A stretch of 64,000 bases of DNA from Sedimenticola selenatireducens DSM 17993. GTDB lineage: Bacteria > Pseudomonadota > Gammaproteobacteria > Chromatiales > Chromatiaceae. The notes beneath the pieces are model-generated. The model had not been told where the DNA came from. It worked only from the letters and a program-made list of their open reading frames with translations, and did no database searches. The DNA lies in assembly GCF_000428045.1 (NCBI RefSeq), contig NZ_ATZE01000013.1, forward strand, positions 1 through 64,000, in the 5' to 3' direction. Of this stretch, positions 1-64,000 are shown piece after piece. A program made the translations under genes and the position numbers. Positions within the stretch are counted from its first letter, which is position 1. The number at the start of each line of letters is the position of its first letter.

Positions 1-66
1 TAACGCTTTGCACAGCCGGAAGCCGCCGCGCAGCGGTGTCGTATCGGCTGGTGCAACTGGTTACGC
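1..66 (-). other. attC site of cassette 4 (toxin-antitoxin cassette), cut by window edge
   Basis: This is an integron attC site on the minus strand. Its R'' core is GCGTAAC (plus 60-66), overlapping the TAA stop of the antitoxin gene, and its R' core begins with the TAAC at plus 1-4, so the outermost bases lie outside the window. The arms GTTGCACCAGCCG and CGGCTGTGCAAAGC pair as an imperfect stem. R'' is the exact reverse complement of GTTACGC, the core at which this same cassette begins (655-661). The array therefore continues to the left. Confidence 0.85.
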
Positions 67-321
67 TGCTTTACTATCATCAAGCTCCCAGCCTGGAAAT
101 ACCAACACGGCAGGATGGCAGCGTAGCGCTTTCGCTAATACCTTCGCCCTTTCAACACCCAAGCTCACTCGATTATTCTCAATCGCTGACAGAGTAGATT
201 GTGGAATACCGGTCAATACGGCTAATTGATTCTGGCTTAGCTCCTGTAGTTCACGGATAATGCGAACAGAATCACCAACCGATACATCCGTAGTCTTCTT
301 GGCTTTTTGGTACTCTTTCAT
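61..321 (-). CDS. XRE-family antitoxin of a type II toxin-antitoxin cassette
   Basis: An 86-aa helix-turn-helix protein and the likely antitoxin and autorepressor of the adjacent toxin. The Cro/C1-type HTH spans residues about 18-70, with LSQNQLAVLTGIPQSTLSAI as helices 2 and 3. The C-terminus is short and acidic (WELDDSKAA). Its ATG lies one base after the TGA of the toxin gene, so the pair is one translationally linked unit in the toxin-first order typical of higBA. The stop codon overlaps the R'' core of the attC, as is common in integron cassettes. The HTH call is firm; the specific HigA assignment is an inference from gene order. Confidence 0.85.
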   Translation of the reverse strand: MKEYQKAKKTTDVSVGDSVRIIRELQELSQNQLAVLTGIPQSTLSAIENNRVSLGVERAKVLAKALRCHPAVLVFPGWELDDSKAA

Positions 322-322
322 A

Positions 323-604
323 TCATTTCCTCCGATAGTCGTGAGGAGTTACTTCTACAACTTTTACGAGAACATTGTCGCGTTCAATTGTATAAATTAC
401 TCGGTATTGTTGATTTAGTCGCGACGAGCGAAATCCCTTCCAATCCCCCTTCAAGGCCTCATCATTAAAGCCGCGGATGAGCTTTAAGCCGTCAGGTCCA
501 GATAGTCGTACTATATCTTTCCATTTTTCGTAACGTTGCAAGATTTCCTTTGGAATCTTACTCAGCTGCCTCGGGACCTTCCGGTGTTCGTAGATTTGCC
601 ACAT
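323..604 (-). CDS. RelE/HigB-superfamily toxin (putative mRNA interferase)
   Basis: A 93-aa protein of the RelE/ParE fold. Such toxins are usually ribosome-dependent mRNA endonucleases. The diagnostic parts are the basic strand LKGDWKGFRSSRLNQQYRVI and the C-terminal KVVEVTPHDYRR, which in the family supplies catalytic and RNA-binding residues. It is the first gene of the pair and is followed by an XRE antitoxin. A promoter with a perfect AGTATATATACT palindrome lies directly before the ATG, leaving a 5' leader of only a few bases. Such cassettes usually carry their own promoter and are thought to stabilise arrays. The RelE class is secure from sequence; RelE, HigB and YafQ types cannot be separated here. 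Confidence 0.85.
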   Translation of the reverse strand: MWQIYEHRKVPRQLSKIPKEILQRYEKWKDIVRLSGPDGLKLIRGFNDEALKGDWKGFRSSRLNQQYRVIYTIERDNVLVKVVEVTPHDYRRK

Positions 605-613
605 ACCATATAT

Positions 614-641
614 AGTATATATACTGTTTTTAGTATGTCAA
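614..641 (-). promoter_or_regulatory. Promoter and palindromic operator of the toxin-antitoxin cassette
   Basis: On the minus strand TTGACA (636-641), a 16-base spacer and TATACT (614-619) form a near-consensus sigma-70 promoter. The palindrome AGTATATATACT (614-625) overlaps the -10 box and is a likely operator for the XRE antitoxin. The predicted transcription start is only about 3-5 bases from the toxin ATG at 604, so the transcript would be close to leaderless. Confidence 0.6.
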
Positions 642-654
642 CAAGGATTTTAAT

Positions 655-733
655 GCGTAACGCTGCCAGCAGGGGTGCAAAAAACAAAGCGGAGCGACGT
701 TTTTTTGCATCTCTCTGGCTGGCCTTGTTATGT
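655..733 (-). other. attC site of cassette 3
   Basis: A 79-bp attC on the minus strand. R'' is ACATAAC (plus 727-733) and R' is GTTACGC (plus 655-661). The arms ACAAGGCCAGCC and GCTGGCAGCG with an inner complementary stretch (GCAAAAAAACG against GTTTTTTGC) give the usual folded structure. R'' is the exact complement of GTTATGT, where cassette 3 starts at 1187-1193. Confidence 0.85.
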
Positions 734-765
734 GCATTTGTGTGGTATAGCAACTTTGTAATGAT

Positions 766-1164
766 TTACGGCCAAGTTCTACAACTTAAAGGATTCCCTC
801 CTTCATCGAAGCCCCATGCCTTTATAATGTGGGTCTTATGATCTACTACCTTATAGTACAGACATTTACCTACCCACTCCTTTTTTTGATAGTGGGGTAG
901 AATTTCCTGTCCACTAAAATGATAAATTAAATCGCCATTATCATCTTTGATAATATGCGTAAGGCCTTGTCCAGAAATAGCGAAATCACCTCTCCTTAAT
1001 TTTCCGGTATTATCCCACTTAAATGGCTCTTTATATGGCATTATTGTTCCGACTTCATCATTCCTAAAACCTATGAAATCGCCATGCCCAACACTACACC
1101 CTCCAAGCCCAATTAGAAAAACAATTGCCGCCAACAAGATCAGAAAAGTTTTCATTACGTGCAT
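766..1164 (-). CDS. Hypothetical lipoprotein in integron cassette 3
   Basis: A 132-aa protein with a type II signal peptide: a hydrophobic stretch at residues 5-20 ends in the lipobox LGGC, so Cys about 23 should be lipidated. The mature part has no domain I recognise; it is rich in aromatic, glycine and charged residues and ends in a second Cys (SCRTWP). An alternative start is Met4 (1155). It is the only gene between two attC sites and is AT-rich relative to the chromosome to its right, which fits a mobile gene cassette. I assign no function. Confidence 0.7.
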   Translation of the reverse strand: MHVMKTFLILLAAIVFLIGLGGCSVGHGDFIGFRNDEVGTIMPYKEPFKWDNTGKLRRGDFAISGQGLTHIIKDDNGDLIYHFSGQEILPHYQKKEWVGKCLYYKVVDHKTHIIKAWGFDEGGNPLSCRTWP

Positions 1165-1186
1165 CTAATGTTTCCGCTTCTTATAC

Positions 1187-1244
1187 ACATAACGTCTAAA
1201 GCACCCGAGCGCGCTTTTTGCGCGACTTGAACGGCTTGTTAGCT
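1187..1244 (-). other. attC site of cassette 2 (classical 59-base element)
   Basis: A 58-bp attC on the minus strand. R'' is AGCTAAC (plus 1238-1244) and R' is GTTATGT (plus 1187-1193). The left arm reads CTAACAAGCCGTTCAAG, which closely resembles the canonical 59-base elements of resistance integrons, and the centre folds as GCGCAAAAAGCGC. The TAA stop of the cassette gene lies inside R''. Confidence 0.9.
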
Positions 1245-1568
1245 GTTGCTTTCACTAACTTCCCACGTGAGATCAAACCCTGCTTCATTAATTAACTCCT
1301 TGGCTTTCGCAAGAAAGCCCTTAGCAATTTCATTTGGTGCATGCATGAATGCAATATTGATGATGAAGCTCTTTCCTTTAGCAGATTTATATGAGTCGTA
1401 TATTTCACCACTTTCTATGAATGAGAGGTATATATTGATTTTTTCTTGAAGCATCAAAAGATGCTCATTTTCAACATCCCACTCTAGGTGGTCAGAAATT
1501 GCCAAGATGACATTTCCTTCATTATCAGAGCCCATGAAATCTACAACGTCTGTTTGTTCTATGGTCAT
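1239..1568 (-). CDS. DUF6572-like small protein in integron cassette 2
   Basis: A 109-aa soluble acidic protein. It opens MTIEQTDVVDFMG, followed by ILAISDHLEW and LLMLQEKINIYLSFIESGEI, a pattern I recognise as the DUF6572 family of small proteins, often seen beside cassettes or other accessory genes and of unknown function. There are no membrane segments or signal peptide. The gene fills its cassette: it starts a few bases inside R' of the previous attC and its stop lies in the R'' of its own attC. Expression would depend on the cassette promoter upstream of attI. The family label rests on memory of the pattern, not on a search. Confidence 0.7.
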   Translation of the reverse strand: MTIEQTDVVDFMGSDNEGNVILAISDHLEWDVENEHLLMLQEKINIYLSFIESGEIYDSYKSAKGKSFIINIAFMHAPNEIAKGFLAKAKELINEAGFDLTWEVSESNS

Positions 1569-1575
1569 GTTTTAC

Positions 1576-1665
1576 AGCTAACGTTCGCAGCACGGGCCGG
1601 AGTGAGCGAAGCTCACGGAGGTCCAGCGAAACGCAGTGGAGCGAGTGTGGCTGCGCTTGTTATAA
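1576..1665 (-). other. attC site of cassette 1
   Basis: A 90-bp attC on the minus strand. R'' is TTATAAC (plus 1659-1665) and R' is GTTAGCT (plus 1576-1582). Arms ACAAGCGCAGCC and GTGCTGCGAACG pair, with an inner stem around GTGAGCTTCGCTCAC. R'' is the exact reverse complement of GTTATAA at the attI junction, where cassette 1 begins. Confidence 0.88.
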
Positions 1666-1666
1666 A

Positions 1667-2008
1667 TCACTTTGCACTTTCTCTCGGAAAATCTGTAAGT
1701 ACCTGAAACAAAATTCCTGACATGCTTTCGTTTGAGCTCTCAGACTTTGTGCAAGTATCATTTATAGTATTAGTTAAATAATCATACGTTAGAAGCTCAA
1801 GCCGATATCCAGGTTGATTTTCTGAAACGAAATTGAGATTTTGCGCGCTTGAAAATCCTGTCATCCAAGAAAGAATCTCTGCTTTTTTGTTCTGGTTAGC
1901 ACCTACCCAGTTTTCACACGTTGCATTACCCGCGCCAATTACTGCCCATTCGGCCGATGCGAAACAGGCCAAAAAAGAGATAACTATTGCTAACAAGATT
2001 TTTGGCAC
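1667..2008 (-). CDS. Secreted small protein in integron cassette 1 (attI-proximal)
   Basis: A 113-aa protein with a GTG start five bases after a GGGAGAG ribosome site. Residues 1-19 form a signal peptide (LLAIVISFLACFASA), giving a small periplasmic or secreted product. The mature part opens EWAVIGAGNATCENWV and contains ILSWMTGFSSAQN. This C-x-W plus W-x-x-GF-x-SA pattern is one I associate with a recurrent cassette-borne family of small exported proteins of unknown role. Two further Cys may form a disulfide. As the first cassette it should be the best expressed from any integron promoter. Confidence 0.7.
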   Translation of the reverse strand: MPKILLAIVISFLACFASAEWAVIGAGNATCENWVGANQNKKAEILSWMTGFSSAQNLNFVSENQPGYRLELLTYDYLTNTINDTCTKSESSNESMSGILFQVLTDFPRESAK

Positions 2009-2023
2009 ATTACTCTCCCTGAT

Positions 2024-2079
2024 TTATAACAGCTGATTATGCGTCTCGCGCATTTCTTGAGAAATGTTGCTCGCGCATT
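2024..2079 (-). other. Candidate attI integration site
   Basis: The core GTTATAA (minus strand, plus 2024-2030) marks the junction of cassette 1 with the integrase side. Directly inside it lie two exact 10-bp direct repeats CTCGCGCATT (2045-2054 and 2070-2079), and between them the palindrome CATTTCTTGAGAAATG (2051-2066). Known attI sites carry such direct repeats as additional integrase-binding sites. The boundaries are inferred. Confidence 0.7.
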
Positions 2080-2081
2080 AT

Positions 2082-2110
2082 TTGTAAAAAGCGACTTACT
2101 GTTCTATATT
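2082..2110 (+). promoter_or_regulatory. Candidate intI promoter
   Basis: TTGTAA (2082-2087), a 17-base spacer and TATATT (2105-2110) form a plausible sigma-70 promoter reading into intI, about 40 bases before its AAGGAG ribosome site. A CTGT half-site overlaps the spacer, but a full LexA box is not present. Confidence 0.45.
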
Positions 2111-2147
2111 TGTTCTCTATTGGAGATTCATACAGCAAGGAGCCGCT

Positions 2148-3538
2148 ATGTCTATTGATCCGGACACTCAACCCATTTCTCCCAGTGTTGAACAATTTTG
2201 GAAACGGTATATTGATGTCCTCAAACTGTTTCATATTCCTGAGCGATCCCGGCCCTGGTACCGGAAACATGTCCAGGAGTTCATTGATGCGCATCCCGGA
2301 GCGAAGCTCCGGACCCAAACCCCGGAAGCTATCGAACACTGGTTTGCCAAACAGGGACTGAACCCGCAGCTCTCCGCCTGGCAATTGCGGCAAAAAGTGG
2401 ATGCCTTGCGGCTGCTGTTCAGACAAATGCTGAAGTCGGGCTGGGCGAGCGAGTTTGACTGGGACCACTGGGCCGAAGGTGGGCAGCCGCTCAGCGACCG
2501 CCATCCAACGGTCGCCCGCAGTTATGAGACGACCAACGCGGGTGCCGATAGGCCCGGCAATCTGCTGGGCAATGCTTTTCCGAAGGTTTATGCCCGATTC
2601 ATCGCGGCGATTCGTGTCGCCGACCTGGCCATCAATACCGAGCAGAGCTACCTGGGTTGGATCAATCGTTTCCTTCGATTCCACAAAAGTTCACTCCCCG
2701 AGGACTGCGCAGAGCAAGAAGTGTCTTCCTTTTTAGAGCATTTGGCCGTTCGGCGCAAGGTTTCCGGGGCAACCCAGGCCCAGGCACTGAACGCACTGGT
2801 CTTTTTCTATGCCCGCGTCCTGGAAAAACCGCTGGGCGACATCGGCACATTCAAACGACCCAAACCTTATAAACGGATACCTACCGTATTAAGCCGACGT
2901 GAAGTAGCGCAGATTCTTGCCCGGACACAAGGGATGTCAGGCTTGATGGTGCGATTGATGTATGGCACCGGGATGCGGGTGATGGAGTGTGCCAGGCTAC
3001 GCATACTGGATCTTGACTTCGACTATCGCCAGATTACTGTCCGCGCGGGCAAGGGCAAAAAGGACCGGGTGGTGCCAATGCCGGATGCCCTGGCCGGCCA
3101 TCTGAAGCGGCATATCGCCTGGGTAACGGACAAGCATGCAGAAGATCTCAAGGCTGGCTTCGGGGCCGTGTATCTGCCGGAGGCGCTGGAGCGCAAATAC
3201 CCCAACGCCGCCAAAGAGTGTTCCGATGGCAGTATCTGTTTCCGGCCACTCGCATTGCTCCCGATCCTCGATCAGGCGTACTACGCCGACATCATATCCA
3301 CCAGTCGGTAATCCAGCGGGCGGTGCGCAAGACGGCCGTGGAAGTGGGACTCACCAAGCGTGTCACCAGCCACACGCTGCGCCACTCCTTTGCCACGCAC
3401 CTGCTGGAATCAGGCTCTGATATTCGGACGGTACAGGAGCTGTTGGGGCATACCGATGTGACCACGACGATGATCTATACCCATGTACTGGGAAAAGGCG
3501 GCGGCGGTGTGACAAGCCCATTGGACCGGCTGGAGTAA
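2148..3538 (+). pseudogene. intI: Integron integrase intI with N-terminal extension, one-base frameshift
   Basis: A tyrosine recombinase that would integrate and excise cassettes. The catalytic domain shows LMYGTGMRVMECARLR (first Arg), [25 protein letters not shown] and [13 protein letters not shown] (nucleophile Tyr). The integron-specific insert [15 protein letters not shown]...RWQYLFPA is also present. The frame breaks after GAGTG at 3220: restoring one G gives Glu-Trp-Phe-Arg-Trp-Gln and an uninterrupted protein of about 463 residues. Without it translation ends at 3311, before the His-Arg and Tyr motifs, so the product is inactive. Usual integron integrases are near 320-340 residues; here about 120 extra N-terminal residues resemble a second SAM-like core-binding domain. 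Transcription is divergent from the cassettes, as expected. A sequencing error cannot be excluded. Confidence 0.88.
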
Positions 3539-3549
3539 TCCCGGAGGAT

Positions 3550-3830
3550 CTAATTGTTAGCCGGTTTATGGATGAGTTGCCCATCTACAAACTTGTGAAG
3601 CACGCTTTAGACCAAAGTTTGATAGGGGATTCCCTCTTTCAGAGCCCGCGCCTGAAGCGCCCTGAGGTCCTGCGACGACAGCCGAATATTATCCGCGCAT
3701 CCTTTTTGAAAGTCTCTTCCGCAACGATCCGATGCTCCTCAATCTCTTTATCGGCATTTTTGACGCGCTTGAGCCTACCCGCCTCGAATGCTTCCAGGAT
3801 CTCTTTCTCTTCCAATTTCAGCTTACTCAT
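3550..3830 (-). pseudogene. Degraded antitoxin gene paired with a BrnT-like toxin
   Basis: The intact frame starts MSKLKLEEKEILEAFEAGRL and runs to EETFKKDARI, matching the N-terminal half of antitoxins that accompany this toxin type. After ATAAT the frame shifts by one base. In the shifted frame the expected C-terminal ribbon-helix-helix half continues as IRLSSQDLRALQARALKEG, then IPYQTLV, is cut by an in-frame TAA, and resumes as SVLHKFVDGQL up to a TAG at 3550. There are thus two independent lesions. The start overlaps the toxin stop by eight bases, so the pair was once translationally coupled. The annotated product would lack its DNA-binding half. Confidence 0.8.
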
Positions 3831-4104
3831 TTAAACCACCCACATATTGCTTCGGGGCCTTTCGGCTAGGGATGATGGTCTTCAGAAAAATCTCCTCCTC
3901 GCTTTCAACGAATAGGTTGAGATAGGCGTAACACTCGACCAGCACAACCGAAACTTTTTGCCCGGGATGTCGCCCTTGATTCGGGTATTCGAAGATATCG
4001 ACTTCATTTCCCAGCTGGATATTAAGAACAATTTCTTCGAAAGAGATGCCCGGTTTCGCTTTGGGAAGATCATTTTTCTCTGAATTCCATGCGAAGGTTT
4101 TCAT
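3823..4104 (-). CDS. BrnT-like ribonuclease toxin
   Basis: About 93 aa. The sequence MKTFAWNSEKNDLPKAKPGI, then SFEEIV, and the end EIFLKTIIPSRKAPKQYVGG are characteristic of a BrnT-related toxin group. BrnT toxins have a RelE-like fold and cleave RNA. I chose the Met at 4104 because it aligns with the family start; an upstream ATG at 4140 would add 12 unrelated residues and has no ribosome site. Toxin precedes antitoxin, as in brnTA. The reading frame is intact while the antitoxin is damaged, so the toxin may be weak, unexpressed or controlled by the N-terminal antitoxin fragment. It sits between intI and tRNA-Phe. Confidence 0.72.
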   Translation of the reverse strand: MKTFAWNSEKNDLPKAKPGISFEEIVLNIQLGNEVDIFEYPNQGRHPGQKVSVVLVECYAYLNLFVESEEEIFLKTIIPSRKAPKQYVGGLNE

Positions 4105-4170
4105 ACCCCAAAAAGCCAGCACAACGTGTGCCTTTGTCATCGATCAATCGGGACATTACCGAAAGCTAAA

Positions 4171-4208
4171 ACGCAAAACGGCCCGCATAAATGCGGGCCG
4201 TTTTGCGT
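4171..4208 (-). terminator. Rho-independent terminator of tRNA-Phe
   Basis: A perfect inverted repeat, ACGCAAAACGGCCCGCAT with its complement around an AA centre (4171-4208), lies just downstream of the tRNA. On the minus strand the stem is followed by TTTTAG. It could stop transcription in both directions. Confidence 0.8.
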
Positions 4209-4211
4209 GTT

Positions 4212-4287
<76 letters not shown>

Positions 4288-4300
4288 TTGGCGAGGGCGT

Positions 4301-4329
4301 ATTAAACCGATACGCGCTGCCTGAGTCAA
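4301..4329 (-). promoter_or_regulatory. Promoter of tRNA-Phe
   Basis: On the minus strand TTGACT (4324-4329), 17 bases, TTTAAT (4301-4306), followed by a GC-rich discriminator ACGCCCTCGCC typical of stringently controlled stable-RNA genes. Confidence 0.75.
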
Positions 4330-4432
4330 GAGGGAAATGTGCGGAACGGCCTGATTTTGCATATATTCACCCGCCGCACCAGCGCGCTGGAAGGACAGAC
4401 CACCATTGCCGGGCCTGCCCATCCGGGTGACA

Positions 4433-4693
4433 TCAGGGAGTGAAGTTGACCTGGGTGCCACCGCCCTCGAACAGGAACTTCACCATCTGCTCTTCGAGAA
4501 AAATGCGGGATTTGGGATCAGCCAGGGAGAGACGGTTCTCATTGATCAGGATGGTCTGCTGCTGAAGCCACAACTGCCACGCTTCTTTGGAGATGTTCTC
4601 GAATACCCGCTGACCCAATTCGCCCGGGTAAGGCGGTCGTTCCAGGCCTTCAGCCAACTTTTTTAATTTAACGCAATCCACCATACGGCTCAT
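4433..4693 (-). CDS. yggX: Fe(2+)-trafficking protein YggX
   Basis: An 86-aa cytosolic protein of the YggX family, linked to iron trafficking and protection of iron-sulfur clusters from oxidation. The recognisable parts are the N-terminal VDCVKL with the family Cys, [20 protein letters not shown], and the C-terminal [14 protein letters not shown]. The length is normal. It follows mutY with an overlap of about 26 bases. mutY-yggX is a common gammaproteobacterial pair, and MutY is itself an iron-sulfur protein. Confidence 0.95.
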
Positions 4694-5765
4694 CGGCCCT
4701 CTCCTCTAAACGCTGTATTAGCTCTTCAATCAGACGCGATACCGGGGCGGCGACGCCGCGCTGGTCGGGTTTATCAGTGTTATACCAAACTCTACTGCTT
4801 CCATCCATGACCCATTCCTGTCGGCCGGCCAGTTTAATCACCACGGGGGTGATCAGCAGGTGAAAGTGGCTGAAGCTATGCCGCCGCTCCGGCCAGGCCG
4901 CAATCACCTGATAGTTATCGCCAAACCAGGCCGCCAGCCCCTCCTCCGCCGCCTGTCGGTCGGCATATTCCGGCAACCCCCAGAGTCCACCCCAGATGCC
5001 GCTTTGCGGACGTGACTCGAGCAACACTCGACCGCGGCCATCATGAACCAGCAACATTACCACCTTGCGGCTGGGCAGGCGGGCACGCGGCCTGGAGTGT
5101 GGGTAGGCGGTGGGCTCACCTTCGGCCCTTGCCCGGCACTGCTGCATCAGCGGGCAGGCGTCGCACCGCGGTCTTGAGCGGCGGCAAACTGTTGCCCCGA
5201 GATCCATCATCGCCTGGTTATAGGCGCGTGTATGTTGCGACGGTGTGAGCTCCTCGGACAGCGACCAGAGCCGTTTCAGCACCGCACTCTTGCCCGGCCA
5301 GCCGGGCACGGCAAAGCAGCGTGCCAATACCCGTTTCACATTACCATCGAGGATTGGAGAGGGTTGTTCCAGCGCCAACGACAGGATGGCCCCGGCGGTG
5401 GAACGGCCAATCCCCGGCAGGTCCATCAGTGCCGCCAGCGTTACGGGGAAAAGGCCGGCATGTTCATCCAGAATACATTTGGCGGCACGGTGCAGATTAC
5501 GCGCCCGTGCGTAATAGCCGAGACCCGACCAGTGGTGCAGCACCTCGTCCAGCGACGCCTCCGCCAGCTGTTGCAGTTCAGGGAAACGCTGCATGAAGCG
5601 TTCATAGTAAGGAATGACCGTGCCGACCTGGGTCTGCTGCAACATAATCTCGGAGATCCAGACCCGGTAAGGGGTGGGATTTTGCTGCCACGGCAGATCC
5701 TTGCGTCCGTGGCGTTTGTACCAGGCAATGATCTGCTCCGAAAACTCTTTTGGGTCCTGCCGCAT
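4668..5765 (-). CDS. mutY: Adenine DNA glycosylase MutY
   Basis: About 365 aa. It removes adenine mispaired with 8-oxoguanine. The HhH-GPD domain shows the catalytic Glu in [22 protein letters not shown]-type sequence (about residue 35), the hairpin [12 protein letters not shown], and the catalytic Asp in [12 protein letters not shown]. The [4Fe-4S] loop is C-x6-C-x2-C-x5-C near residues 190-206. A NUDIX-like C-terminal domain recognises 8-oxoG ([15 protein letters not shown]). I chose the Met at 5765 (MRQDPKEF); an upstream Met at 5792 adds nine residues. The gene is followed by yggX and diverges from the L,D-transpeptidase gene. Confidence 0.95.
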
Positions 5766-5867
5766 GATCTCCCCTTGGTTGCCAACTCTCACCTGCCGAC
5801 GGCTTCGCAGACGACTCAGACGCTTTATGTCACAATAGACGCACGCTTAACAACCCGATTAATCACC

Positions 5868-6866
5868 GTGAAATCACTACTGTCCGTCTTTATCTACACC
5901 CTGTCCATGACCCTGCCCGGCATTGGCAATGCCCTCAGTTTTCCACTGCCCGCACCCGGCAACGATATTGTTGGCGAAGTCCGCCAGATCCAGACCCGCT
6001 ATGAAGACACCTTTTCCGACATCGCGCGGGCCAACGGGCTTGGCTACACGGAGATGACCGAAAGCAATCCCCAGGTAGACCCCTGGCTTCCCGGCGAGGG
6101 GACAAGCGTCACCCTGCCCACTCGCTTCATCCTGCCACCGGGACCACGTGAAGGCGTCGTGATTAATCTGGCGGAACTGCGCCTCTATTACTTCCCGAAG
6201 GGGGAAGACCGGGTCATCACCTATCCACTGGGTATCGGCCGGGAAGGCTGGAGCACGCCGACCGGCAACGCCCGGGTAACCCGCAAGCAACAGGGGCCAA
6301 CCTGGTACCCACCGGAGTCGATCCGCCAGGAGCACGCCGCCAAGGGAAACCCATTGCCCAAGGTGGTCAAACCGGGACCGGACAACCCCCTCGGTACACA
6401 CGCCATCTACCTGAGCATGGCGGGCTATCTGCTGCACGGCACCAACAAGCCCTACGGGGTGGGAATGCGCGTGAGTCACGGCTGCATTCGCCTCTATCCC
6501 GAGGACATTGCCGTCCTGTTTGATCAGGTTGCACCCAATACGCCGGTACGGATCATCAACGAACCCTACAAGGCGGGCTGGGAAAACGGCCGGCTGTTCG
6601 TCGAGACACACCCACCGCTGAGCGAGCAGCGCAGCCGGGAAGGCATCAATTTCACCCCGCTGGTCCGGGCAATTATCAATGCCTTGGGCGACAGCCAACA
6701 GAAACCGGACTGGGAGGCGATGAAGCAGGCGGCGCTGGGACAACGGGGCATACCGGTTCCGGTGACACCGGCAGTGGCACCGACCATTCCGTCAACGACG
6801 CCGGCACCGCACTCACTGATGCTCTCCGAGTCAGAGCCGGTGGCATCCGAATCACAGGGCCGATAA
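5868..6866 (+). CDS. L,D-transpeptidase (YkuD domain), ErfK/YbiS-like
   Basis: 332 aa from a GTG start. An N-terminal hydrophobic segment (residues 3-24) acts as a signal peptide. Residues about 40-95 form a LysM-like peptidoglycan-binding part (YEDTFSDIARANGLGYTEM, NPQVDPWLPG). The YkuD catalytic domain follows, with HGTNKPYGVGMRVSHGCIRL: the His and the catalytic Cys of the SHGCIR motif are intact. Such enzymes make 3-3 peptidoglycan crosslinks or attach Braun lipoprotein, which fits the Lpp-type gene 300 bp downstream on the other strand. The C-terminus is a low-complexity Pro/Thr tail. Confidence 0.92.
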   Translation: MKSLLSVFIYTLSMTLPGIGNALSFPLPAPGNDIVGEVRQIQTRYEDTFSDIARANGLGYTEMTESNPQVDPWLPGEGTSVTLPTRFILPPGPREGVVINLAELRLYYFPKGEDRVITYPLGIGREGWSTPTGNARVTRKQQGPTWYPPESIRQEHAAKGNPLPKVVKPGPDNPLGTHAIYLSMAGYLLHGTNKPYGVGMRVSHGCIRLYPEDIAVLFDQVAPNTPVRIINEPYKAGWENGRLFVETHPPLSEQRSREGINFTPLVRAIINALGDSQQKPDWEAMKQAALGQRGIPVPVTPAVAPTIPSTTPAPHSLMLSESEPVASESQGR

Positions 6867-6904
6867 ACAGGTTTTGTAGCTGTTGCCTGAGCGACAGTGC
6901 TTTT

Positions 6905-6951
6905 GTAGGAGCGGATTTATCCGCGAAATTCGCGGCTGAAGCCGCTCCTAC
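6905..6951. repeat. REP-type palindromic element
   Basis: GTAGGAGCGG at 6905-6914 and CCGCTCCTAC at 6942-6951 enclose inner complementary CCGCG and CGCGG. This is the well-known intergenic REP palindrome of gammaproteobacteria and marks this part as resident chromosome. Confidence 0.8.
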
Positions 6952-7055
6952 GGGCAACCCCGCTCACGCACATCCATGTGCTTCGCGGTATAAGCCCCTC
7001 CCTGGGCAAATCGCCAAACCGAAACAACACCTGCAGATTACTGGCACCGATCCAT

Positions 7056-7092
7056 AAAAAAAGCCCGGCGACATTTTCATGCCGCCGGGCCT
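7056..7092 (-). terminator. Terminator of the lpp-type gene
   Basis: Stem GCCCGGCG/CGCCGGGC (7063-7070 with 7083-7090) followed on the minus strand by a run of seven T, placed 20 bases after the lipoprotein stop codon. Confidence 0.85.
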
Positions 7093-7114
7093 TTTTCACA
7101 ATCTCAGGCAATAC

Positions 7115-7399
7115 TTATTTTGCCATCGATTTCTGCATCATGCGGTCACACTTCTCTGCACACTCATCGGCAGAGGCCTGAGCCGCATTGGCTGCGTTCA
7201 TGGCTGCAGACGCCTTGCGATCTGCGGTTTCAGCAGTCAGTTTAGCGTCATTCGCAGCTGACATGGCTGCACTGGAACTGTCTTTCAGATCAGCAATATC
7301 GGCCTGCATCTGTTTCAGTTGATCGGTGCTGGCGCAGCCTGTCACCAAACCCAGAGTAAGCGCCATTGCGGCAAGCTTCTTTAGGGTGTTCTTGGTCAT
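7115..7399 (-). CDS. Lpp/OprI-family alanine-zipper lipoprotein
   Basis: A 94-aa outer-membrane lipoprotein. The signal peptide ends in the lipobox VTGC, with lipidated Cys22. The rest is a heptad-patterned coiled coil rich in Ala (SSAAMSAANDAKLTAETADR, then repeated AANA/ASA units), as in OprI and Lpp, and ends in Lys, the residue which in Lpp is linked to peptidoglycan. Two extra Cys lie in ADECAEKCDRM. It has a GGAG ribosome site and a strong terminator, as expected for an abundant protein. Confidence 0.9.
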   Translation of the reverse strand: MTKNTLKKLAAMALTLGLVTGCASTDQLKQMQADIADLKDSSSAAMSAANDAKLTAETADRKASAAMNAANAAQASADECAEKCDRMMQKSMAK

Positions 7400-7542
7400 C
7401 GTCGTCTCCTAGTTTTGTATTGTTTTAACCACGCAGTTCCCGCCAGGTGCTAACCTGGCAGTATCCCTGTCAATATGATATGGGATAGCTGCGCCCTTCT
7501 CAAATGAATTCAGCGCTAAACATCACACAACTGCACTAAAAA

Positions 7543-9657
7543 TCAGTTAAACAGCCCCTTCAACTTATCTTTTAGCTTATTTTCCAGCTTTTGCTTGGCT
7601 TCATCCTTCTTCTCGTCCAGCTGCTGCTTGACCTCCGCCTTCTTCTCTTCCAGCTTGGCCTTTTGCGAACCGGTCACCACCTGGGCCCAATCGATGCTGT
7701 AATCGGGCGAGGCATAGGGGCCAGTCAGCTTGACCGGCACAGGTATGCCTTTCAGCTGTTCGAGCCCTTCACCCCCTTGTCCTGCCGCGGTACTGACAAT
7801 TACCGGCTTAACCAGATAATCCAGCGTCTCGGCTACCAGATTCACACTGCCGGCGCCGGTCACCCGAAGAAAGGGGGACTTGGCCAGCAGATCCTGGTTG
7901 TTGAGCACCCCGTTCTGAATCACGGCACTACCGCCCATCTCCGAGAAATCGGTTTGAGGTGGTTCGTCGCTGGCCGGCAGTTTCTCACCCTTCAACTTGG
8001 CCTGCCCTTCCCGCAGCATCTGCGCCAGGTTGAAACCCTTGACCGAGCCATTCTCAAAACGAAAATCAAGATCGCCGTTCAATCCACGTTTGAAGGCGTT
8101 GATGCTGTTACCGCTGGTCTGGAGCTTGGCCTGAAAATTCCCTTTGCCGTCAAACTTGTCCTTGGCGATCATATCCTTCAACAGTGGACCCGCCTGAATA
8201 TTCGTGGCCTGCTCCTCTAACTGCATGACCGGTGTCTTGCCGGCCACATCCAGATTGACCACGCTGTTAAGGCTGCCCTGGTAAAATGCCCCGATCTTCT
8301 GCTCAGTCGTGATCTTTCCCTGGCTCGCCTTGACAGTGACCAGAATCTGTTTGGCCGTCAGTTTTTTGATGACCATCTGGCCGATCTTGAGTGAGCCATT
8401 GAGATTGAGCGAGCGTAACAGCTCAACCGGCAACAGCGGTTCGTCGCCACTCCCCTTCGCGTCGGCGGTCTTGGCAGGTGCGGCCGCCTCTTCTTTCACT
8501 GGAGGCAGGTAACGATCCAGGTTGATGCTGTCCACATCCAGGTCAAAACCGATCGCACTCCCCTTCAGACTGGCGTTGCCGTTGATTTTGGTGTCGTCCA
8601 GTGCAATCACTACCTTGTTCAGCCGGGTCACATCACCCTGTGCCGCCAGTTCAAGATCAGCGGAAAAACGGGTCAATACCTGGGAATCGGCGGTCTCGGG
8701 CAGCGCCACGCCCTGCCCGGTGAGCCACTCCCGCAGATTCAGTTCGGCCAGATTCAAGGTGCCGCTGAACGCCGGTTTGGCGGCCAGATTGTTGCCCTTG
8801 AGATTGCCGGTCAGTTGCAACGTATCGGATGTGAGGGAGAGTCCATCCACCGACAGTGTCTCGCCATTCAGACCCAGACCAACATCAGCCTTCAGGTTGG
8901 CGCTCATGCTGCCTTTTTGAAACAGCGGACTGGTCGCATCCAGCTGCAGATTCAGACCCTTGAGATGCAGCATACCGGCCTTCTCATCCAGCGAGACGGT
9001 ACTGTCCAGTTTGATCTTGGCGTTCAACTCCGGCTCTTTGCTTTGCAACTGTGCACCCAGCTCCAGATCCACCGGGCTGTCAGGACGGATGGCGCCACTC
9101 TTGAGGAAGAACTGGTCCACCGTATACTGTTGTCCGGCACTTCGGTCATCCCAGCTGATACGGGCGTTGCTGATGTCCACACCGCCGATCACGAAGCCTT
9201 CCAGCCCTTTCCCCTTGGCTGCCTGGGGTTTGTCATCCTCGGTTGGTGCTCCGCCCTTGACCAGATCGTCCCAGTTGGTGGTACCGGTTTTTGACTTGGC
9301 GAGATTCAGTACCAGTCCGTCAAGGCCGACTGTATCCACCTCCAGCTGTCGACTCAGCAGCGGCATCAACTTGACCCGCACGGCCGCACTTTTGACCACG
9401 GCAAAGGGCTGTTCGCCGAAGCCCTTGGCATTGCTCAGCTCGAGTCCACCGATGTCGATGCCCAGCCAGGGAAAGACCGAGAGCTTCAGGTCACCCGCTA
9501 TTTTCAGATCCCTTCCGGTCTGCTCCTTGACCTGGGTGACGATCTCACCCTTATAGTCATTGGGATCAATGACCATGGGCAGGATGATGACGGCCGCCAC
9601 GATCAGCAGCAGAAGCACCAGCACCAGACCGCCAAGTACCTTGAATAACTTACCCAT
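7543..9657 (-). CDS. AsmA family protein
   Basis: 704 aa. A single N-terminal membrane anchor (residues 5-28, LGGLVLVLLLLIVAAVIILP) is followed by the typical AsmA opening VIDPNDYKGEIVTQVKEQTGRDLKI-like sequence and long beta-rich repeats. The C-terminal AsmA_2 region includes GKGNFQAKLQTSGNSINAFK and SVKGFNLAQML. The protein ends in a Lys/Glu-rich coiled stretch. AsmA-like proteins are periplasmic bridge-forming proteins implicated in phospholipid transport and outer-membrane assembly. The gene stands alone between the lpp-type gene and a DUF2007 gene. Confidence 0.92.
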   Translation of the reverse strand: MGKLFKVLGGLVLVLLLLIVAAVIILPMVIDPNDYKGEIVTQVKEQTGRDLKIAGDLKLSVFPWLGIDIGGLELSNAKGFGEQPFAVVKSAAVRVKLMPLLSRQLEVDTVGLDGLVLNLAKSKTGTTNWDDLVKGGAPTEDDKPQAAKGKGLEGFVIGGVDISNARISWDDRSAGQQYTVDQFFLKSGAIRPDSPVDLELGAQLQSKEPELNAKIKLDSTVSLDEKAGMLHLKGLNLQLDATSPLFQKGSMSANLKADVGLGLNGETLSVDGLSLTSDTLQLTGNLKGNNLAAKPAFSGTLNLAELNLREWLTGQGVALPETADSQVLTRFSADLELAAQGDVTRLNKVVIALDDTKINGNASLKGSAIGFDLDVDSINLDRYLPPVKEEAAAPAKTADAKGSGDEPLLPVELLRSLNLNGSLKIGQMVIKKLTAKQILVTVKASQGKITTEQKIGAFYQGSLNSVVNLDVAGKTPVMQLEEQATNIQAGPLLKDMIAKDKFDGKGNFQAKLQTSGNSINAFKRGLNGDLDFRFENGSVKGFNLAQMLREGQAKLKGEKLPASDEPPQTDFSEMGGSAVIQNGVLNNQDLLAKSPFLRVTGAGSVNLVAETLDYLVKPVIVSTAAGQGGEGLEQLKGIPVPVKLTGPYASPDYSIDWAQVVTGSQKAKLEEKKAEVKQQLDEKKDEAKQKLENKLKDKLKGLFN

Positions 9658-9814
9658 CGCAAACTCCGTGTTATTGTCCTGTTCTTATATCCGCCCGTAA
9701 GCCCCGCAGGAAGCGCATCGCAGGGCCCAAAGCAATTCTAAGCATGAACCATAATCGGCCTCAGTGCCACCGTACAGCGGAAGCAAAAACGCCAACTGAA
9801 ACAGTTTTTAACCT

Positions 9815-10123
9815 TTAATCGCGGGGTGTCGAGCAGTTCCAGCAGATATCGAATGTGGCCTCGACCATCTCACCACAGCGGCCGCAGCGCCAGGGCAAGC
9901 GATCGGGCTGAGGTTCACCGAGATATCGATCAATCAATTGCCGGGCAAGCGGATAATCCCCGTTCTCTACCACCCACAACACCGGAAACTGGATGGCCGA
10001 CAACTCGCCCGCCGCACCGCTCAGGTAGTCGCCGAGTATAACCGTATGGATATGATGTGCCGCGAGGGCGTCATGCAGCATCTGCGCCTGCAGTCGGTCC
10101 CGGCATTCGTAGAGTTTTTGCAT
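9815..10123 (-). CDS. DUF2007 domain protein with C-terminal zinc ribbon
   Basis: 102 aa. I chose the Met at 10123 (MQKLYECRDRLQAQMLHDAL) because it is the usual start of the DUF2007 (GlnB-like putative signal-transducing) family; the open frame continues further upstream to 10231 without family similarity. The domain covers residues 1-70 and is followed by WRCGRCGEMVEATFDICWNC, four Cys in two CxxC pairs forming a likely zinc ribbon. The function is unknown. It is the last gene with chromosomal character before the ICE. Confidence 0.82.
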   Translation of the reverse strand: MQKLYECRDRLQAQMLHDALAAHHIHTVILGDYLSGAAGELSAIQFPVLWVVENGDYPLARQLIDRYLGEPQPDRLPWRCGRCGEMVEATFDICWNCSTPRD

Positions 10124-10408
10124 ATTCGGATTACAACAGAAATACCAGGGAAGGAGTTGGAGCGGGTGAAGGGAACAGCGCCCGGTTTCTAGCTCGTTGA
10201 TTGAGAACGTATTTTCCGATCCAAACGTCACGGAATGGACTCGATTGTGGACTCAATTCTTCGGTCTGGTCAACGCAGGCCGTTGCGGGTGATCCGAAGA
10301 GTGCCAAGAACATCCATCGACAGCCGGAGCATCGGATTTCATTCCGAGGTCTATCTGCCTACTGGCACACCACGCCACAGGTCGTAACGGACAGGCGAGC
10401 GGCCGTCC
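10124..10408. other. Chromosome-ICE junction region, no gene
   Basis: These 285 bases separate the DUF2007 gene from the first ICE-type gene and hold no supported gene. Base composition and gene style change here. I expect one ICE end (attR or attL) in this interval, but I cannot identify a direct repeat or a tRNA 3' end within the window; the integrase end of the element is not in view. Confidence 0.5.
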
Positions 10409-11317
10409 TCAAAGCACAGGCGGATCAACGGCCGGTGCAGACCCGTCGTTCACCCGCTCGATGAATCGCTTCATGGGCGCCGAGGGCTCGCCCCGTCGGC
10501 GCAGCAGGTAGGTCGACAGCGTGGGCGGTGTGCCGCACAGGGGGCGGATGACGATGTCCGGACGGAGCAGGGTCCGCACCTGTGAGGCGACGGCAAAGCC
10601 GATACCGTAGCCGGCCCCCACTAAGGTCAGCATCAAGCCCAGGCTCGTCACATGTTCCACCACTCTGGGCGGTACGGTCGCGCCTTCGAGCACAGCCTGG
10701 ATCTGGTAGTAGCAGCCCGAATGCGCCTCAGGATGGCACAGCACCACCGGGAACTTTAGCGCGTCATCCAGCCTGACCTGGCCATGGGCCAGCAGCGGAT
10801 GGCGCGTCGGCACGATCACCGAGAGGGGGTCGGTCCAGACCGCCTCGGCGATCAGGCCCGCGGTGACCGCGTCCGACAACGCAAAGCCGATGTCCAGCAG
10901 ATCGTCGTGCAGGCCTTTGAGTTGCTGCGAGAACGGCAGCTCGAATACGCGGATATCCAGCTCGGGCTCATCCTCGCGGCTGTCGGCGAGCAGCGTGGCG
11001 ATGCGGGGCAGGGCCAAGCCGTCACAAATGGCGATGCGCAGGTAGCTTTGGTAGCCGCCGGCTGCTCCCTTGGTGGCCTGTACCGCCTGTTCTACGGTAG
11101 CCATCACCCGCCTGGCTTCGATGAGCAGCACCTGACCAGCCCAAGTGAGCCGCGTCTGCCGAGAGCTGCGATCGAACAACTGCACGCCCAGCAGGCGTTC
11201 AAGGTCGCGCATCGCCCGTGACACGGGAGACTGCTCGATGCCCAAGCGCTCGGCAGCGCGCCCCAGATGCAGCTCTTCGGCCACGGCGACGAAATAGCGC
11301 AACAATCGGAACTCCAT
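10409..11317 (-). CDS. LysR-family transcriptional regulator
   Basis: 302 aa. The N-terminal winged HTH reads FVAVAEELHLGRAAERLGIE followed by QSPVSRAMRDLERLLG, the LysR signature. The effector domain (residues about 90-290) includes DIGFALSDAV, VIVPTRHPLLA and GYGIGFAVAS. It is clearly related to the LysR at 32751 (shared FVAVAEELHxGRAAxRL, EQSPxSR, LPTRHPLL), so the cargo is bounded by two LysR paralogues pointing outwards. Such regulators are frequent in ICEclc-type elements near the end. The effector is unknown. Confidence 0.9.
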   Translation of the reverse strand: MEFRLLRYFVAVAEELHLGRAAERLGIEQSPVSRAMRDLERLLGVQLFDRSSRQTRLTWAGQVLLIEARRVMATVEQAVQATKGAAGGYQSYLRIAICDGLALPRIATLLADSREDEPELDIRVFELPFSQQLKGLHDDLLDIGFALSDAVTAGLIAEAVWTDPLSVIVPTRHPLLAHGQVRLDDALKFPVVLCHPEAHSGCYYQIQAVLEGATVPPRVVEHVTSLGLMLTLVGAGYGIGFAVASQVRTLLRPDIVIRPLCGTPPTLSTYLLRRRGEPSAPMKRFIERVNDGSAPAVDPPVL

Positions 11318-11723
11318 CCTGGCCTCCTGTTCGCCTTGCTGGGTTCGGCCGGTCCGACCCCACTCACTCCTACCCCGCGCTCGGGGCCTGTCAGATGATT
11401 ACCTCGTTGCCAGGGCGCACACACGAGCCTGCGGGTAGTGTCAGACCATGCGGGGAGCGACGGCAGCGCAGCCTCCGGTATCCGATGTGAGCGAGAACCG
11501 TCGCTCGGTGATTCCCTCATTTCAGGTGGATCCCACAGCTGACCAAGCTCTCGCCAGCTTGGTCCCTTTCACGCAACGTGCTGCGCACCAGGTTCCCAAC
11601 AACTCGGGATTGATCTCATCGTGTTTCGGCTTTATAGCGGTCGTTCTGGAAGATGGAACAAATACGTTGAGCGTGTGATAGCCCTGAGGCATCGCCGCTC
11701 AATACGGATTCATGGGCTAAGGC
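11318..11723. other. Intergenic region between LysR and arsR-rhodanese genes
   Basis: About 400 bases with no supported gene. Open frames here are short and lack ribosome sites or family features. It should hold the LysR promoter on the minus strand; I see no clear LysR T-N11-A box. Confidence 0.5.
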
Positions 11724-11752
11724 TTGCATAACAATCGTACGATCGTTAGAAT
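11724..11752 (+). promoter_or_regulatory. Promoter with operator in the spacer for the ArsR-rhodanese gene
   Basis: TTGCAT (11724-11729), exactly 17 bases, TAGAAT (11747-11752). The spacer holds the inverted repeat AACAATCGTACGATCGTT (11730-11747), a natural ArsR-family operator position for autorepression. The ATG follows seven bases after the -10 box, so the mRNA is probably leaderless. Confidence 0.7.
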
Positions 11753-11758
11753 CTTCGC

Positions 11759-12430
11759 ATGGAACAAAGACTCTTGAAAGACCTGCTCTACGAACAGGTG
11801 GCCCGGATCGGCAAGGCGGTATCCAGCCCGAAGCGGCTGGAATTGCTTGAATTGTTGGCGCAAGGAGAAAAGACCGTCGAGACGCTCGCTGGCGAGCTGG
11901 CCGTAGACGTCAAGCTCGCCAGTGCGCACCTCAAGGCCCTGAAGGACGCTCGTCTCGTGGCCTCGCGCCGCGACGGCAAGTTCGTGATCTACCGGCTCAG
12001 TGGCCCGGATGTCGCCCGGCTTTGGGTCATGTTGCGGGAGGTGGCCGAAGAGCATCTGGTCGAGTTGCGGGTCGCGCTTGGTCAAATGGTGGCCGATCCC
12101 GCCCGGCTTGCGGCTGTTGGTCGTCAAACCCTCTTGGAGCGCGCGCAGCGCGGCGAAGTCGTCGTGATCGACGTGCGTCCGCAAAACGAGTACGAGACTG
12201 CGCACCTGCCTTTCGCACGTTCGATGCCGGTCGCCGAGCTCGAGCGTCGGCTCACCGAGTTGCCGCTCGACAAGGAGATCGTCGCGTACTGCCGTGGCCC
12301 TTTCTGCCTGCTGTCGGATGAGGCGGTGGCCCTGCTTGCGGCGAAGGGTTATCGGATTCGCAAGATTCTTGACGGGGTCAGTGAATGGGAAGCCGCCGGC
12401 CTCCCGGTCGAGGTGGCGGATAAACACTGA
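11759..12430 (+). CDS. ArsR-family regulator fused to a rhodanese domain
   Basis: 223 aa. Residues about 10-95 are an ArsR winged HTH (SSPKRLELLELLAQGEKTVE, then LAGELAVDVKLASAHLKAL). Residues about 125-218 are a rhodanese domain (VVVIDVRPQNEYETAHLPFA) with the active-site loop YCRGPFCLLS, where the first Cys is catalytic. The fusion suggests a repressor that senses sulfane sulfur, polysulfide or a selenium analogue by persulfidation. It heads the forward cluster containing DsrE, desulfurase and persulfide hydrolase genes. The autoregulatory promoter overlaps its start. The ligand is inferred. Confidence 0.9.
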   Translation: MEQRLLKDLLYEQVARIGKAVSSPKRLELLELLAQGEKTVETLAGELAVDVKLASAHLKALKDARLVASRRDGKFVIYRLSGPDVARLWVMLREVAEEHLVELRVALGQMVADPARLAAVGRQTLLERAQRGEVVVIDVRPQNEYETAHLPFARSMPVAELERRLTELPLDKEIVAYCRGPFCLLSDEAVALLAAKGYRIRKILDGVSEWEAAGLPVEVADKH

Positions 12431-12490
12431 TGGCCCTCGGACTGCCGCTCACTCGTCATCCACTTCAATGCAAAACCACGGAGCAATGCC

Positions 12491-12841
12491 ATGTCCAGCA
12501 CGCTTTTCATCATCAATGACGCGCCCTACGGCAATGAGCGGGCCTACAACGCACTGCGGCTCGCCGGGGCGCTCGCCGGCCGCGAAGACCAGCGGGTGCG
12601 GGTCTTCCTGATGGCCGATGCGGTCGGCTGTGCCAAAGCCGGCCAGAAGGTCCCCGAAGGCTATTACAACGTCCAGCTCATGCTCGGAAAGATCCTGCGC
12701 AAGGGCGAGGTGGCCTTGTGCGGTACCTGCATGGACGCGCGAGGCTTGACCGATCAGGACATGGTCGATGGCGCCCGACGCTCGACGATGAGCGAACTCG
12801 CCCAGTGGACCGACGAAGCGGACAAGGTGCTGGTGTTTTGA
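12491..12841 (+). CDS. DsrE-family sulfur-carrier-like protein
   Basis: 116 aa, cytosolic. The DsrE/DsrF fold is indicated by the opening LFIINDAPYGNERAYNALRL, the middle VRVFLMADAVGCAKAGQKVP, and the Cys pair LCGTCMDARGL. DsrE-type proteins bind persulfides on a conserved Cys and hand sulfur to partner enzymes. It lies 60 bases after the rhodanese-type regulator and is followed by an MFS transporter, all in one direction. Confidence 0.85.
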   Translation: MSSTLFIINDAPYGNERAYNALRLAGALAGREDQRVRVFLMADAVGCAKAGQKVPEGYYNVQLMLGKILRKGEVALCGTCMDARGLTDQDMVDGARRSTMSELAQWTDEADKVLVF

Positions 12842-12867
12842 GCACTCGAACGATCCAGGAGGGACAA

Positions 12868-14049
12868 ATGTTTCCAGGCAGCCGCAACGTTCTGCTCCTG
12901 GCTTCAAGCCAGGCCATGATGCTGTCAGCCATCGTCATGTCCATGGCGCTGGCAGCGATTCTTGGAAGCGGGCTCGCGCCCGACAAGAGCCTCGCGACGC
13001 TGCCTGTTGTCGTCATGGTCATCGGGACGGCGATTGCGTCACTGCCAGCGGCGATCCTGATGCGCCGCTTTGGACGGCGTACGGGATTCCTGATCGGCGC
13101 TGCGCTTGGGGTATCCGGCAGCATGATCGCCGCGCTCGGATTGCAGCGGCACTCGTTCGAGCTCTTCGTGCTGGGCCATCTGCTGCTGGGCTGCTACCAG
13201 GGTTTCGCGAACTATTACCGGTTTGCCGCCGCAGAGGCGGTCGATTCGGCTCATGTCAGCAAGGCCATCTCCTGGGTGGTCGCGGGCGGTGTCGTCGCTG
13301 CGTTCCTCGGGCCTCAACTGGGCCAGTGGGGGCGAGACTGGTTCGTCAGCGGACTGTTCGTCGGATCATACGTCGCCCAGGCCGCACTCAGCGTGATCGC
13401 CCTGGCGCTGCTGGCGTGCGTGCGGCTCAAGCCCGTGGTCGTCGCGGCCGGCGGTGCTGCGCGGCCTTTGCGCGAGATCCTCGCGCAGCCGGCGCTGCGG
13501 GCTTCGGTCCTGGGTGCAGCGGTCGGCTATGCCGTGATGATCATGGTGATGACCGCGACCCCGCTGGCGATGATCGGGTGCGGACTGTCCTCCACTAGCG
13601 TCACGCCGGTGATTCAGTGGCACGTCGTCGGGATGTTCGCGCCGTCGTTCTTCACCGGTAACCTGATCAAGCGCCACGGCGCGCCCCGCATCATGCAGAT
13701 CGGGTTCGTCCTGCTGCTTGCGCATGTCGGGATCGCGCTGCTTGGCGTCGAGTTCCTGCACTTCCTGTCTGCCTTGATCCTGCTTGGTGTCGGCTGGAAC
13801 TTCGCCTTCATCGGCGGTACGGCGCTGCTCACTCAGACGTATCGCCCGTCGGAGCAGATGAAGGTCCAGGCGATCAACGAATTCTCGATTTTCGGCCTGG
13901 TGGCGCTTGCGACGCTTTCGGCGGGCTGGCTCTACGACCGCTTTGGCTGGGCCACGCTCAACCTGGCCGTGGTGCCGTTGCTGATCCTTGCCTTGATTGC
14001 CGCGATCGGCATCGAGCGTCGGCTCCGGCCGGTGGCAACACCAGCCTGA
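12868..14049 (+). CDS. MFS transporter
   Basis: 393 aa with about 12 membrane segments. The ATG at 12868 has an AGGAGG site seven bases upstream. Inside the N-half the loop MRRFGRRTGFLIGAALG is the MFS motif A type between helices 2 and 3, and LGHLLLGCYQGFANYYRFAAAEA follows. Similar proteins (YbfB-like or nitrate/sulfur-cluster MFS) occur beside DsrE and DUF2892 genes. The substrate is unknown; a sulfur or selenium oxyanion or thiol compound is suggested only by context. Confidence 0.85.
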   Translation: MFPGSRNVLLLASSQAMMLSAIVMSMALAAILGSGLAPDKSLATLPVVVMVIGTAIASLPAAILMRRFGRRTGFLIGAALGVSGSMIAALGLQRHSFELFVLGHLLLGCYQGFANYYRFAAAEAVDSAHVSKAISWVVAGGVVAAFLGPQLGQWGRDWFVSGLFVGSYVAQAALSVIALALLACVRLKPVVVAAGGAARPLREILAQPALRASVLGAAVGYAVMIMVMTATPLAMIGCGLSSTSVTPVIQWHVVGMFAPSFFTGNLIKRHGAPRIMQIGFVLLLAHVGIALLGVEFLHFLSALILLGVGWNFAFIGGTALLTQTYRPSEQMKVQAINEFSIFGLVALATLSAGWLYDRFGWATLNLAVVPLLILALIAAIGIERRLRPVATPA

Positions 14050-14099
14050 AGGCATGCACACGTCTTCAAACCTGCAACTCAACAGAAAGGAGTAGAGAA

Positions 14100-14294
14100 A
14101 TGGAAAAGAACGTTTCAACTTGGGATCGCGCCGTACGCGTTCTGCTTGGGGTCGGCTTGATCGGTGCAACCGCGATGGGAAGCATCGGCGCCTGGGGCTG
14201 GGTCGGCGTAGTGCCACTGGCGACGGGGCTTGTTGGCTTTTGTCCTCTCTATAGGGTCTGCGGCTGCAAGAGTTGCGCCACCAAGCAAGGCTGA
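14100..14294 (+). CDS. DUF2892 inner-membrane protein (YgaP-type)
   Basis: 64 aa. The opening EKNVSTWDRAVRVLLGVGLI and the two hydrophobic segments are typical of DUF2892. The end FCPLYRVCGCKSC contains four Cys. In YgaP this domain is fused to rhodanese; here it stands alone beside a rhodanese-containing regulator. An AAAGGAG site lies six bases before the ATG. It is probably a membrane anchor or helper in sulfane sulfur export. Confidence 0.88.
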   Translation: MEKNVSTWDRAVRVLLGVGLIGATAMGSIGAWGWVGVVPLATGLVGFCPLYRVCGCKSCATKQG

Positions 14295-14333
14295 GCAGAC
14301 AGCTTGTCGATTACTTCAGGAGAGGTTAAACGA

Positions 14334-14939
14334 ATGAAAACGACGTCTGCGCCCAATGTCCTAGCATGGGCCCTCATTTCGCTTTGCAGCGCGAACGCAT
14401 TTGCAGATCAACAGTTCGAGGCGCGGCAGGCTGCAGCTAAGGAAGCTCTAAAGGAAGTCATTTCCGAGATAACTGCTCGCCAGAAGGAAGCGGTGGAAGC
14501 CAATGGCCTGGACGGGGCAATGAAGGTGTGCCAAGAGATCGCACCGGGAGTCCTAAACCGGGCATCAATCAAGACAGGATGGCGCATCACACGCGTAGGA
14601 ACCCGTGCGCGCAATCCGCGGACCGGTCTGTCGGACGAGTGGGAACGGGAAGGGTTAGAACAATTCGGACGCAGGGTGATTGAGGGGGAGTCCTTGCAGG
14701 GGATGACCCGAGCGGGCGTCACGGACTATGGCAATGGGACGAAACAATTCCGTTTCATGCAAGCAATCGGGACGCAGGACGCGTGTCTTTCCTGTCACGG
14801 CCCCAAAGAGAAACTAAGTTCGGCCTGGAAGAAAGCCAGCGCTGCTTATCCGCATGATCGCGCGGTCGACTACAGGGTCGGGGATATTCGAGGTGCATTT
14901 AGCATCATCCAGCCAATGGATGTTCCGTTGAATCCCTGA
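14334..14939 (+). CDS. DUF3365/Tll0287-like periplasmic heme-binding protein
   Basis: 201 aa. Residues 1-22 form a signal peptide (LAWALISLCSANAFA). A CLSCH c-type heme motif lies near residue 147 (ACLSCHGPKEKL), and the surrounding pattern (VCQEIAPGVLNR, RTGLSDEWEREGLEQF, YAMQ-like core FRFMQAIGTQDACLSCHG) fits the DUF3365 sensory heme fold. A role as a redox sensor or small electron carrier in the periplasm is likely. Its heme would need the host cytochrome c maturation system. It lies between DUF2892 and the PLP enzyme in the same direction. Confidence 0.85.
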   Translation: MKTTSAPNVLAWALISLCSANAFADQQFEARQAAAKEALKEVISEITARQKEAVEANGLDGAMKVCQEIAPGVLNRASIKTGWRITRVGTRARNPRTGLSDEWEREGLEQFGRRVIEGESLQGMTRAGVTDYGNGTKQFRFMQAIGTQDACLSCHGPKEKLSSAWKKASAAYPHDRAVDYRVGDIRGAFSIIQPMDVPLNP

Positions 14940-14983
14940 AGCCGGGCCCCGGAGTTGATCATTCTCGTATCGGAGAAAATTCT

Positions 14984-16156
14984 ATGCATAGCGAAGATGC
15001 CCGGGGTCTAGCTACCCGTGCCATTCATGGCAGCACCCAGCAGGACGCCCACGGTAGCCCACATACGCCGATCTACAACACCACGACCTTCGCCTTCCCC
15101 TCGACCGCGGATCTACTGTATGTCGTAGACGGGATGAAACCAGGGGCGCTCTACACGCGATATGGTCTCAATCCCAGCATCTTCGCTCTGGAGGAAACCC
15201 TGGCCGGTCTGGAAGGCGCTGAATTGTCATGGGCCTTCTGCTCGGGCATGGCGGCGGAAACGGCGTTGTTCTTGGCCTACGGCCAGGACGGCATAGTCTG
15301 CATCGGCGATGCCTACGGCGGCACCCTAGAATTGCTTGCAGCCCAATTGCCTCAGTTGGGGATAAAGACCCATTTCATCCTCGGAAGCGAACTGAGTCGA
15401 CTGGATCATCTGCTCGCCGAAGGGCCAAAGCTTGTCTTCTTCGAAACGCCGACGAATCCCGCACTCGAACTCTTCGACATCCGAGCCATCGCGGCAAAGG
15501 CCCATATCTACGGTGCCCGAGTCGCCGTGGATAGTACCTTTGCCTCTCCGGTCAACCAACGTCCTCTCGAACTCGGGGCCGATTTCGTGGTGCATAGCGC
15601 CACCAAGTATCTGGGCGGTCACAGCGACCTGACCGCGGGTGCCATCATGGGATCGAAGGAGCTGCTGCTGCCGATCTGGAACTGGCGCAAGAACCTCGGC
15701 TCCATGATCGCGCCGGAAACCGCGTCGCTGCTGGCGCGCAGCCTGCGGACCCTGGTCGTTCGAGTGCGCCAGCAGAATGCCTCGGCCCAGGCCGTCGCAC
15801 AAGCCATGGCACGACACCCGAAGGTCGAGCGCGTGCTCTATCCGGGCTTGCCGGATTTTGCCGGTCACGCCCTGGCAAAGGCGCAGATGCACGGCTTTGG
15901 CGGAATGCTCACCATCGAAGTGGCGGGCGGCGGGGAGGAGGCGACCCGCGTGGCCGACCGTCTGCAGCTCTTTGCCTTGGCGCCGAGCCTGGGCGGTGCC
16001 GAAAGTCTCGTGACTCAGCCGTGCACGACGACCCACCATGGTCTGACGCCCGAGGAGCGCGCCCGCCGTGGCATCTCGGACGCCATGCTGCGTCTTTCGA
16101 TCGGGCTGGAGGACGCGGCGGACTTGATCGCCGATCTCGAGCAGGCGCTGCAATGA
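14984..16156 (+). CDS. Cys/Met-metabolism PLP enzyme (cystathionine gamma-lyase/methionine gamma-lyase type)
   Basis: 390 aa. The family signature is complete: TRAIHGSTQQDAHGS, substrate and cofactor loops LYTRYGLNPS and AFCSGMAAETALF, and the PLP lysine in VVHSATKYLGGHSDLTAG. These enzymes break or form C-S bonds in cysteine, homocysteine, cystathionine or methionine and act equally on selenium analogues. The stop overlaps the ATG of the next gene (ATGA), so it is co-translated with a cysteine desulfurase. Reaction specificity cannot be told from sequence alone. Confidence 0.85.
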   Translation: MHSEDARGLATRAIHGSTQQDAHGSPHTPIYNTTTFAFPSTADLLYVVDGMKPGALYTRYGLNPSIFALEETLAGLEGAELSWAFCSGMAAETALFLAYGQDGIVCIGDAYGGTLELLAAQLPQLGIKTHFILGSELSRLDHLLAEGPKLVFFETPTNPALELFDIRAIAAKAHIYGARVAVDSTFASPVNQRPLELGADFVVHSATKYLGGHSDLTAGAIMGSKELLLPIWNWRKNLGSMIAPETASLLARSLRTLVVRVRQQNASAQAVAQAMARHPKVERVLYPGLPDFAGHALAKAQMHGFGGMLTIEVAGGGEEATRVADRLQLFALAPSLGGAESLVTQPCTTTHHGLTPEERARRGISDAMLRLSIGLEDAADLIADLEQALQ

Positions 16157-17298
16157 CGCCGCCGGTCTATCTCGACTACAACGCCACCACGCCGGTGGCG
16201 CCAGAGGTTGTCGAGGCAGCCATGCGCAGCATGGTTGCAACGTTCGGCAATCCATCTTCCTCATATCCCCTCGGGCGGGAGGCGCATGCAACGGTTGACG
16301 ACGCCCGTGCCGCGGTGGCCGAACTGATCGGCGCTGCCGACCCCGACGAGGTGTGCTTCACCGGGTGTGCGACCGAAGCGAACAACCTGGCGCTCCTGGG
16401 TGTTGCGCGAAGGCTTCAATCTGAGAAGCGGCATCTGGTAGTGAGCGCCATCGAGCACCCGGCAGTTATGGAGCCCGCGCTACATCTGAAGCGCGAGGGA
16501 TGGGCATTGACGGTGGTTCCGGTCGACGGTTTTGGTTGCGTGTCGGCCGCCGATGTGCAAGCGGCATTGCGACCTGACACGGCGCTGGTGTCGATCATGC
16601 ACGCCAACAACGAGATCGGGACGATCCAGCCGATCCGGGAAATATCGGACATCACGAGGCGAAACGGTGTTTTGCTGCACACCGACGCAGCGCAGTCCGT
16701 CGGCAAGATCCCGGTCGATGTCGAGGCGCTCGGCGTCGATCTCCTGACCCTTGCCGGGCACAAGTTCTATGCAACGAAAGGAATTGGCGCGCTTTACGTA
16801 CGCCGGGGCACGCCGATCGTCAACATCCTGTTCGGCGCAGGTCAGGAGCACGGGTTGCGCCCCGGCACCGAGAACGTCCCCGCCATCGTCGGTTTGGGCG
16901 CCGCATCGCGCCTGGCGCGCGGGCGCTTGCCCTCAGCTGATGCGCGGTTGCGCGCGACGCGGGACGCGCTGGAAGCGCGGCTTCAGGCAGCCATTCCTGG
17001 GCTGGTCGTCAATGGTCATCCGACCGATCGCTTGCCCAACACCCTTCACGTCTCCTTTCCCGGCGTCGGTGGACGCGCATTGCTGCAGGCCGTGAGCGAG
17101 CAAGTTGCAGCCTCGGTCGGGTCGGCCTGCCATTCTGCGGGAGATGCCGTGAGCGGCGTTCTTGCCGCCATCGGCTGCGATGCGGTTCGCGCGGCAGGTG
17201 CTGTGCGGCTGTCGACCGGATGGCCAACAACGATGGATGACATTGAACGGGCCGCAAGCGCACTGGTTCTGGCTTGGCGTCGATTGGTAGAACCTTGA
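16153..17298 (+). CDS. Cysteine desulfurase (NifS/IscS family)
   Basis: 381 aa, class V aminotransferase fold. The opening VYLDYNATTPVAPEVVEAAM, the His of SAIEHPAVMEP, the PLP lysine in LLTLAGHKFYATKGIGALY and the motif HGLRPGTENVPAIVGLG are all present. The active-site Cys lies in SVGSACHSAG. The enzyme takes sulfur (or selenium) from cysteine and makes an enzyme-bound persulfide, a donor for DsrE or rhodanese partners encoded nearby. It overlaps the preceding PLP gene by four bases. A degraded second copy lies at 20376. Confidence 0.92.
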   Translation: MTPPVYLDYNATTPVAPEVVEAAMRSMVATFGNPSSSYPLGREAHATVDDARAAVAELIGAADPDEVCFTGCATEANNLALLGVARRLQSEKRHLVVSAIEHPAVMEPALHLKREGWALTVVPVDGFGCVSAADVQAALRPDTALVSIMHANNEIGTIQPIREISDITRRNGVLLHTDAAQSVGKIPVDVEALGVDLLTLAGHKFYATKGIGALYVRRGTPIVNILFGAGQEHGLRPGTENVPAIVGLGAASRLARGRLPSADARLRATRDALEARLQAAIPGLVVNGHPTDRLPNTLHVSFPGVGGRALLQAVSEQVAASVGSACHSAGDAVSGVLAAIGCDAVRAAGAVRLSTGWPTTMDDIERAASALVLAWRRLVEP

Positions 17299-17933
17299 AC
17301 CCCGCCGACTACGATGCGTGGTATGACAGCGAACGGGGTCGCTGGATCGGCGAGACCGAGTATGGTTTGCTTGTGCGGTTGCTCGGCCCTCGGCACGGCG
17401 AGCGGGTTCTTGATGTGGGATGTGGTACAGGCTGGTTCACGCGGCGGCTTGCTGGTCGCTCGTCCTTGAAGATGACCGGTGTCGATCTCGACCTATCGTG
17501 GCTGAAGTTCGCCATTCAGAGAGACTCCTCGTCGAACTATGTGCAGGCTGATGCACTGCGCCTGCCGTTTGCTGACGAAACCTTTGACTGCGTATTCTCG
17601 GTTACCGCTTTGTGTTTCATCCAGGATTGGTCGCGGGCGTTCCGAGAAATCATCCGTGTCACCCGGCGCCGGTTTGCCATCGGGCTCTTGAATAAGAGCA
17701 GCTTGTTATGGCGCGAAAAGGGGTGCCACGGCGGTACGGGCGCTTATCAAGGCGCCCACTGGCATACCGAAAAGGAAATCCGCCACTCGCTCGCGTCTCT
17801 ACCGATCGGCCGAATCGAACTGAAAAGTGCGGTCTTCATTCCAGACGGATCGAGAACCGCCCGGTTGGCGGAGCAGCTGACGCCGAATGCGTTTCTCCAT
17901 GGCGCGTTTCTCGTTGTCGCCGGCGAAAAGTAA
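17295..17933 (+). CDS. Class I SAM-dependent methyltransferase
   Basis: About 212 aa with a TTG start overlapping the desulfurase stop (TTGA); another TTG at 17274 would add seven residues. Motif I is RVLDVGCGTGWFTRRLAG, motif II/III VDLDLSW and QADALRLPFADETFDCVFSV, as in the Methyltransf_11 family. The gene closes the PLP/desulfurase unit. Methylation of sulfide or selenide to volatile forms is an attractive role by context (as for thiopurine-type or TehB-like detoxification) but is not shown by the sequence. Confidence 0.82.
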   Translation: MNPADYDAWYDSERGRWIGETEYGLLVRLLGPRHGERVLDVGCGTGWFTRRLAGRSSLKMTGVDLDLSWLKFAIQRDSSSNYVQADALRLPFADETFDCVFSVTALCFIQDWSRAFREIIRVTRRRFAIGLLNKSSLLWREKGCHGGTGAYQGAHWHTEKEIRHSLASLPIGRIELKSAVFIPDGSRTARLAEQLTPNAFLHGAFLVVAGEK

Positions 17934-18057
17934 CCGGGCCGTGCGCGTGGGGGTCTTGCTTTACCCGGCCCCGCCGAATGAAAGTGCGTCTGCACAGGCC
18001 CACTCGTGCAGTGGACCATCGAGCGGACAATACGCTCTTAGTCTAGGGGGATCGAAC

Positions 18058-18795
18058 ATGTTCTTCAGGCAATTCGCAAGCCGGGAGTCCTCGCTCTCGT
18101 ACTTCTTTGGCTGTGCCGGGCACGCCAAGGCGGTGGCGGTCGACGTCGTCGCGGGAGACGAAGACTGGTTCGTCGAGGAGGCGCGCAAGGCCGCGGTCGA
18201 CATCCGCTACGTGATCGACACCCACGTCCACGCCGACCACTACTCGGGCGGCCGCGCGCTGGCGCAAAGAGTGGGCGCCCCCTATTGTCTGCACGAATCG
18301 AATGCCGGGCGCGTCAAGTTCGATTTCCAACCGCTGGGCGACGGCGAGATCCTCGACGTCGGCAACGTCAAGGTGAAGGTGCTCCATACGCCCGGCCACA
18401 CGCCCGACAGCGTCTGCCTGCTGGTGACCGACCAACGCCGAGGTGAGGCCCCCTGGTTCGTGCTTACCGGCGACACCCTGTTCGTCGGCGCCGCGGGCCG
18501 GCCCGATCTCGCCGGACGGGAAGCCGAGATGGCCGGCGTCCTGTACGACAGCCTGCACGCCAAGCTGCTGCCGCTGCCCGACGCGCTGGAGATCTTCCCG
18601 GGTCACCAGGCGGGCAGCGTATGTGGCGCGGGTCTTTCCGGCAAGCCCTCGTCGACGCTGGGTTTCGAGAAACGCTGGAACCCGGCGCTCACGATGGACC
18701 GCGCGGCCTTCATCGACGATCTGACGCGGGCGATTCCGCCCCGGCCTGCCGAGATGGACGCGATGGTGCGCGCCAACCTCGGCCTCGCGGACTGA
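18058..18795 (+). CDS. MBL-fold hydrolase, persulfide dioxygenase (ETHE1/Blh) type
   Basis: 245 aa from the ATG at 18058. Metal ligands are in THVHADHYSGG (HxHxDH), HTPGHTPDSVCL, LTGDTLFVGAAGRPDL and the late His of FPGHQAGSVCG. The GRPDL and short length fit ETHE1-type persulfide dioxygenases, which oxidise glutathione persulfide with a mononuclear iron, rather than glyoxalase II. It is followed after three bases by an MFS transporter. It fits the sulfane sulfur theme of the cluster. Confidence 0.88.
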   Translation: MFFRQFASRESSLSYFFGCAGHAKAVAVDVVAGDEDWFVEEARKAAVDIRYVIDTHVHADHYSGGRALAQRVGAPYCLHESNAGRVKFDFQPLGDGEILDVGNVKVKVLHTPGHTPDSVCLLVTDQRRGEAPWFVLTGDTLFVGAAGRPDLAGREAEMAGVLYDSLHAKLLPLPDALEIFPGHQAGSVCGAGLSGKPSSTLGFEKRWNPALTMDRAAFIDDLTRAIPPRPAEMDAMVRANLGLAD

Positions 18796-18798
18796 ACG

Positions 18799-20049
18799 AT
18801 GCAAACCGCCTCGGTGCCGATCCGCCTCGGCCTGCGCGAGAACCTCGGCCAGTTCGCTCTGTTGGTGCTGGTCAACGCCTTCGTTGGCGCCATGGTGGGC
18901 CTCGAACGCAGCATCCTGCCCGCCATCGCCGAGGAAGAGTTCCGCATCGCGGCACGCACTGCGATCCTCTCCTTCATCGTCGTCTTCGGCATCACCAAGG
19001 CGCTCACCAACTACTTCGCCGGGCGGCTGTCCGACCGCTTCGGGCGCAAGCACGTGCTGGTCGCCGGCTGGCTCGTGGCCATCCCCGTGCCCTTCATGCT
19101 GATGTGGGCGCCCGATTGGAACTGGGTGATCGCCGCCAACGTGCTCCTCGGGGTGAGCCAGGGACTCACCTGGTCGACCACCGTGATCATGAAGATCGAC
19201 TTGGTGGGCCCGAAGCAGCGCGGCCTGGCGATGGGCCTGAACGAGTTTGCCGGCTACTTCGCAGTCGCCGCCAGCGCGCTCGCCACCGGCTGGCTGGCGA
19301 CCACCCACGGGCTACGGCCCGAGCCTTTCTACCTCGGCGTGGCCTACGTGGCCCTGGGGCTGGCGCTCTCGGTGTTCGCGGTGCGCGAGACCCGCCACCA
19401 CGTCGCCCACGAGGTGCGCACCCACCATGGGGCGGAGGTGGACGACGGGCCGACGCAAGGCGAAATCTTCCGCCGCGCCTCGCTCACTGACCGCAACCTC
19501 TCCAGCGTGAGCCAGGCGGGGCTGGTGAACAACCTCAACGACGGCATGGCCTGGGGGCTCTTTCCGCTGCTGTTCGCCGCCGCCGGGATGACGCTCGCGC
19601 AGATCGGTATGCTCGCCGCGATCTATCCTGCGGTGTGGGGCATCGCGCAGATCTTCACCGGCGCGCTCTCCGACCGCATTGGCCGCAAGGGGCTCATCGT
19701 GTGGGGGATGTGGGTGCAGGCGGCAGGTATTGCGATCACCGCGGGCGGAACGGACTTCGTCGTCTTCGGGCTCGGCGCGGTGCTGCTCGGCCTTGGCACA
19801 GCGATGGTCTATCCGACACTGCTCGCGGCCATCGGTGACGTCGCGCATCCCAACTGGCGCGCCTCCGCAGTGGGTGTGTACCGGCTGTGGCGCGATCTCG
19901 GCTATGCGGTCGGCGCACTGCTGGCGGGCCTCACGGCCGACTTGTTCGGCCTGGGCGCGGCGGTCTGGCTGGTGGCGGCGCTGACCTTTCTGTCAGGCGT
20001 GGTCGCAGCGCTCCGGATGCGTGAAACCCTGGTGCGGACATCGTCGTGA
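18799..20049 (+). CDS. MFS transporter
   Basis: 416 aa with 12 predicted membrane helices. MFS motif A appears twice: GRLSDRFGRKHVLVAGWL after helix 2 and GALSDRIGRKGLIVWG in the second half. A cytoplasmic loop of about 40 residues (HHVAHEVRTHHGAEVDDGPT) is rich in His and acidic residues between helices 6 and 7. Start and preceding stop are three bases apart, so it is coupled to the persulfide hydrolase gene. The substrate is unknown. Confidence 0.88.
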   Translation: MQTASVPIRLGLRENLGQFALLVLVNAFVGAMVGLERSILPAIAEEEFRIAARTAILSFIVVFGITKALTNYFAGRLSDRFGRKHVLVAGWLVAIPVPFMLMWAPDWNWVIAANVLLGVSQGLTWSTTVIMKIDLVGPKQRGLAMGLNEFAGYFAVAASALATGWLATTHGLRPEPFYLGVAYVALGLALSVFAVRETRHHVAHEVRTHHGAEVDDGPTQGEIFRRASLTDRNLSSVSQAGLVNNLNDGMAWGLFPLLFAAAGMTLAQIGMLAAIYPAVWGIAQIFTGALSDRIGRKGLIVWGMWVQAAGIAITAGGTDFVVFGLGAVLLGLGTAMVYPTLLAAIGDVAHPNWRASAVGVYRLWRDLGYAVGALLAGLTADLFGLGAAVWLVAALTFLSGVVAALRMRETLVRTSS

Positions 20050-20121
20050 AGGGAACGCGCCACAGTCGCTCGAGCAGACCCGCGCGCCGGCCTGACGCCG
20101 CGGCGCATGGAGGGCACGGAC

Positions 20122-20379
20122 ATGATGGGCCAGTGGGGTGAGTTCGGCGGATGGGGCATGGGGTTCGGCTTCGTCTTCATGATCCTGTTCTGGGTCCTGG
20201 TCGTGGCCGGGATCGTGGCGCTGGTTCGCTGGCTGCTGCCCGCGCGCGATGCGGCCGGCCCGAGGGTGGGCGAGTTGCCGCGGGAGAAGACGCCGCTGGA
20301 GATAGTGCAGGAGCGCTACGCGCGTGGCGAGATCGACCGCGAGGAGTACGAACAGAAGAGGCGCGATCTGGAGAAATGA
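20122..20379 (+). CDS. SHOCT-domain small membrane protein
   Basis: 85 aa. An N-terminal Gly/Met/Trp-rich stretch (MMGQWGEFGGWGMGFGF) is followed by one membrane helix (residues about 17-42) and a C-terminal SHOCT motif, PLEIVQERYARGEIDREEYE. The ATG at 20122 is chosen because GGAGGG stands eight bases before it. SHOCT domains act in small oligomerising membrane proteins and are frequent near metal or oxyanion gene clusters. The exact role is unknown. Confidence 0.82.
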   Translation: MMGQWGEFGGWGMGFGFVFMILFWVLVVAGIVALVRWLLPARDAAGPRVGELPREKTPLEIVQERYARGEIDREEYEQKRRDLEK

Positions 20380-20936
20380 GCGCGACGCTGCCGATCTATC
20401 TCGACGACAGCGCCACAACCCCGGCCGCCCCGGAAGTGGCCAACGCGACATTGCCGTTCCCGCGCGATCAGTTCGGTGATCCCTGGGCCACGCATCCCAA
20501 CGGACGCGTCGCTGTTGGTGCCGCCATCGCGATGCGCGACGAGGGCGCGGCACAGCGCGGGCTACAGGCGGCCGAAAGCGCCGCTTGGTCGCGCGTGCCG
20601 TAGAGCATCCCCAATGTCATCGCGCCGACCCGCCACCTCGAGCCGCAAGAGCCGACACCTGACTCGTCGACCTCGGGGCTGCCGCGCGGTTCGCACGAGC
20701 CCCTGCATGATTCGCCGGCACGGGCGACTCCCGTGCTTGCACTGAATGGCCACCCCGATGCGCGCTTGCTGAACACCTTGCACGTTTCCTTACCGGGAGT
20801 GTCCGGTCGAGCGCTTCTCGAAGCGACAGCGTCGCGGTCCGCGCGCGAGGAACGGCGCCTGTCGGTGGGGACGATGACGACCGGCGATGGGACCACGGGC
20901 CAGATTGCCGCGTGGCGGGGGCTTGCCGACCGATAG
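20376..20936 (+). pseudogene. Remnant of a second cysteine desulfurase gene
   Basis: The first frame gives LPIYLDDSATTPAAPEVANA, a desulfurase N-terminus, and runs to a TAG near 20602. A further piece in another frame reads RAVEHP, matching the EHPAV active-site region. The last frame gives LALNGHPDARLLNTLHVSLP and GVSGRALLEA, matching VNGHPTDRLPNTLHVSFPGV of the intact gene at 16153. The PLP lysine and the catalytic Cys regions are missing. Several deletions and frameshifts are needed to explain it, so it is a relic. Confidence 0.8.
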
Positions 20937-20946
20937 CCGCGAGAAG

Positions 20947-22123
20947 TCAACGCGCCGGTTCGGCGATGCCATGCTTCTTCATTTTCTCCCAAAGCGTCTT
21001 GCGGCTGATACCCAGTGCTTCCGCTGTATCGCCGATTCGCCACTGTTGCAGTGACAGGGCTTGTTCGAGGTAGCGTTTCTCACAGCGCTCAAGATGCCCG
21101 GCCAGGGTTTCGCCGTCGAGAGCCCCGCTCAAGGCTGGCTGTAGCACCTCGCCCAGCAGCGCTTCGGGGCTGATCTGTGGGCGTTCGCTGAGAATGCAGG
21201 CGCGCTCGATGGCGTGCTTCAGTTCACGGATGTTGCCGGGCCAGGGGTGGGCCAGCAGCCCGCGTTCCGCCGTCGCACTGAGGGCAAAAGGTGTTCCGCC
21301 GCGCTTGTCCGATTGTTCCGCCAGGAAGCGTCGCGCCAGCCACAGAATGTCCTCGCGGCGCTCGCGTAGCGGCGGAATGGGAAGGTGGATGACGTTGATT
21401 CGGTAGTAGAGGTCTTCGCGGAATCGACCGGTCTCGACGAGGCGGTGCAGGTCCTCATGGGTGGCACAAACTAGGCGGACATCCACCTTGAACGGGTTCT
21501 CCGCGCCCACCCGGGTGATGGTGCGCTCCTGGATCGCGCGCAGGAGCTTGACCTGCATTGCGGGCGGCATGTCGCCAACTTCGTCGAGAAACAGGGTGCC
21601 GCCGTCGGCCTGCTCGAAATAGCCGCGGCGCTCCTTGATGGCGCCAGTGAATGCACCCTTCTCGAAGCCGAAAAGCTCCGCTTCGAGAAGGGTGTCCGGG
21701 ATGGCGCCGCAATTGACCGCGACGAAGGGCCGCGCTCGTCCGCCGTCTGCCAAGGCATGCAGGCGCCGAGCGACCTGCTCCTTGCCCACGCCCGATTCCC
21801 CTGTGATGAGCACCGTGCCGTCGGAGGCCGCGAGGCGGCCCAGCATGCGGTCAATGGCCTGCATGGCGGGGGAGAGCCCAAGTCCGTCCTCGGCTTCGCC
21901 GGCCGGCTCCAATGGCCTCCCCAGTGTGCGGATACGCTGCACGAGGGCGTCAACATCGAGTGGCTTGGCAACATAAGCGGCGGCGCTGCAAGGCCAGCAG
22001 CGCATCCTTGCCGCGCGGGTGCCAGTCGCACGCGAGGCCTTCCATCTCGAAGCGTTCGCTCAACGCCTCTCCCATGAGCTCGTCATCCTCGACGAGACAG
22101 ATGCGCAAGGTATTCACTGTCAT
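20947..22123 (-). pseudogene. Sigma-54-dependent response regulator with most of the receiver deleted
   Basis: From an ATG at 22123 (overlapping the kinase stop as ATGA) the frame reads [20 protein letters not shown], a receiver N-terminus. About 46 residues in, the sequence jumps and shifts frame to [20 protein letters not shown], the receiver C-terminus. About 50 residues, including the phospho-acceptor Asp, are gone. The remaining frame (20947-22005, internal ATG) keeps the AAA+ domain: GESGVGKEQ (Walker A), [13 protein letters not shown] (GAFTGA loop), [13 protein letters not shown], and a Fis-type HTH at the end ([18 protein letters not shown]). A truncated activator could still be made and might be unregulated. 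Confidence 0.85.
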
Positions 22124-23565
22124 GCTGATTCTCCTGCCGGCAGGACGACGCGAAAGCGCGTCGTCTCCTCGAGGCGCTCGGCCACGATTTGTCCGCCCAG
22201 TTGCGAAACGATCTGATAAGTCACCCAGAGCCCTAGTCCCGAGCCATTCTCCTTTCCCGTCGCAAAGGGTTCGAAGAGGTGGCTCATGACCTCCTCGGGG
22301 ATGGGGCGGCCGGTGTTGAAAGTCTCCACGACGACGGCGCCGTCGGTACGACGGACCGTGCAGTGCACTTCCGCAGAGGGATCGGATGCCTGTATCGCGT
22401 TGAGCAGCAGGTTCATAAGGATCTGGCGCAGGAGCGTGGCGGGCAGCGGCACCTCCTCCGACAAATTGCTGTCGATGTCGATTGTCACCTTTCGCTTACG
22501 CGCTTCGGCGGCGAGCAGCGTGACGAGATCGTCGAGGTCCTGCGGCCCGAAGTCCCGGCTTTTCACCTTGGCCTCGACCAACATGGCGCCGACCGTGTCG
22601 CGGATCTGGGAAAGGCCGCGCTCGATCATTGCGACGGTCTTCAGGGTGCGCTGATCGTGGCCGCCGCGGCGCTTGAAGTTGTCGAGCGCCACCAGCATTC
22701 CACCGAGAGGATTGTTGATCTCGTGGGCGACTCCGGCGGATAGGCGGCCGATCGCTGCGAGGCGTTCGGAGCGGATCATCTCCTTTTCGAGCCGGTTCTT
22801 GTCCTGCAGCGTCCGCACCATCAGGCCGTAGGCGTCGAACAGGCGCCCGAGCTCGTCGCGATAGGGGTAGTCCGTGGGAGGGGGCGTATGCGGGACGCCC
22901 TCCGACACGCTGTCGATGCTTCGTGCCAGATCCACCAAGGGGCCGGCCATGCGCCGTCCCCAGTACCAGTTGATTGGCAGCAGCAGCGCAAGCACGAGCA
23001 GGCCGGTGAGTGCACCGCGCTGTGCGACGCTCCAAAAGCGCGGAAGAAATACGTCCTTCGAATGCACGACGACCAGCGTGCCCAGCCGCATGCCGTCGTC
23101 GGCGATCGGCACCGCGACATAGAGGTGCTGCTCCCCGATGTGCTCGACTGTCGCAGTCTCCGGTGCGGTGGCGAGCTGGCGCGCCAAGGCGGGATAGTCA
23201 CCCCCGATCTCCGACATCTGGATCGATAGCGGGGCAGCAACAGGATCCGTCGCCACGAAGACCTGCTGACGCTGGTCCAGAGCGAGAAGGATCTCCGGTT
23301 GAACCGTGCTGTCCCCGGGCGTAGCAGACAATGGTGCGCGAATGATCTCGAAGGCGCGCCACACTTCATCGTTGAGCATGGCCGGGAACACGTTCCTGGC
23401 CAATGCCCGCCCCAGGCTCGCGGAGCTGTCGACCAGATCCCGGCGAAGATCGTCGTACGCCTGGGCCATGAACGCCGCGGATACCGCCAATGCCGCAATG
23501 ACGATGAGGGCACTTCCCCAGAGTGGGACCTTGTAGCGGAAGCTGAGATCGAACCACCTTCTCAT
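22120..23565 (-). CDS. Membrane sensor histidine kinase of a three-component system
   Basis: 481 aa. Two membrane helices (about 13-35 and 184-203) flank a periplasmic sensor domain of about 150 residues, then HAMP. HisKA has the phospho-acceptor His281 in SAGVAHEINNPLGG; HATPase_c shows the N box LLLNAIQ, and GRPIPEEV, FATGKENGSGLGL. The start overlaps the stop of the periplasmic binding protein gene and the end overlaps the regulator start, giving a tight sensor-kinase-regulator operon. By analogy with AioX-AioS-AioR the binding protein would present the oxyanion to the kinase. Confidence 0.92.
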   Translation of the reverse strand: MRRWFDLSFRYKVPLWGSALIVIAALAVSAAFMAQAYDDLRRDLVDSSASLGRALARNVFPAMLNDEVWRAFEIIRAPLSATPGDSTVQPEILLALDQRQQVFVATDPVAAPLSIQMSEIGGDYPALARQLATAPETATVEHIGEQHLYVAVPIADDGMRLGTLVVVHSKDVFLPRFWSVAQRGALTGLLVLALLLPINWYWGRRMAGPLVDLARSIDSVSEGVPHTPPPTDYPYRDELGRLFDAYGLMVRTLQDKNRLEKEMIRSERLAAIGRLSAGVAHEINNPLGGMLVALDNFKRRGGHDQRTLKTVAMIERGLSQIRDTVGAMLVEAKVKSRDFGPQDLDDLVTLLAAEARKRKVTIDIDSNLSEEVPLPATLLRQILMNLLLNAIQASDPSAEVHCTVRRTDGAVVVETFNTGRPIPEEVMSHLFEPFATGKENGSGLGLWVTYQIVSQLGGQIVAERLEETTRFRVVLPAGESA

Positions 23566-24410
23566 TGCGCGCTGAAGCTCCGAATCATCGAATCGACCCG
23601 GTCATACAGGGCGGGATCACCGCGCATGAAACCGTCGAGGTTTAGGTGACGCAGCAGTCGCCTGCCGTCCTCGTCCTCGCTCATTGTCAGCAGCACTCGC
23701 TGCAGGTCGTCGAATACCGCAGCGCCGATCCCCGTGCGCGCTACAAACGGAGGAAAGCCGAACTCCGCCGATGTCGTCACCACCCGCGTGGCGGCGGTGA
23801 GCTCGGGTTTGACGGTGGACAGGGTTTCCCACACATGGCTGCTCACCGCTCCGCCCTGAGCGAGACCCGAGGCCACCGCCTCCACCGTCTTGCGATGTGA
23901 CCAAGTGAAGATCGTCTTGCGAAAGAACTGCTGAGGGTCGTAGCCCGCCTGCTGCAAGTCGAAGCGGGGACTCAAGTAGCCGGTGTTGGAGTACGGGTCG
24001 GCGTACGCGAAGACGGTCCCCTCGAGCTGCGTGATCGAACGCGTGCTGCGGTCGCCGGCCGGCACGATCAGGTAGGACTGGTAGTAGGGGCGTCCCCGAT
24101 ACAGCGGTATCGCCAGAAGCTTCATCTGTCCCTTGAAGAACACGAAGGGATATTCGCAGACCCACGCGAAATCGATCTTCTGCAAGCGAAGCAGATCCAT
24201 CGCTTCGGCGTAGCTGTCACGCCGGACGAACTCCACCGGGCGCTCGAGGCGGCGCTCCAGGTAACGGCGCCACTCTTCGAGGGCACGGTATTGATCGTTC
24301 GGGAAGGTCGCGGTCAGTCCGATCCGCACTGGTGCCTGATGCGCGGCGCCGGCATCCGGAGCGAGCGCCCCGAAGAGCAGGACTAGAACGGCGGCGATCC
24401 AGGTCTTCAT
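23562..24410 (-). CDS. PhnD-type periplasmic binding protein, probable oxyanion sensor subunit
   Basis: 282 aa. The chosen start MKTWIAAVLVLLFGALAPDA has a clear signal peptide; the frame upstream is open but unrelated. The PhnD/phosphonate-binding fold is shown by VRIGLTATFPNDQYRALEEW, DFAWVCEYPFVFF, VFAYADPYSNTGYLSPR and GFPPFVARTGIG. In the absence of ABC permease genes and with a kinase overlapping it, this is a ligand-sensing third component like AioX for arsenite oxidase. Here selenate or a related oxyanion would be the natural ligand. It is transcribed divergently from the reductase operon. Confidence 0.85.
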   Translation of the reverse strand: MKTWIAAVLVLLFGALAPDAGAAHQAPVRIGLTATFPNDQYRALEEWRRYLERRLERPVEFVRRDSYAEAMDLLRLQKIDFAWVCEYPFVFFKGQMKLLAIPLYRGRPYYQSYLIVPAGDRSTRSITQLEGTVFAYADPYSNTGYLSPRFDLQQAGYDPQQFFRKTIFTWSHRKTVEAVASGLAQGGAVSSHVWETLSTVKPELTAATRVVTTSAEFGFPPFVARTGIGAAVFDDLQRVLLTMSEDEDGRRLLRHLNLDGFMRGDPALYDRVDSMIRSFSAQ

Positions 24411-24420
24411 GCGTGTCGCT

Positions 24421-24477
24421 GTTACGAGTTCGTAACCCCAAATGAGCTTTTTTCCGGTCTTGTTACGCCAAGGTAAC
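24421..24477. promoter_or_regulatory. Two tandem inverted repeats, candidate enhancer sites for the sigma-54 activator
   Basis: GTTACGAGTTCGTAAC (24421-24436) and GTTACGCCAAGGTAAC (24462-24477) are 16-bp inverted repeats sharing GTTACG and GTAAC arms. Their centres are 41 bp apart, about four helical turns. They stand roughly 140-190 bp upstream of the candidate -24/-12 promoter, the usual place for enhancer sites, and also close to the start of the divergent sensor operon. Confidence 0.65.
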
Positions 24478-24596
24478 CCCGCCGACCTGGCGCGGCAACC
24501 GTTCTCTGTACCAACGGCACCGTTCCAAGCCCAACGTGCGCTTTCAGTTCGAGAATTTTCATGATTTTTCATGCGCTTGCGTCCAAATTTTGAGTG

Positions 24597-24613
24597 TTGG
24601 CCCGGTTTATGCT
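24597..24613 (+). promoter_or_regulatory. Candidate sigma-54 (-24/-12) promoter for the reductase operon
   Basis: TTGGCCCGGTTTATGCT has GG at 24599-24600 and GC at 24611-24612 with exactly ten bases between, close to the consensus TTGGCACG-N4-TTGCT. It reads toward serA, about 345 bases before its ATG. The adjacent sigma-54 activator gene supports it. Confidence 0.6.
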
Positions 24614-24883
24614 TAGGACTATCCAAAACCATGAATTGATTGTGGCTTTGATTCAACAGGAGAAGACGCAAACCTTGTGCCGGTTTCTTGCCCACCGAGG
24701 CTCACCGCGTGCGTATCGACCCGGGAATCATGCATCGAACTGCTCCGCAGGACGGAAGGCTGCAGCATGAACAAGGCAAGGTCAGCCGGCCGGCACAGAT
24801 CATCCGTGATATTGCTTATGGATTTACGAGGATTTCGAAGAAGATGCAGGAAAAATATCAGAAGTTACTGACATGTCGCATGT

Positions 24884-24928
24884 TTGATCACCATCAACAA
24901 AGTACGCCAACAGTGAATGCACTGTTAC
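24884..24928 (+). promoter_or_regulatory. FNR box and -10 of a class II FNR-dependent promoter before serA
   Basis: TTGAT-CACC-ATCAA (24884-24897) is a perfect FNR/Anr consensus. TGTTAC at 24923-24928 is a possible -10, putting the start near 24932 and the box at about -41.5, the class II position. serA begins at 24959. The cluster also encodes an Fnr-type regulator. Confidence 0.75.
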
Positions 24929-24958
24929 CTACCCGGACGCAATCGAGTGAGGAAAGTC

Positions 24959-27703
24959 ATGAACAGTCCCGCTGACGGCACCAGCCGCCGTAGATTCCTG
25001 CAGTTCTCCCTGGGCGCGCTCGCGAGCGCGGCCGCGCCCTCCAGCCTGTGGGCCTTCTCCAAGATCCAGCCGATCGAGGATCCGCTCAAGGACTACCCCT
25101 ATCGCGACTGGGAAGACCTGTATCGCAACGAGTGGACTTGGGACTCGGTCGGCGTCATGACGCACTCCAACGGCTGCGTGGCCGGCTGTGCCTGGAACGT
25201 TTTCGTGAAGAACGGCATCCCGATGCGCGAGGAGCAGATCAGCGCCTATCCGCAACTGCCCGGCATTCCCGACATGAACCCGCGCGGCTGTCAGAAAGGC
25301 GCGGTGTACTGTTCCTGGTCCAAGCAGCCGGACCACCTCAAGTGGCCGCTGAAGCGGGTAGGCGAGCGCGGTGCGCGCCAGTGGAAGCGTGTCTCCTGGG
25401 ACGAGGCGCTGACCGAGATCGCCGACAAGATCATCGACACGACGGTGAATCGTGGGCCGGGCAACATTTACATGCCGAAGCGGCCTTTCGCTGTCATCAG
25501 CAACACGGCTTACACGCGGATGGCGAAGCTCCTGGGCGCCATCAGTCCCGACGTCTCCTCGATGACGGGCGACCTGTACCCCGGCATCCAGACGGTACGG
25601 GTGCCCGCGCGGACGGTGTCGACCTTCGACGACTGGTTTACTTCGGACCTCATCCTGATGTGGCACAAGAATCCGATCGTCACGCGGATTCCGGATGCCC
25701 ACTTCCTGATGGAGGCACGCTACAACGGCGCACGGCTGGTGAACATCTCGGCCGACTACAACCCTTCGTCCATCCATTCAGATCTCTTCGTGCCGGTGGC
25801 CTCCGGCACCGATGCCCATTTGGCAGCGGCGATCGTCAACGTGCTGATCGCCGGCAAGCACTACAAGGCAGATTACCTCAAGGAACAGACGGACCTTCCC
25901 TTCCTGGTGCGCACCGACAACGGCAAGTTCCTGCGCGAGAAGGACTTCAATGCGGAGGGCAGCGACGAGATCTTCTACGTCTGGGACACGAAGACCGGCA
26001 AGGTGGCCCCCGCACCGGGCAGCATGGGATCCAAGGACAAGACCCTCAGCCTGGGCGCCGTTGATCCCGCGCTCGAGGGCACGTTCAAGGCCGGTGACAT
26101 CGAAATCACGACGGTGTTCGAGCGCCTGAAGAAGGAGATCGCCCCCTACACGCCAGAATCCACCCAGGCGACCACCGGCGTGCATCCCTCGGTGGTGCGT
26201 CAGCTGGCCGGCTGGATCGCCGAGTGCAAGGCCCTGCGCATCCTCGACGGCTACAACAACCAGAAGCACATGGACGGCTTCCAGTGCGGGCGCCTGAAGA
26301 TCCTCATCCTGACGCTCATTGGCCACCACGGCACCACGGGTTCGATCGATACCACCTACGAGGGCTGGAAGCTTGAAGGTGGCAAGGCGCTGGGCACCGT
26401 TGAAGGGCGTCCCGGACGCAGCGTCTCCGCGGTGCTGGCGCAATGGGTGTGGGGCGAGCAGTACAAGCGCTCGAAAGCCTACTACGACGATGAGCAACTG
26501 CGTGCCGAACTGGGCTTCGGCGTCGATGACATGGAGGCGATGCGTCTCGAGTCGGAGGCCAAGGGCTGGATGCCCAAGTGGCAATCGATCAAGAACCCGG
26601 TGGTCAGCATCACCGGCGGCATCAACATGTTCGCCACGTCCAACGGCTACGAGCAGCTCAGGGACAATTTCCTCAAGCGCTGCGAGCTCAACGTGGTGGT
26701 GGACTTCCGCCTCAATTCCGGCGCGATGTACGCCGACATCGTCCTGCCGGCGGCGGGAAACACCGAGAAGCTCGACATTCGCGAAACCTCGGTCACCCGC
26801 TTCATCCACGCCTTCGGTCAGCCGGTGAAGCCGATGTACGAGCGCAAGACCGACTGGCAGATCCTTGTGGCGCTTGCGGCCAAGCTCCAGGAGCGGGCCA
26901 AGGCACGCGGCATCGGACGGGTCGAGGACCCGGAGATCAAGAGCTTCATCGACTTCGACAAGATCTACGACGAATTCACGATGGACGGCAAGGTGGCCAG
27001 CGACGAGCAAGCGGTGCGCTTCGTCATGGAAAGCTCCAAGGCTTTGGGGCCGGGCACCTACGAAGAAGCGATGACGAAAGGCTTCGTCGCGGTCGGCCCT
27101 TCGGCGGGCAAGACGGCTCCCGTCCCGAAGGACAAGCCGTACCGTCCCTTCACGGTGAACGTCACCGACAAGAAGCCCTACGGCACGCTCACCGGCCGTC
27201 TGCAGTTCTATGTCGACCACGACTGGTTCCAGCGCCTCGACGCGACTGTGCCCAAGCCACAGTACCGGGGCGGTGTGCTGGGGCCCAAGAAGTATCCCTT
27301 CGTACGCAACTCGCCGCATACCCGGTGGGGCATCCACTCCTTCGCGCGAACCGAGCAATGGATGTTGCGTCACCAGCGCGGCGAGCCGGACGTGCGCATG
27401 AACCCCAAAGCGATGGCCGCCAAGGGAATCAAGGATGGCGACATGGTCCGCATCTTCAACTCGTCGGGCGAGTTCTTCGCCATGGCGAAGGCCATGCCGG
27501 CGCTGCCCGAGAACATGCTCTTTACCGAACATGGCTGGGAGCAGTACCAGTACAAGAACATGACCCACTACAACAGCGTGAGTTCGGAGCTCATCAACCC
27601 GCTGGAACTCGTGGGCGGCTACGGCCACATCAAATTCACGTCCGGGGCGTTCAACCCTAACCGGATCTTCTACGAAACGACGGTCGACGTCGAGAAAGCC
27701 TGA
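24959..27703 (+). CDS. serA: SerA/ClrA-type selenate (or chlorate) reductase catalytic subunit
   Basis: 914 aa, a type II member of the DMSO reductase family that carries the bis-MGD molybdenum cofactor in the periplasm. Residues 1-32 are a Tat signal (SRRRFLQ). The H-C-C-C ligands of the FS0 cluster are His69, Cys73, Cys77 and Cys111; the probable Mo-ligand Asp205 lies in [10 protein letters not shown]. The C-terminal region has the MGD-binding [15 protein letters not shown]-type sequence. The ATG at 24959 is preceded by GAGGAAAG. Gene order A-B-D-C equals that of ser and clr operons. No chlorite dismutase gene is in view, which favours selenate, but sequence alone does not separate these substrates. 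Confidence 0.85.
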
Positions 27704-27714
27704 GGAACCAGATC

Positions 27715-28701
27715 ATGAGTCAGAGACAGTTGGCCTACGTATTCGACCTGAACAAGTGCCTCGGCTGCCACACCTGCACCATGGCTTGCAAGCAGTTGTG
27801 GACCAATCGCGACGGCCGCGAGTACATGTACTGGAACAATGTGGAGACCCGCCCCGGCAAGGGCTATCCGAAGAACTGGGAGCAGAAGGGCGGTGGCTTC
27901 GATAACGATGGCAATCTCAAGACCAACGGCATCATCCCGATCATGGCCGACTACGGCGGGCGCGTCGGGGACTTCAACCTTCACGAAGTCCTGCTCGAAG
28001 GGAAGGCCGACCAGGTAGTGCCCCATGAGAAAGCGACCTGGGGTCCGAACTGGGACGAGGACGAGGGCGCGGGCGACTTCCCGAACAACCATTCCTTCTA
28101 CCTGCCGCGCATCTGCAATCACTGTTCCAATCCGGCCTGTCTGGCGGCCTGTCCGACCAAGGCGATCTACAAGCGTCCGGAGGACGGCCTGGTGGTGGTG
28201 GATCAGACGCGCTGCAAGGGCTACCGCTACTGCGTCAAGGCCTGCCCCTACGGCAAGATGTACTTCAACCTGCAGAAGGGGCGTTCGGAGAAGTGCATCG
28301 GCTGCTACCCGCGCGTCGAAAAGGGCGAGGCGCCAGCGTGCGTCAAGCAGTGCTCGGGGCGGATCCGCTTCTGGGGCTACCGCGACGACCAGGACGGGCC
28401 GGTCTACAAGCTGGTGGACAAGTGGAAGATCGCGCTGCCGCTGCATGCCGAGTACGGCACCGAACCGAACGTGTTCTATGTGCCGCCCATGAATGTCACG
28501 CCGCCGCCCTTCGAGGAAGACGGCCGGCTCTCCGACAAGCCGCGTATCCCCATCGAGGACCTGGAAGCGCTGTTCGGACCACGCACGAAGGAGGCGCTGG
28601 CGATCCTCGGTCGCGAGATGCAGAAGCGCCGACAGGCTCAGCCCTCGGAGCTGACCGACATCCTCATCGGATTCACCAACAAGGACAGGTACGGAATATG
28701 A
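27715..28701 (+). CDS. serB: SerB/ClrB-type iron-sulfur electron-transfer subunit
   Basis: 328 aa, periplasmic partner carried by the Tat signal of SerA. Four cluster motifs are seen: CLGCHTCTMAC at residues 15-25, CNHCSNPACLAACP, CKGYRYCVKACPYG and CIGCYPRVEKG-EAPACVKQC. In the third the second Cys is Tyr (CxxYxxC), the mark of the [3Fe-4S] cluster in this subgroup. Electrons pass from the heme subunit SerC through these clusters to the molybdenum site. It starts 11 bases after serA and overlaps serD by four bases. Length equals that of known SerB and ClrB proteins. Confidence 0.9.
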   Translation: MSQRQLAYVFDLNKCLGCHTCTMACKQLWTNRDGREYMYWNNVETRPGKGYPKNWEQKGGGFDNDGNLKTNGIIPIMADYGGRVGDFNLHEVLLEGKADQVVPHEKATWGPNWDEDEGAGDFPNNHSFYLPRICNHCSNPACLAACPTKAIYKRPEDGLVVVDQTRCKGYRYCVKACPYGKMYFNLQKGRSEKCIGCYPRVEKGEAPACVKQCSGRIRFWGYRDDQDGPVYKLVDKWKIALPLHAEYGTEPNVFYVPPMNVTPPPFEEDGRLSDKPRIPIEDLEALFGPRTKEALAILGREMQKRRQAQPSELTDILIGFTNKDRYGI

Positions 28702-29279
28702 ACGCGCTGATCTACAACCCCGAAGCGCTTGCCGGCGGTTATCTGGCGATGGCTCAGATCTTCTCCTACCCGGACGCAGAACGTTGGCACCGGCTGACCG
28801 AGACCGGCCTGGTGGATCCTGCACTTCCCCGGGAAGAGCTGGAGGCGGAATACATCGCGGCATTCGAGACCGGGGTCGGCAAGGCGCCCCTGTCGCTGTA
28901 CGAAGGGCAGAATCGCCCGGACCTCGGACGCGACGGCATCCTTCAGGAACTGCTCCGCTACTACGAGTACTTCGACGCCCACCTCAACCAGGACGACCGG
29001 GAGTATCCCGACCATCTGGTCACGGAACTGGAGTTTCTGGCCTGGCTGTGCCTGCAGGAACACGCCGCCCTGCGCGACGGGCGCGACGCCGAACCGTTCC
29101 GCCGTGCGGCGCGGGATTTCCTCGAACGGCATCTGGCGGCATGGCTGCCTGAATTCCGCCGCCGCCTCGAAGCGACCGATAGCGCCTACGCGCAGTTCGG
29201 CCCTGCCCTGGGCGAACTGGTGGAGACCCACCGCAGCCGGCTCGGCGAGCAAGCACCGAAACTGGGAGAAATGCAATGA
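28698..29279 (+). CDS. serD: SerD/ClrD-type TorD-family assembly chaperone
   Basis: 193 aa, cytosolic. The TorD/DmsD/NarJ-like all-helical fold is seen in [43 protein letters not shown] and [19 protein letters not shown]. These chaperones hold the apo catalytic subunit for cofactor insertion before Tat export and are not part of the mature enzyme. The ATG overlaps the serB stop (ATGA) and the stop overlaps serC by four bases, so the four genes form one translationally coupled operon. Confidence 0.9.
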
Positions 29280-29995
29280 GAACATCCAGCATGATGAAGC
29301 GAATGGCGGCGATGAGCCTCGCCGCCGCTGCCGGATTGACGGCGGGGGCGGCAGCCGCGGCGGACGCTGCGCCCGAAGCGCAGCGCACCATCCAGGTCCT
29401 GTCGGTGAAAGGAGGAGATGCAGCCTCACCCAAGGCCGCAGTCTGGAAGAAGGCGCAGACAACCCAGGTCGCTCTGCAAACGGCCTTCCCTGGTCATGCC
29501 TCAATCGTCGGGACGGCCGTCACGCAACAGTTGACCGCTCAGGCAGTAAGGGCGGGCGACCGGCTGTTCGTCAAGCTGGCGTGGAATGATGTCACGGCCA
29601 ATACCGCGATCAAGGATACCGATCAATTCGTCGACGGCGCCGCGGTGCAGTTTCCGGTCAACGGCGAAGTCAGCACGCTGCCTTTCATGGGCGATGCCGA
29701 GCATGCCGTCAATGTATGGCACTGGCGGGCCGATGGTCGCACGCAGAACCTGATCGCCAAGGGTTTCGGCACTGCAACCCCGGTGCCGAGTGAAGGCTTG
29801 CGGAGTGCGTCGGTGCGTACCCGTGACGGTTGGGAAGTGGTCATCAGTCGGCCGCTGCAGGTCAAGGCCGAGGAAGGCGCGACCCTGCAGGGGCGCAGCA
29901 CCATGCCGATCGCGTTCGCCGCTTGGGACGGCGAGAACCAGGAACGGGACGGCCTCAAGGCCGTGACCATGGAGTGGTGGCAGCTGCGCTTCTGA
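29276..29995 (+). CDS. serC: SerC/ClrC-type heme b gamma subunit
   Basis: 239 aa with a Sec signal peptide (residues 1-28, [16 protein letters not shown]). The ethylbenzene-dehydrogenase gamma-type domain is shown by [51 protein letters not shown] and [17 protein letters not shown]. In SerC the heme b is held by axial Met and Lys; candidate Met in FMGD and Lys residues are present. It accepts electrons from a periplasmic cytochrome c. It ends the ser operon and is followed by a long hairpin. Confidence 0.88.
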
Positions 29996-30015
29996 GACCC
30001 GGACGCCGGGCTGCC

Positions 30016-30059
30016 CCTCGTCCGTGCCCCGCCTCCGTGGGGGCGGGGCACGGACGAGG
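30016..30059 (+). terminator. Long GC-rich hairpin after serC
   Basis: An 18-bp perfect stem, CCTCGTCCGTGCCCCGCC with its complement at 30042-30059, encloses an eight-base loop 21 bases after the serC stop. No T-run follows, so it may act as an mRNA-stabilising end or a rho-assisted terminator rather than an intrinsic one. Confidence 0.6.
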
Positions 30060-30161
30060 ACGTCCCGGCGATGGTCAGGTTCATCTTCTCGTTCGAGTGA
30101 CCGCCGGGCGGCGTTGCAGCCTTCCAGCAGCGCCGACAGCCGGTTTCCCGTTGGAGTTTCC

Positions 30162-30914
30162 ATGCAGTGCGTTCTGACTAGAGCCCCGATATGCCCGTCG
30201 TGCCCGACGGGCGGCGGCACGCGGACCGACCCCGCCTTGGCTGGCACGCCGCTGTTCCGCGATCTGGCCGCGGGCACCCTGGCCGTGCTTTCGCAGCGGG
30301 CGCGGGTGCGCCACCTCGCCAAGGGCGAATATCTGCGCCCCCAAGGCGCGGCGCTGGAGGAGCTCCTCGTCGTCGTGCGCGGGACGATGCTGCTCACCGT
30401 GCCGCTCGCCAGCGGCGCGCCCAAGGTCGTGGGGATCATGGCGAAGGGCGAGGTGTTCGGCGCCCTCGACCTCTTCGGCCCGGTCCCGGGCATGCTCGCC
30501 GCGGTGGCCGAGCGCGAGGCGTGCATCCTCTGCATCCCCAAGGCGGCGGTGCTCGCCGCGCTGGGCTCAGACCACCGTTTCGCCGTCGGCCTGGTGGAAG
30601 TGCTGTCGGAGCACATCCACTGCCTCGCACGCGACATCCGCACCGCCTGCACGCGCGGTGCCGTCGAGCGCATCGCCGCCTGGCTGCTCGACCGGGCGGA
30701 GCTGCGCGCGGGGCGGGAGGTGGTCGCGCTGCCCGCCTCCAAGACCGTGGTGGCGCGCCTGCTCGGCATGACCGCGGAGAGCTTCTCGCGCGCGCTGCGC
30801 CGCCTCAAGGACGCGGGCGTGATCGAGGTGGTCCGCCACACCATCACCATCACCGACCCTGGCCGCCTCGCCGCGCTCGCCGGACAGGACGGATACCCGC
30901 CATGGCTGAACTGA
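30162..30914 (+). CDS. Crp/Fnr-family transcriptional regulator
   Basis: 250 aa from the ATG at 30162 with GGAG upstream. Residues about 30-145 form the cyclic-nucleotide-binding fold. Cys3, Cys11 and Cys14 at the N-terminus and Cys121/Cys124 mirror the FNR arrangement, where one Cys near 122 completes a [4Fe-4S] cluster. The HTH at the end reads KTVVARLLGMTAESFSRALR and has the E-x-x-SR recognition residues that bind TTGAT half-sites, one of which lies before serA. It is likely the local anaerobic activator of the ser operon. It overlaps moaA by 13 bases. Confidence 0.85.
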   Translation: MQCVLTRAPICPSCPTGGGTRTDPALAGTPLFRDLAAGTLAVLSQRARVRHLAKGEYLRPQGAALEELLVVVRGTMLLTVPLASGAPKVVGIMAKGEVFGALDLFGPVPGMLAAVAEREACILCIPKAAVLAALGSDHRFAVGLVEVLSEHIHCLARDIRTACTRGAVERIAAWLLDRAELRAGREVVALPASKTVVARLLGMTAESFSRALRRLKDAGVIEVVRHTITITDPGRLAALAGQDGYPPWLN

Positions 30915-31878
30915 TCGACGGCTGCAGACGGCGGATCGACTACCTGCGTCTGTCGGTGACCGACCGCTGCGATTTGCGCTGCACCTACTGCATGCCGCCG
31001 GAGTTCGACGACTACGAGCCGCCGGCCGATTGGCTCAGCTTCGACGAGCTCGACAGGGTGGCGCGGATCTTCGTCGCGCTCGGCGTGTCGCGCATCCGCC
31101 TCACCGGCGGCGAACCGCTATTGCGGGGGCGCATCGCCGAGTTGGCGCAGCGCCTCAAGAGCCACGCGGGGCTCCGTGACCTCGCCCTCAGCACCAACGG
31201 CACGCAGCTCGCGCGTTGGGCGCGAAATTGCGCGAAGCGGGCGTAGACCGGCTCAACATCAGCCTGGATACCCTTTCGCGCGATCGCTTTGCCCACATCA
31301 CCCGGCGCGACGCGCTGGAGGAGGTACTCGACGGCCTCGAGGCGGCCCGCGCCGCCGGGTTCGCGCTGACCAAGATCAACATGGTGTGGCTGCCAGAGAT
31401 CAATGGCGATGAGGTGGACGCCATGATTCACTACTGCCGCACGCGCGGCTTCATTTTGCGCCTGATCGAGAACATGCCGATGGGGCACACCGCGCAGCAA
31501 CTTGGATCGAGTGAACTTTCGCCGCTGATCGCCCGGCTCCGGCACGATCACGGCCTTATGGATCACATCCTTCCCGGTGGCGGCCCCGCCCGCTACCTCG
31601 CGACCCCTGATCGCAGTTTCTCCATTGGCTTCATCACGCCCCTGTCGCAGCACTTCTGCGACACCTGCAACCGGGTGAGGGTCACGGTCGATGGCGCGCT
31701 GCACCTGTGCCTGGGCGATGAGCATCGGGTGGATCTGGCGCGCCTGATGCGCGCGGGGCATAACGATGTGCAAATCGCCGCGGAGATCCGCGCCGCCTTG
31801 CGCCGCAAGCCGCGCCGACACGAGTTCCGCGAGGCGCCGGAAAAGATCGTGCGCTTCATGTCGAGCACCGGCGGCTGA
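30902..31878 (+). pseudogene. moaA: moaA (GTP 3',8-cyclase) with a one-base frameshift
   Basis: MoaA starts molybdenum cofactor synthesis. The radical-SAM motif CDLRCTYC, the LTGGEPLLRG loop, the C-terminal cluster motif HFCDTCNRVRVTVDGALHLC-type sequence and the terminal Gly-Gly tail are all present. After STNGTQLAR at about 31215 one base is missing: adding it restores Leu-Gly-Ala-Lys-Leu-Arg and joins the two frames. As read, the first part ends at 31246 and the second starts near 31216. The gene fits the molybdoenzyme operon, but the cofactor would then depend on a chromosomal moaA. A sequencing error is possible. Confidence 0.85.
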
Positions 31879-31927
31879 ACTTCCTGGCCGCGCCTCGGGG
31901 CAGCGCCGCAGGGGGGGCTGATTGACC

Positions 31928-32687
31928 CTACGAAACCACACGCAGCATGGCGCGAAAGCGGACCGCGCCGGGCACGTTTTCGGCGTGCAGGTCGCCACCA
32001 TGGAAGCGCGCAATCATGCGCGCCATGAACAGGCCCGGGCGGGGTGTTTCTCCGCCGTTGCCCATGCTGCCCGAGGCCATTCGAACAGTCGACCCAGCGG
32101 CGGGGCGGGAATCGGCGGCATCTGGTTGTGACGTCTAAGCTTGCTTCTACCGGCCCCCTGGAAGGCCAACTCGGTGACGATGGGTGTACCGGGGCGAAGT
32201 CCACCGCGTTCTCCACCAGCTTGTCGAGCATCTGCGCCGCCAGGTCCGGTGCGCCGCGCACCCACTCCGGTCAGTTCGAAGCGTTCCGGCGTGGTGGTGG
32301 TCAGGCTCTGCTCCAGGCGTGTGGCTTCAGATATGCGCACGAGGTTGCGGGTGAGCCACACCAGCCCGCCTCGGCCCGCTCGATGTAGGTGCGCGCCACA
32401 TCCGGCAGCGGCTCCATTTACAGGTTTTCCAGGAACGAGTGCTCCGCCGAGAAGCTGCACGACAGGTTGCCAACATGGTCGCCGGCGGTGGAGCCCGTGG
32501 CCAGGTGATGGATGCGGCACGACAGTCGCGAGGCAAAGCCCAGCACCAGCCGCGCGGCAAGCAGGACGCCGGCTAGGGTCAACAGGGCAGAAATACAAAT
32601 CGGAATTGTCATTATGCCGTCGCCAACGACACTCGTTGCAACCTTGATGAAAGTCATCCATTCATTCATCATCAAATGCGCACGCAA
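31928..32687 (-). pseudogene. Degraded sensor histidine kinase
   Basis: Pieces of a kinase C-terminal half are spread over three frames of the minus strand. Recognisable parts are a membrane helix (ISALLTLAGVLLAARLVLGF), DVARTYIERAEAG, LVWLTRNLVRISEATRLEQS, the N box MLDKLVENAVDFAP, and the end PGLFMARMIARFHGGDLHAE before a TAG at 31928. The His box region and other parts are missing or disrupted. It is a relic between moaA and the second LysR gene. No intact gene is supported in this stretch. Confidence 0.75.
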
Positions 32688-32750
32688 TGGATTTGGAATG
32701 AGAACCAGGCTTCATACGAGGCCCGGCCTTTGCTTTGCGAGGGTAATGGC

Positions 32751-33662
32751 ATGAACATGCGTCATCTCCGTTGCTTTGTCGCCGTGGCCGAGGAGCTGCA
32801 TTTCGGCCGGGCGGCGCGGCGCCTACATATGGAGCAGTCGCCTTTGTCCCGCACGATCCGCAAGCTGGAGGAGGACCTGGGGACGACCTTGCTGGTGCGG
32901 ACTCCGCGCGGTGTGCGCCTCACCTCCTCCGGTCAGGTCCTGCTGGAGGATGCTCGGCGCCTGCTGCGGGTTTGCGATCAGGTTCGCCGCAGAACCCGGG
33001 CGGCTTCCGAAGGCCAGCAGCCGAGCTTGCGCGTGGCCCTGGCTGATGGGGTTGCCCCGATGCGGCTGTCGGCCCTGCTTGCCCTGTGCCGCAGCGAGGC
33101 ACCGGAAGTTGGCATCCGCCTGTTCGAGGTGCCCCTGTCGCATCTCCTGGCTGGCCTACGGGACGATCTCTACGACGTCGGCTTGGCCGTGGCCGATGGC
33201 AACGAACCGGACATCGTGAGCCTGCCGGTTTGGCGAGACCCGTTGGTTGTCGCACTGCCGACGCGCCACCCTCTTCTGGCCTACCAAAGGATTCCGCTCG
33301 AGGAGGTGATGAACCATCCGCTGGTCCTGTGCCACCCCCAGGTTTGTGAAGGTTGCGGCCGGCGTTTGGAGGAACTGCTGCGCATGGTCGAGACGCGGCC
33401 AGCGGTGGCCGACTATGTAACGACCCATGACTTGATGGTGGCGCTGGTGGCGGCTGGTTACGGCATCGGATTTTCAAGTGCTGCACATCTGGGGCCTTGC
33501 CGACGCAGCGATGTGGTCGTCCGGCCCCTTGCTTGCCCCATGGCCCTGCTCACGACATATCTGCTCCACCCGGCGCAGAAGGCCGAGGAGCGGCTGTCCG
33601 GTTTCATCGAGCGTGCCAGCCGTGTCGGGGAGCTTCCCATAGAGGCGGCCTCCCTGCCGTAG
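32751..33662 (+). CDS. LysR-family transcriptional regulator
   Basis: 303 aa. The winged HTH is MRHLRCFVAVAEELHFGRAA with QSPLSRTIRKLEEDLG; the effector domain includes LLAGLRDDLYDVGLAVADG, VVALPTRHPLLA and GYGIGFSSAA. It is a paralogue of the LysR at 10409 in the opposite orientation, so the pair brackets the sulfur/selenium cargo. A CEGCGRR cysteine pair near residue 200 is unusual and could be redox-active or metal-binding. The position next to the ICE alpA-parA end suggests it belongs to the element's backbone. Confidence 0.9.
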   Translation: MNMRHLRCFVAVAEELHFGRAARRLHMEQSPLSRTIRKLEEDLGTTLLVRTPRGVRLTSSGQVLLEDARRLLRVCDQVRRRTRAASEGQQPSLRVALADGVAPMRLSALLALCRSEAPEVGIRLFEVPLSHLLAGLRDDLYDVGLAVADGNEPDIVSLPVWRDPLVVALPTRHPLLAYQRIPLEEVMNHPLVLCHPQVCEGCGRRLEELLRMVETRPAVADYVTTHDLMVALVAAGYGIGFSSAAHLGPCRRSDVVVRPLACPMALLTTYLLHPAQKAEERLSGFIERASRVGELPIEAASLP

Positions 33663-33939
33663 GCTGATCAGCAGATGCGTCGATGCAATTTGGGTCTTGC
33701 CCGGGACCGGTCTCGGCCTTGCTCGATGGTTGGGCATGGTCGTTCTGGACGACGGGGCGAGGCTGGACGCGCCCGACCACGCCAATGGCATGTGTGACAT
33801 CTACAAGAGGATCAGTTGCATGAAATGAATGAATCCCGGATGTTGTCTTCAGGGCCTGGGTCGAGTTCCTGAATGCCCTTTTCGCCAGGTTTCCTGCATC
33901 GACAATGGAGGCCGTGTCGATTGCGGTAAGGAGCCATCC

Positions 33940-34698
33940 ATGGCGAGGGCAAGCCAGCCACCGGTAGCGGCGAGGACGTATTACCGGCCGATCGAGGCGG
34001 CGATTCGCTGGTGCGGCCTGCTGCGCTTCGAGACGCGGATTCTGTCCGCATTGGCCGGCCGCCCCCTGCCAGACGAGGGCGAATTCCGACGCTGGCCGAC
34101 ACTGCGCTTGAACGCAGAACGCATTCTGGATGCCCTGGCCCACGACGAACTGCCACGGCGTATCGCGGGCCGGGCCGACGCTCTGCAGACGATCGCGCTG
34201 GACGATCCCGCGCTGGTCGTCCGGCATGTGGATCTGCGGGTGTGGATGGCGCGCTACTACCCGGGTGAAAAGCCCAACTTCCTCTTCGATGAGATCGAAC
34301 GAGCGTTGCATCCGGCCCTGACCCAGGAATCGCTCGGCTTCCTGTTGGCCGAGCGGGAAGCCATCCGTGCAAGGCTCGACGATCTGTTGCTGGCCCACGA
34401 TGCACTGCACTCGGAGCACGCCGCCCTGATCCAGGCCCACGCGAGCTGCCAGGCCAAGGTGGAAAACGACAATCCGCCAGGCCCGCGCGCCGAATCGACC
34501 TACCTGAACATCATCGGGGGTCTCCTGTCCCTGCTGCTGGGCAAGTCGCCTAGCGGGGCACCGTATTCCTCGTTTCGCAATATCGAGTCGGTGATCAGCG
34601 CCATGCTGGCGCACCATGAAAACCTGCCGGGTATCAGTGAGCGAACCCTGTGGAGCAAGCTGGCGCAGGCCCGGCGCCAACTGCAAGGCATGGGCTGA
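33940..34698 (+). CDS. Conserved ICE hypothetical protein upstream of alpA
   Basis: 252 aa, soluble and helical. The ATG at 33940 follows TAAGGAG. It has no domain I can name; the first part is rich in Arg and Trp (YYRPIEAAIRWCGLLRFETR), the middle is a coiled-coil-like stretch (LLLAHDALHSEHAALIQAHA), and the end (GKSPSGAPYSSFRNIESVIS, AMLAHHENLPGISERTLWSK) resembles the receptor transcription-regulator-like C-terminus found in proteins at this place in ICEclc-type elements. A role in element regulation is possible. Confidence 0.7.
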   Translation: MARASQPPVAARTYYRPIEAAIRWCGLLRFETRILSALAGRPLPDEGEFRRWPTLRLNAERILDALAHDELPRRIAGRADALQTIALDDPALVVRHVDLRVWMARYYPGEKPNFLFDEIERALHPALTQESLGFLLAEREAIRARLDDLLLAHDALHSEHAALIQAHASCQAKVENDNPPGPRAESTYLNIIGGLLSLLLGKSPSGAPYSSFRNIESVISAMLAHHENLPGISERTLWSKLAQARRQLQGMG

Positions 34699-34820
34699 CG
34701 GCCGACGGATACTGCAATTGCCGGTCGTCCCTCTGCAATTGCAGTGCCTTCCGGCACCTGCATCGATGGAATGCGAGGCACTTTCCCGATTGCGCCATGC
34801 AGCGTCAAGGAGTGCTCATT

Positions 34821-35039
34821 ATGTCTTCGCAGACCACCGCCACGGCAGCACCGACCGAACACCGCATCCTGCGCCGCGCGGAGGTCGAGGCCAAGACCGG
34901 TTTCAAGCGCGCGCACATCTACAGCCTGATGAAGGAAGGCAAGTTCCCCAAGGCGCTGCGCCTGGGCGTGCGCGCGGTGGGCTGGGACTCGGTGGAGATC
35001 GAACAGTGGATCGCCGATCGCCTCAAAGAACGCGCCTGA
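34821..35039 (+). CDS. alpA: AlpA-family excision/regulatory protein
   Basis: 72 aa. The MerR-like winged HTH of AlpA is seen in RILRRAEVEAKTGFKRAHIY and SLMKEGKFPKALRLG, followed by VGWDSVEIEQWIADRLKER. AlpA proteins control integrase expression or act as excision factors in mobile elements. It directly precedes parA with a 40-base gap, as in PFGI-1/ICEclc elements. Confidence 0.92.
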   Translation: MSSQTTATAAPTEHRILRRAEVEAKTGFKRAHIYSLMKEGKFPKALRLGVRAVGWDSVEIEQWIADRLKERA

Positions 35040-35079
35040 CGCTTCTTCTCGGTTCATGCCATTCGACGAGGAGAAGCCC

Positions 35080-35946
35080 ATGCAGGTGGTGTCCATCATT
35101 TCGACCAAGGGCGGCGTGGGCAAGACCACGACGGCCGCCAACCTGGGCGGCTTCATCGCCGATGCCGGGCTGCGCGTGCTGCTGCTGGACCTGGACGTGC
35201 AGCCCACGCTGTCGAGCTACTTCACGCTGGACGTGCGCGCGCCCGGCGGCATCTACGAGATGCTGGCCTTCAACGAGCGGCGCATCGAGCAACTGGTGTC
35301 GCGCACCGCGATCGCGGGCCTGGACCTGGTGCTCTCCAACGACGACCGCGGCGAACTGAACACGCTGCTGCTGCACGCACCGGATGGGCGCCTGCGACTG
35401 CGCCATTTGCTCCCCGTCTTCCGCACGCACTATGACTTGCTGTTGATCGACACCCAGGGCGCGCGCAGCGTGCTGCTGGAGATGGCAGTGCTGGCGTCCG
35501 ACCTGGCGCTGTCGCCGGTGACGCCGGAGATTCTGGCCGCGCGCGAACTGCGCCGCGGCACACTGCAACTGATCGAGGACATCGCACCGTATAGGCACCT
35601 GGGCATCGAGCCGCCGCCGCTGCGCCTGCTCATCAACCGTGTGCATCCGGTGTCGTCGAACGCGCGGCTGGTCCAGCAGGCGCTGCGACAGGTGTTCCAG
35701 GAACAGGCCGGCGTGCAGGTGCTGGACACCGACGTGCCGGCCATCGAAGCCTATCCGCGCGCTGCGACACGAGGACTGCCGGTACATCGGGTGGAGTACC
35801 GGCAGCCGACTGGGCGCACGGCGCCCGCGGCGCTGGACACCATGCGCATGCTGGCCGGCGAGCTGTTCCCCGCGTGGCGGGAGCGCTTCGCGCTGGTCAC
35901 CGGCCGGGCCGATGCGGGAGGGGCCGGCCATGGCGAGCGCGCATGA
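35080..35946 (+). CDS. parA: ParA-family partition ATPase
   Basis: 288 aa from the ATG at 35080 with GAGGAG upstream. The deviant Walker A is ISTKGGVGKTTTAANLGG; Walker A' LLLDLDVQPTLSSYF and Walker B HYDLLLIDTQGARS follow. ParA-type proteins of ICEs maintain the excised circle and can affect transfer. It starts a backbone operon with a HicA-like gene (overlap of 17 bases) and parB. Confidence 0.94.
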   Translation: MQVVSIISTKGGVGKTTTAANLGGFIADAGLRVLLLDLDVQPTLSSYFTLDVRAPGGIYEMLAFNERRIEQLVSRTAIAGLDLVLSNDDRGELNTLLLHAPDGRLRLRHLLPVFRTHYDLLLIDTQGARSVLLEMAVLASDLALSPVTPEILAARELRRGTLQLIEDIAPYRHLGIEPPPLRLLINRVHPVSSNARLVQQALRQVFQEQAGVQVLDTDVPAIEAYPRAATRGLPVHRVEYRQPTGRTAPAALDTMRMLAGELFPAWRERFALVTGRADAGGAGHGERA

Positions 35947-36166
35947 ACTGGCGCGCGGCCGTGAACGGCTGCGCGCGCTGATCGAGTTCGCGCTGGGCGA
36001 AGGCTGGCGCGTGGTGCGCACGGCCGGCGGGCACCTGAAATTCACGAAACAAGGCTGCGCGTCGATCTACACCAGCTCGACTGCGAGCGACCACCGTGCC
36101 GACCGCAATGCCCGCGCGCAACTTCGCCGCGCCGACCGGCAGGCGCAGGAGAACGGCCGTGGCTGA
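35930..36166 (+). CDS. HicA-like small ICE protein
   Basis: 78 aa. The core WRVVRTAGGHLKFTKQGCAS, followed by IYTSSTASDHRADRNARAQL, has the dsRNA-binding fold pattern and conserved GGH of HicA-type toxins. No HicB partner follows; instead parB overlaps by eight bases. A protein of this kind is usual between parA and parB in PFGI-1-type elements, so it is probably a backbone component rather than a free toxin. Confidence 0.75.
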   Translation: MASAHELARGRERLRALIEFALGEGWRVVRTAGGHLKFTKQGCASIYTSSTASDHRADRNARAQLRRADRQAQENGRG

Positions 36167-37817
36167 GCTGACGCCGCAGGACATGGCTGCCAAGCTGCTG
36201 GCCACCGGCTTCGAGCGCAGCGGCCCTTCGGCCGCGACCTTGAGCGACCCCATCGCCGACACACCGATGGTGGTGACGCTGGACCAGCTGCGGCCCTACG
36301 ACCACGACCCGCGCGTGACGCGCAACCCGGCCTATGCGGAGATCAAGGCGTCCATCCGCGGACGCGGGCTGGATGCGCCCCCCGCGATCACGCGCAGGCC
36401 GGGCGAGGCGCACTACATCATTCGCAACGGCGGCAACACGCGGCTGGCCATCCTGCGCGAGTTGTGGAGCGAGACCAAGGAGGAACGCTTCTTCCGCATT
36501 GCGTGCCTGTTCCGCCCGTGGCCGGCGCGCGGCGAAATCGTGGCGCTGACCGGGCATCTGGCCGAGAACGAGTTGCGCGGCGGGCTGACCTTCATCGAGC
36601 GGGCGTTGGGCATCGAGAAGGCGCGCGAGTTCTACGAGCAGGAAAGCGGCCAGGCGCTGTCGCAGAGCGAACTCGCGCGGCGGCTGACTGCCGACGGCTA
36701 TCCGGTGCCGCAGTCACACATCAGCCGCATGAACGATGCGGTGCGCTATCTGCTGCCGGCGATCCCGACGCTGCTCTACGGCGGGTTGGGCCGGCATCAG
36801 GTGGACCGGCTCGCGGTGCTTCGCAAGGCGTGCGAGCGCACCTGGGAGCGGCGTGCGCTGAGCCGCACCGTGGCCGTGGACTTCGCCACCTTGTTTCAGG
36901 ACGTGCTGACGCAGTTCGACACACAGCCGGACGACTTCTCGCCGCAGCGGGTGCAGGACGAGCTGGTGGGCCAGATGGCCGAGCTGCTGGAAGCGGACTA
37001 CGACACGCTGGCGCTGGAGATCAACGACAGCGAAAGCCGCCAGCGTGCGCTGACCAGCGAACCGGTGTCGCCGACGCCACCGGCAGCGCCTGTCGTGCCT
37101 GCTGCTCCTCCTCCGCCGGTTTCCGCGCCTCGGCAGCCACCCGCCTCGTCTGTCCCGCGCGACGCCACGCCGGTCGCGCCTCCGGCGCCAGCAGCGACAC
37201 CGCCTGCATCGCCCGAAGCACCGGAGGACCAGCACGGGCAACGCGACGAGCGCCTGCAAGGGCACATCGTGACACCGGCACCGACCACCGAGCGCCTGCA
37301 GTCCATCCAGCGAATGGTCGCGGACCAGCTCGGCGACAAGCTGCCCGACTTCGAGGCCGATGCGCTGCGTGCGATCCCCGTGCAGGCCGGTGGGCTCTAT
37401 CCCATCTCGGATGTCTGGTACATCGAGCCGGGGCTGGACGTGCCGGATCGCCTGCGCGTGCACATCGCGCAGTTCGCGCGCGAGATCGCCGGGGAAGCGG
37501 CGGTAGCCGACCACATCGAGGCCAGCGACGGAGGCATCGGCTTCGTCTGCGTGGCGCCGGCCTCGGGCCAGGCGAAGGCGCTGCCGGCGTTCGCGCGGGC
37601 GGTGCTGACCCTGCTGCATGCGCTGAGTGCGGCTCCGCCCTCCGCGAACGGATTGGACCGCGCGCGACTGGCCGACGAGCTGGCGGCGCTGCTACATGGC
37701 CACGGCGGCTCGGCCACACGCCTGAGCGATGCTGCGCTGGTGAAGCTGTTCCGTCTGCTGCGCCTGGCGCGCCGGCTGCTGGACCTGGAAGCCGGCGTAG
37801 CGGGCCAGGAATCCTGA
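36159..37817 (+). CDS. parB: ParB-family protein, PFGI-1 ICE class
   Basis: 552 aa from a GTG start overlapping the preceding gene. The ParB-like N-terminal domain contains LDQLRPYDHDPRVTRNPAYA, GLDAPPAITRRPGEAHYIIR, NGGNTRLAILRELW and the HTH region QSELARRLTADGYPVPQSHI. A Pro/Ala-rich linker (about residues 300-370) leads to a C-terminal domain specific to ICE ParB proteins. It would bind a centromere-like site or act as a nuclease-like ParB. Confidence 0.9.
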   Translation: MAELTPQDMAAKLLATGFERSGPSAATLSDPIADTPMVVTLDQLRPYDHDPRVTRNPAYAEIKASIRGRGLDAPPAITRRPGEAHYIIRNGGNTRLAILRELWSETKEERFFRIACLFRPWPARGEIVALTGHLAENELRGGLTFIERALGIEKAREFYEQESGQALSQSELARRLTADGYPVPQSHISRMNDAVRYLLPAIPTLLYGGLGRHQVDRLAVLRKACERTWERRALSRTVAVDFATLFQDVLTQFDTQPDDFSPQRVQDELVGQMAELLEADYDTLALEINDSESRQRALTSEPVSPTPPAAPVVPAAPPPPVSAPRQPPASSVPRDATPVAPPAPAATPPASPEAPEDQHGQRDERLQGHIVTPAPTTERLQSIQRMVADQLGDKLPDFEADALRAIPVQAGGLYPISDVWYIEPGLDVPDRLRVHIAQFAREIAGEAAVADHIEASDGGIGFVCVAPASGQAKALPAFARAVLTLLHALSAAPPSANGLDRARLADELAALLHGHGGSATRLSDAALVKLFRLLRLARRLLDLEAGVAGQES

Positions 37818-37834
37818 GCGCAGGAGGCTCCCGT

Positions 37835-38395
37835 ATGCCGGCACCGCACCCGCTCAACCAGGCCGTGATCGCCCAGGCCCTGCATGACCTGCGCAACGGC
37901 CAGTTGCGCCGCTGCAAGGCGATGGGCTTCGGCGAGGAGGAGCTGGATGCGCTGAAGCACCCCGAACTCGTGAGCATGCTGGTGAATGCCACGGTGTCGT
38001 GGTGTTCGGTGTCGGTGAACCGGGAGGTGTTGAAGCGGCTGCTGAGCCAGGTGCACGACGTGGAGCGGGAGATCGCCACGGTGGACCGCATGCTGCGCCT
38101 GGGGGCGAGCACGGAGATGGTCAGCAAGTTCTACGGCCTCACGCATCAGGAAGTGGCGCTGCGCCGCGACATCCTCGGGCTGCCCAAGCGCAAGGGCCGG
38201 CATCCGGTGCTCGACGAGGCGCAGGACGTGGCCTTGTGGGAGCGCTGGAAGGCCGGCGTTGCCGAGCGCCATGTCGCCCTGACCGACGACATGGCGATGC
38301 TGGCGCTGACCATGGACCTGGCCGAGGCGCTGAGCCTGCCGATGTCGGTGATCTGGTCGGCGATACGGAACTGGATCGACCAGGGGCTGGTGTAG
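37835..38395 (+). CDS. DUF2857 ICE protein
   Basis: 186 aa with an AGGAGG ribosome site. The family pattern LNQAVIAQALHDLRNGQLRR, MGFGEEELDAL, and STEMVSKFYGLTHQEVALRR (an HTH) marks DUF2857, a conserved ICE protein between parB and the STY4528-type gene. The HTH suggests DNA binding; FlhC-like folds have been suggested for this family. Confidence 0.88.
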   Translation: MPAPHPLNQAVIAQALHDLRNGQLRRCKAMGFGEEELDALKHPELVSMLVNATVSWCSVSVNREVLKRLLSQVHDVEREIATVDRMLRLGASTEMVSKFYGLTHQEVALRRDILGLPKRKGRHPVLDEAQDVALWERWKAGVAERHVALTDDMAMLALTMDLAEALSLPMSVIWSAIRNWIDQGLV

Positions 38396-38398
38396 GCC

Positions 38399-39583
38399 AT
38401 GACCACAGGCGGCGCACCACGGCGCGATGGCCCGGTTGCGCTGTCGGCGTTGTTCGACGAGGCGCTGCGGCACCTTGAGCCGACGGAACCGGCGCAGGGC
38501 ACGGCGCCGAGCCAGGACGGTTTCCTCTACAGCGGCAACCGCCATGAGAGCGTGCCGCGCAGGCTGTTCCTCGACCGGCGCCTGACGCCGCTGGAGCGAA
38601 ACGCCTGGCAGGTGTTCCGCCTGCAGCTCAACGACGACGGCGTGACCGCCTTTCCCACCTACGACCAATTGCGCCCCTACTTGGCCTCGATGCCCTGCGC
38701 GGCACAAGCCTCGCACGAGACCGTGGCGCGCGCCCTGACGCTGTTGCGGCTGACGCGCTGGCTCAGCCTGGTGCGGCGGCGGCGCGATCCCAAGACCGGC
38801 CGCATCCAAGGGAACCTCTATGTGCTGCACGACGAACCGCTGTCGCCCTTCGAGGCGATGCAGCTCGACCCCGACTATCTGGGCCTGGTGAGCCAGGCGC
38901 TCACGCACGCGGCGAAGGCGGTGCAGGTCGTGGGCATGAACACGCTGCGGGAGATCGCCGAAGATCCGCTGCTCAGCGGGCGCACGCTGCCGACCCGCCT
39001 GCAAGTGCTGGCGCAGCGCATGGCGCGGCATGGCTGGACGACGCCAGGTTATCCACAGGAGGGGGCCGACCACGAATCCGAAGAAGGCCAGGAAGCCCTG
39101 CTTCGGAATGCTGCGCGCCCGTCTTCGGAATCCGAAGCAGGGCCGAAACCCGCGCCGGACGGCTCTCTTCGGATTCCGAAGGAGGACCGTACAGTACGTA
39201 ATGATCGTATAAATGAAGTACGTACAGTACCGCGCGCGAGGGCCTTGCAGAACCTGCGACTGCCCGAGCGTTTCCTGCGCTTGAAGGACGAGCAGCAGGC
39301 CGGCGCGCTGGTGGCGCTGCAGCAGGTGGACGAAGCTCAGCGCCAGGCGGTGCTCGACGAGTGGGCGGCGCGCTGTGGCGGCAGCACGGTGCGCAATCCC
39401 GCCGGCTATATGTTTGGCATCATTCAGAAGGCGATCCGCGGGGAGTTCAAGGCCTGGGCCGGAGAAAGTGCATCGGCGGCGCCAGCGTCCCCGCCGTCGT
39501 CACCACCGGCATCCCGTGCGGCTGACCCCGAGGTGGCACGTGCCTACCTGGCACAGCTCCGAGAAGCCTTGCGTGATCGCTGA
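38399..39583 (+). CDS. STY4528-family pathogenicity-island replication protein
   Basis: 394 aa. Residues 45-170 contain the winged-helix replication-type domain (RLFLDRRLTPLERNAWQVFR, TFPTYDQL-like, ASHETVARALTLLRLTRWLS, RRRRDPKTGRIQGNLYVLHD). The C-terminus (NPAGYMFGIIQKAIRGEFKA) is typical of the family. The region coding residues about 225-280 is of different base composition: it holds two perfect palindromes and an AT-rich patch with a direct repeat. The protein probably supports replication of the excised element. Confidence 0.88.
   Translation: MTTGGAPRRDGPVALSALFDEALRHLEPTEPAQGTAPSQDGFLYSGNRHESVPRRLFLDRRLTPLERNAWQVFRLQLNDDGVTAFPTYDQLRPYLASMPCAAQASHETVARALTLLRLTRWLSLVRRRRDPKTGRIQGNLYVLHDEPLSPFEAMQLDPDYLGLVSQALTHAAKAVQVVGMNTLREIAEDPLLSGRTLPTRLQVLAQRMARHGWTTPGYPQEGADHESEEGQEALLRNAARPSSESEAGPKPAPDGSLRIPKEDRTVRNDRINEVRTVPRARALQNLRLPERFLRLKDEQQAGALVALQQVDEAQRQAVLDEWAARCGGSTVRNPAGYMFGIIQKAIRGEFKAWAGESASAAPASPPSSPPASRAADPEVARAYLAQLREALRDR
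39123..39230. repeat. Palindromes and direct repeats inside the replication gene
   Basis: CTTCGGAATCCGAAG (39123-39137) and CTTCGGATTCCGAAG (39167-39181) are the same 15-bp palindrome with A or T at the centre. They are followed by an AT-rich 45-bp patch bounded by the direct repeat CGTACAGTAC (39188-39197 and 39221-39230). The surroundings are GC-rich coding sequence. Confidence 0.75.
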
Positions 39584-39589
39584 TGTTGA

Positions 39590-39606
39590 CTATCCCCAGG
39601 GGATAG
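39590..39606. repeat. 17-bp palindrome, copy 1
   Basis: CTATCCCCAGGGGATAG, a perfect 8-bp inverted repeat about a central A, lies seven bases after the replication gene and about 120 bases before the OST-HTH gene. Identical copies are at 40625 and 42544. Confidence 0.85.
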
Positions 39607-39710
39607 CTGGAACAGACACCTTTCCGCCGCGCTCAATTGTCGTCCGCCGAACGACAGGCGAAACTGTCGCCTGTGAATCAGACGAGGACAGCCACGCACG
39701 AGCCCGGCCG

Positions 39711-40574
39711 ATGATGGACATGACGACTTCCCCCGTCACAAACGTACTGCAACCACTGCAGCGAGACGTTCAGCGCTTGCTGGGCAGATGCCTGTTGCGC
39801 CTTCAACAATACGAGCGCCTCATGAAAGCCATCGTGGCGCACCACGAGATTTCAGGCCCGGCGCATTCGCTGGAGGCCATTCGCACAGCGCGGATCGAAG
39901 ATGCCGCGACCAAGACCCTGGGCACGTTGGTCGGACAACTGTTTGGTTCGTATGTGGTCACCGATGGAAATAGTGGCAAGGAACGCGACAACGATCTTCC
40001 CGGCGACGTGATTTCCTTTCGCACGCGCGTGCAACTGAGCCTATCTGCGCAGGACTACGCCAAAACCCAGGCCGACCTCAAAGACCTGGTATCGCTGCGC
40101 AACACCCTGGTGCACCACTTCATCGACCAGCACGATCTATGGACCGTGGACGGGTGTCGCGCTGCACAGGACGAACTCGGTTCCGCCTACACGCGCATCG
40201 ATCAACACTTTGAGCAGCTGCGCGGCTGGGCCGAGCACATGGATCAGGCGCGGCGCCTGGCAGCGGAGTTCGTCCAGTCGGATGTGTTCCACGACCTGGT
40301 GGTCAATGGCATCGCGCCGGACGGCACGGTGGACTGGCCGGCCGCCGGCATCGTTCGCGCGCTGCGCGAGGCCGCCGCGCAGTTGGCCGTCGAGGGCTGG
40401 ACACCCATTGCCGCCGCTGGCCGCTGGATCGCGGACCAGCATCCCGAGCAGCTTCCAGCCAAGTACGGCTGCAGCAGTTGGCGGCAGGTGGTGCACGAGT
40501 GCCGCCTGTTCGAGCTTCGCTACCGTGAGGTGGAGGGGCAACGGGCCGCCTGGTACAGACCTCGCGAGGCATAG
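39711..40574 (+). CDS. OST-HTH/LOTUS domain ICE protein
   Basis: 287 aa; the start may also be 39720. The N-terminal part is helical (VLQPLQRDVQRLLGRCLLRL, QQYERLMKAIVAHHEIS). The C-terminal domain ALREAAAQLAVEGWTPIAAA and GCSSWRQVVHECRLFELRYR matches the OST-HTH/LOTUS winged helix that binds RNA (G-quadruplex-type) in eukaryotic germ granule proteins and in bacterial relatives. This combination is a known ICE backbone family. Its own 17-bp palindrome lies upstream. The function is unknown. Confidence 0.82.
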   Translation: MMDMTTSPVTNVLQPLQRDVQRLLGRCLLRLQQYERLMKAIVAHHEISGPAHSLEAIRTARIEDAATKTLGTLVGQLFGSYVVTDGNSGKERDNDLPGDVISFRTRVQLSLSAQDYAKTQADLKDLVSLRNTLVHHFIDQHDLWTVDGCRAAQDELGSAYTRIDQHFEQLRGWAEHMDQARRLAAEFVQSDVFHDLVVNGIAPDGTVDWPAAGIVRALREAAAQLAVEGWTPIAAAGRWIADQHPEQLPAKYGCSSWRQVVHECRLFELRYREVEGQRAAWYRPREA

Positions 40575-40624
40575 CCCCGCAACGCGGTCTCACCTCCGCG
40601 CGAGCCGCGAACAACTCCGCCGAG

Positions 40625-40641
40625 CTATCCCCAGGGGATAG
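40625..40641. repeat. 17-bp palindrome, copy 2
   Basis: CTATCCCCAGGGGATAG, identical to copies 1 and 3, 122 bases before the start of the PFL_4669 gene. Confidence 0.85.
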
Positions 40642-40762
40642 CCGGCACACACAGCCTTCCGTGCGGAACAAACCGGGCGCGCATGGGCTGCGGTTTGTTG
40701 ACTGACAGCCTTCCGGCCGATGCCGATGCTGGCGACTCGCCCCTTCACCGCGAGTCGCTCCA

Positions 40763-41551
40763 ATGGCCAACGAACGCACAGAACCCCTGCAACTGAATCT
40801 CGGATCGCTGCGCAGCGCGATGTCGCTGACGCTGCACACGCACCACGCTTCGCGCATCTGGCACGGCCGCGCGCCGACCGAGGGGCGCCCCGGCATCATC
40901 GGTCTCAACGGCTTCATCGGCGCCATGAACAAGATGAAGCGCGGCGCCGAGCAGGACGACCCGTACTCGGATTGGTGGATGTTGCGGATCGAGGACAAGC
41001 TCGCCGAGACCAAGACCCGCCTGCAGACCCTGCGCGAACAGGTCGACCAGGCCCTGGCCGACGTGCCACCGGCGCTGTCGCTGGGCGAGAACATGAATGT
41101 GCAGCCGGTGAAGCTGCCTCTGTTCGTGAATGCACAGCTCGGCTTCATGGCGGTGTACCTGCTGGCTGACTACGACGACCTGGCGCGCAAACTCATCCTG
41201 GCGCACCACACGGCGCTGATCGACCGCAGCACCTTGGAGCGCTGGCTCAATGATGGCGCGCACGCGCTGCGCAGCCTGTTCTCGCTCGCCCAGCAGTACC
41301 GCTACTCGGGCACGACGCGCGACGACTTCGCGGCGAAGAACGCCGCGGCGCGAGCGGCGCTGGAGAAGTTCGGCGAGCTGCCGCAAGACGTGCTGGAAGG
41401 CACGCGCCGCTCGCGCTTCGCGCCACCGATCGCGCGGCGGACGACCAAGCCCGGCACGCCGCCTGCTGCGCCCGCCATTGAGCCCGATGCGCCGGCTCAC
41501 ACGGATGGCGCAGCCAATCCAGCGACGGGTAATGAGGGTGCTGACGCATGA
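40763..41551 (+). CDS. PFL_4669 family ICE protein (TIGR03761)
   Basis: 262 aa. The opening LGSLRSAMSLTLHTHHASRI and the following GIIGLNGFIGAMNKMKRGAE, DDPYSDWWMLRIEDKL are diagnostic of the PFL_4669/TIGR03761 family of PFGI-1-class elements. The C-terminus is Pro/Ala-rich and disordered. It overlaps the next gene by four bases. Function unknown; it always stands before ssb and topB in this class. Confidence 0.9.
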   Translation: MANERTEPLQLNLGSLRSAMSLTLHTHHASRIWHGRAPTEGRPGIIGLNGFIGAMNKMKRGAEQDDPYSDWWMLRIEDKLAETKTRLQTLREQVDQALADVPPALSLGENMNVQPVKLPLFVNAQLGFMAVYLLADYDDLARKLILAHHTALIDRSTLERWLNDGAHALRSLFSLAQQYRYSGTTRDDFAAKNAAARAALEKFGELPQDVLEGTRRSRFAPPIARRTTKPGTPPAAPAIEPDAPAHTDGAANPATGNEGADA

Positions 41552-42096
41552 CGGCATCGCCCCCCATCAGTCACTCCACGCGCTTCGTGACGCTGGAACA
41601 GGCGGACTTCCAGCGGCTGGAACACGCAGGCTACCTAAAAGGCCTTTTACAGCCTTTTAAGGGTAAGGGGAGTCTGGAGACCTGGGCCAGCCAGTGCGCA
41701 GCGCTGCGCGACGACGTGATTGGCCTGGCGCAGCGGCGTGTGCTGCCCCAGGCACGCGCCTACCCCTTCAGCCTGCTCGACGTGCAACTGGCCCAGCAGG
41801 CCACTGGCGCAGGGACGACCTTCCTGCGCTGGCGCAACCTCGACCGTTCCTCCATGGGCGTGGCGTTGTGGGAGGCCCTGCTGGCCAACCCCGCGACGCC
41901 GGCCTCGCTGATCGACGAGCTGTACGCGATCGAACTGCAGCGCATCGTGCTGAACATGCAGATCAGCCTGACCCACAGCATCGCTCGCCAAGCCCTGGAA
42001 TGCGCCAACAAGGCCGCGCAGGCCGAAGCGGCTTACCTGCGGCGCGTCCACGGGCGTACCGCGTCCGTTCCACCCACCACCAAGGAGTCACCATGA
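41548..42096 (+). CDS. DUF3158 ICE protein
   Basis: 182 aa. LEQADFQRLEHAGYLKGLLQ and FLRWRNLDRSSMGVALWEAL identify DUF3158. It is coupled by four-base overlaps to both neighbours, PFL_4669 and ssb, forming a three-gene unit. Function unknown. Confidence 0.85.
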   Translation: MTASPPISHSTRFVTLEQADFQRLEHAGYLKGLLQPFKGKGSLETWASQCAALRDDVIGLAQRRVLPQARAYPFSLLDVQLAQQATGAGTTFLRWRNLDRSSMGVALWEALLANPATPASLIDELYAIELQRIVLNMQISLTHSIARQALECANKAAQAEAAYLRRVHGRTASVPPTTKESP

Positions 42097-42476
42097 GCAC
42101 GCACTTCGTCGGCGAGGGCAACATCGGTTCTGCGCCGGACTACCGCGAATTTCCGAACGGCAATGACGAGCCGCGCCGGTTGCTTCGCCTGAACGTCTAT
42201 TTCGACAACCCGATCCCGAAGAAGGACGGCGAGTACGAAGATCGCGGCGGCTTCTGGGCGCCCGTGGAGCTGTGGCACCGCGACGCCGAGCACTGGAAGA
42301 TGCTGTACCAGAAAGGCATGCGGGTGCTGGTCGAGGGCCGCACCGTGCGCGACGAATGGGAGGACGCCGACGAGAACGAGCGCGTGACGTTCAAGGTCGA
42401 GGCGCGGCGCGTGGGCATCCTGCCGTACCGCATCGAGTCGGTGGCGCTCAGCGCCAAGCCCGCCGGCGGACAGTAA
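42093..42476 (+). CDS. ssb: Single-stranded DNA-binding protein
   Basis: 127 aa. An OB-fold protein of the ICE SSB type: MSTHFVGEGNIGSAPDYREF, RLLRLNVYFDNPIPKKDGEY, FWAPVELWHRDAEHWKMLYQ and KGMRVLVEGRTVRDEWEDAD. It lacks the acidic C-terminal tip of chromosomal SSB. It would coat the transferred strand after entry. It overlaps DUF3158 by four bases. Confidence 0.92.
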   Translation: MSTHFVGEGNIGSAPDYREFPNGNDEPRRLLRLNVYFDNPIPKKDGEYEDRGGFWAPVELWHRDAEHWKMLYQKGMRVLVEGRTVRDEWEDADENERVTFKVEARRVGILPYRIESVALSAKPAGGQ

Positions 42477-42543
42477 TTCGCCCATCGCCGTTCCCCCGAG
42501 GGCGGCTGTAGCAACCGTCATACGCCCGCGATGCACCAGCGAG

Positions 42544-42560
42544 CTATCCCCAGGGGATAG
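42544..42560. repeat. 17-bp palindrome, copy 3
   Basis: CTATCCCCAGGGGATAG, identical to the other two copies, in the 294-base gap between ssb and topB, 211 bases before topB. The rest of the gap holds no supported gene. Confidence 0.85.
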
Positions 42561-42770
42561 CTCCAAGGTCGTCCACGGAGTTCCAGCCGCCCTCCCGAAA
42601 CGACGCTCTTGCTGTGCCAGCTCCTGCGGTCTATGCGCACCGCTGCGGCAACGGACCGCCTGCCGATCACAAAGCGGTGTCTGCATCAATCGGCTTCCTT
42701 GCTGCCGGCATCTCCTGACTCCGCCAAGCTGACGCCCATCCGATGAACCGCACATTTCCAAGGAGGCTTC

Positions 42771-44786
42771 ATGCGCGTGTTCCTGTGCGAGAAGCCGTCC
42801 CAGGGCAAGGACATCGCCCGTGTGCTGGGTGCCGGTCAACGCGGCAACGGCTGCTACAGCGGCGCCGGTGTCGTCGTGACCTGGTGCATCGGTCATCTGG
42901 TGGAGGCGGTTCCACCCGAAGGCTACGGCGAGCAATACAAGCGCTGGGCCATCGAGCAACTGCCCATTCTTCCTGAGCGTTGGCGTGTCGAGCCCAAGGC
43001 GGCGACCGCAGCGCAATTCAAGGTCGTGCAGCAGCTCGTCGCCAAGGCGGGCGAGCTGGTGATTGCGACCGACGCCGACCGCGAGGGCGAGATGATCGCC
43101 CGCGAGATCATCGACCTGTGCGGCTACCGCGGGCCGATTCAGCGCCTGTGGCTGTCGGCGCTCAACGATGCGTCGATCCGCAAGGCCCTGGGCACGCTCA
43201 AGCCGTCCGCCGAGACACTGCCGCTGTACTTCTCCGCGCTCGCCCGATCGCGTGCCGACTGGCTGATCGGGATGAACCTGAGCCGCCTGTTCACGCTGCT
43301 GGGCCGCCAGGCCGGCTACAACGGCGTGCTGTCGGTCGGGCGCGTGCAGACGCCGACGCTCAAGCTGGTCGTGGACCGTGATCGCGAGATCGCACGATTC
43401 GTCTCCATGCCGTATTGGGCCGTGGATGTGCTGCTATCCCATGCCGGCCAATCCTTCACCGCGAGCTGGATACCGCCCGAAGGCAGCACGGATGCAGCGG
43501 GTCGCTGCCTTCAGCAGCCGGTGGCGCAGCAGGCTGCGGATCGCATTCGCGCGGCACGCGATGCGCAGGTCGTGTCGGTGGACACCGAGCGCGTGCGCGA
43601 GGCACCGCCGCTGCCGTTCGACCTGGGCACGCTGCAGGAGGTGTGCTCCAAGCAGTTGGGCCTCGACGTGCAGGAGACGCTGGACATTGCCCAGGCGCTG
43701 TACGAGACGCACAAGGCGACAACGTACCCGCGCTCCGATTCGGGCTACCTGCCCGAGAGCATGCTGGCCGAGGTGCCGACCGTACTCGACAGCCTGGTCA
43801 AGACCGACCCCAGCCTGCGGCCGCTGATCGAGCGCCTGGATCGCCAACAGCGTTCGCGTGCGTGGAACGACGGCAAGGTGTCGGCTCACCACGGCATCAT
43901 CCCGACGCTGGAGCCCGCCAACCTGTCGGCCATGAACGAGAAGGAGCTGGCCGTCTACCGGCTGATCCGCGCCCATTACCTCGCGCAGTTCCTCCCGCAC
44001 CATGAGTTCGACCGGACGGTGGCGCAGTTCTCGTGCGGCAGTCAGTCGCTGGCGGCCGTGGGCAAGCAGATCGCCGTCATCGGCTGGCGTGAGGTGCTGG
44101 CGACGCCAGGGCCGGACGATGCCGATGGCGAGGATGCGCAGCGCAGCCAGGTGCTGCCCGCCCTGCATGCGGGCCTGTCCTGCCCGGTCGGAAAGGTGGA
44201 TCTCAAGGCGCTGAAGACGCTGCCGCCCAAACCCTACACGCAGGGCGAGCTGATCAAGGCTATGAAGACCGTCGCCAAGTTCGTGACCGACCCACGCCTG
44301 AAGCAGAAGCTCAAGGACACCACGGGCATCGGCACCGAGGCCACGCGCGCCAACATCATCAACGGTCTGATCGGTCGCGGCTACCTGGTCAAGAAAGGCC
44401 GTGCCGTCCGCGCTTCCGACGCGGCATTCACGCTTATCGACGCGGTGCCCTCGGCCATCGCCGACCCCGGCACCACGGCGGTGTGGGAGCAGGCGCTCGA
44501 CATGATCGAGGCCGGCCAGATGGCGCTGGACACCTTCATCGAGAAGCAGTCCGTGTGGCTCGGCCAGCTCGTGCAGCAGTATCGCGGCGCAACGCTCTCG
44601 CTCAAGCTGCCGCCGGCGCCGGCCTGCCCGCAGTGCGGCGCACCGATGCAGCAGCGCACGGGCAAGAGCGGCGCGTTCTGGTCCTGCTCGCGCTACCCGG
44701 ACTGCAAGGGCACGTTGCCGATCGAGTCCCCGACGGGCCGGCGCAGCGCACCGCGCAAGCGGCGCGCTGCCTCCAAGGCGTCCTGA
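42771..44786 (+). CDS. topB: DNA topoisomerase III (ICE-encoded TopB)
   Basis: 671 aa, type IA topoisomerase. The Toprim domain has MRVFLCEKPSQGKDIARVLG and the acidic triad in TDADREGEMIAREI. The active-site Tyr lies in KATTYPRSDSGYLPES. The C-terminus holds a zinc finger (CPQCGAPMQQRTGKSGAFWS, CSRYPDCKG). ICE-borne TopB separates transfer or replication intermediates. AAGGAGG precedes the ATG. Confidence 0.95.
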   Translation: MRVFLCEKPSQGKDIARVLGAGQRGNGCYSGAGVVVTWCIGHLVEAVPPEGYGEQYKRWAIEQLPILPERWRVEPKAATAAQFKVVQQLVAKAGELVIATDADREGEMIAREIIDLCGYRGPIQRLWLSALNDASIRKALGTLKPSAETLPLYFSALARSRADWLIGMNLSRLFTLLGRQAGYNGVLSVGRVQTPTLKLVVDRDREIARFVSMPYWAVDVLLSHAGQSFTASWIPPEGSTDAAGRCLQQPVAQQAADRIRAARDAQVVSVDTERVREAPPLPFDLGTLQEVCSKQLGLDVQETLDIAQALYETHKATTYPRSDSGYLPESMLAEVPTVLDSLVKTDPSLRPLIERLDRQQRSRAWNDGKVSAHHGIIPTLEPANLSAMNEKELAVYRLIRAHYLAQFLPHHEFDRTVAQFSCGSQSLAAVGKQIAVIGWREVLATPGPDDADGEDAQRSQVLPALHAGLSCPVGKVDLKALKTLPPKPYTQGELIKAMKTVAKFVTDPRLKQKLKDTTGIGTEATRANIINGLIGRGYLVKKGRAVRASDAAFTLIDAVPSAIADPGTTAVWEQALDMIEAGQMALDTFIEKQSVWLGQLVQQYRGATLSLKLPPAPACPQCGAPMQQRTGKSGAFWSCSRYPDCKGTLPIESPTGRRSAPRKRRAASKAS

Positions 44787-45565
44787 TCCTCGCTTCCCCC
44801 TGCCGCGCCGGCCACTTCACTGGCGGCGAGGCAAACGTCCCGCACCGCGCGGGACTCCAAAGCGCGCGTCTCCTTCTGCAACGGTGTGCGCGCCCCGTCT
44901 GCCCGCCATCGGGCGACAGGGCGAGAAGGTCATTGCTCCACGAATCGCGCCCGCCGCCATTCCCTTGATCGGTGTGCCTTGCCTCGGTCATGAGGGGCTT
45001 CCTGACGCCTTGCCGCCGCGCGAGCCGTGAGGAGGCCCCTTGGGCCGAGGGTATTCCGTGCCGGTGCCCGCCGGCGGAACAACGGGCTCCCTTTGTGTGT
45101 GGATGCACGCCAGAGGTTTCCGGCCCCAGCCACGAAACGGGCCGGGTGCGATTGCTGACGCAGCGAACGGCTTTGACGACGGCCCGCGCTGACGCAGCCC
45201 ACAGGTGGTTCTCCTTCCTCTCCAGCCGAAGGCCCGCGTGGCCTTCGGCGCCCTGGTCCTTGCCTTGTCCCGTGACGCGGGCCTGCCCTAAAGCGGGCCG
45301 TCCGCGATTCGGTTTTCCCTGCGACGACAGCCATGCTTCGCGCCCATCCTCACGCCATGCGTTGCTGACAGTCGTCAGCGGCATGCCCTGGCAGTCCCGG
45401 TCTTCAAGACTGCAACGCGGTTCGCCGCGTTGACCGATCCAGTCCGCTTCGCATCGCCCACCGCGGACGCTCGCCGGCCTGGCGACGATGCACTTTTCTC
45501 AACCACCCGAGGGGAACTCCATCCTCTACGGGATGCGTGCTCCTCGACCCACCAAGGAGCACGGC
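44787..45565. other. 779-bp stretch without a supported gene, rich in GC hairpins
   Basis: Open frames here have no ribosome sites or family features. The stretch holds several inverted repeats, such as CCGAAGG-N9-CCTTCGG near 45229 and GGCCC-type stems, and ends with copy A of a three-hairpin element. It may be a long 5' region or an RNA gene of the element. Confidence 0.5.
45365..45431 (+). ncRNA. Three-hairpin structured element, copy A
   Basis: Stem 1 GCTGAC/GTCAGC, then CATGCCC, stem 2 GCAGTC/GACTGC with loop CTTCAA at its 3' side, stem 3 AACGCGG-TTCG-CCGCGTT. The same order recurs at 47307 and 48820 with compensating base changes. It lies 135 bases before the next small ICE gene. It resembles mobile-element 5'-leader RNAs such as the radC motif; this name is an inference. 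Confidence 0.6.
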
Positions 45566-45802
45566 ATGTCTGAACCTTCCGCATCTTCCTCTGCAGCCGC
45601 AGTACGCAGTGGTGCGCTGGCGCTGGCCTGGACCGGCAAGCGTTTGCCGCTACAGGTGCTGCGCAGCGCGGCCGGCCACTACATCGGCACGCAAAACGAC
45701 GAAGGCCCGGTATCGCGGGAGTCCGTCGAGTATTTCCCGACCCACCTCGCAGCACAGCGCGCCCTGGATACCCATGCCTGGACACAGCGCGCTCACCCCT
45801 GA
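45566..45802 (+). CDS. Small conserved ICE protein
   Basis: 78 aa with an AAGGAG site. The middle LALAWTGKRLPLQVLRSAAG and HYIGTQNDEGPVSRESVEYF is a pattern usual for a small protein that follows topB in PFGI-1-class elements. It has no signal peptide or membrane helix. Function unknown. It starts a series of short, separately spaced genes, each with its own hairpin leader. Confidence 0.72.
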   Translation: MSEPSASSSAAAVRSGALALAWTGKRLPLQVLRSAAGHYIGTQNDEGPVSRESVEYFPTHLAAQRALDTHAWTQRAHP

Positions 45803-45827
45803 TTCCCACCCTTCAAGGAGTTCTCTC

Positions 45828-46220
45828 ATGAATCTGTCTTTACCCGAAGACGTGCTCGATCAGATGGCGCTGGAACAGGCGCACTTCGACGCTGCACCGC
45901 TGGCCTTCTTCGAGGCCTGGAAGCGCGGCGCGCAGATCGCCGGCCACGAGTGGTTCGGCGACGGCACACGCGAAGGTCTGCAGCGTGCCACCACCAAGTG
46001 GGACCTGCGGCCCAACATGCTGATGCTCAACGACGCCCTGGGCGTGCTGAGCAGCGGTCAACGCATGTTCCTGTCCGCGATGGTGAGCTTCTACAACTCC
46101 CGCGAGGGCGGCGCGATGCTCAAGCGTTGCGGCTTCGAGGGGCTGTCCGACTTCGGCGGCCTCGATCTGGAACGGCGCCAGGTCATCGCTGACCTCACGC
46201 TGCACTACAACGGCTGGTGA
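45828..46220 (+). CDS. Conserved ICE hypothetical protein
   Basis: 130 aa, soluble. WKRGAQIAGHEWFGDGTREG, LRPNMLMLNDALGVLSSGQR and MFLSAMVSFYNSREGGAMLK look like a compact helical protein. It follows the previous gene by 25 bases with an AAGGAG site. I recognise it only as a recurring ICE neighbour; function unknown. Confidence 0.72.
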   Translation: MNLSLPEDVLDQMALEQAHFDAAPLAFFEAWKRGAQIAGHEWFGDGTREGLQRATTKWDLRPNMLMLNDALGVLSSGQRMFLSAMVSFYNSREGGAMLKRCGFEGLSDFGGLDLERRQVIADLTLHYNGW

Positions 46221-46260
46221 ACCGCGCCTGGCAACCCACCGTCCTTTCATCCCACCCCAC

Positions 46261-46296
46261 GAGGGACATGCGTCCCCGTTCGGGGCCATGTCCCTC
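46261..46296. other. Long hairpin in the 250-bp gap after the 130-aa gene
   Basis: GAGGGACATG (46261-46270) pairs with CATGTCCCTC (46287-46296) around an inner CCCCG-TT-CGGGG. A second hairpin CAATCCCC-GGCA-GGGGATTG lies near 46421, just before the next ribosome site. The gap holds no gene. Confidence 0.65.
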
Positions 46297-46470
46297 CTTC
46301 CTTCCGCAGGAGCGGCCATGTCCCGAATCACCATCTTCCACTGACCTGCACCGCCCGCCACCAGGGCGGCCCGACGCCGCGGCCGGCTGACCGGCTGCCA
46401 CTTCATCCACTCGCTGGGGTTCAATCCCCGGCAGGGGATTGCCTCGGCCATCCTCTGCTGGAGGAATCCC

Positions 46471-47187
46471 ATGTCTCATTCCAAAAACCCCTTCGTCCGC
46501 GGCTACGATGGCCTGTCCGTGCAGCGGCTGCTGGCGATTTCCTACGACGACGGCTGCCCGCTGAGCTATCTGCCGCTGCACGTCTCGCAGTCGCACCTGC
46601 CGGACAGCCAGGTCGAGCGCCATGCCTGCGTCTTCTGCGACGACTTCGCGCTGATCACCGAGGGCCAGAACGTGCCGCCCGAGCTGGACGCGCAGTGCCC
46701 CAGCCACGGCATCGCCCGAAACCTCGTCTACGCCGTCATGGCCGAAGAAGCCGGCCAACCGCTGCACGTCGGCGATACCTACTCCGAGGAAGCCGCGCGC
46801 GAGGTGGTACGCCGCCTGCGCTTCGAGACCGGCTTCTACAGCCGTGCCTGGGAAATCAGTTCGGCGCACATCACCGAGGAGGCCGGCCGCTTCCTCGCCG
46901 AACTGGCGGACATCGCCACGCCGAGCGGTTTCTTGTTCGTGGCCTTCCGCATTCCCTACAGCCCGGCGGTCGGCGTGAAGCTGATCGCCACGCCCTGGAC
47001 GGATGCGAACCTGCCGCATGTCGAGGGCATCACCGCCGAAGAGCTGCGGCAGGAGCACCGGGCCAAGGGCGTGCCGGAGTCCCTCGTGGAAGTGTTGCAC
47101 CTGGCTGCGCTCGCCGACGTTCGCATGTTGGTGTTCGATGCCGACGCGCCCGTGCTGGACGGACTGACGCTCTACGACGACGAGTAA
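46471..47187 (+). CDS. DUF5983-like ICE protein
   Basis: 238 aa. FVRGYDGLSVQRLLAISYDD and GCPLSYLPLHVSQSHLPDSQ open the protein; a CVFCDDF CxxC pair occurs near residue 53 with a further Cys in DAQCPSHG, perhaps a zinc site. The C-terminal LHLAALADVRMLVFDADAPV, LDGLTLYDD is the DUF5983 pattern. GGAGGAAT precedes the ATG. Function unknown, conserved in this element class. Confidence 0.72.
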   Translation: MSHSKNPFVRGYDGLSVQRLLAISYDDGCPLSYLPLHVSQSHLPDSQVERHACVFCDDFALITEGQNVPPELDAQCPSHGIARNLVYAVMAEEAGQPLHVGDTYSEEAAREVVRRLRFETGFYSRAWEISSAHITEEAGRFLAELADIATPSGFLFVAFRIPYSPAVGVKLIATPWTDANLPHVEGITAEELRQEHRAKGVPESLVEVLHLAALADVRMLVFDADAPVLDGLTLYDDE

Positions 47188-47202
47188 CCCGCAACCCATT
47201 CG

Positions 47203-47229
47203 AGCCCCCACGTCGGGGCTCTTCTTTTT
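47203..47229 (+). terminator. Rho-independent terminator
   Basis: AGCCCC-CACGTC-GGGGCT followed by CTTCTTTTT, 16 bases after the DUF5983-like gene. Confidence 0.8.
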
Positions 47230-47306
47230 CGCGGAACGCGGTGCCGGCGCATTGCCGATTCCCAACGGACGGCCGCCGCCATGTGCCGCACGCTGGCCGC
47301 ATGTTC

Positions 47307-47372
47307 GCTGGCGTTGCCGGCAGCATGCCCAGGCAGTCGAGACCTTCAAGACTGCGGCGCGGTTCGCCGTGC
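47307..47372 (+). ncRNA. Three-hairpin structured element, copy B
   Basis: Stem 1 GCTGGC/GCCGGC, CATGCCC, stem 2 GCAGTC/GACTGC with CTTCAA, stem 3 GCGCGG-TTCG-CCGTGC. Relative to copy A, stem 1 changes A-U to G-C on both sides. It lies 105 bases before the 265-aa gene and just after a terminator. Confidence 0.6.
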
Positions 47373-47477
47373 TGGTTGCTTCGTTCTCCGGGCGCACCCG
47401 CGTCCATCCACCTCACCCTCAAGGGACAGACTTCCCTTGCGGGCGGGAGTCCCTTGGTTGTCACAAGGAGTCTCCCC

Positions 47478-48275
47478 ATGGATACCCAAGCCATCCGCGC
47501 ACAGATGCCGACGCTCGTTGTCGGTCATGTGCCTTCCAACGTCCGTTCGTTCAAATTCAACATCTTCGACGGCCAGCCCAAGGTTTCGACGCTGGGCTTT
47601 CACATCGACCCGAAGCCTTTCGAGGGCAAGGTCATCGCCACCACCGACGAGGCCATCGTCGTCAAGACGGGACGAGCCGAGTTCGCGGTGCTCGATCGCA
47701 CGCTCGTGACCGAAGTGCCCGACGAGGGCGCCAAGGTGCAGGTCGAACCCTATGTCAGACGCCGCTTCGACGGTCAGCGGGCGGACACGCCCGAGGAGCA
47801 GACCGAGTTCACCGCCGACGGCCAGCCCTACACGGTGAAGCGGTTGGTGCTCGGGTCCGCACCGGCGAAGCTGCCGATCCCCGAGCCGCGCTGCCCCGAG
47901 CTGCAGGAACTGATCGACCAACTGGAGCAGTTGCCCGCTCCCGACGGTTTCCGGCGCGTCACCCACCTGTTGGTGGATGCCGGTGCGCGGGACATCACCT
48001 GGGTCGATCCGCTGCCCGCCGACATCATCCGCACGCCACCGGCCATCGGCTTCACCGTCGCCACGACGAAGTTCCACGGTCGCGTCACCGTGCTGTATGA
48101 GCGTGGCCTCGACCTCTACGCGGTGGAGCTGCGCCGCGACGGCGAGCTGGTCGAACGGGTCGATGAGGTGTTCTTCGACACCCTCGGCGAGACGCTGGAA
48201 CGGCTGATTGACGACGGGAGCTGGAGACGCATCCGCGTGCAGTGCCTGTCGAGTCGCAAGGCTGTCCGGCACTGA
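47478..48275 (+). CDS. Conserved ICE hypothetical protein (265 aa)
   Basis: 265 aa with AAGGAG nine bases upstream. VPSNVRSFKFNIFDGQPKVS, IDPKPFEGKVIATTDEAIVV and AEFAVLDRTLVTEVPD suggest beta-rich N-terminal domains of the KfrB/ICE-conserved kind. The C-terminal half includes ITWVDPLPADIIRTPPAIGF. No catalytic motif is evident. This is a regular backbone neighbour in PFGI-1-class elements; function unknown. Confidence 0.72.
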   Translation: MDTQAIRAQMPTLVVGHVPSNVRSFKFNIFDGQPKVSTLGFHIDPKPFEGKVIATTDEAIVVKTGRAEFAVLDRTLVTEVPDEGAKVQVEPYVRRRFDGQRADTPEEQTEFTADGQPYTVKRLVLGSAPAKLPIPEPRCPELQELIDQLEQLPAPDGFRRVTHLLVDAGARDITWVDPLPADIIRTPPAIGFTVATTKFHGRVTVLYERGLDLYAVELRRDGELVERVDEVFFDTLGETLERLIDDGSWRRIRVQCLSSRKAVRH

Positions 48276-48340
48276 CCTCTCAGCAGCTTCCCGCCCTCGC
48301 GGCGGGAAGCCTCTCTTCCTGCCCCCGGGAGATCACACCC

Positions 48341-48706
48341 ATGACTGTTCGATTCAAAGGCACGCAGCTGCGGCCCGTGCTCGCCGAAGCGGTGGCGAAT
48401 CAGTGCCGCGTCATCCTGGTCAAGGATCAGGGCGTGTACTTCCTGGCCGAGCGCGGCGAGCGCCGACCCGATGGTCGCCAGAAGACCATCGCCTATGCCG
48501 CCGGTTGCAACCCGGATGTCGATGCCTTCGACGACTGGTGGGAACTGGCGCGTGCCGAGTTCGGTGGCGACGACTTCGGCGAGTTCTTCGATCCGCAGGA
48601 GGGCGTGTTTGCGCGCATCCTGCGCAGCGAGGACGACCTCGACGTGTCCGCCACCGCGACACACCTGTCGCTGCAGGCGGTTCCTCCCACGCCCAGCGGT
48701 AACTGA
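48341..48706 (+). CDS. DUF3085 ICE protein
   Basis: 121 aa. VRFKGTQLRPVLAEAVANQC, VILVKDQGVYFLAERGERRP and QKTIAYAAGCNPDVDAFDDW are the DUF3085 pattern. GGGAG stands before the ATG. Soluble, acidic, function unknown. A terminator follows. Confidence 0.85.
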   Translation: MTVRFKGTQLRPVLAEAVANQCRVILVKDQGVYFLAERGERRPDGRQKTIAYAAGCNPDVDAFDDWWELARAEFGGDDFGEFFDPQEGVFARILRSEDDLDVSATATHLSLQAVPPTPSGN

Positions 48707-48715
48707 CCATCCCTG

Positions 48716-48742
48716 GCCCCCGCTCCGGGGGCTCTTTCTTCC
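48716..48742 (+). terminator. Rho-independent terminator after the DUF3085 gene
   Basis: GCCCCCG-CT-CCGGGGGC followed by TCTTTCTTCC, ten bases after the stop codon. Confidence 0.7.
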
Positions 48743-48819
48743 CGGCAATGCGGACAGCCGCGAGTGCCGATTGCCGCTCGCCTGCGCGCCGTCCCGGCGC
48801 CACGCTTCCGGCCATGTTC

Positions 48820-48890
48820 CGCTGACGTCCGTCAGCGACATGCCCAGGCAGCCACGATCTTCAAGGCTGCGATGCGGTTCCGACCGCGTT
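48820..48890 (+). ncRNA. Three-hairpin structured element, copy C
   Basis: Stem 1 CGCTGACG-TC-CGTCAGCG, CATGCCC, stem 2 GCAGCC/GGCTGC with CTTCAA, stem 3 GATGCGG-TTCCGA-CCGCGTT. Stem 2 shows a compensating T-A to C-G change against copies A and B. It lies 155 bases before the DUF3577 gene. About 60 further upstream bases are also similar to copies A and B. Confidence 0.62.
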
Positions 48891-49045
48891 GATCACTCCA
48901 GTTCGCACCGGCATCCATGCGCGAACGGCCATCGGTTCTCGATGGCGATGCCACCAAGCTGTTCCATCAACCCGCGCGGGGGTTCCACACCTTCCCCGCC
49001 TGGGTCGGGTGTGTCTCCGCCTTTTTGTCTTTCAGGAGATTCACC

Positions 49046-49597
49046 ATGACCACTTCCACCGAAAAGTCCTATTTCGATCTGCACATCACCGGCCTCGGGT
49101 ACCTCAATCGCATCCGCGAAGTGAAGCCCAAGAAAGGCGATGCGTTCCTGGCCTGCGACATCGCGGCCTTGAACGGTCCCAGCGATGACGTCTCGTATGT
49201 GCGTTTCGACACGCGCGTATCGGGATCGGAAGCGCAGCACCTGGTGCGCCGCTGCATTCAGGCGGTCGACGCCGAGAAGAAGGTGATGATCGGCTTCCGC
49301 CTGGGCGACCTGTGGACCGACACCTTCACCTACTCCAAGGGCAAGCGTGCCGGCGAGCAGGGTGTGAGCCTCAAGGCCCGCCTGCTGTTCGTCAGTTGGA
49401 TCAAGGTCGACGGCAAGCTCGTCTACAAGGCAGAGCCCAAGCCGACCGAGACCGACGAGCGGGAGCCGGAAGTCCCTGTGACGTCCGACGCGCCCGCTGC
49501 GCAGCAAGCCTCGGCACCGGAGCCTTCCAAGCCCGTCGCCGATGCTGCCGACGACGCAGCCGATGCCCCCGCATTGGCCGTTGCCGAGTCGTTCTGA
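49046..49597 (+). CDS. DUF3577 ICE protein (STY4534 family)
   Basis: 183 aa. EKSYFDLHITGLGYLNRIRE, VKPKKGDAFLACDIAALNGP and SGSEAQHLVRRCIQAVDAEK identify DUF3577, a single-domain OB-fold-like ICE protein. The C-terminal 60 residues are Ala/Pro/Asp-rich and disordered. CAGGAG precedes the ATG. It may bind single-stranded DNA, by fold only. Confidence 0.85.
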   Translation: MTTSTEKSYFDLHITGLGYLNRIREVKPKKGDAFLACDIAALNGPSDDVSYVRFDTRVSGSEAQHLVRRCIQAVDAEKKVMIGFRLGDLWTDTFTYSKGKRAGEQGVSLKARLLFVSWIKVDGKLVYKAEPKPTETDEREPEVPVTSDAPAAQQASAPEPSKPVADAADDAADAPALAVAESF

Positions 49598-49602
49598 TCC
49601 GC

Positions 49603-49624
49603 AAGGCCCCATCCCCGGGGCCTT
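49603..49624 (+). terminator. Hairpin between DUF3577 and DUF3275 genes
   Basis: AAGGCCCC-ATCCCC-GGGGCCTT followed by GTCTTCTCTT, six bases after the stop. Confidence 0.6.
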
Positions 49625-49652
49625 GTCTTCTCTTCGTCAGCAGGAGACCTTC

Positions 49653-50264
49653 ATGATCACCATCCCCGGCCAACTGGCCATCAAGACCATCCACGGCAGG
49701 AACGGCGACTTCAACGTCGGCCGCCTGGCGACCTCCATCGGCGAGTTCGTCGTGAAGAACGCCGAACTCGATCAGTACCGCGAGGGCAAGTACGACGGTG
49801 ATTTCGTCATCGTCGAGATTCGCCCCTCCACGTACAACGCCAACGGCCGCATGGTCATCGAGATCCGCGCCCATCTGGGCGGGATGACACTGTCCAACAT
49901 CGACGCCCTGAGCCGCGACGAAGCCCGCCGGCTGAGTCCGCAGGAAGTCGATCCGATCGACGAGGAGGCGCAGACGCCCGTGCCGGCAACGCCCCCGGTC
50001 AAGCCGAAGGCGAAGCCGCGCAGTCCGCGCGATCCCCTGGTCGATACCACGCCGTTCGGCAGCGAACCGGCTCCCGTGTCCGCTGCGGCCTCGGCCGAGG
50101 CAGACGACGCGGCGCTGTTCGGTGCCTTGTGGCCCCTGGGCGAGACCGTGAAGCTCGACGCGACCGTGGATCGTCGTGTGCTGCGTCAGCAGCGCGACCG
50201 TCTCGACAAGCTGGGCTACGAGTTCGCTCCGTTGTCCCAGGACTGGCACCTCAAAGCTGCCTGA
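49653..50264 (+). CDS. DUF3275 ICE protein
   Basis: 203 aa. ITIPGQLAIKTIHGRNGDFN, VGRLATSIGEFVVKNAELDQ and YREGKYDGDFVIVEIRPSTY are the DUF3275 opening; the C-terminal LPLGETVKLDATVDRRVLRQ-type sequence (as WPLGETVKLDATVDRRVLRQ) ends the domain. A Pro/Ala linker lies between. Function unknown; standard neighbour of DUF3577. Confidence 0.88.
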   Translation: MITIPGQLAIKTIHGRNGDFNVGRLATSIGEFVVKNAELDQYREGKYDGDFVIVEIRPSTYNANGRMVIEIRAHLGGMTLSNIDALSRDEARRLSPQEVDPIDEEAQTPVPATPPVKPKAKPRSPRDPLVDTTPFGSEPAPVSAAASAEADDAALFGALWPLGETVKLDATVDRRVLRQQRDRLDKLGYEFAPLSQDWHLKAA

Positions 50265-50353
50265 TCCATCCGCCGCCTCGCGCGGCATTCCGCCACCCGC
50301 CGGGGTCCTCCCCCGACGGGGAGGGCTCCGGCCATTTCTTCAAGGAGACCCTC

Positions 50354-50719
50354 ATGGGCTGGACCTTCGTTCGTCAGACGCGCGATCAGTTGATCCGCGA
50401 GCTGCTCGCTCCGCAGGCGTCCGAACGCGCTTGCTGCGAAGTCATCGACCACACACTGGACGGCGACGTTCTGTGGACCGTGGTTCGCGTCACCGCCAGG
50501 CAGGCGGGCGTCATGGGCCTCGCGGCCGGTGAGTCCGTCTGCTACATCGGCTGCCATCTGTTGGAAAGCGCGGGCTTTGAGTGGGGCTACAAGTCCCTCG
50601 ATGAGTCCGTGCATCCGTACTACTACTCGTGCCCGCTGCGCTATCTCGACATGGCGCCGGTGCAAAGCCCCGAGTGGCGCGAGCGGGTTCACCGCTTCCA
50701 CGCGGGGCGCGCTGCCTAG
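50354..50719 (+). CDS. Conserved ICE hypothetical protein (121 aa)
   Basis: 121 aa, soluble. GWTFVRQTRDQLIRELLAPQ, WTVVRVTARQAG and YIGCHLLESAGFEWGYKSLD are characteristic of a small protein found in many ICEs and plasmids at this place. The stem CCTCCCC-CGA-CGGGGAGG and an AAGGAG site precede the ATG. Function unknown. Confidence 0.75.
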   Translation: MGWTFVRQTRDQLIRELLAPQASERACCEVIDHTLDGDVLWTVVRVTARQAGVMGLAAGESVCYIGCHLLESAGFEWGYKSLDESVHPYYYSCPLRYLDMAPVQSPEWRERVHRFHAGRAA

Positions 50720-50803
50720 CGGCACGCATCTTCCTTCACCCAACCGGGGCGAGCACTGCCCCGCGGGCTGTGGTTGCTCCTTCTTTTCCAAGAGGACATC
50801 ACC

Positions 50804-51454
50804 ATGCCTGCACCTTCTTCCGCGAAACCGCTGTACCGCATCGACGAATGCCCCGACCTCATGGCCGACGGTTGCGTCGGTGACGAGCAGGGCAATCTCG
50901 TCTTTCTCTCGATCTGGGCGCGCGACACCGCCGTTCAGGAGTTCCTCGCTCGCCTGACCCTCGGCCGGGATGAACAGGGACTGGATCAGTTCCACGTCAT
51001 CACCGAGCAGGGCGCATCCATCCCGGTCTTCGTCGGCAACGTCGAGAACCTGGAAAAGCGCATCACCCGCGCCTATCGGCGAACGCTGTTCGGTTCGCTG
51101 ACGAATGTGTGGCTGTTCGATCGTCGCTGCGTGAAGCCAGACAAGGCCAACGCCAGCGCGCTGGCGCTTCTGCCCAGGGACTCCGCTCACCGGCTCGACC
51201 GGCTGTGGACGCTGGTACAGGACACCTGCCCGCTGCCACTGCTCGACCACTGGCGCGACACCGTGCTGGAGCTGTTGCAGACACGGCGGATGCTGACCGG
51301 TCTTCCCTTGGCCCTCGGGCCGCTGGAAGGCCATCGGCTGGCCCTCGATGTCCCGGCGCTGACGAAGGCGCTGGGCGAGCTGATCCGCAACGGCACCCTC
51401 GGCGCCACGCAGTACGAACTGGCCGCGAACGCACCGCTTCGGCGTGTGGCGTGA
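50804..51454 (+). CDS. Conserved ICE hypothetical protein (216 aa)
   Basis: 216 aa. YRIDECPDLMADGCVGDEQG, NLVFLSIWARDTAVQEFLAR and VWLFDRRCVKPDKANASALA are seen; no catalytic motif is evident. AGAGG precedes the ATG. It lies between the 121-aa gene and the DUF6094-type methyltransferase, its usual place in this element class. Function unknown. Confidence 0.72.
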   Translation: MPAPSSAKPLYRIDECPDLMADGCVGDEQGNLVFLSIWARDTAVQEFLARLTLGRDEQGLDQFHVITEQGASIPVFVGNVENLEKRITRAYRRTLFGSLTNVWLFDRRCVKPDKANASALALLPRDSAHRLDRLWTLVQDTCPLPLLDHWRDTVLELLQTRRMLTGLPLALGPLEGHRLALDVPALTKALGELIRNGTLGATQYELAANAPLRRVA

Positions 51455-51519
51455 GCCATCCCCACGGGCATGCGCGCCGCGCGTGCCCGCCTTCCCTCAT
51501 CCATCACCAGGAGAAATCC

Positions 51520-52629
51520 ATGGCACTCATGTTTCCGCGCCTGGCGCGCAATTTCATCCGTAACGGCTACTTCCCCACCGACGAGCCGACGCTGGAGCGG
51601 GCCTTGTCCGCATTGGCGCCGTCTCCCGGCTCCATGTCCATCCTCGATCCCTGCGCCGGCGAAGGCGTGGCGATCGCCGAAGCCGCTCACGCCCTCGGGC
51701 GCGAGCAGGTCCAGGTCTTCGCCGTCGAGTACGACGCCGAGCGTGCCCGCCACGCACGGCAACTGGTCGATCGCTGCATCCACGGTGACCTGATGGATAC
51801 GCTGATCTCGCGCCAGTCCTTCGGGCTGCTGTGGCTGAACCCGCCGTATGGCGACCTGAGCAAGGACGTGAACGGCAACATCGGCTATCAGGGCCAGGGC
51901 CGTGCGCGGCTGGAAAAGCTGTTCTATCAGCGCGCGCTGCCGCTGCTGCAGTACGGTGGCGTGCTGGTCTTCATCGTGCCGTCCTACGTGCTCGACGCCG
52001 AGCTGGTCGGATGGCTGACGCGCCACTTCGCCGACCTGCGCATCTACCGTGCGGTGGAAACGCAGTTCAAGCAGGTGGTGATCTTCGGTCGCAGGATTCG
52101 TCAACGCGACCAGGCGTCGGAGTCGGTCAAAGCCGTGCGCGGTCTGTTGCTGCAGATCGGACAGGGTGACGCCGAAGCCGAGGAACTGCCGCTCGAATGG
52201 CCGTTCCTGCCGTACACCGTCCCTGCCAGCCCGGCCGAGCCGGAGCACTTCTATCGCGTGACGATGGAGCCCGAGCAGTTCGCCGATGAAGTCGGCCGGC
52301 TGCAAGGACTCTGGCCGGCGCTCGATACCCACCTGGGCGCCGCGCAGCAATCGCTGCGTCCGCCCGCGCGGGCCTTGTCGCACTGGCATCTCGCCCTGGC
52401 TCTGGCCGCAGGCGCGATCTCCGGCGTAGTCAAGTCCAAGAGCGGGCGCGTGCTCGTCGTCAAAGGTGATACCCACAAGGAGAAGACCCTCCAGACGGAA
52501 TGCACCGAACGCGACGACGGCTCCGTGGCCGAGACGCGCATCCTCACCGACAAGTTCGTGCCGGTCATCCGCGCCTGGGACATGACGCCGGGCTCCGCCA
52601 CGCGGGGCGAGGTGCTGACCATTCGCTGA
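51520..52629 (+). CDS. DUF6094 class I methyltransferase-like protein
   Basis: 369 aa. The SAM site is MSILDPCAGEGVAIAEAAHA and the adenine-N6 type catalytic motif is LLWLNPPYGD; the downstream IVPSYVLDAELVGWLTRHF fits restriction-modification-like methyltransferases. It lacks an obvious target-recognition domain. In ICEs it may protect element DNA from host restriction. CAGGAG precedes the ATG. Confidence 0.85.
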   Translation: MALMFPRLARNFIRNGYFPTDEPTLERALSALAPSPGSMSILDPCAGEGVAIAEAAHALGREQVQVFAVEYDAERARHARQLVDRCIHGDLMDTLISRQSFGLLWLNPPYGDLSKDVNGNIGYQGQGRARLEKLFYQRALPLLQYGGVLVFIVPSYVLDAELVGWLTRHFADLRIYRAVETQFKQVVIFGRRIRQRDQASESVKAVRGLLLQIGQGDAEAEELPLEWPFLPYTVPASPAEPEHFYRVTMEPEQFADEVGRLQGLWPALDTHLGAAQQSLRPPARALSHWHLALALAAGAISGVVKSKSGRVLVVKGDTHKEKTLQTECTERDDGSVAETRILTDKFVPVIRAWDMTPGSATRGEVLTIR

Positions 52630-52744
52630 TCGTCGTTCCTCGACGGCAAGCCGCCAGTGCTTCGCCGCCTTCTTTGTCCACCCACCGGGGTCATGTCGCC
52701 CCGATGGGGCGCCGTGGCCTCTTTTTCCTGAAGGAGAAATCACC

Positions 52745-53047
52745 ATGGCACTCGCTGTTCTCAACCTCGTGTCGCAACCACGGTTCCCATCCGGGCAAGT
52801 GGTCATGACCGCCGGTATCAACGATCTGGTCCACCAGGGCCAGTTCAATCCGGTGCCTTATCTGCGTCGCCACCTTCGTGGTGACTGGGGCGATCTCGAC
52901 GACTGCGACCGGCGTTCCAACGATGCCGCGTTGAAGTCCGGAGATCGTCTGTTCTCGTCCTACCAGGTCACGCCGACCTTGAATCTCTGGATCATCACCG
53001 AGTGGGACCGCAGCGTCACCACGCTGTTGCTGCCATCCGAGTACTGA
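52745..53047 (+). CDS. Small conserved ICE protein (100 aa)
   Basis: 100 aa. VVMTAGINDLVHQGQFNPVP, YLRRHLRGDWGDLDDCDRRS and LFSSYQVTPTLNLWIITEWD form a pattern common in ICEs and plasmids between the methyltransferase and helicase genes. Databases often misname it after restriction subunits. GAAGGAG precedes the ATG. Function unknown. Confidence 0.78.
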   Translation: MALAVLNLVSQPRFPSGQVVMTAGINDLVHQGQFNPVPYLRRHLRGDWGDLDDCDRRSNDAALKSGDRLFSSYQVTPTLNLWIITEWDRSVTTLLLPSEY

Positions 53048-53077
53048 TCGTCATCTGACCGTTCTCTTCCCACCCCT

Positions 53078-53116
53078 GGGGCATGCCATCGCCCCGCAGG
53101 GGTCGGTGCATGCCCC
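53078..53116 (+). promoter_or_regulatory. Nested leader hairpin before the helicase gene
   Basis: GGGGCATGC (53078-53086) pairs with GCATGCCCC (53108-53116) around an inner CCCC-GCA-GGGG stem, ending 20 bases before the helicase ATG and close to its ribosome site. Confidence 0.6.
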
Positions 53117-53136
53117 ATCTTCATTGGAGCATCACC

Positions 53137-55410
53137 ATGTCCCTCGATCTTGAAACTGTTCCCGAAACCGCTGTGCAGGGCGACCTGCTCGAAGCGGCCG
53201 CTTCACCCCTCACGCTCAGCCTGCAGGACTTCGTATCGGAGTTCGGCGACGAGCTGCTCGACTCACTCAACCGCGCCAATCCTCCGGTCTACACCGGCCA
53301 GGTGCGGGTGCATCGGCAACTGATCCTCGCCACGCTCAAGCGCAAGCTGTTCCCGGCGCAAGCCGATGTGGTCCATGCCGTCACCGAGCTGTTGGTCGAT
53401 CGTGGCGAACGCGCCGCGATCGTCAATGGCGAGATGGGCTGCGGCAAGACGACGGTGGGTATTGCCACCGCCGCCGTGCTCAATGCCGAAGGCTACCGCC
53501 GTACCTTGGTTCTGTCTCCGCCGCACCTGGTCTACAAGTGGCGGCGCGAAATCCAGGAGACGGTGGCCGGTGCCAAGGTCTGGGTGCTCAATGGCCCGGA
53601 CACGCTGGTCAAGCTGCTGAAACTGCGCGAGCAGTTGGGCGTGCCGGCGCAGGGCCAGGAGTTCTTCGTCCTGGGCCGCGTGCGGATGCGGATGGGGTTC
53701 CACCGGAAGCCTGTCTTCGTTCGCCGGCGCACGCCTCACGGTGACGTGGGGGCCTGCCCGGATTGCGGGCATGTCATCACCGACCTCGACGGCGAGCCGA
53801 TCAACCCGGTCGAACTCGAAGCCGAGGAGTCCCGCCGCAAGTGCAGCCACTGCCGTGCACCGCTGTGGTCGTTGATCCGTCCGAGAGGCCTGTCCGCCAG
53901 CGACCAGTCCTCGACCGTGCTCAAGGCACTGAAGCGTATTCCAACCATCGGGGAAGTCACCGCGCAGAAGCTGATGCAGAAGTTCGGCGACGCCTTCCTC
54001 GCGTCGATGCTCGGGGACAACATCCACGAGTTCATCAACCTGATGGATGGCAACGGCGAGCTGGTCTTCTCGGACCGGCAAGCCCATCGGATGGAACGTG
54101 CGATGGCCAACATGGAGTTCGGCTTCGGCGAGGGCGGCTACCAGCCGTCCGAGTTCATCAAGAGGCAGCTTCCCCAAGGCACGTTCGACCTGCTCATCGC
54201 CGACGAGGCACACGAGTACAAGAACGGCGGCTCCGCACAGGGCCAGGCCATGGGGGTGTTGGCGGCCAAGGCGCGCAAGACGCTGCTGCTCACCGGCACA
54301 CTGATGGGCGGCTACGGCGACGACCTGTTCCACCTGCTGTTCCGAGCCCTGCCGGGGCGGATGATCGAAGACGGCTACCGGCCGACGAAGAGCGGCAGCA
54401 TGACCTCGGCCGCGATGGCGTTCATGCGCGATCACGGCGTGCTCAAGGACATCTATTCCGAGAGCACGGGCACGGCGCACAAGACGGCCAAGGGCACCAA
54501 GGTATCGGTGCGCACGGTCAAGGCGCCGGGGTTCGGTCCCAAGGGCGTGCTGCGTTGCGTCCTGCCGTTCACGGTCTTCCTCAAGCTGAAGGACATCGGT
54601 GGCAACGTGCTGCCGCCCTACGACGAGGAGTTCCGCGAAGTCGCGATGGACACGGCGCAAGCCGCGGCCTACCGCGATCTGGCGGGTCGGCTGACCCAGG
54701 AGCTGAAGCAGGCCCTGGCGAAGCGCGACACGACGCTGCTCGGTGTGGTCCTCAACGTGCTGCTGGCCTGGCCGGACTGCTGCTTCCGGTCGGAAACCGT
54801 GGTGCATCCGCGCACGCGCAATACCTTGGCGTTCGTTCCGGCTCAGTTCAACGAGCTGGAGGTGATGCCCAAGGAACGCGAGCTGATCGAGATCTGCAAG
54901 CAGGAGAAGGCAGAAGGGCGCAAGACCCTGGTCTATTCGGTCTACACCGGCACGCGCGACACCACGTCGCGTTTGAAGGTGCTGCTGGAGCAGGAAGGCT
55001 TCAAGGTGGCGGTACTGCGCGCGAGCGTGGATGCCTCCCGCCGCGAGGACTGGATCGCCGAGCAGTTGGACCGCGGCATCGACGTGCTCATCACCAATCC
55101 CGAGCTGGTGAAAACCGGCCTGGACTTGCTGGAGTTCCCGACCATCGTGTTCCTCCAGTCCGGCTACAACGTGTATTCGTTGCAGCAGGCCGCCCGGCGC
55201 TCATGGCGCATCGGCCAGAAGCAGCCGGTGCGCGTGATCTACCTCGGCTACGCCAACTCCTCGCAGATGACCTGCCTGGGGTTGATGGCCCGGAAGATCA
55301 TGGTGTCGCAGAGCACGTCGGGCGACGTGCCCGAGTCCGGACTCGATGTCCTGAACCAGGACGGCGACTCGGTGGAGGTGGCACTGGCACGGCAGCTTGT
55401 CACGGTCTGA
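53137..55410 (+). CDS. DEAD/DEAH-box (SNF2-like) helicase of ICE
   Basis: 757 aa. Walker A is NGEMGCGKTTVGIATAAVL, motif II is DLLIADEAHEYKNGG, motif III LLLTGTLMGGYGDDLFHLL. The C-terminal RecA-like domain has TLVYSVYTGTRDTTSRLKVL, DVLITNPELVKTGLDLL and the arginine finger QQAARRSWRIGQKQPVRVIY, as in SNF2-like enzymes. An inserted region at about residues 205-260 holds CPDCGH and CSHCRAP, a four-Cys zinc ribbon. A role in element DNA processing or defence is possible. Confidence 0.9.
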   Translation: MSLDLETVPETAVQGDLLEAAASPLTLSLQDFVSEFGDELLDSLNRANPPVYTGQVRVHRQLILATLKRKLFPAQADVVHAVTELLVDRGERAAIVNGEMGCGKTTVGIATAAVLNAEGYRRTLVLSPPHLVYKWRREIQETVAGAKVWVLNGPDTLVKLLKLREQLGVPAQGQEFFVLGRVRMRMGFHRKPVFVRRRTPHGDVGACPDCGHVITDLDGEPINPVELEAEESRRKCSHCRAPLWSLIRPRGLSASDQSSTVLKALKRIPTIGEVTAQKLMQKFGDAFLASMLGDNIHEFINLMDGNGELVFSDRQAHRMERAMANMEFGFGEGGYQPSEFIKRQLPQGTFDLLIADEAHEYKNGGSAQGQAMGVLAAKARKTLLLTGTLMGGYGDDLFHLLFRALPGRMIEDGYRPTKSGSMTSAAMAFMRDHGVLKDIYSESTGTAHKTAKGTKVSVRTVKAPGFGPKGVLRCVLPFTVFLKLKDIGGNVLPPYDEEFREVAMDTAQAAAYRDLAGRLTQELKQALAKRDTTLLGVVLNVLLAWPDCCFRSETVVHPRTRNTLAFVPAQFNELEVMPKERELIEICKQEKAEGRKTLVYSVYTGTRDTTSRLKVLLEQEGFKVAVLRASVDASRREDWIAEQLDRGIDVLITNPELVKTGLDLLEFPTIVFLQSGYNVYSLQQAARRSWRIGQKQPVRVIYLGYANSSQMTCLGLMARKIMVSQSTSGDVPESGLDVLNQDGDSVEVALARQLVTV

Positions 55411-55457
55411 TCCATGTGCTCATGCCGGCGGCCCCTCGGGGTCGCCGGCTACTTTCC

Positions 55458-55479
55458 ACGGCCCTTCGGGGCCGTTTTT
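55458..55479 (+). terminator. Rho-independent terminator after the helicase gene
   Basis: ACGGCCC-TTCG-GGGCCGT followed by TTTTC, with a second stem CCGGCG...CGCCGG just upstream (55432-55448). It closes the accessory series before the pilL-transfer block. Confidence 0.88.
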
Positions 55480-55607
55480 CTTGGGCGTATGACAGTCCAT
55501 GGCGCCGCCCGCCATGTATTCGGGCGGGCGTCAGTGCGTTTTGTTTGCTGCCCGCAGGCCAAGCGGCGGCGATGGTGAGGGCTCCGTGTTCCAGGGAAGC
55601 GCCCTCC

Positions 55608-56186
55608 ATGCAACCATCCATCTGCGCTGTTCACCGCCTGGCCCTCGCCGCTGGCTTGCTGGCCGGTAGCCTGTTGGCCGCCGGCTGCGCCACGACCGCC
55701 ACGACCGCCACGCCGTCTGTGCCAGCGGTGCCGGCCGCATCGCCAACCGCCGTCGCGCCGGAGCCGGGTTTCGTTCCGGTGGCCCGCTATGGCCGCTACA
55801 CCCTGATCGAGCTGGTGCCGGAACCTGCGCAGCGTGATCTCTTGCAGCAGGCGGTGGAGGTGTCTATTCCGCCCACGCTCGATGCCAGCGTGGGCGATGC
55901 CATGCGCCATGTGCTCCTGCGCTCCGGCTACCGGCTTTGCGATGCGGCCGAAGCCGCCACGCTCTACGCGCTGCCGCTGCCTGCCGCACGCCTGCGCCTG
56001 GGCCCGCTGATGCTGCGCGATGCCTTGCTGACCCTTGCCGGCCCGGCCTGGGAGCTGTCGGTCGATGACTTGAGCCGCCAGGTCTGCTTCAGCCGGCACG
56101 GTGCTCCCACCTTCCTTTCCGCCAACCCGCCCGGCGCCGCCCCGCCCGTGCCGGACGCCGACCGGCCCGAGGAGATGCAGCCATGA
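55608..56186 (+). CDS. pilL: PilL-like ICE lipoprotein (PFGI-1 class)
   Basis: 192 aa. The signal peptide ends in the lipobox LAAGC, with Cys26 lipidated. After a Thr/Pro-rich linker the domain GFVPVARYGRYTLIELVPEP and AVEVSIPPTLDASVGDAMRH, VLLRSGYRLCD follows the N-terminal PilL pattern (TIGR03748) of these elements. It begins the transfer-gene block and overlaps the next gene by four bases. It is thought to belong to the type IV pilus or mating-pair apparatus. Confidence 0.85.
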   Translation: MQPSICAVHRLALAAGLLAGSLLAAGCATTATTATPSVPAVPAASPTAVAPEPGFVPVARYGRYTLIELVPEPAQRDLLQQAVEVSIPPTLDASVGDAMRHVLLRSGYRLCDAAEAATLYALPLPAARLRLGPLMLRDALLTLAGPAWELSVDDLSRQVCFSRHGAPTFLSANPPGAAPPVPDADRPEEMQP

Positions 56187-56830
56187 CCTTTCCCCAAGCG
56201 CCATCCGAGCGCAATTCCCGCACGCGCTGGCTCAAGATCGCCGCGGCCTTCTGGCTGCTGCTCATCAGTGCCGTGGCACTCATCAACAGCGTCGGCCTGT
56301 CGCGGCTCGCCGAGCAGACCCAGAGCAGCGCACAGGATGCGCAGTTCAAGGCGCTGGGCTTGCGCATGGCCGATCTCGAACAACAGGCCGATGCGGACAA
56401 GCGGCGGCCGGCGCCGATCAGCCAGGCCGAATTCGCCACCGCGCGGCAGGCGCTGGACGAACGGATGATGCGCCTCGAAGAGGCCGACGAGGCGAGGGCC
56501 TTGGCCATCGACCTGCAGACGCTACAGACGCGCGTGAACGGAATCGAGACTCGCCTGGAGAAGACCCGGCAGGTGGCATCCGCCGCTCGCCCGCGCGCGC
56601 CGGTTGTGACGAAGCCCAAGGTGCCGGAGCCGCCGTTCCGGGTGCTCGGCGTGGAGCTGCGGGGAGGCGAGCGCTTTCTGTCGATCACCTCCACCGCCGC
56701 GCCCTCGCTCGCGGGCGCCCGGCTGCTGCGCGAGGGCGATGCCGAGGGCGGCTGGCAACTGCAGTCGATCGAGGCGCAGGCGGGCGTGTTCCAGGTGAAC
56801 GGCCAGACGCAGCGCGTCGCGGTGCCGTAG
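56183..56830 (+). CDS. Membrane-anchored ICE protein with coiled coil
   Basis: 215 aa. One N-terminal membrane helix (residues about 18-38, IAAAFWLLLISAVALINSVG) is followed by a coiled coil (LEQQADADKRRPAPISQAEF to VNGIETRLEKTRQ) and a small beta-rich C-terminal domain (FRVLGVELRGGERFLSITST). The topology resembles pilus-assembly PilP/TraP-like or secretion scaffolds. It lies in the usual place between pilL and the TIGR03759 gene. Function unknown. Confidence 0.75.
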   Translation: MTFPQAPSERNSRTRWLKIAAAFWLLLISAVALINSVGLSRLAEQTQSSAQDAQFKALGLRMADLEQQADADKRRPAPISQAEFATARQALDERMMRLEEADEARALAIDLQTLQTRVNGIETRLEKTRQVASAARPRAPVVTKPKVPEPPFRVLGVELRGGERFLSITSTAAPSLAGARLLREGDAEGGWQLQSIEAQAGVFQVNGQTQRVAVP

Positions 56831-56916
56831 GAGGTGCCATGACCCCCACGCTCACTTCGTTCGCAGCCCCCCGAGGGGGCTTCAGCCTCCTTGAGGCGGC
56901 TCGGCGGAGGCTGACC

Positions 56917-57636
56917 ATGAACCTGCGGCCGTTGCTCGCTACCGTCGTTCTGTTCGCCACTTTCGGCGCATCCGCCCAACCGGCCCCGGTGACGAACTCG
57001 CGCATGGTGCCCGCCCAGGTGCAGCCGGGCACTGATGCCGCGCTCGACGAGAGGCAGGCGCGGGAGTGGGGGCTTCAGCCCGAGGAGTGGGCACGTTACC
57101 GGCAACTGATGCAGGGGCCGCTCGGGGTCTATTCGCCCCAGCTCGATCCGCTCACGGCGCTGGGCATCGAGGCCCGCAGCGAGGAGGAGCGCAGGCGCTA
57201 CGCGGAGTTGCAAGTGCAGGCCGAGGCCCGGCGCGTCGGCAAGACGCTGGCTTACCAGCGGGCCTACGACGCGGCGTGGCAGCGCCTGTTTCCCGGCCAG
57301 CCGCGCGTGAGCCTGCCCGGTGCCAAGGCGCCGGGTGCCGGCAACACCGGCTCCGGGCGCCTGGCGGTCTTCGTCAAGGCCGACTGCGCACCGTGCGCGC
57401 AGCGCGTGCAGCAGTTGCAGGCGGCCGGCACGGCCTTCGATCTCTACATGGTCGGCAGCCGTCAGGACGACGCGCGCATCCGGCAGTGGGCCACCCGGGC
57501 GGGCATCGACCCGGCCAGGGTGCGCGCCCGCACCATCACGCTCAACCACGATGCCGGGCGCTGGCTGTCGCTCGGCCTGCCCGGCGATCTGCCGGCCGTG
57601 GTGCGCGAGGTGAACGGCCAATGGCAGCGGCAATAG
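56917..57636 (+). CDS. TIGR03759 family ICE transfer protein
   Basis: 239 aa from the Met at 56917, which follows CGGAGG and opens a signal peptide (LRPLLATVVLFATFGASA); a longer frame from 56839 has no such features. The body ALDERQAREWGLQPEEWARY, QGPLGVYSPQLDPLTALGIE identifies TIGR03759. A CAPC motif near residue 155 within a thioredoxin-like stretch (LAVFVKADCAPCAQRVQQLQ) suggests a periplasmic thiol-disulfide role in assembly of the transfer apparatus. Confidence 0.88.
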   Translation: MNLRPLLATVVLFATFGASAQPAPVTNSRMVPAQVQPGTDAALDERQAREWGLQPEEWARYRQLMQGPLGVYSPQLDPLTALGIEARSEEERRRYAELQVQAEARRVGKTLAYQRAYDAAWQRLFPGQPRVSLPGAKAPGAGNTGSGRLAVFVKADCAPCAQRVQQLQAAGTAFDLYMVGSRQDDARIRQWATRAGIDPARVRARTITLNHDAGRWLSLGLPGDLPAVVREVNGQWQRQ

Positions 57637-58241
57637 GTGCTCCGGGCCGGGAGCGTCGGCCGTCCCGCGTCGCCATCCGCTGCGCCAGCGCCGTGCTGCT
57701 GCTCACCACCGGCGGCTGGGCACTGGCCGCCCTGGCGCGGGAAGTGCCGCCGCCGGCCTATCAACTGGCGGCGCATCGTGCAGACGTGCCGGCGGCGGTG
57801 CTGTACGCGGTGGCCTTGCAGGAGAGCGGCGCCATGCTGCGCGGGCGCCTGATCCCCTGGCCGTGGACGCTCAACGTCGCCGGCTCGCCACAGCGCTACG
57901 CCACCCGCGCCGAGGCCTGCGCGGGGCTGCACCGTGCGCTCGCCCACACGCCGGCCAATCGCATCGACGCCGGCCTCGGCCAGGTCAATCTCGGCTACCA
58001 CGCGCATCGCTACACGCAGCCCTGCGAGCTGCTGGACCCGTACCGCAACCTCGCCATCGCCGCGGAAATCCTGCGCGAACAGCACACGCCGGGCGAGGAC
58101 TGGCTCCTTGCCATCGGCCGCTACCACCGGCCCGCCGGCGGGGCACCCGCGGCGCGCTACCGGCGCAGTGTGCATCGGCACCTGATCCGCGTGCTCGACC
58201 CCGGCGTTCCCGTTTCAACCCTTCAGGCCACCACGCCATGA
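57621..58241 (+). CDS. Lytic transglycosylase (SLT domain) of ICE
   Basis: 206 aa; the ATG overlaps the previous gene by 16 bases. A signal or anchor helix (ASAVLLLTTGGWALAALA) leads to an SLT domain: VPAAVLYAVALQESGAMLRG has the catalytic Glu, then RIDAGLGQVNLGYHAHRYTQ and LDPYRNLAIAAEILREQ. It would open peptidoglycan for the transfer apparatus. The next gene overlaps by four bases. Confidence 0.9.
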   Translation: MAAAIGAPGRERRPSRVAIRCASAVLLLTTGGWALAALAREVPPPAYQLAAHRADVPAAVLYAVALQESGAMLRGRLIPWPWTLNVAGSPQRYATRAEACAGLHRALAHTPANRIDAGLGQVNLGYHAHRYTQPCELLDPYRNLAIAAEILREQHTPGEDWLLAIGRYHRPAGGAPAARYRRSVHRHLIRVLDPGVPVSTLQATTP

Positions 58242-58759
58242 ACCACATCGTCCTCATCGCCGCCATCGGGCTGCTGTCCACGACCGCCGTCTTCGCGCAG
58301 ACCACCTCCGCACCGCTGATCGTCGTCGAAGACCGTGGCGGCGACTCCGCGCCGCCGTACTACCAGTCGCTGAATCCTCAGCTGGATCAGGCCACACCGC
58401 CGGCCCCTCGCGTGGGCAACGCGGCCGACGCCGAAGCCGCCATGCTGCCGGTGCGCTCGACGCAACTGTCGCCGGGCGAGGTGCAGCGCCGCGTCATCCG
58501 GGCGCCGGGCCTGACGGCGCTGTTCCTGATCGGCGATGACGAGCGGTCGCGTGCCTGGCTGCGGCAGCGGCAGGCGGAGCTGCGAGAGCTGCAGGCCGTG
58601 GGCCTGGTGGTCAACGTGGAGTCGATGGCCGCGCTGACGGCGCTGCGCAGGCTGGCTCCCGGTCTGACCCTCTCGCCGGCCTCCGGCGACGACCTGGCCC
58701 AGCGCCTGGGCCTGCGCCACTACCCGGTGCTCATCACGTCCACCGGCGTCGAGCAGTAG
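58238..58759 (+). CDS. TIGR03765 (PFL_4695) family ICE protein
   Basis: 173 aa with a signal peptide (HIVLIAAIGLLSTTAVFA). The mature part APLIVVEDRGGDSAPPYYQS, LNPQ and LGLRHYPVLITSTGVEQ at the end are diagnostic of TIGR03765. A periplasmic component of the PFGI-1-class transfer system, resembling TraW/TrbC C-terminal sequences. It is followed by the coupling protein gene. Confidence 0.9.
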   Translation: MNHIVLIAAIGLLSTTAVFAQTTSAPLIVVEDRGGDSAPPYYQSLNPQLDQATPPAPRVGNAADAEAAMLPVRSTQLSPGEVQRRVIRAPGLTALFLIGDDERSRAWLRQRQAELRELQAVGLVVNVESMAALTALRRLAPGLTLSPASGDDLAQRLGLRHYPVLITSTGVEQ

Positions 58760-58767
58760 GTGCGCAA

Positions 58768-60924
58768 ATGGCCCAACCGCACGCGGTCGAGGTTCTGCTG
58801 CGGCCAGCGGTGGAGCTTTACACCGTGGCGGTCTGCACCGGCGCCGCGATTCTGTGCCTGGTGGCACCGTGGTCGCTCGCGCTGAACCCGCTGCTCGGCC
58901 TGGGCTCGGCGCTGGCTTTCCTGACCTTCGGCGCGATTCGCCTGCGCGATGCCTGGGCGATCCTGCGCTATCGCCGCAACATCCGCCGCCTGCCGCGTTA
59001 CGTGATGACCAGCCGCGACGTGCCGGTGAGTCAGCAACGGCTGTTCGTCGGCCGGGGCTTTCGCTGGGAGCAGCGGCACACGCACCGGCTGATGCAGACC
59101 TACCGGCCGGAGTTCCGCCGTTACGTCGAGCCGACGGCGATCTACCGGGCCGCCCGGCGGCTGGAGGAGCGGCTTGAGTTCGCGCCGTTTCCCGTCTCGA
59201 CGCTGGCGCGCGCGCTGGCCTGGGACAGCCCGCTCAACCCGGCGCGGCCGCTGCCGCCGGTCGGCGGACTGCCGCGCCTGCATGGCATCGAGCCGCACGA
59301 GGTCGACGTCACTCTGCCGCTGGGCGAGCGTGTCGGCCACACCCTGGTGCTGGGCACCACGCGCGTGGGCAAGACGCGGCTGGCCGAGCTGTTCATCACC
59401 CAGGACATCCGCCGCAAGGTCCGCGGCGAGCACGAGGTGGTGATCGTCTTCGACCCCAAGGGCGATGCGGACCTGTTGAAGCGCATGTACGTCGAGGCCA
59501 AGCGCGCCGGGCGCGAAGGCGAGTTCTACGTCTTCCATCTGGGCTGGCCGGACATCTCGGCGCGCTACAACGCGGTGGGCCGGTTCGGGCGGATCTCCGA
59601 GGTGGCCACGCGCATCGCCGGACAGCTCTCGGGCGAAGGCAACAGCGCCGCGTTCCGCGAATTCGCCTGGCGCTTCGTCAACATCATCGCGCGCGCCCTG
59701 GTCGAGCTGGGGCAGCGGCCGGACTACCTGCTGATCCAGCGCCACGTCATCAACATCGACGCGCTGTTCATCGAGTACGCCCAGCACTACTTCGCCAAAA
59801 ACGAGCCGAAGGCCTGGGAGGTCATCGTCCAGCTCGAAGCGAAGCTGAACGACAAGAACATCCCGCGCAACATGATCGGGCGCGAGAAGCGCGTGGTAGC
59901 CCTCGAACAGTACCTGTCGCAGGTGCGCATCTATGACCCGGTGCTCGACGGCCTGCGCAGCGCCGTGCGCTACGACCGGACCTACTTCGACAAGATCGTC
60001 GCTTCGCTGCTGCCGCTGCTGGAGAAGCTCACCACCGGCAAGATCGCGCAACTGCTCGCACCGAACTATTCCGACCTGTCCGACCCGCGGCCGATCTTCG
60101 ACTGGATGCAGGTCATCCGCAAACGCGCGGTGGTCTACGTGGGGCTGGATGCGCTGTCCGACGCCGAAGTCGCGGCGGCGGTGGGCAACTCGATGTTCAG
60201 CGATCTGGTCTCGGTCGCCGGCCACATCTACAAGTTCGGCATCGACGACGGGCTGCCCGGCGCCGCGGTGGGCGCCAAGATTCCGATCAACGTCCACGCC
60301 GACGAATTCAATGAACTCATGGGCGACGAGTTCATTCCGATGGTCAACAAGGGCGGCGGTGCCGGCGTGCAGGTGACGGCCTACACGCAGACCTTGAGCG
60401 ACATCGAGGCCCGCATCGGCAACCGTGCCAAGGCCGGCCAGGTGGTCGGCAACTTCAACAACCTGTTCATGCTGCGCGTGCGCGAGACCGCCACCGCCGA
60501 ACTGCTGACGCGACAACTTCCCAAGGTCGAGGTGTACGCCACGGCACTGATGAGCGGCGCCACCGACAGCTCCGATCCGCAGGGCAACACGGCGTTCACG
60601 TCCAACACCCAGGACCGCATCAGCAGCAACAGCGTGCCGTTGATCGAGCCCGCGCATGTGGTGGCGCTGCCCAAGGGGCAATGCTTCGCGCTGATCGAGG
60701 GCGGCAACCTCTGGAAAGTCCGCATGCCGCTGCCGGCACCCGACCCCGACGAAGCCATGCCGAAGGATCTGCAGGAGCTGGCCGGCTACATGCGGCAGCA
60801 CTACGTCGAGGCAGGAGACTGGTGGGAGACCCAAGGCATCCCCGGCCTGCAGGACAAGGCGCTGCCCGACGACCTGCTGGACGACTTCAAGCAGATGGCC
60901 GCCGCTGAAGAGGCCGAAGCATGA
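58768..60924 (+). CDS. traD: Conjugative coupling protein TraD (SXT/TraD family)
   Basis: 718 aa, VirD4-type inner-membrane ATPase that brings the relaxosome to the secretion channel. Two N-terminal membrane helices (about 13-60) precede the ATPase domain: Walker A LVLGTTRVGKTRLAELFI, then VVIVFDPKGDADLLKRMYVE, Walker B-type PINVHADEFNELMGDEF, and the Gln-containing VQVTAYTQTLSDIEARIGNR. The length is normal for the ICE TraD subgroup (TIGR03743). It overlaps the next gene by four bases. Confidence 0.94.
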   Translation: MAQPHAVEVLLRPAVELYTVAVCTGAAILCLVAPWSLALNPLLGLGSALAFLTFGAIRLRDAWAILRYRRNIRRLPRYVMTSRDVPVSQQRLFVGRGFRWEQRHTHRLMQTYRPEFRRYVEPTAIYRAARRLEERLEFAPFPVSTLARALAWDSPLNPARPLPPVGGLPRLHGIEPHEVDVTLPLGERVGHTLVLGTTRVGKTRLAELFITQDIRRKVRGEHEVVIVFDPKGDADLLKRMYVEAKRAGREGEFYVFHLGWPDISARYNAVGRFGRISEVATRIAGQLSGEGNSAAFREFAWRFVNIIARALVELGQRPDYLLIQRHVINIDALFIEYAQHYFAKNEPKAWEVIVQLEAKLNDKNIPRNMIGREKRVVALEQYLSQVRIYDPVLDGLRSAVRYDRTYFDKIVASLLPLLEKLTTGKIAQLLAPNYSDLSDPRPIFDWMQVIRKRAVVYVGLDALSDAEVAAAVGNSMFSDLVSVAGHIYKFGIDDGLPGAAVGAKIPINVHADEFNELMGDEFIPMVNKGGGAGVQVTAYTQTLSDIEARIGNRAKAGQVVGNFNNLFMLRVRETATAELLTRQLPKVEVYATALMSGATDSSDPQGNTAFTSNTQDRISSNSVPLIEPAHVVALPKGQCFALIEGGNLWKVRMPLPAPDPDEAMPKDLQELAGYMRQHYVEAGDWWETQGIPGLQDKALPDDLLDDFKQMAAAEEAEA

Positions 60925-61670
60925 GCGATCCGGCCGTCGCGGCCCAGCGCCAGCAGCAACGACAGCAGGGCCTGATCGCCGGCCTGGTCACGCTGCCGTT
61001 CCGCTTCTTCGGCGTGCTGTGCGGCGCGCTGCTGCTGTGCATCCTGATCGAATGCGTCGGCATGCACTTCTTCTGGCCCGATCAGGGTTGGCGCCACGCG
61101 CAGGGCATGCTGCACCACGAGCTGGATCAGCTCTCGGAGAACTTCACGCGCAGCGCGCTGGTGCAGGAGCCGGGGCGCACCGCGCACCGGCTGGTCGAGC
61201 AGGGTTACGACTGGCTGTTCGTGAAGAGCGGTCTGTTGGACTGGATACGCGACGCCTCGGCGCAGGCCAGCGCCGGCAGCCATCGCCCGACCAAGGATTT
61301 CCGCTACTACATCGGCTTGGTCTACGTGAACGTGGAGAGCTACCTGATCGCGGCGGCCTACACGACGCTGGTCTTCCTCGTGCGGCTGCTGGTGCTGTGC
61401 CTGACCCTGCCGCTGTTCCTGATGGCTGCCTTCGTCGGGCTGGTGGACGGCCTGGTGCGCCGGGACATCCGCCGCTTCGGCGCGGGACGCGAATCGGGGT
61501 TCATCTATCACCGCGCCAGGGCCAGCCTGATCCCGCTGGCCGTGCTGCCGTGGGTGACTTACCTGGCACTGCCGGTCAGCGTGAACCCGCTGCTGATCCT
61601 GCTGCCCAGCGCCGCATTGCTCGGCGTGGCGGTGTGCATTGCGGCGGCAACGTTCAAGAAGTACCTGTAG
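60921..61670 (+). CDS. TIGR03747 family ICE membrane protein
   Basis: 249 aa with four or more membrane helices (about 16-42, 134-170, 199-220, 225-247). GLIAGLVTLPFRFFGVLCGA and YIGLVYVNVESYLIAAAYTT are family features of TIGR03747 (DUF4400-like). It is always the direct partner of TraD in this element class and may stabilise it in the membrane. The transfer operon would be expected to continue with an RAQPRD gene, which is displaced here. Confidence 0.9.
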   Translation: MSDPAVAAQRQQQRQQGLIAGLVTLPFRFFGVLCGALLLCILIECVGMHFFWPDQGWRHAQGMLHHELDQLSENFTRSALVQEPGRTAHRLVEQGYDWLFVKSGLLDWIRDASAQASAGSHRPTKDFRYYIGLVYVNVESYLIAAAYTTLVFLVRLLVLCLTLPLFLMAAFVGLVDGLVRRDIRRFGAGRESGFIYHRARASLIPLAVLPWVTYLALPVSVNPLLILLPSAALLGVAVCIAAATFKKYL

Positions 61671-61761
61671 CTGCAGCCCTGCGCCAGGTCAGATAAACGA
61701 TGCCATAGTTTCGGTTCTCTGCTTCGTCAAGAACGTCAGCATTGGCGCGAACAAACACGTT

Positions 61762-64000
61762 TCAAGCAATCTTCTTCTGCCTGTCTCGCAGAGACGCGGC
61801 CCAGTCCTTCAAAGCCTGAATGTCCTGAAAGAGATCAGCAGGTGGTGGCGGCGCGGCATTCCTACCGCTGGATGGATCGTGTGCGTCAACAATGTCGCAG
61901 CACTTCTTGAATCCGGCGGCGAAAGCATCGCAGTCAGCCTCGGTGAGCGCACTGACCTTCTTCAGGTCCTTGGCGTTGATGTAGTCCCTGTGGCGTTGAA
62001 TAACGTGGACGAAAGCGATGTCCTCCAGGCCGCGCTCCCATGTGGCGCGCAACGCGTTGTAGAGCTTCGCCACCTCGACCGCGTACTCGTCTTCCTGGTT
62101 GTTGTCATGCAGCAGCTTTGCCGCACGTGCCGCCTTCTCCAGTTTGTCGATGCGATCTTCGACGCTCTGGGCCTTCCAGGGCAGGCCATCGGCCACCATA
62201 CCGGCTCCCGCGGCGCCACGACTGAGCGTCGTGAGCCGCACTGCCCGCCCGGTCTTCGTCGCGTGGTCATTCAGATCGTTCACGAACACCAGATCATGCG
62301 TGAAGACGATGACCTGGCGGTTCTCCGCTTCTTCCACGAGACGCTTGGCCACCTGCCCACGCCAGCGATGGTCCAACGAGGACACCGGGTCATCGAAGAC
62401 CAGAGCAGAGCGGTGCATCGCGGTGGCAAGCTCGGTCATGAAGGCGGCCAGCGCCACGCAGGTCTTTTCCCCTTCGCTCAGGATTTCGTGGACCTTGGCA
62501 TCCGGCTTGGCGAAGAGGCGCACCTGATACTGCGGTGAGCCGTACTTGCCGCCGGAGCGCACGATTTCGACGCGAACCTTCGAGGCCGCAAGCCTGACAA
62601 TCTCTTCCTGAAATCTGTCGCGCAGCCGAGGCGTAATCACGGTGTCGGCAATGTCGTTGCCCATCTTGGTGATGGTGTTCGTCGCCGTGTCGCCCGCACA
62701 CTCGGTCAGAAACTGGATTGTCTTCAGCCGCTGGATTTCGTCAGTAACGACCGGCAGCATGCCGGCGAGCAGCGCCCGGTCGCTCAGCTCGGCGAAATCG
62801 GCTTCGAGCTTCTTGCGTTCATCCGCGTCAGCGGACTTGCGCAGCTCGGCGGCGTAGTTGCGGATCGTGGTCTGAAGCTGGCCGAGATCAGGCAGCGGCG
62901 ACAGTGGAACGGGCGGGAGCTGTACCTCGCCGTTTCCGCCCAGGGCTTTGAGCAGAACGTGGCGCCGCAGCCGGGCTGCGGCGATGAAGCGGCGCGTCTG
63001 CTGCTGCAGCACCTCATTCTGGAGGCCCAGCTCGTCAAGACTGGCCTTCACCGCCCGCGTGCCGATTGCCCCGGCAGCTATGGTCTGCCGTGCGGTCTGA
63101 GCTGCCTTCTCTGCCTCGCGTGCCAGCTGTTCCGTGTCCTTCTGGATGAAATCCTCGAAGCGTGCCATCCGTGCACGTGCCTCAGCTTCCAATGGCTGCT
63201 GGCAAAGCATGCAATGCGCGTCTTCGGCCGACGGCGGGAACGGCTGTCCGGGGTATGCGATTTCCGTCGAGTAGCGCCGCGCGGAATCCCAAAGCACCCG
63301 CCATGCCTCGCCGCCGACCCCGGCAAGGGGTTCGCCCGTGAAGGCCTTCTCCGCGGCAAGACGTGCAGCACCCCGTTTCGACCGTGCGTCCCTGGCGAGG
63401 GCAGCGGCTGCCAGCAGCTCCTCATCGGTGGTTCTGGCTGCAACGCTGTTCACCACGGTAATCAGCCGCATGACGTTGTCGGCTTTGACGGTCTGTTCCG
63501 CCGCTGCCTTGGTCGGATTCTTCGACAGGTCTTCCCGCAGACGCTCAAGACGGGCGCTTTCGTCTGCCGAGAGTGCCGCCAGGGCTTCGATCTTCTTTGC
63601 GTCTGTGTTGGCGTTCAGCGCGGCAAGCGCCTTCCCCACGGCCGTGGCGGCCTTCCAGGTCGGCGCCGCAAAGATCGGATTGCGGGCCTTCTCAAGCTGC
63701 TTCTGTTCAGCTGCGAGGGCATCCTTCACCGCCTGACAGGCTGCAGCAAGCTCATCCGGCACGTCCAGACCAAAGGGCCGGAATGCAACTTCGTTCTTCT
63801 CGCGGATATGCACGGAGGCGCAGTCGCTATCGAACACGCTCACTGCAGACAGCGTTGCATGCGGATTTGCGCCGTTCTGCCACTGCTCGACCGGCTGCGG
63901 CACACCGCCGACCCCGTACGCGATGTTCGCGCCGACGCGCTTCGGGGGCTGATCGGCATACACATTGGGTTCGATTTTTCCGGCATGCCTTGCACGACAT
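61762..64000 (-). CDS. AAA_13-type ATPase with CxxC hook, 5' end outside window
   Basis: At least 745 codons, open to the right edge; the Walker A is outside the window. The start of the visible part (ACRARH-like, PNVYADQPPKRVGANIAYGV, VSVFDSDCASVHIREKNEVA) is typical of AAA_13 proteins just after the P-loop. Long coiled coils flank CMLCQQPL, a zinc-hook-like CxxC. The ABC half returns with LSEGEKTCVALAAFMTELAT (signature), ALVFDDPVSSLDHRW (Walker B) and VIVFTHDLVFVNDL. RloC and PrrC anticodon nucleases and other phage-defence ATPases share this layout. It opposes the transfer genes and ends 90 bases from them. Confidence 0.85.
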   Translation of the reverse strand, partial: CRARHAGKIEPNVYADQPPKRVGANIAYGVGGVPQPVEQWQNGANPHATLSAVSVFDSDCASVHIREKNEVAFRPFGLDVPDELAAACQAVKDALAAEQKQLEKARNPIFAAPTWKAATAVGKALAALNANTDAKKIEALAALSADESARLERLREDLSKNPTKAAAEQTVKADNVMRLITVVNSVAARTTDEELLAAAALARDARSKRGAARLAAEKAFTGEPLAGVGGEAWRVLWDSARRYSTEIAYPGQPFPPSAEDAHCMLCQQPLEAEARARMARFEDFIQKDTEQLAREAEKAAQTARQTIAAGAIGTRAVKASLDELGLQNEVLQQQTRRFIAAARLRRHVLLKALGGNGEVQLPPVPLSPLPDLGQLQTTIRNYAAELRKSADADERKKLEADFAELSDRALLAGMLPVVTDEIQRLKTIQFLTECAGDTATNTITKMGNDIADTVITPRLRDRFQEEIVRLAASKVRVEIVRSGGKYGSPQYQVRLFAKPDAKVHEILSEGEKTCVALAAFMTELATAMHRSALVFDDPVSSLDHRWRGQVAKRLVEEAENRQVIVFTHDLVFVNDLNDHATKTGRAVRLTTLSRGAAGAGMVADGLPWKAQSVEDRIDKLEKAARAAKLLHDNNQEDEYAVEVAKLYNALRATWERGLEDIAFVHVIQRHRDYINAKDLKKVSALTEADCDAFAAGFKKCCDIVDAHDPSSGRNAAPPPPADLFQDIQALKDWAASLRDRQKKIA

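Follow-up and report, generated by a model that had tools for sequence, protein, structure and literature searches.

The closest described relatives of the regulatory locus considered here are the AioXSR, ArxXSR and ArrXSR systems. AioR-type systems have been described, in the available part of one source, as working through RpoN (PMC7533571). The arsenic pocket of the sensor AioX is given as Y88, C106, Y131, S161, S163, H192 and D210, and the hydrogen bonds to D210 and C106 are named AioX-specific in the accessible portion of the same paper (PMC5908839). On the side of oxygen control, FNR is stated to induce the cld gene of Ideonella in an Escherichia coli reporter (PMC7349173, in the part available). 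Clr-like, ser-like and pcr-like operons have been described for Sedimenticola selenatireducens AK4OH1T (PMC5052931, likewise). In the searchable full-text literature (most subscription papers lie outside this scope) we found neither an account of substrate sensing by selenate-reductase operons of this type nor a name for the branch of sensor, kinase and regulator triplets described below.

The window, i.e. the whole stretch of DNA that was analysed, comprises bases 1-64000 of contig C4 of the 37-contig, 4,588,530-base genome of the marine sediment bacterium S. selenatireducens. Genes for a broken regulator, a kinase and an AioX-like sensor, all on the minus strand, are followed by a 548-bp intergenic region and then by serABDC/clrABDC. 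The features are as follows.

2148-3311, integrase
4212-4287, tRNA-Phe
20947..22123, minus strand, sigma-54 response regulator, broken into two frames, one with the N-terminal portion of the receiver and the other with the receiver end, AAA+ and HTH
22120..23565, minus strand, HAMP histidine kinase (HATPase_c and HisKA exceed their cutoffs; HAMP, at 23.8 bits, falls slightly short of its cutoff of 25)
23562..24410, minus strand, AioX-like periplasmic sensor (PBP), pocket D210S/Y212H/S163T
24421..24436, enhancer-like site 1, GTTACGAGTTCGTAAC, GTTAC-N6-GTAAC, 10 nt 5' of the likely start codon of the sensor gene
24462..24477, enhancer-like site 2, GTTACGCCAAGGTAAC, 41 bp start-to-start from site 1
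24598..24612, plus strand, predicted sigma-54 (-24/-12) promoter TGGCCCGGTTTATGC, 121 bp from site 2, with a probable start near 24624
24884..24897, perfect FNR box TTGATCACCATCAA, TTGAT-N4-ATCAA
24920..24925, plus strand, CACTGT, a putative weak -10 that stands where a class II promoter would have it relative to the FNR box, with a predicted start at 24932
24959..27703, plus strand, serA/clrA, type II DMSO reductase catalytic subunit (TIGR03479, 1332 bits, cutoff 985)
27715..28701, plus strand, serB/clrB iron-sulfur subunit (TIGR03478, 575 bits, cutoff 481)
28698..29279, plus strand, serD/clrD-type chaperone, by position as in annotated clr loci
29276..29995, plus strand, serC/clrC heme b subunit (TIGR03477, 237 bits, cutoff 170)
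30162..30914, plus strand, Crp/Fnr-family regulator, FtrB-like, not FNR
35056-35946, ParA-like ATPase
42771-44786, type I topoisomerase
58768-60924, TraG/TraD-like coupling protein

The alpha, beta and gamma subunit models of the Ser/Clr type II DMSO reductases all exceed their cutoffs in this operon, the likely start codon of which is ATG 24959, with AGGAAA immediately 5' of it. It is probably the clr-like copy of the genome, since its catalytic subunit is 90% identical to plasmid ClrA proteins (the references compared being ClrA and not SerA), versus 82% for a second copy on contig C8; the two copies are 83% identical to each other. When 369 genomes of the class were searched with SerA, this genome and just three others (37-42% identity) gave matches at E 1e-100. 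The single Cld-family gene found in the genome is a chlorite-dismutase-like gene on contig C26 (12948-13529, L113), 52% identical to Alicycliphilus Cld and away from the window operon, which no cld adjoins. No Rfam family reached its gathering score between 20000 and 33000, and no sigma-70 promoter or terminator was found by consensus between 24000 and 25200. The operon seems, from the gene content around it, to lie on an integrative element. Import of the module is likely because the window is GC-rich from 12 kb onward (61-71%, whole genome 56.6%), carries the integrase, ParA, topoisomerase and TraG/TraD-like genes listed above, and encodes a sensor whose closest relatives in the tree are from betaproteobacterial MAGs.

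Both GTTAC-N6-GTAAC sites are perfect, and they are the sole copies in the 64-kb window at up to one mismatch. Shuffled windows held 0.37 such copies on average, with two or more anywhere in the window in 5 of 100 shuffles, while among 5000 Markov-1 resamples of the 600-bp stretch before serA a single resample contained any exact copy and none contained two. The consensus of AioR reportedly reads GTTNC-N6-GNAAC. Neither a third site near the reductase start, as present at -75 in L040 and in the TtrA-like loci, nor an IHF site between enhancers and promoter was found in the window at up to one mismatch. The -24/-12 element has its GG at 24599-24600 and its GC at 24611-24612 with 10 bases between, and differs from TGGCACG-N4-TTGC at two positions; the probability that the stretch from site 2 to the gene holds one or more elements of this kind by chance is 3.3%. 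GG-N10-GC, conserved flanks and upstream enhancers, the marks looked for in a sigma-54 promoter, are all found in the window. The first-pass annotation had described two 16-bp inverted repeats 41 bp apart and a GG-N10-GC promoter 120-175 bp downstream of them. The repeats, at 24421 and 24462, are present above chance, and so is the promoter element found, with the qualification that it lies 121 bp from site 2 and that about 175 bp is its distance from the first repeat.

The geometry of this arrangement was compared in 20 triplet loci, with distances to the -24 GG measured from the outer site in the group nearest the sensor. It is 118-129 bp in all 14 loci of the clade to which the window's sensor belongs; outside the clade it is 121 bp in L110 and 42-88 bp in the other five. 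The -24/-12 elements of two clade loci (L107 and L108) have three mismatches to the consensus. Neighbouring sites are spaced 41-43 bp apart in 12 of the 14 clade loci and 93 bp apart in the other two (L012, L038), which are the C8 and S. hydrogenitrophicus serA loci. A spacing of 40-44 bp was seen in 20 of the 36 site-bearing sensor loci overall, and a second spacing class of 91-93 bp comprises seven triplet loci (L090, L093, L094, L095, L098, L012 and L038). As judged from these comparisons, the site pair together with the predicted -24/-12 element is a conserved module, and the view that the repeats act as enhancers, serving a sigma-54 promoter that an oxyanion-sensing triplet controls, is supported.

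Conservation upstream of the reductase gene was followed to a depth of 1300 bp (648 bp in L036) in 28 serA loci. Besides the window and its C8 paralog these comprise two clr loci from plasmids and every one of the 24 loci that a genome scan had yielded. Sites with at most one mismatch occur in all six loci having a directly divergent triplet (the window, L012, L025, L031, L038 and L040) and in none of the 22 without a triplet in the fetched locus. Within 600 bp upstream of serA there are 11 exact and five one-mismatch copies, versus 0.0 and 0.12 expected; L031 has one-mismatch copies only. The condition that the first-pass annotation had named for its own refutation, repeats not conserved in orthologous regions, is rejected. 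An AioX-like sensor at E up to 1e-30 is encoded in 13 of the 20 non-plasmid genomes behind the 22 loci. At least eight of these 22 have a clade triplet elsewhere in the genome, seven of them apparently on the contig of serA itself, and those triplets stand divergent to a TtrA-like molybdoenzyme with the same sites between sensor and enzyme, thereby extending the linkage rule and not breaking it. L017, with an 89% identical SerA, has no triplet in its 13-kb contig and no AioX-like sensor at E 1e-30 in its genome; its serA upstream region gave no convincing match to that of the window past the gene start, and it carries a -24/-12-like element of its own at -324.

A scan for AioX-like sensors gave 51 rows with three duplicates (L085/L111, L086/L112 and L101/L071), i.e. 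48 distinct sensors; of three match lists, 13 of 29, 11 of 14 (the three weakest left out) and 19 of 19 matches were examined. All 14 sensors of the window's clade have two or more sites (at most one mismatch) within 800 bp upstream. Since at least one site is also found at that distance in 22 of the 34 non-clade sensors, the GTTAC-N6-GTAAC site extends beyond the clade. The 12 siteless sensors comprise five alphaproteobacterial aio/arx records, a C36-type branch (L071, the first sensor of L042, L088 and L100), and L054, L092 and L099. The third triplet of this genome, on contig C36, has an intact regulator and no site within 800 bp of its sensor.

Throughout the genome there are eight exact copies of the site, versus three of the reversed control, and all eight lie upstream of molybdoenzyme operons, of which there are four: two copies in the window, two before serA on C8, three on C36 before a BCA-type molybdoenzyme operon (L013) and one on C8 before a 977-aa TtrA-like enzyme (L014). 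Neither of the last two operons (C36:109.7k and C8:119.4k) directly adjoins a triplet. Counted genome-wide in five genomes, the exact motif did not exceed the reversed control in three (5 vs 6, 1 vs 7 and 3 vs 5). Three sites before the BCA-type (PhsA/ArrA-like) operon are seen in two Sedimenticola species (L013:4722-4932 and L041:240-483), and a search out to 500 bp around the three C36 sites and around their L041 counterparts gave no -24/-12 candidate with up to two mismatches. A set of eight loci (L102-L109), from genomes that all carry serA, encodes TtrA-like enzymes 77-79% identical to the 977-aa C8 enzyme and divergent to a clade triplet; in all eight a third site lies about 70-100 bp before the start of the TtrA-like enzyme. 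No PDB relatives of this enzyme were found at E 1e-30.

The window sensor belongs to the AioX family (E 1.1e-64 to AioX, 6esv; 2.3e-47 to ArrX, 6x6b), and its reading frame and that of the kinase are intact. It keeps five of the seven AioX pocket residues named in the accessible text of PMC5908839, with S163T and D210S changed, and because it thus falls short of the arsenic pocket we class it, from its sequence, as a protein likely to work like AioX, ArxX and ArrX and not as one of them. T163, S210 and H212 (AioX numbering) are present in all 14 clade sensors, be they linked to serA or to a TtrA-like enzyme, versus S210 or H212 in none of the 34 non-clade sensors, 33 of which have D210; the exception, L098, a gene with stops, has I at position 210. 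T163 alone is also seen outside the clade. The 14 sensors form one clade in a 29-row tree (99/97 support). Because of the D210S/Y212H change in a pocket whose D210 hydrogen bond is named AioX-specific, the ligand of the clade sensors is probably an oxyanion other than arsenite. Linkage to the respective operons would point to selenate or chlorate.

The regulator gene next to the kinase is broken in this single draft assembly, which may be in error there. Similarity of its first frame, MTVNTLRICLVEDDEL..., to intact relatives stops at about residue 49, and the second frame takes up at the receiver end (YVAKPLDVD) and continues into AAA+ and HTH; about 54 residues including the region of the phospho-acceptor Asp are missing, in addition to the frame change. 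The regulators of C8, L025, L031, L038 and L040 have a full receiver. Of the window's gene there remains a frame of 352 aa (20947-22005) in which AAA+ and HTH are complete; if translated, this receiver-less frame (22005-20947) could activate transcription independently of any signal. Within the genome, the closest regulator that is intact is that of C8, 65% identical over the shared part and identical at 12 of 16 positions of the recognition helix. Regulation might therefore be decaying, with the sigma-54 branch dead as a result of the broken receiver and the operon left to FNR alone or constitutive. FNR-like boxes (at most one mismatch, within 600 bp) at 11 of the 22 serA loci without a local triplet would suit such an outcome; of the six loci with a triplet one, the window, has such a box. 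Yet the sites and the promoter are intact and keep the conserved geometry, sensor and kinase are uninterrupted, and an intact paralogous regulator with matching sites exists in the genome, so that we consider decay unlikely.

The FNR box is the sole one in the window; none arose in 100 shuffles and three in 5000 resamples, and genome-wide there are 16 such boxes versus none for the reversed control pattern. Twelve of the 28 serA loci have an FNR-like box (at most one mismatch) within 600 bp, one each, amounting to five exact and seven one-mismatch boxes versus 0.02 and 0.49 expected. TANNNT stands at the class II -10 offset of five of these 12 boxes, and of at most one at any other of 69 offsets tested, although L018 and L037 look alike and are possibly dependent, and the box of L021 is 513 bp out. 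Since relatives carry such a -10 at precisely this distance from the box, the window may plausibly hold a class II promoter of the FNR type. The first-pass annotation had put the perfect box at -41.5 of a second start. While the box itself is there, above chance, the -41.5 follows from the box alone, and the implied -10, CACTGT at -12..-7, agrees with the consensus at two of six positions (A-11 and T-7 only).

The same annotation saw matching regulators encoded on both sides, which proved half wrong, as the AAA+ regulator is broken and the downstream Crp/Fnr protein (30162-30914) is not FNR. The latter scores 29 bits with the FNR model (cutoff 228) and matches FtrB best, also below cutoff; it has the recognition motif E-S-F-S-R and C-X7-C-X2-C, without the C-X2-C-X5-C of true FNR, and no match to it was found in the other 27 serA loci at E 1e-15. 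Between serC/clrC and its gene (about 30019-30058) there is a very stable 20-bp GC-rich hairpin with no T run. The genome does encode an intact AAA+ paralog on C8 and a true FNR on C32 (C32:180852, 288 bits versus the cutoff of 228, with C-X2-C-X5-C and E-x-x-S-R).

A logic in which the oxyanion and the lack of oxygen are both required was also put forward at first. Both types of site are present above chance, and an anaerobic respiration operon could profit from such a gate. However, the FNR box lies about 260 bp downstream of the predicted sigma-54 start and is placed as a class II site would be for a start of its own, no connection between FNR and the sigma-54 promoter is seen, and none of the other five serA loci adjoining a triplet has an FNR box, at up to one mismatch, in the 1300 bp upstream. 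Because the predicted starts, about 24624 and about 24932, are some 310 bp apart and would belong to separate tandem promoters, OR-like or additive control is the default, and we regard the AND gate as improbable and do not uphold it. Because the FNR site (24884-24897) is situated within the predicted sigma-54 transcript and is followed by a weak class II -10 (CACTGT, 2/6), FNR bound there could instead repress, as a roadblock in the sigma-54 leader. We likewise give this little credence, as its position fits the class II boxes of relatives with their TANNNT, and as cld of Ideonella is activated by FNR with a -10, GAAGAT, that matches at 3/6 (PMC7349173, in the available part), though cld also has an extended -10 TG, which is absent from the window. 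Finally, that the pair is just an autoregulatory operator of the sensor operon is very improbable: the nearest site does stop 6-18 nt short of the likely start codon of the sensor in all six triplet-bearing serA loci (start codons as assigned in this analysis, least certain in L012 and L038), but a -24/-12 element directed toward the enzyme operon lies at a nearly fixed distance, and copies also precede the two molybdoenzyme operons without an adjoining triplet.

We consider it fairly probable that the operon has two independent promoters, a sigma-54 switch read by the C8 paralog and a weak FNR promoter, with additive or OR-like output. At the first, an oxyanion bound by the AioX-like sensor would signal through the HAMP kinase to an NtrC-type regulator, which would bind the GTTAC-N6-GTAAC pair on one helix face (about four turns apart) and activate the -24/-12 promoter 121 bp away. 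The most likely reader of the sites is the intact C8 paralog, since a receiver that could be phosphorylated is gone from the local regulator and since the paralog is similar over the shared part and in the recognition helix, and its own operon carries these sites too; some signal-independent activation may come from the local AAA+/HTH remnant. The second would be a weak class II promoter under the true FNR on C32, so that FNR provides an anaerobic baseline, the oxyanion provides induction and the outputs add. Site 1, just 5' of the sensor start codon, probably also represses the triplet. A sigma-54 module inherited with the triplet would then join, at this single locus, an FNR-type promoter like those of clr/ser relatives.

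Taken more widely, the D210S/Y212H branch of AioX-like triplets may sense selenate and/or chlorate and control ser/clr and TtrA-like operons via GTTAC-N6-GTAAC pairs about 120 bp upstream of -24/-12 promoters, with an imported copy in S. selenatireducens, its own regulator broken, having been wired into the resident regulon; for this proposal as a whole the balance tips slightly against. The locus offers a concrete candidate for sensing, with a sensor clade defined by a pocket change, a DNA site and a near-fixed promoter geometry. It would permit the prediction of selenate and chlorate regulons in MAGs and the design of selenate or chlorate biosensors, and it is an example of a respiratory operon, gained by horizontal transfer, whose control may rest with a resident regulator.

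Like AioXSR, ArxXSR and ArrXSR, the locus combines a PhnD-like sensor, a HAMP kinase and a sigma-54 regulator, encoded next to a molybdoenzyme operon that has a -24/-12 promoter, and its sensor retains five of the seven AioX pocket residues (PMC5908839, as far as available). Unlike these systems it has D210S and S163T plus Y212H in the pocket, linkage of the branch to a ser/clr or TtrA-like enzyme and, in the window, a broken regulator. Four alphaproteobacterial aio records (two with the same proteins) and one arx record have no such sites upstream of the sensor, and no motif common to the window and these loci was found except for one degenerate match in the NT-26 kinase gene, whereas the aio locus of the betaproteobacterium Caballeronia (L067) carries two copies with one mismatch each, at a spacing of 43 bp. 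With cld of the Ideonella chlorate transposon the window shares an FNR-type box in class II geometry, an imperfect -10 and the vicinity of chlorate-reduction genes (PMC7349173, in the portion available); the window box differs in preceding the reductase operon, in being accompanied by a predicted sigma-54 promoter and in having no cld beside it. The available part of the description of PcrPSR, from the perchlorate reduction islands, mentions no PhnD-like sensor; there, as here, kinase and regulator genes travel with a type II oxyanion reductase (PMC4623255).
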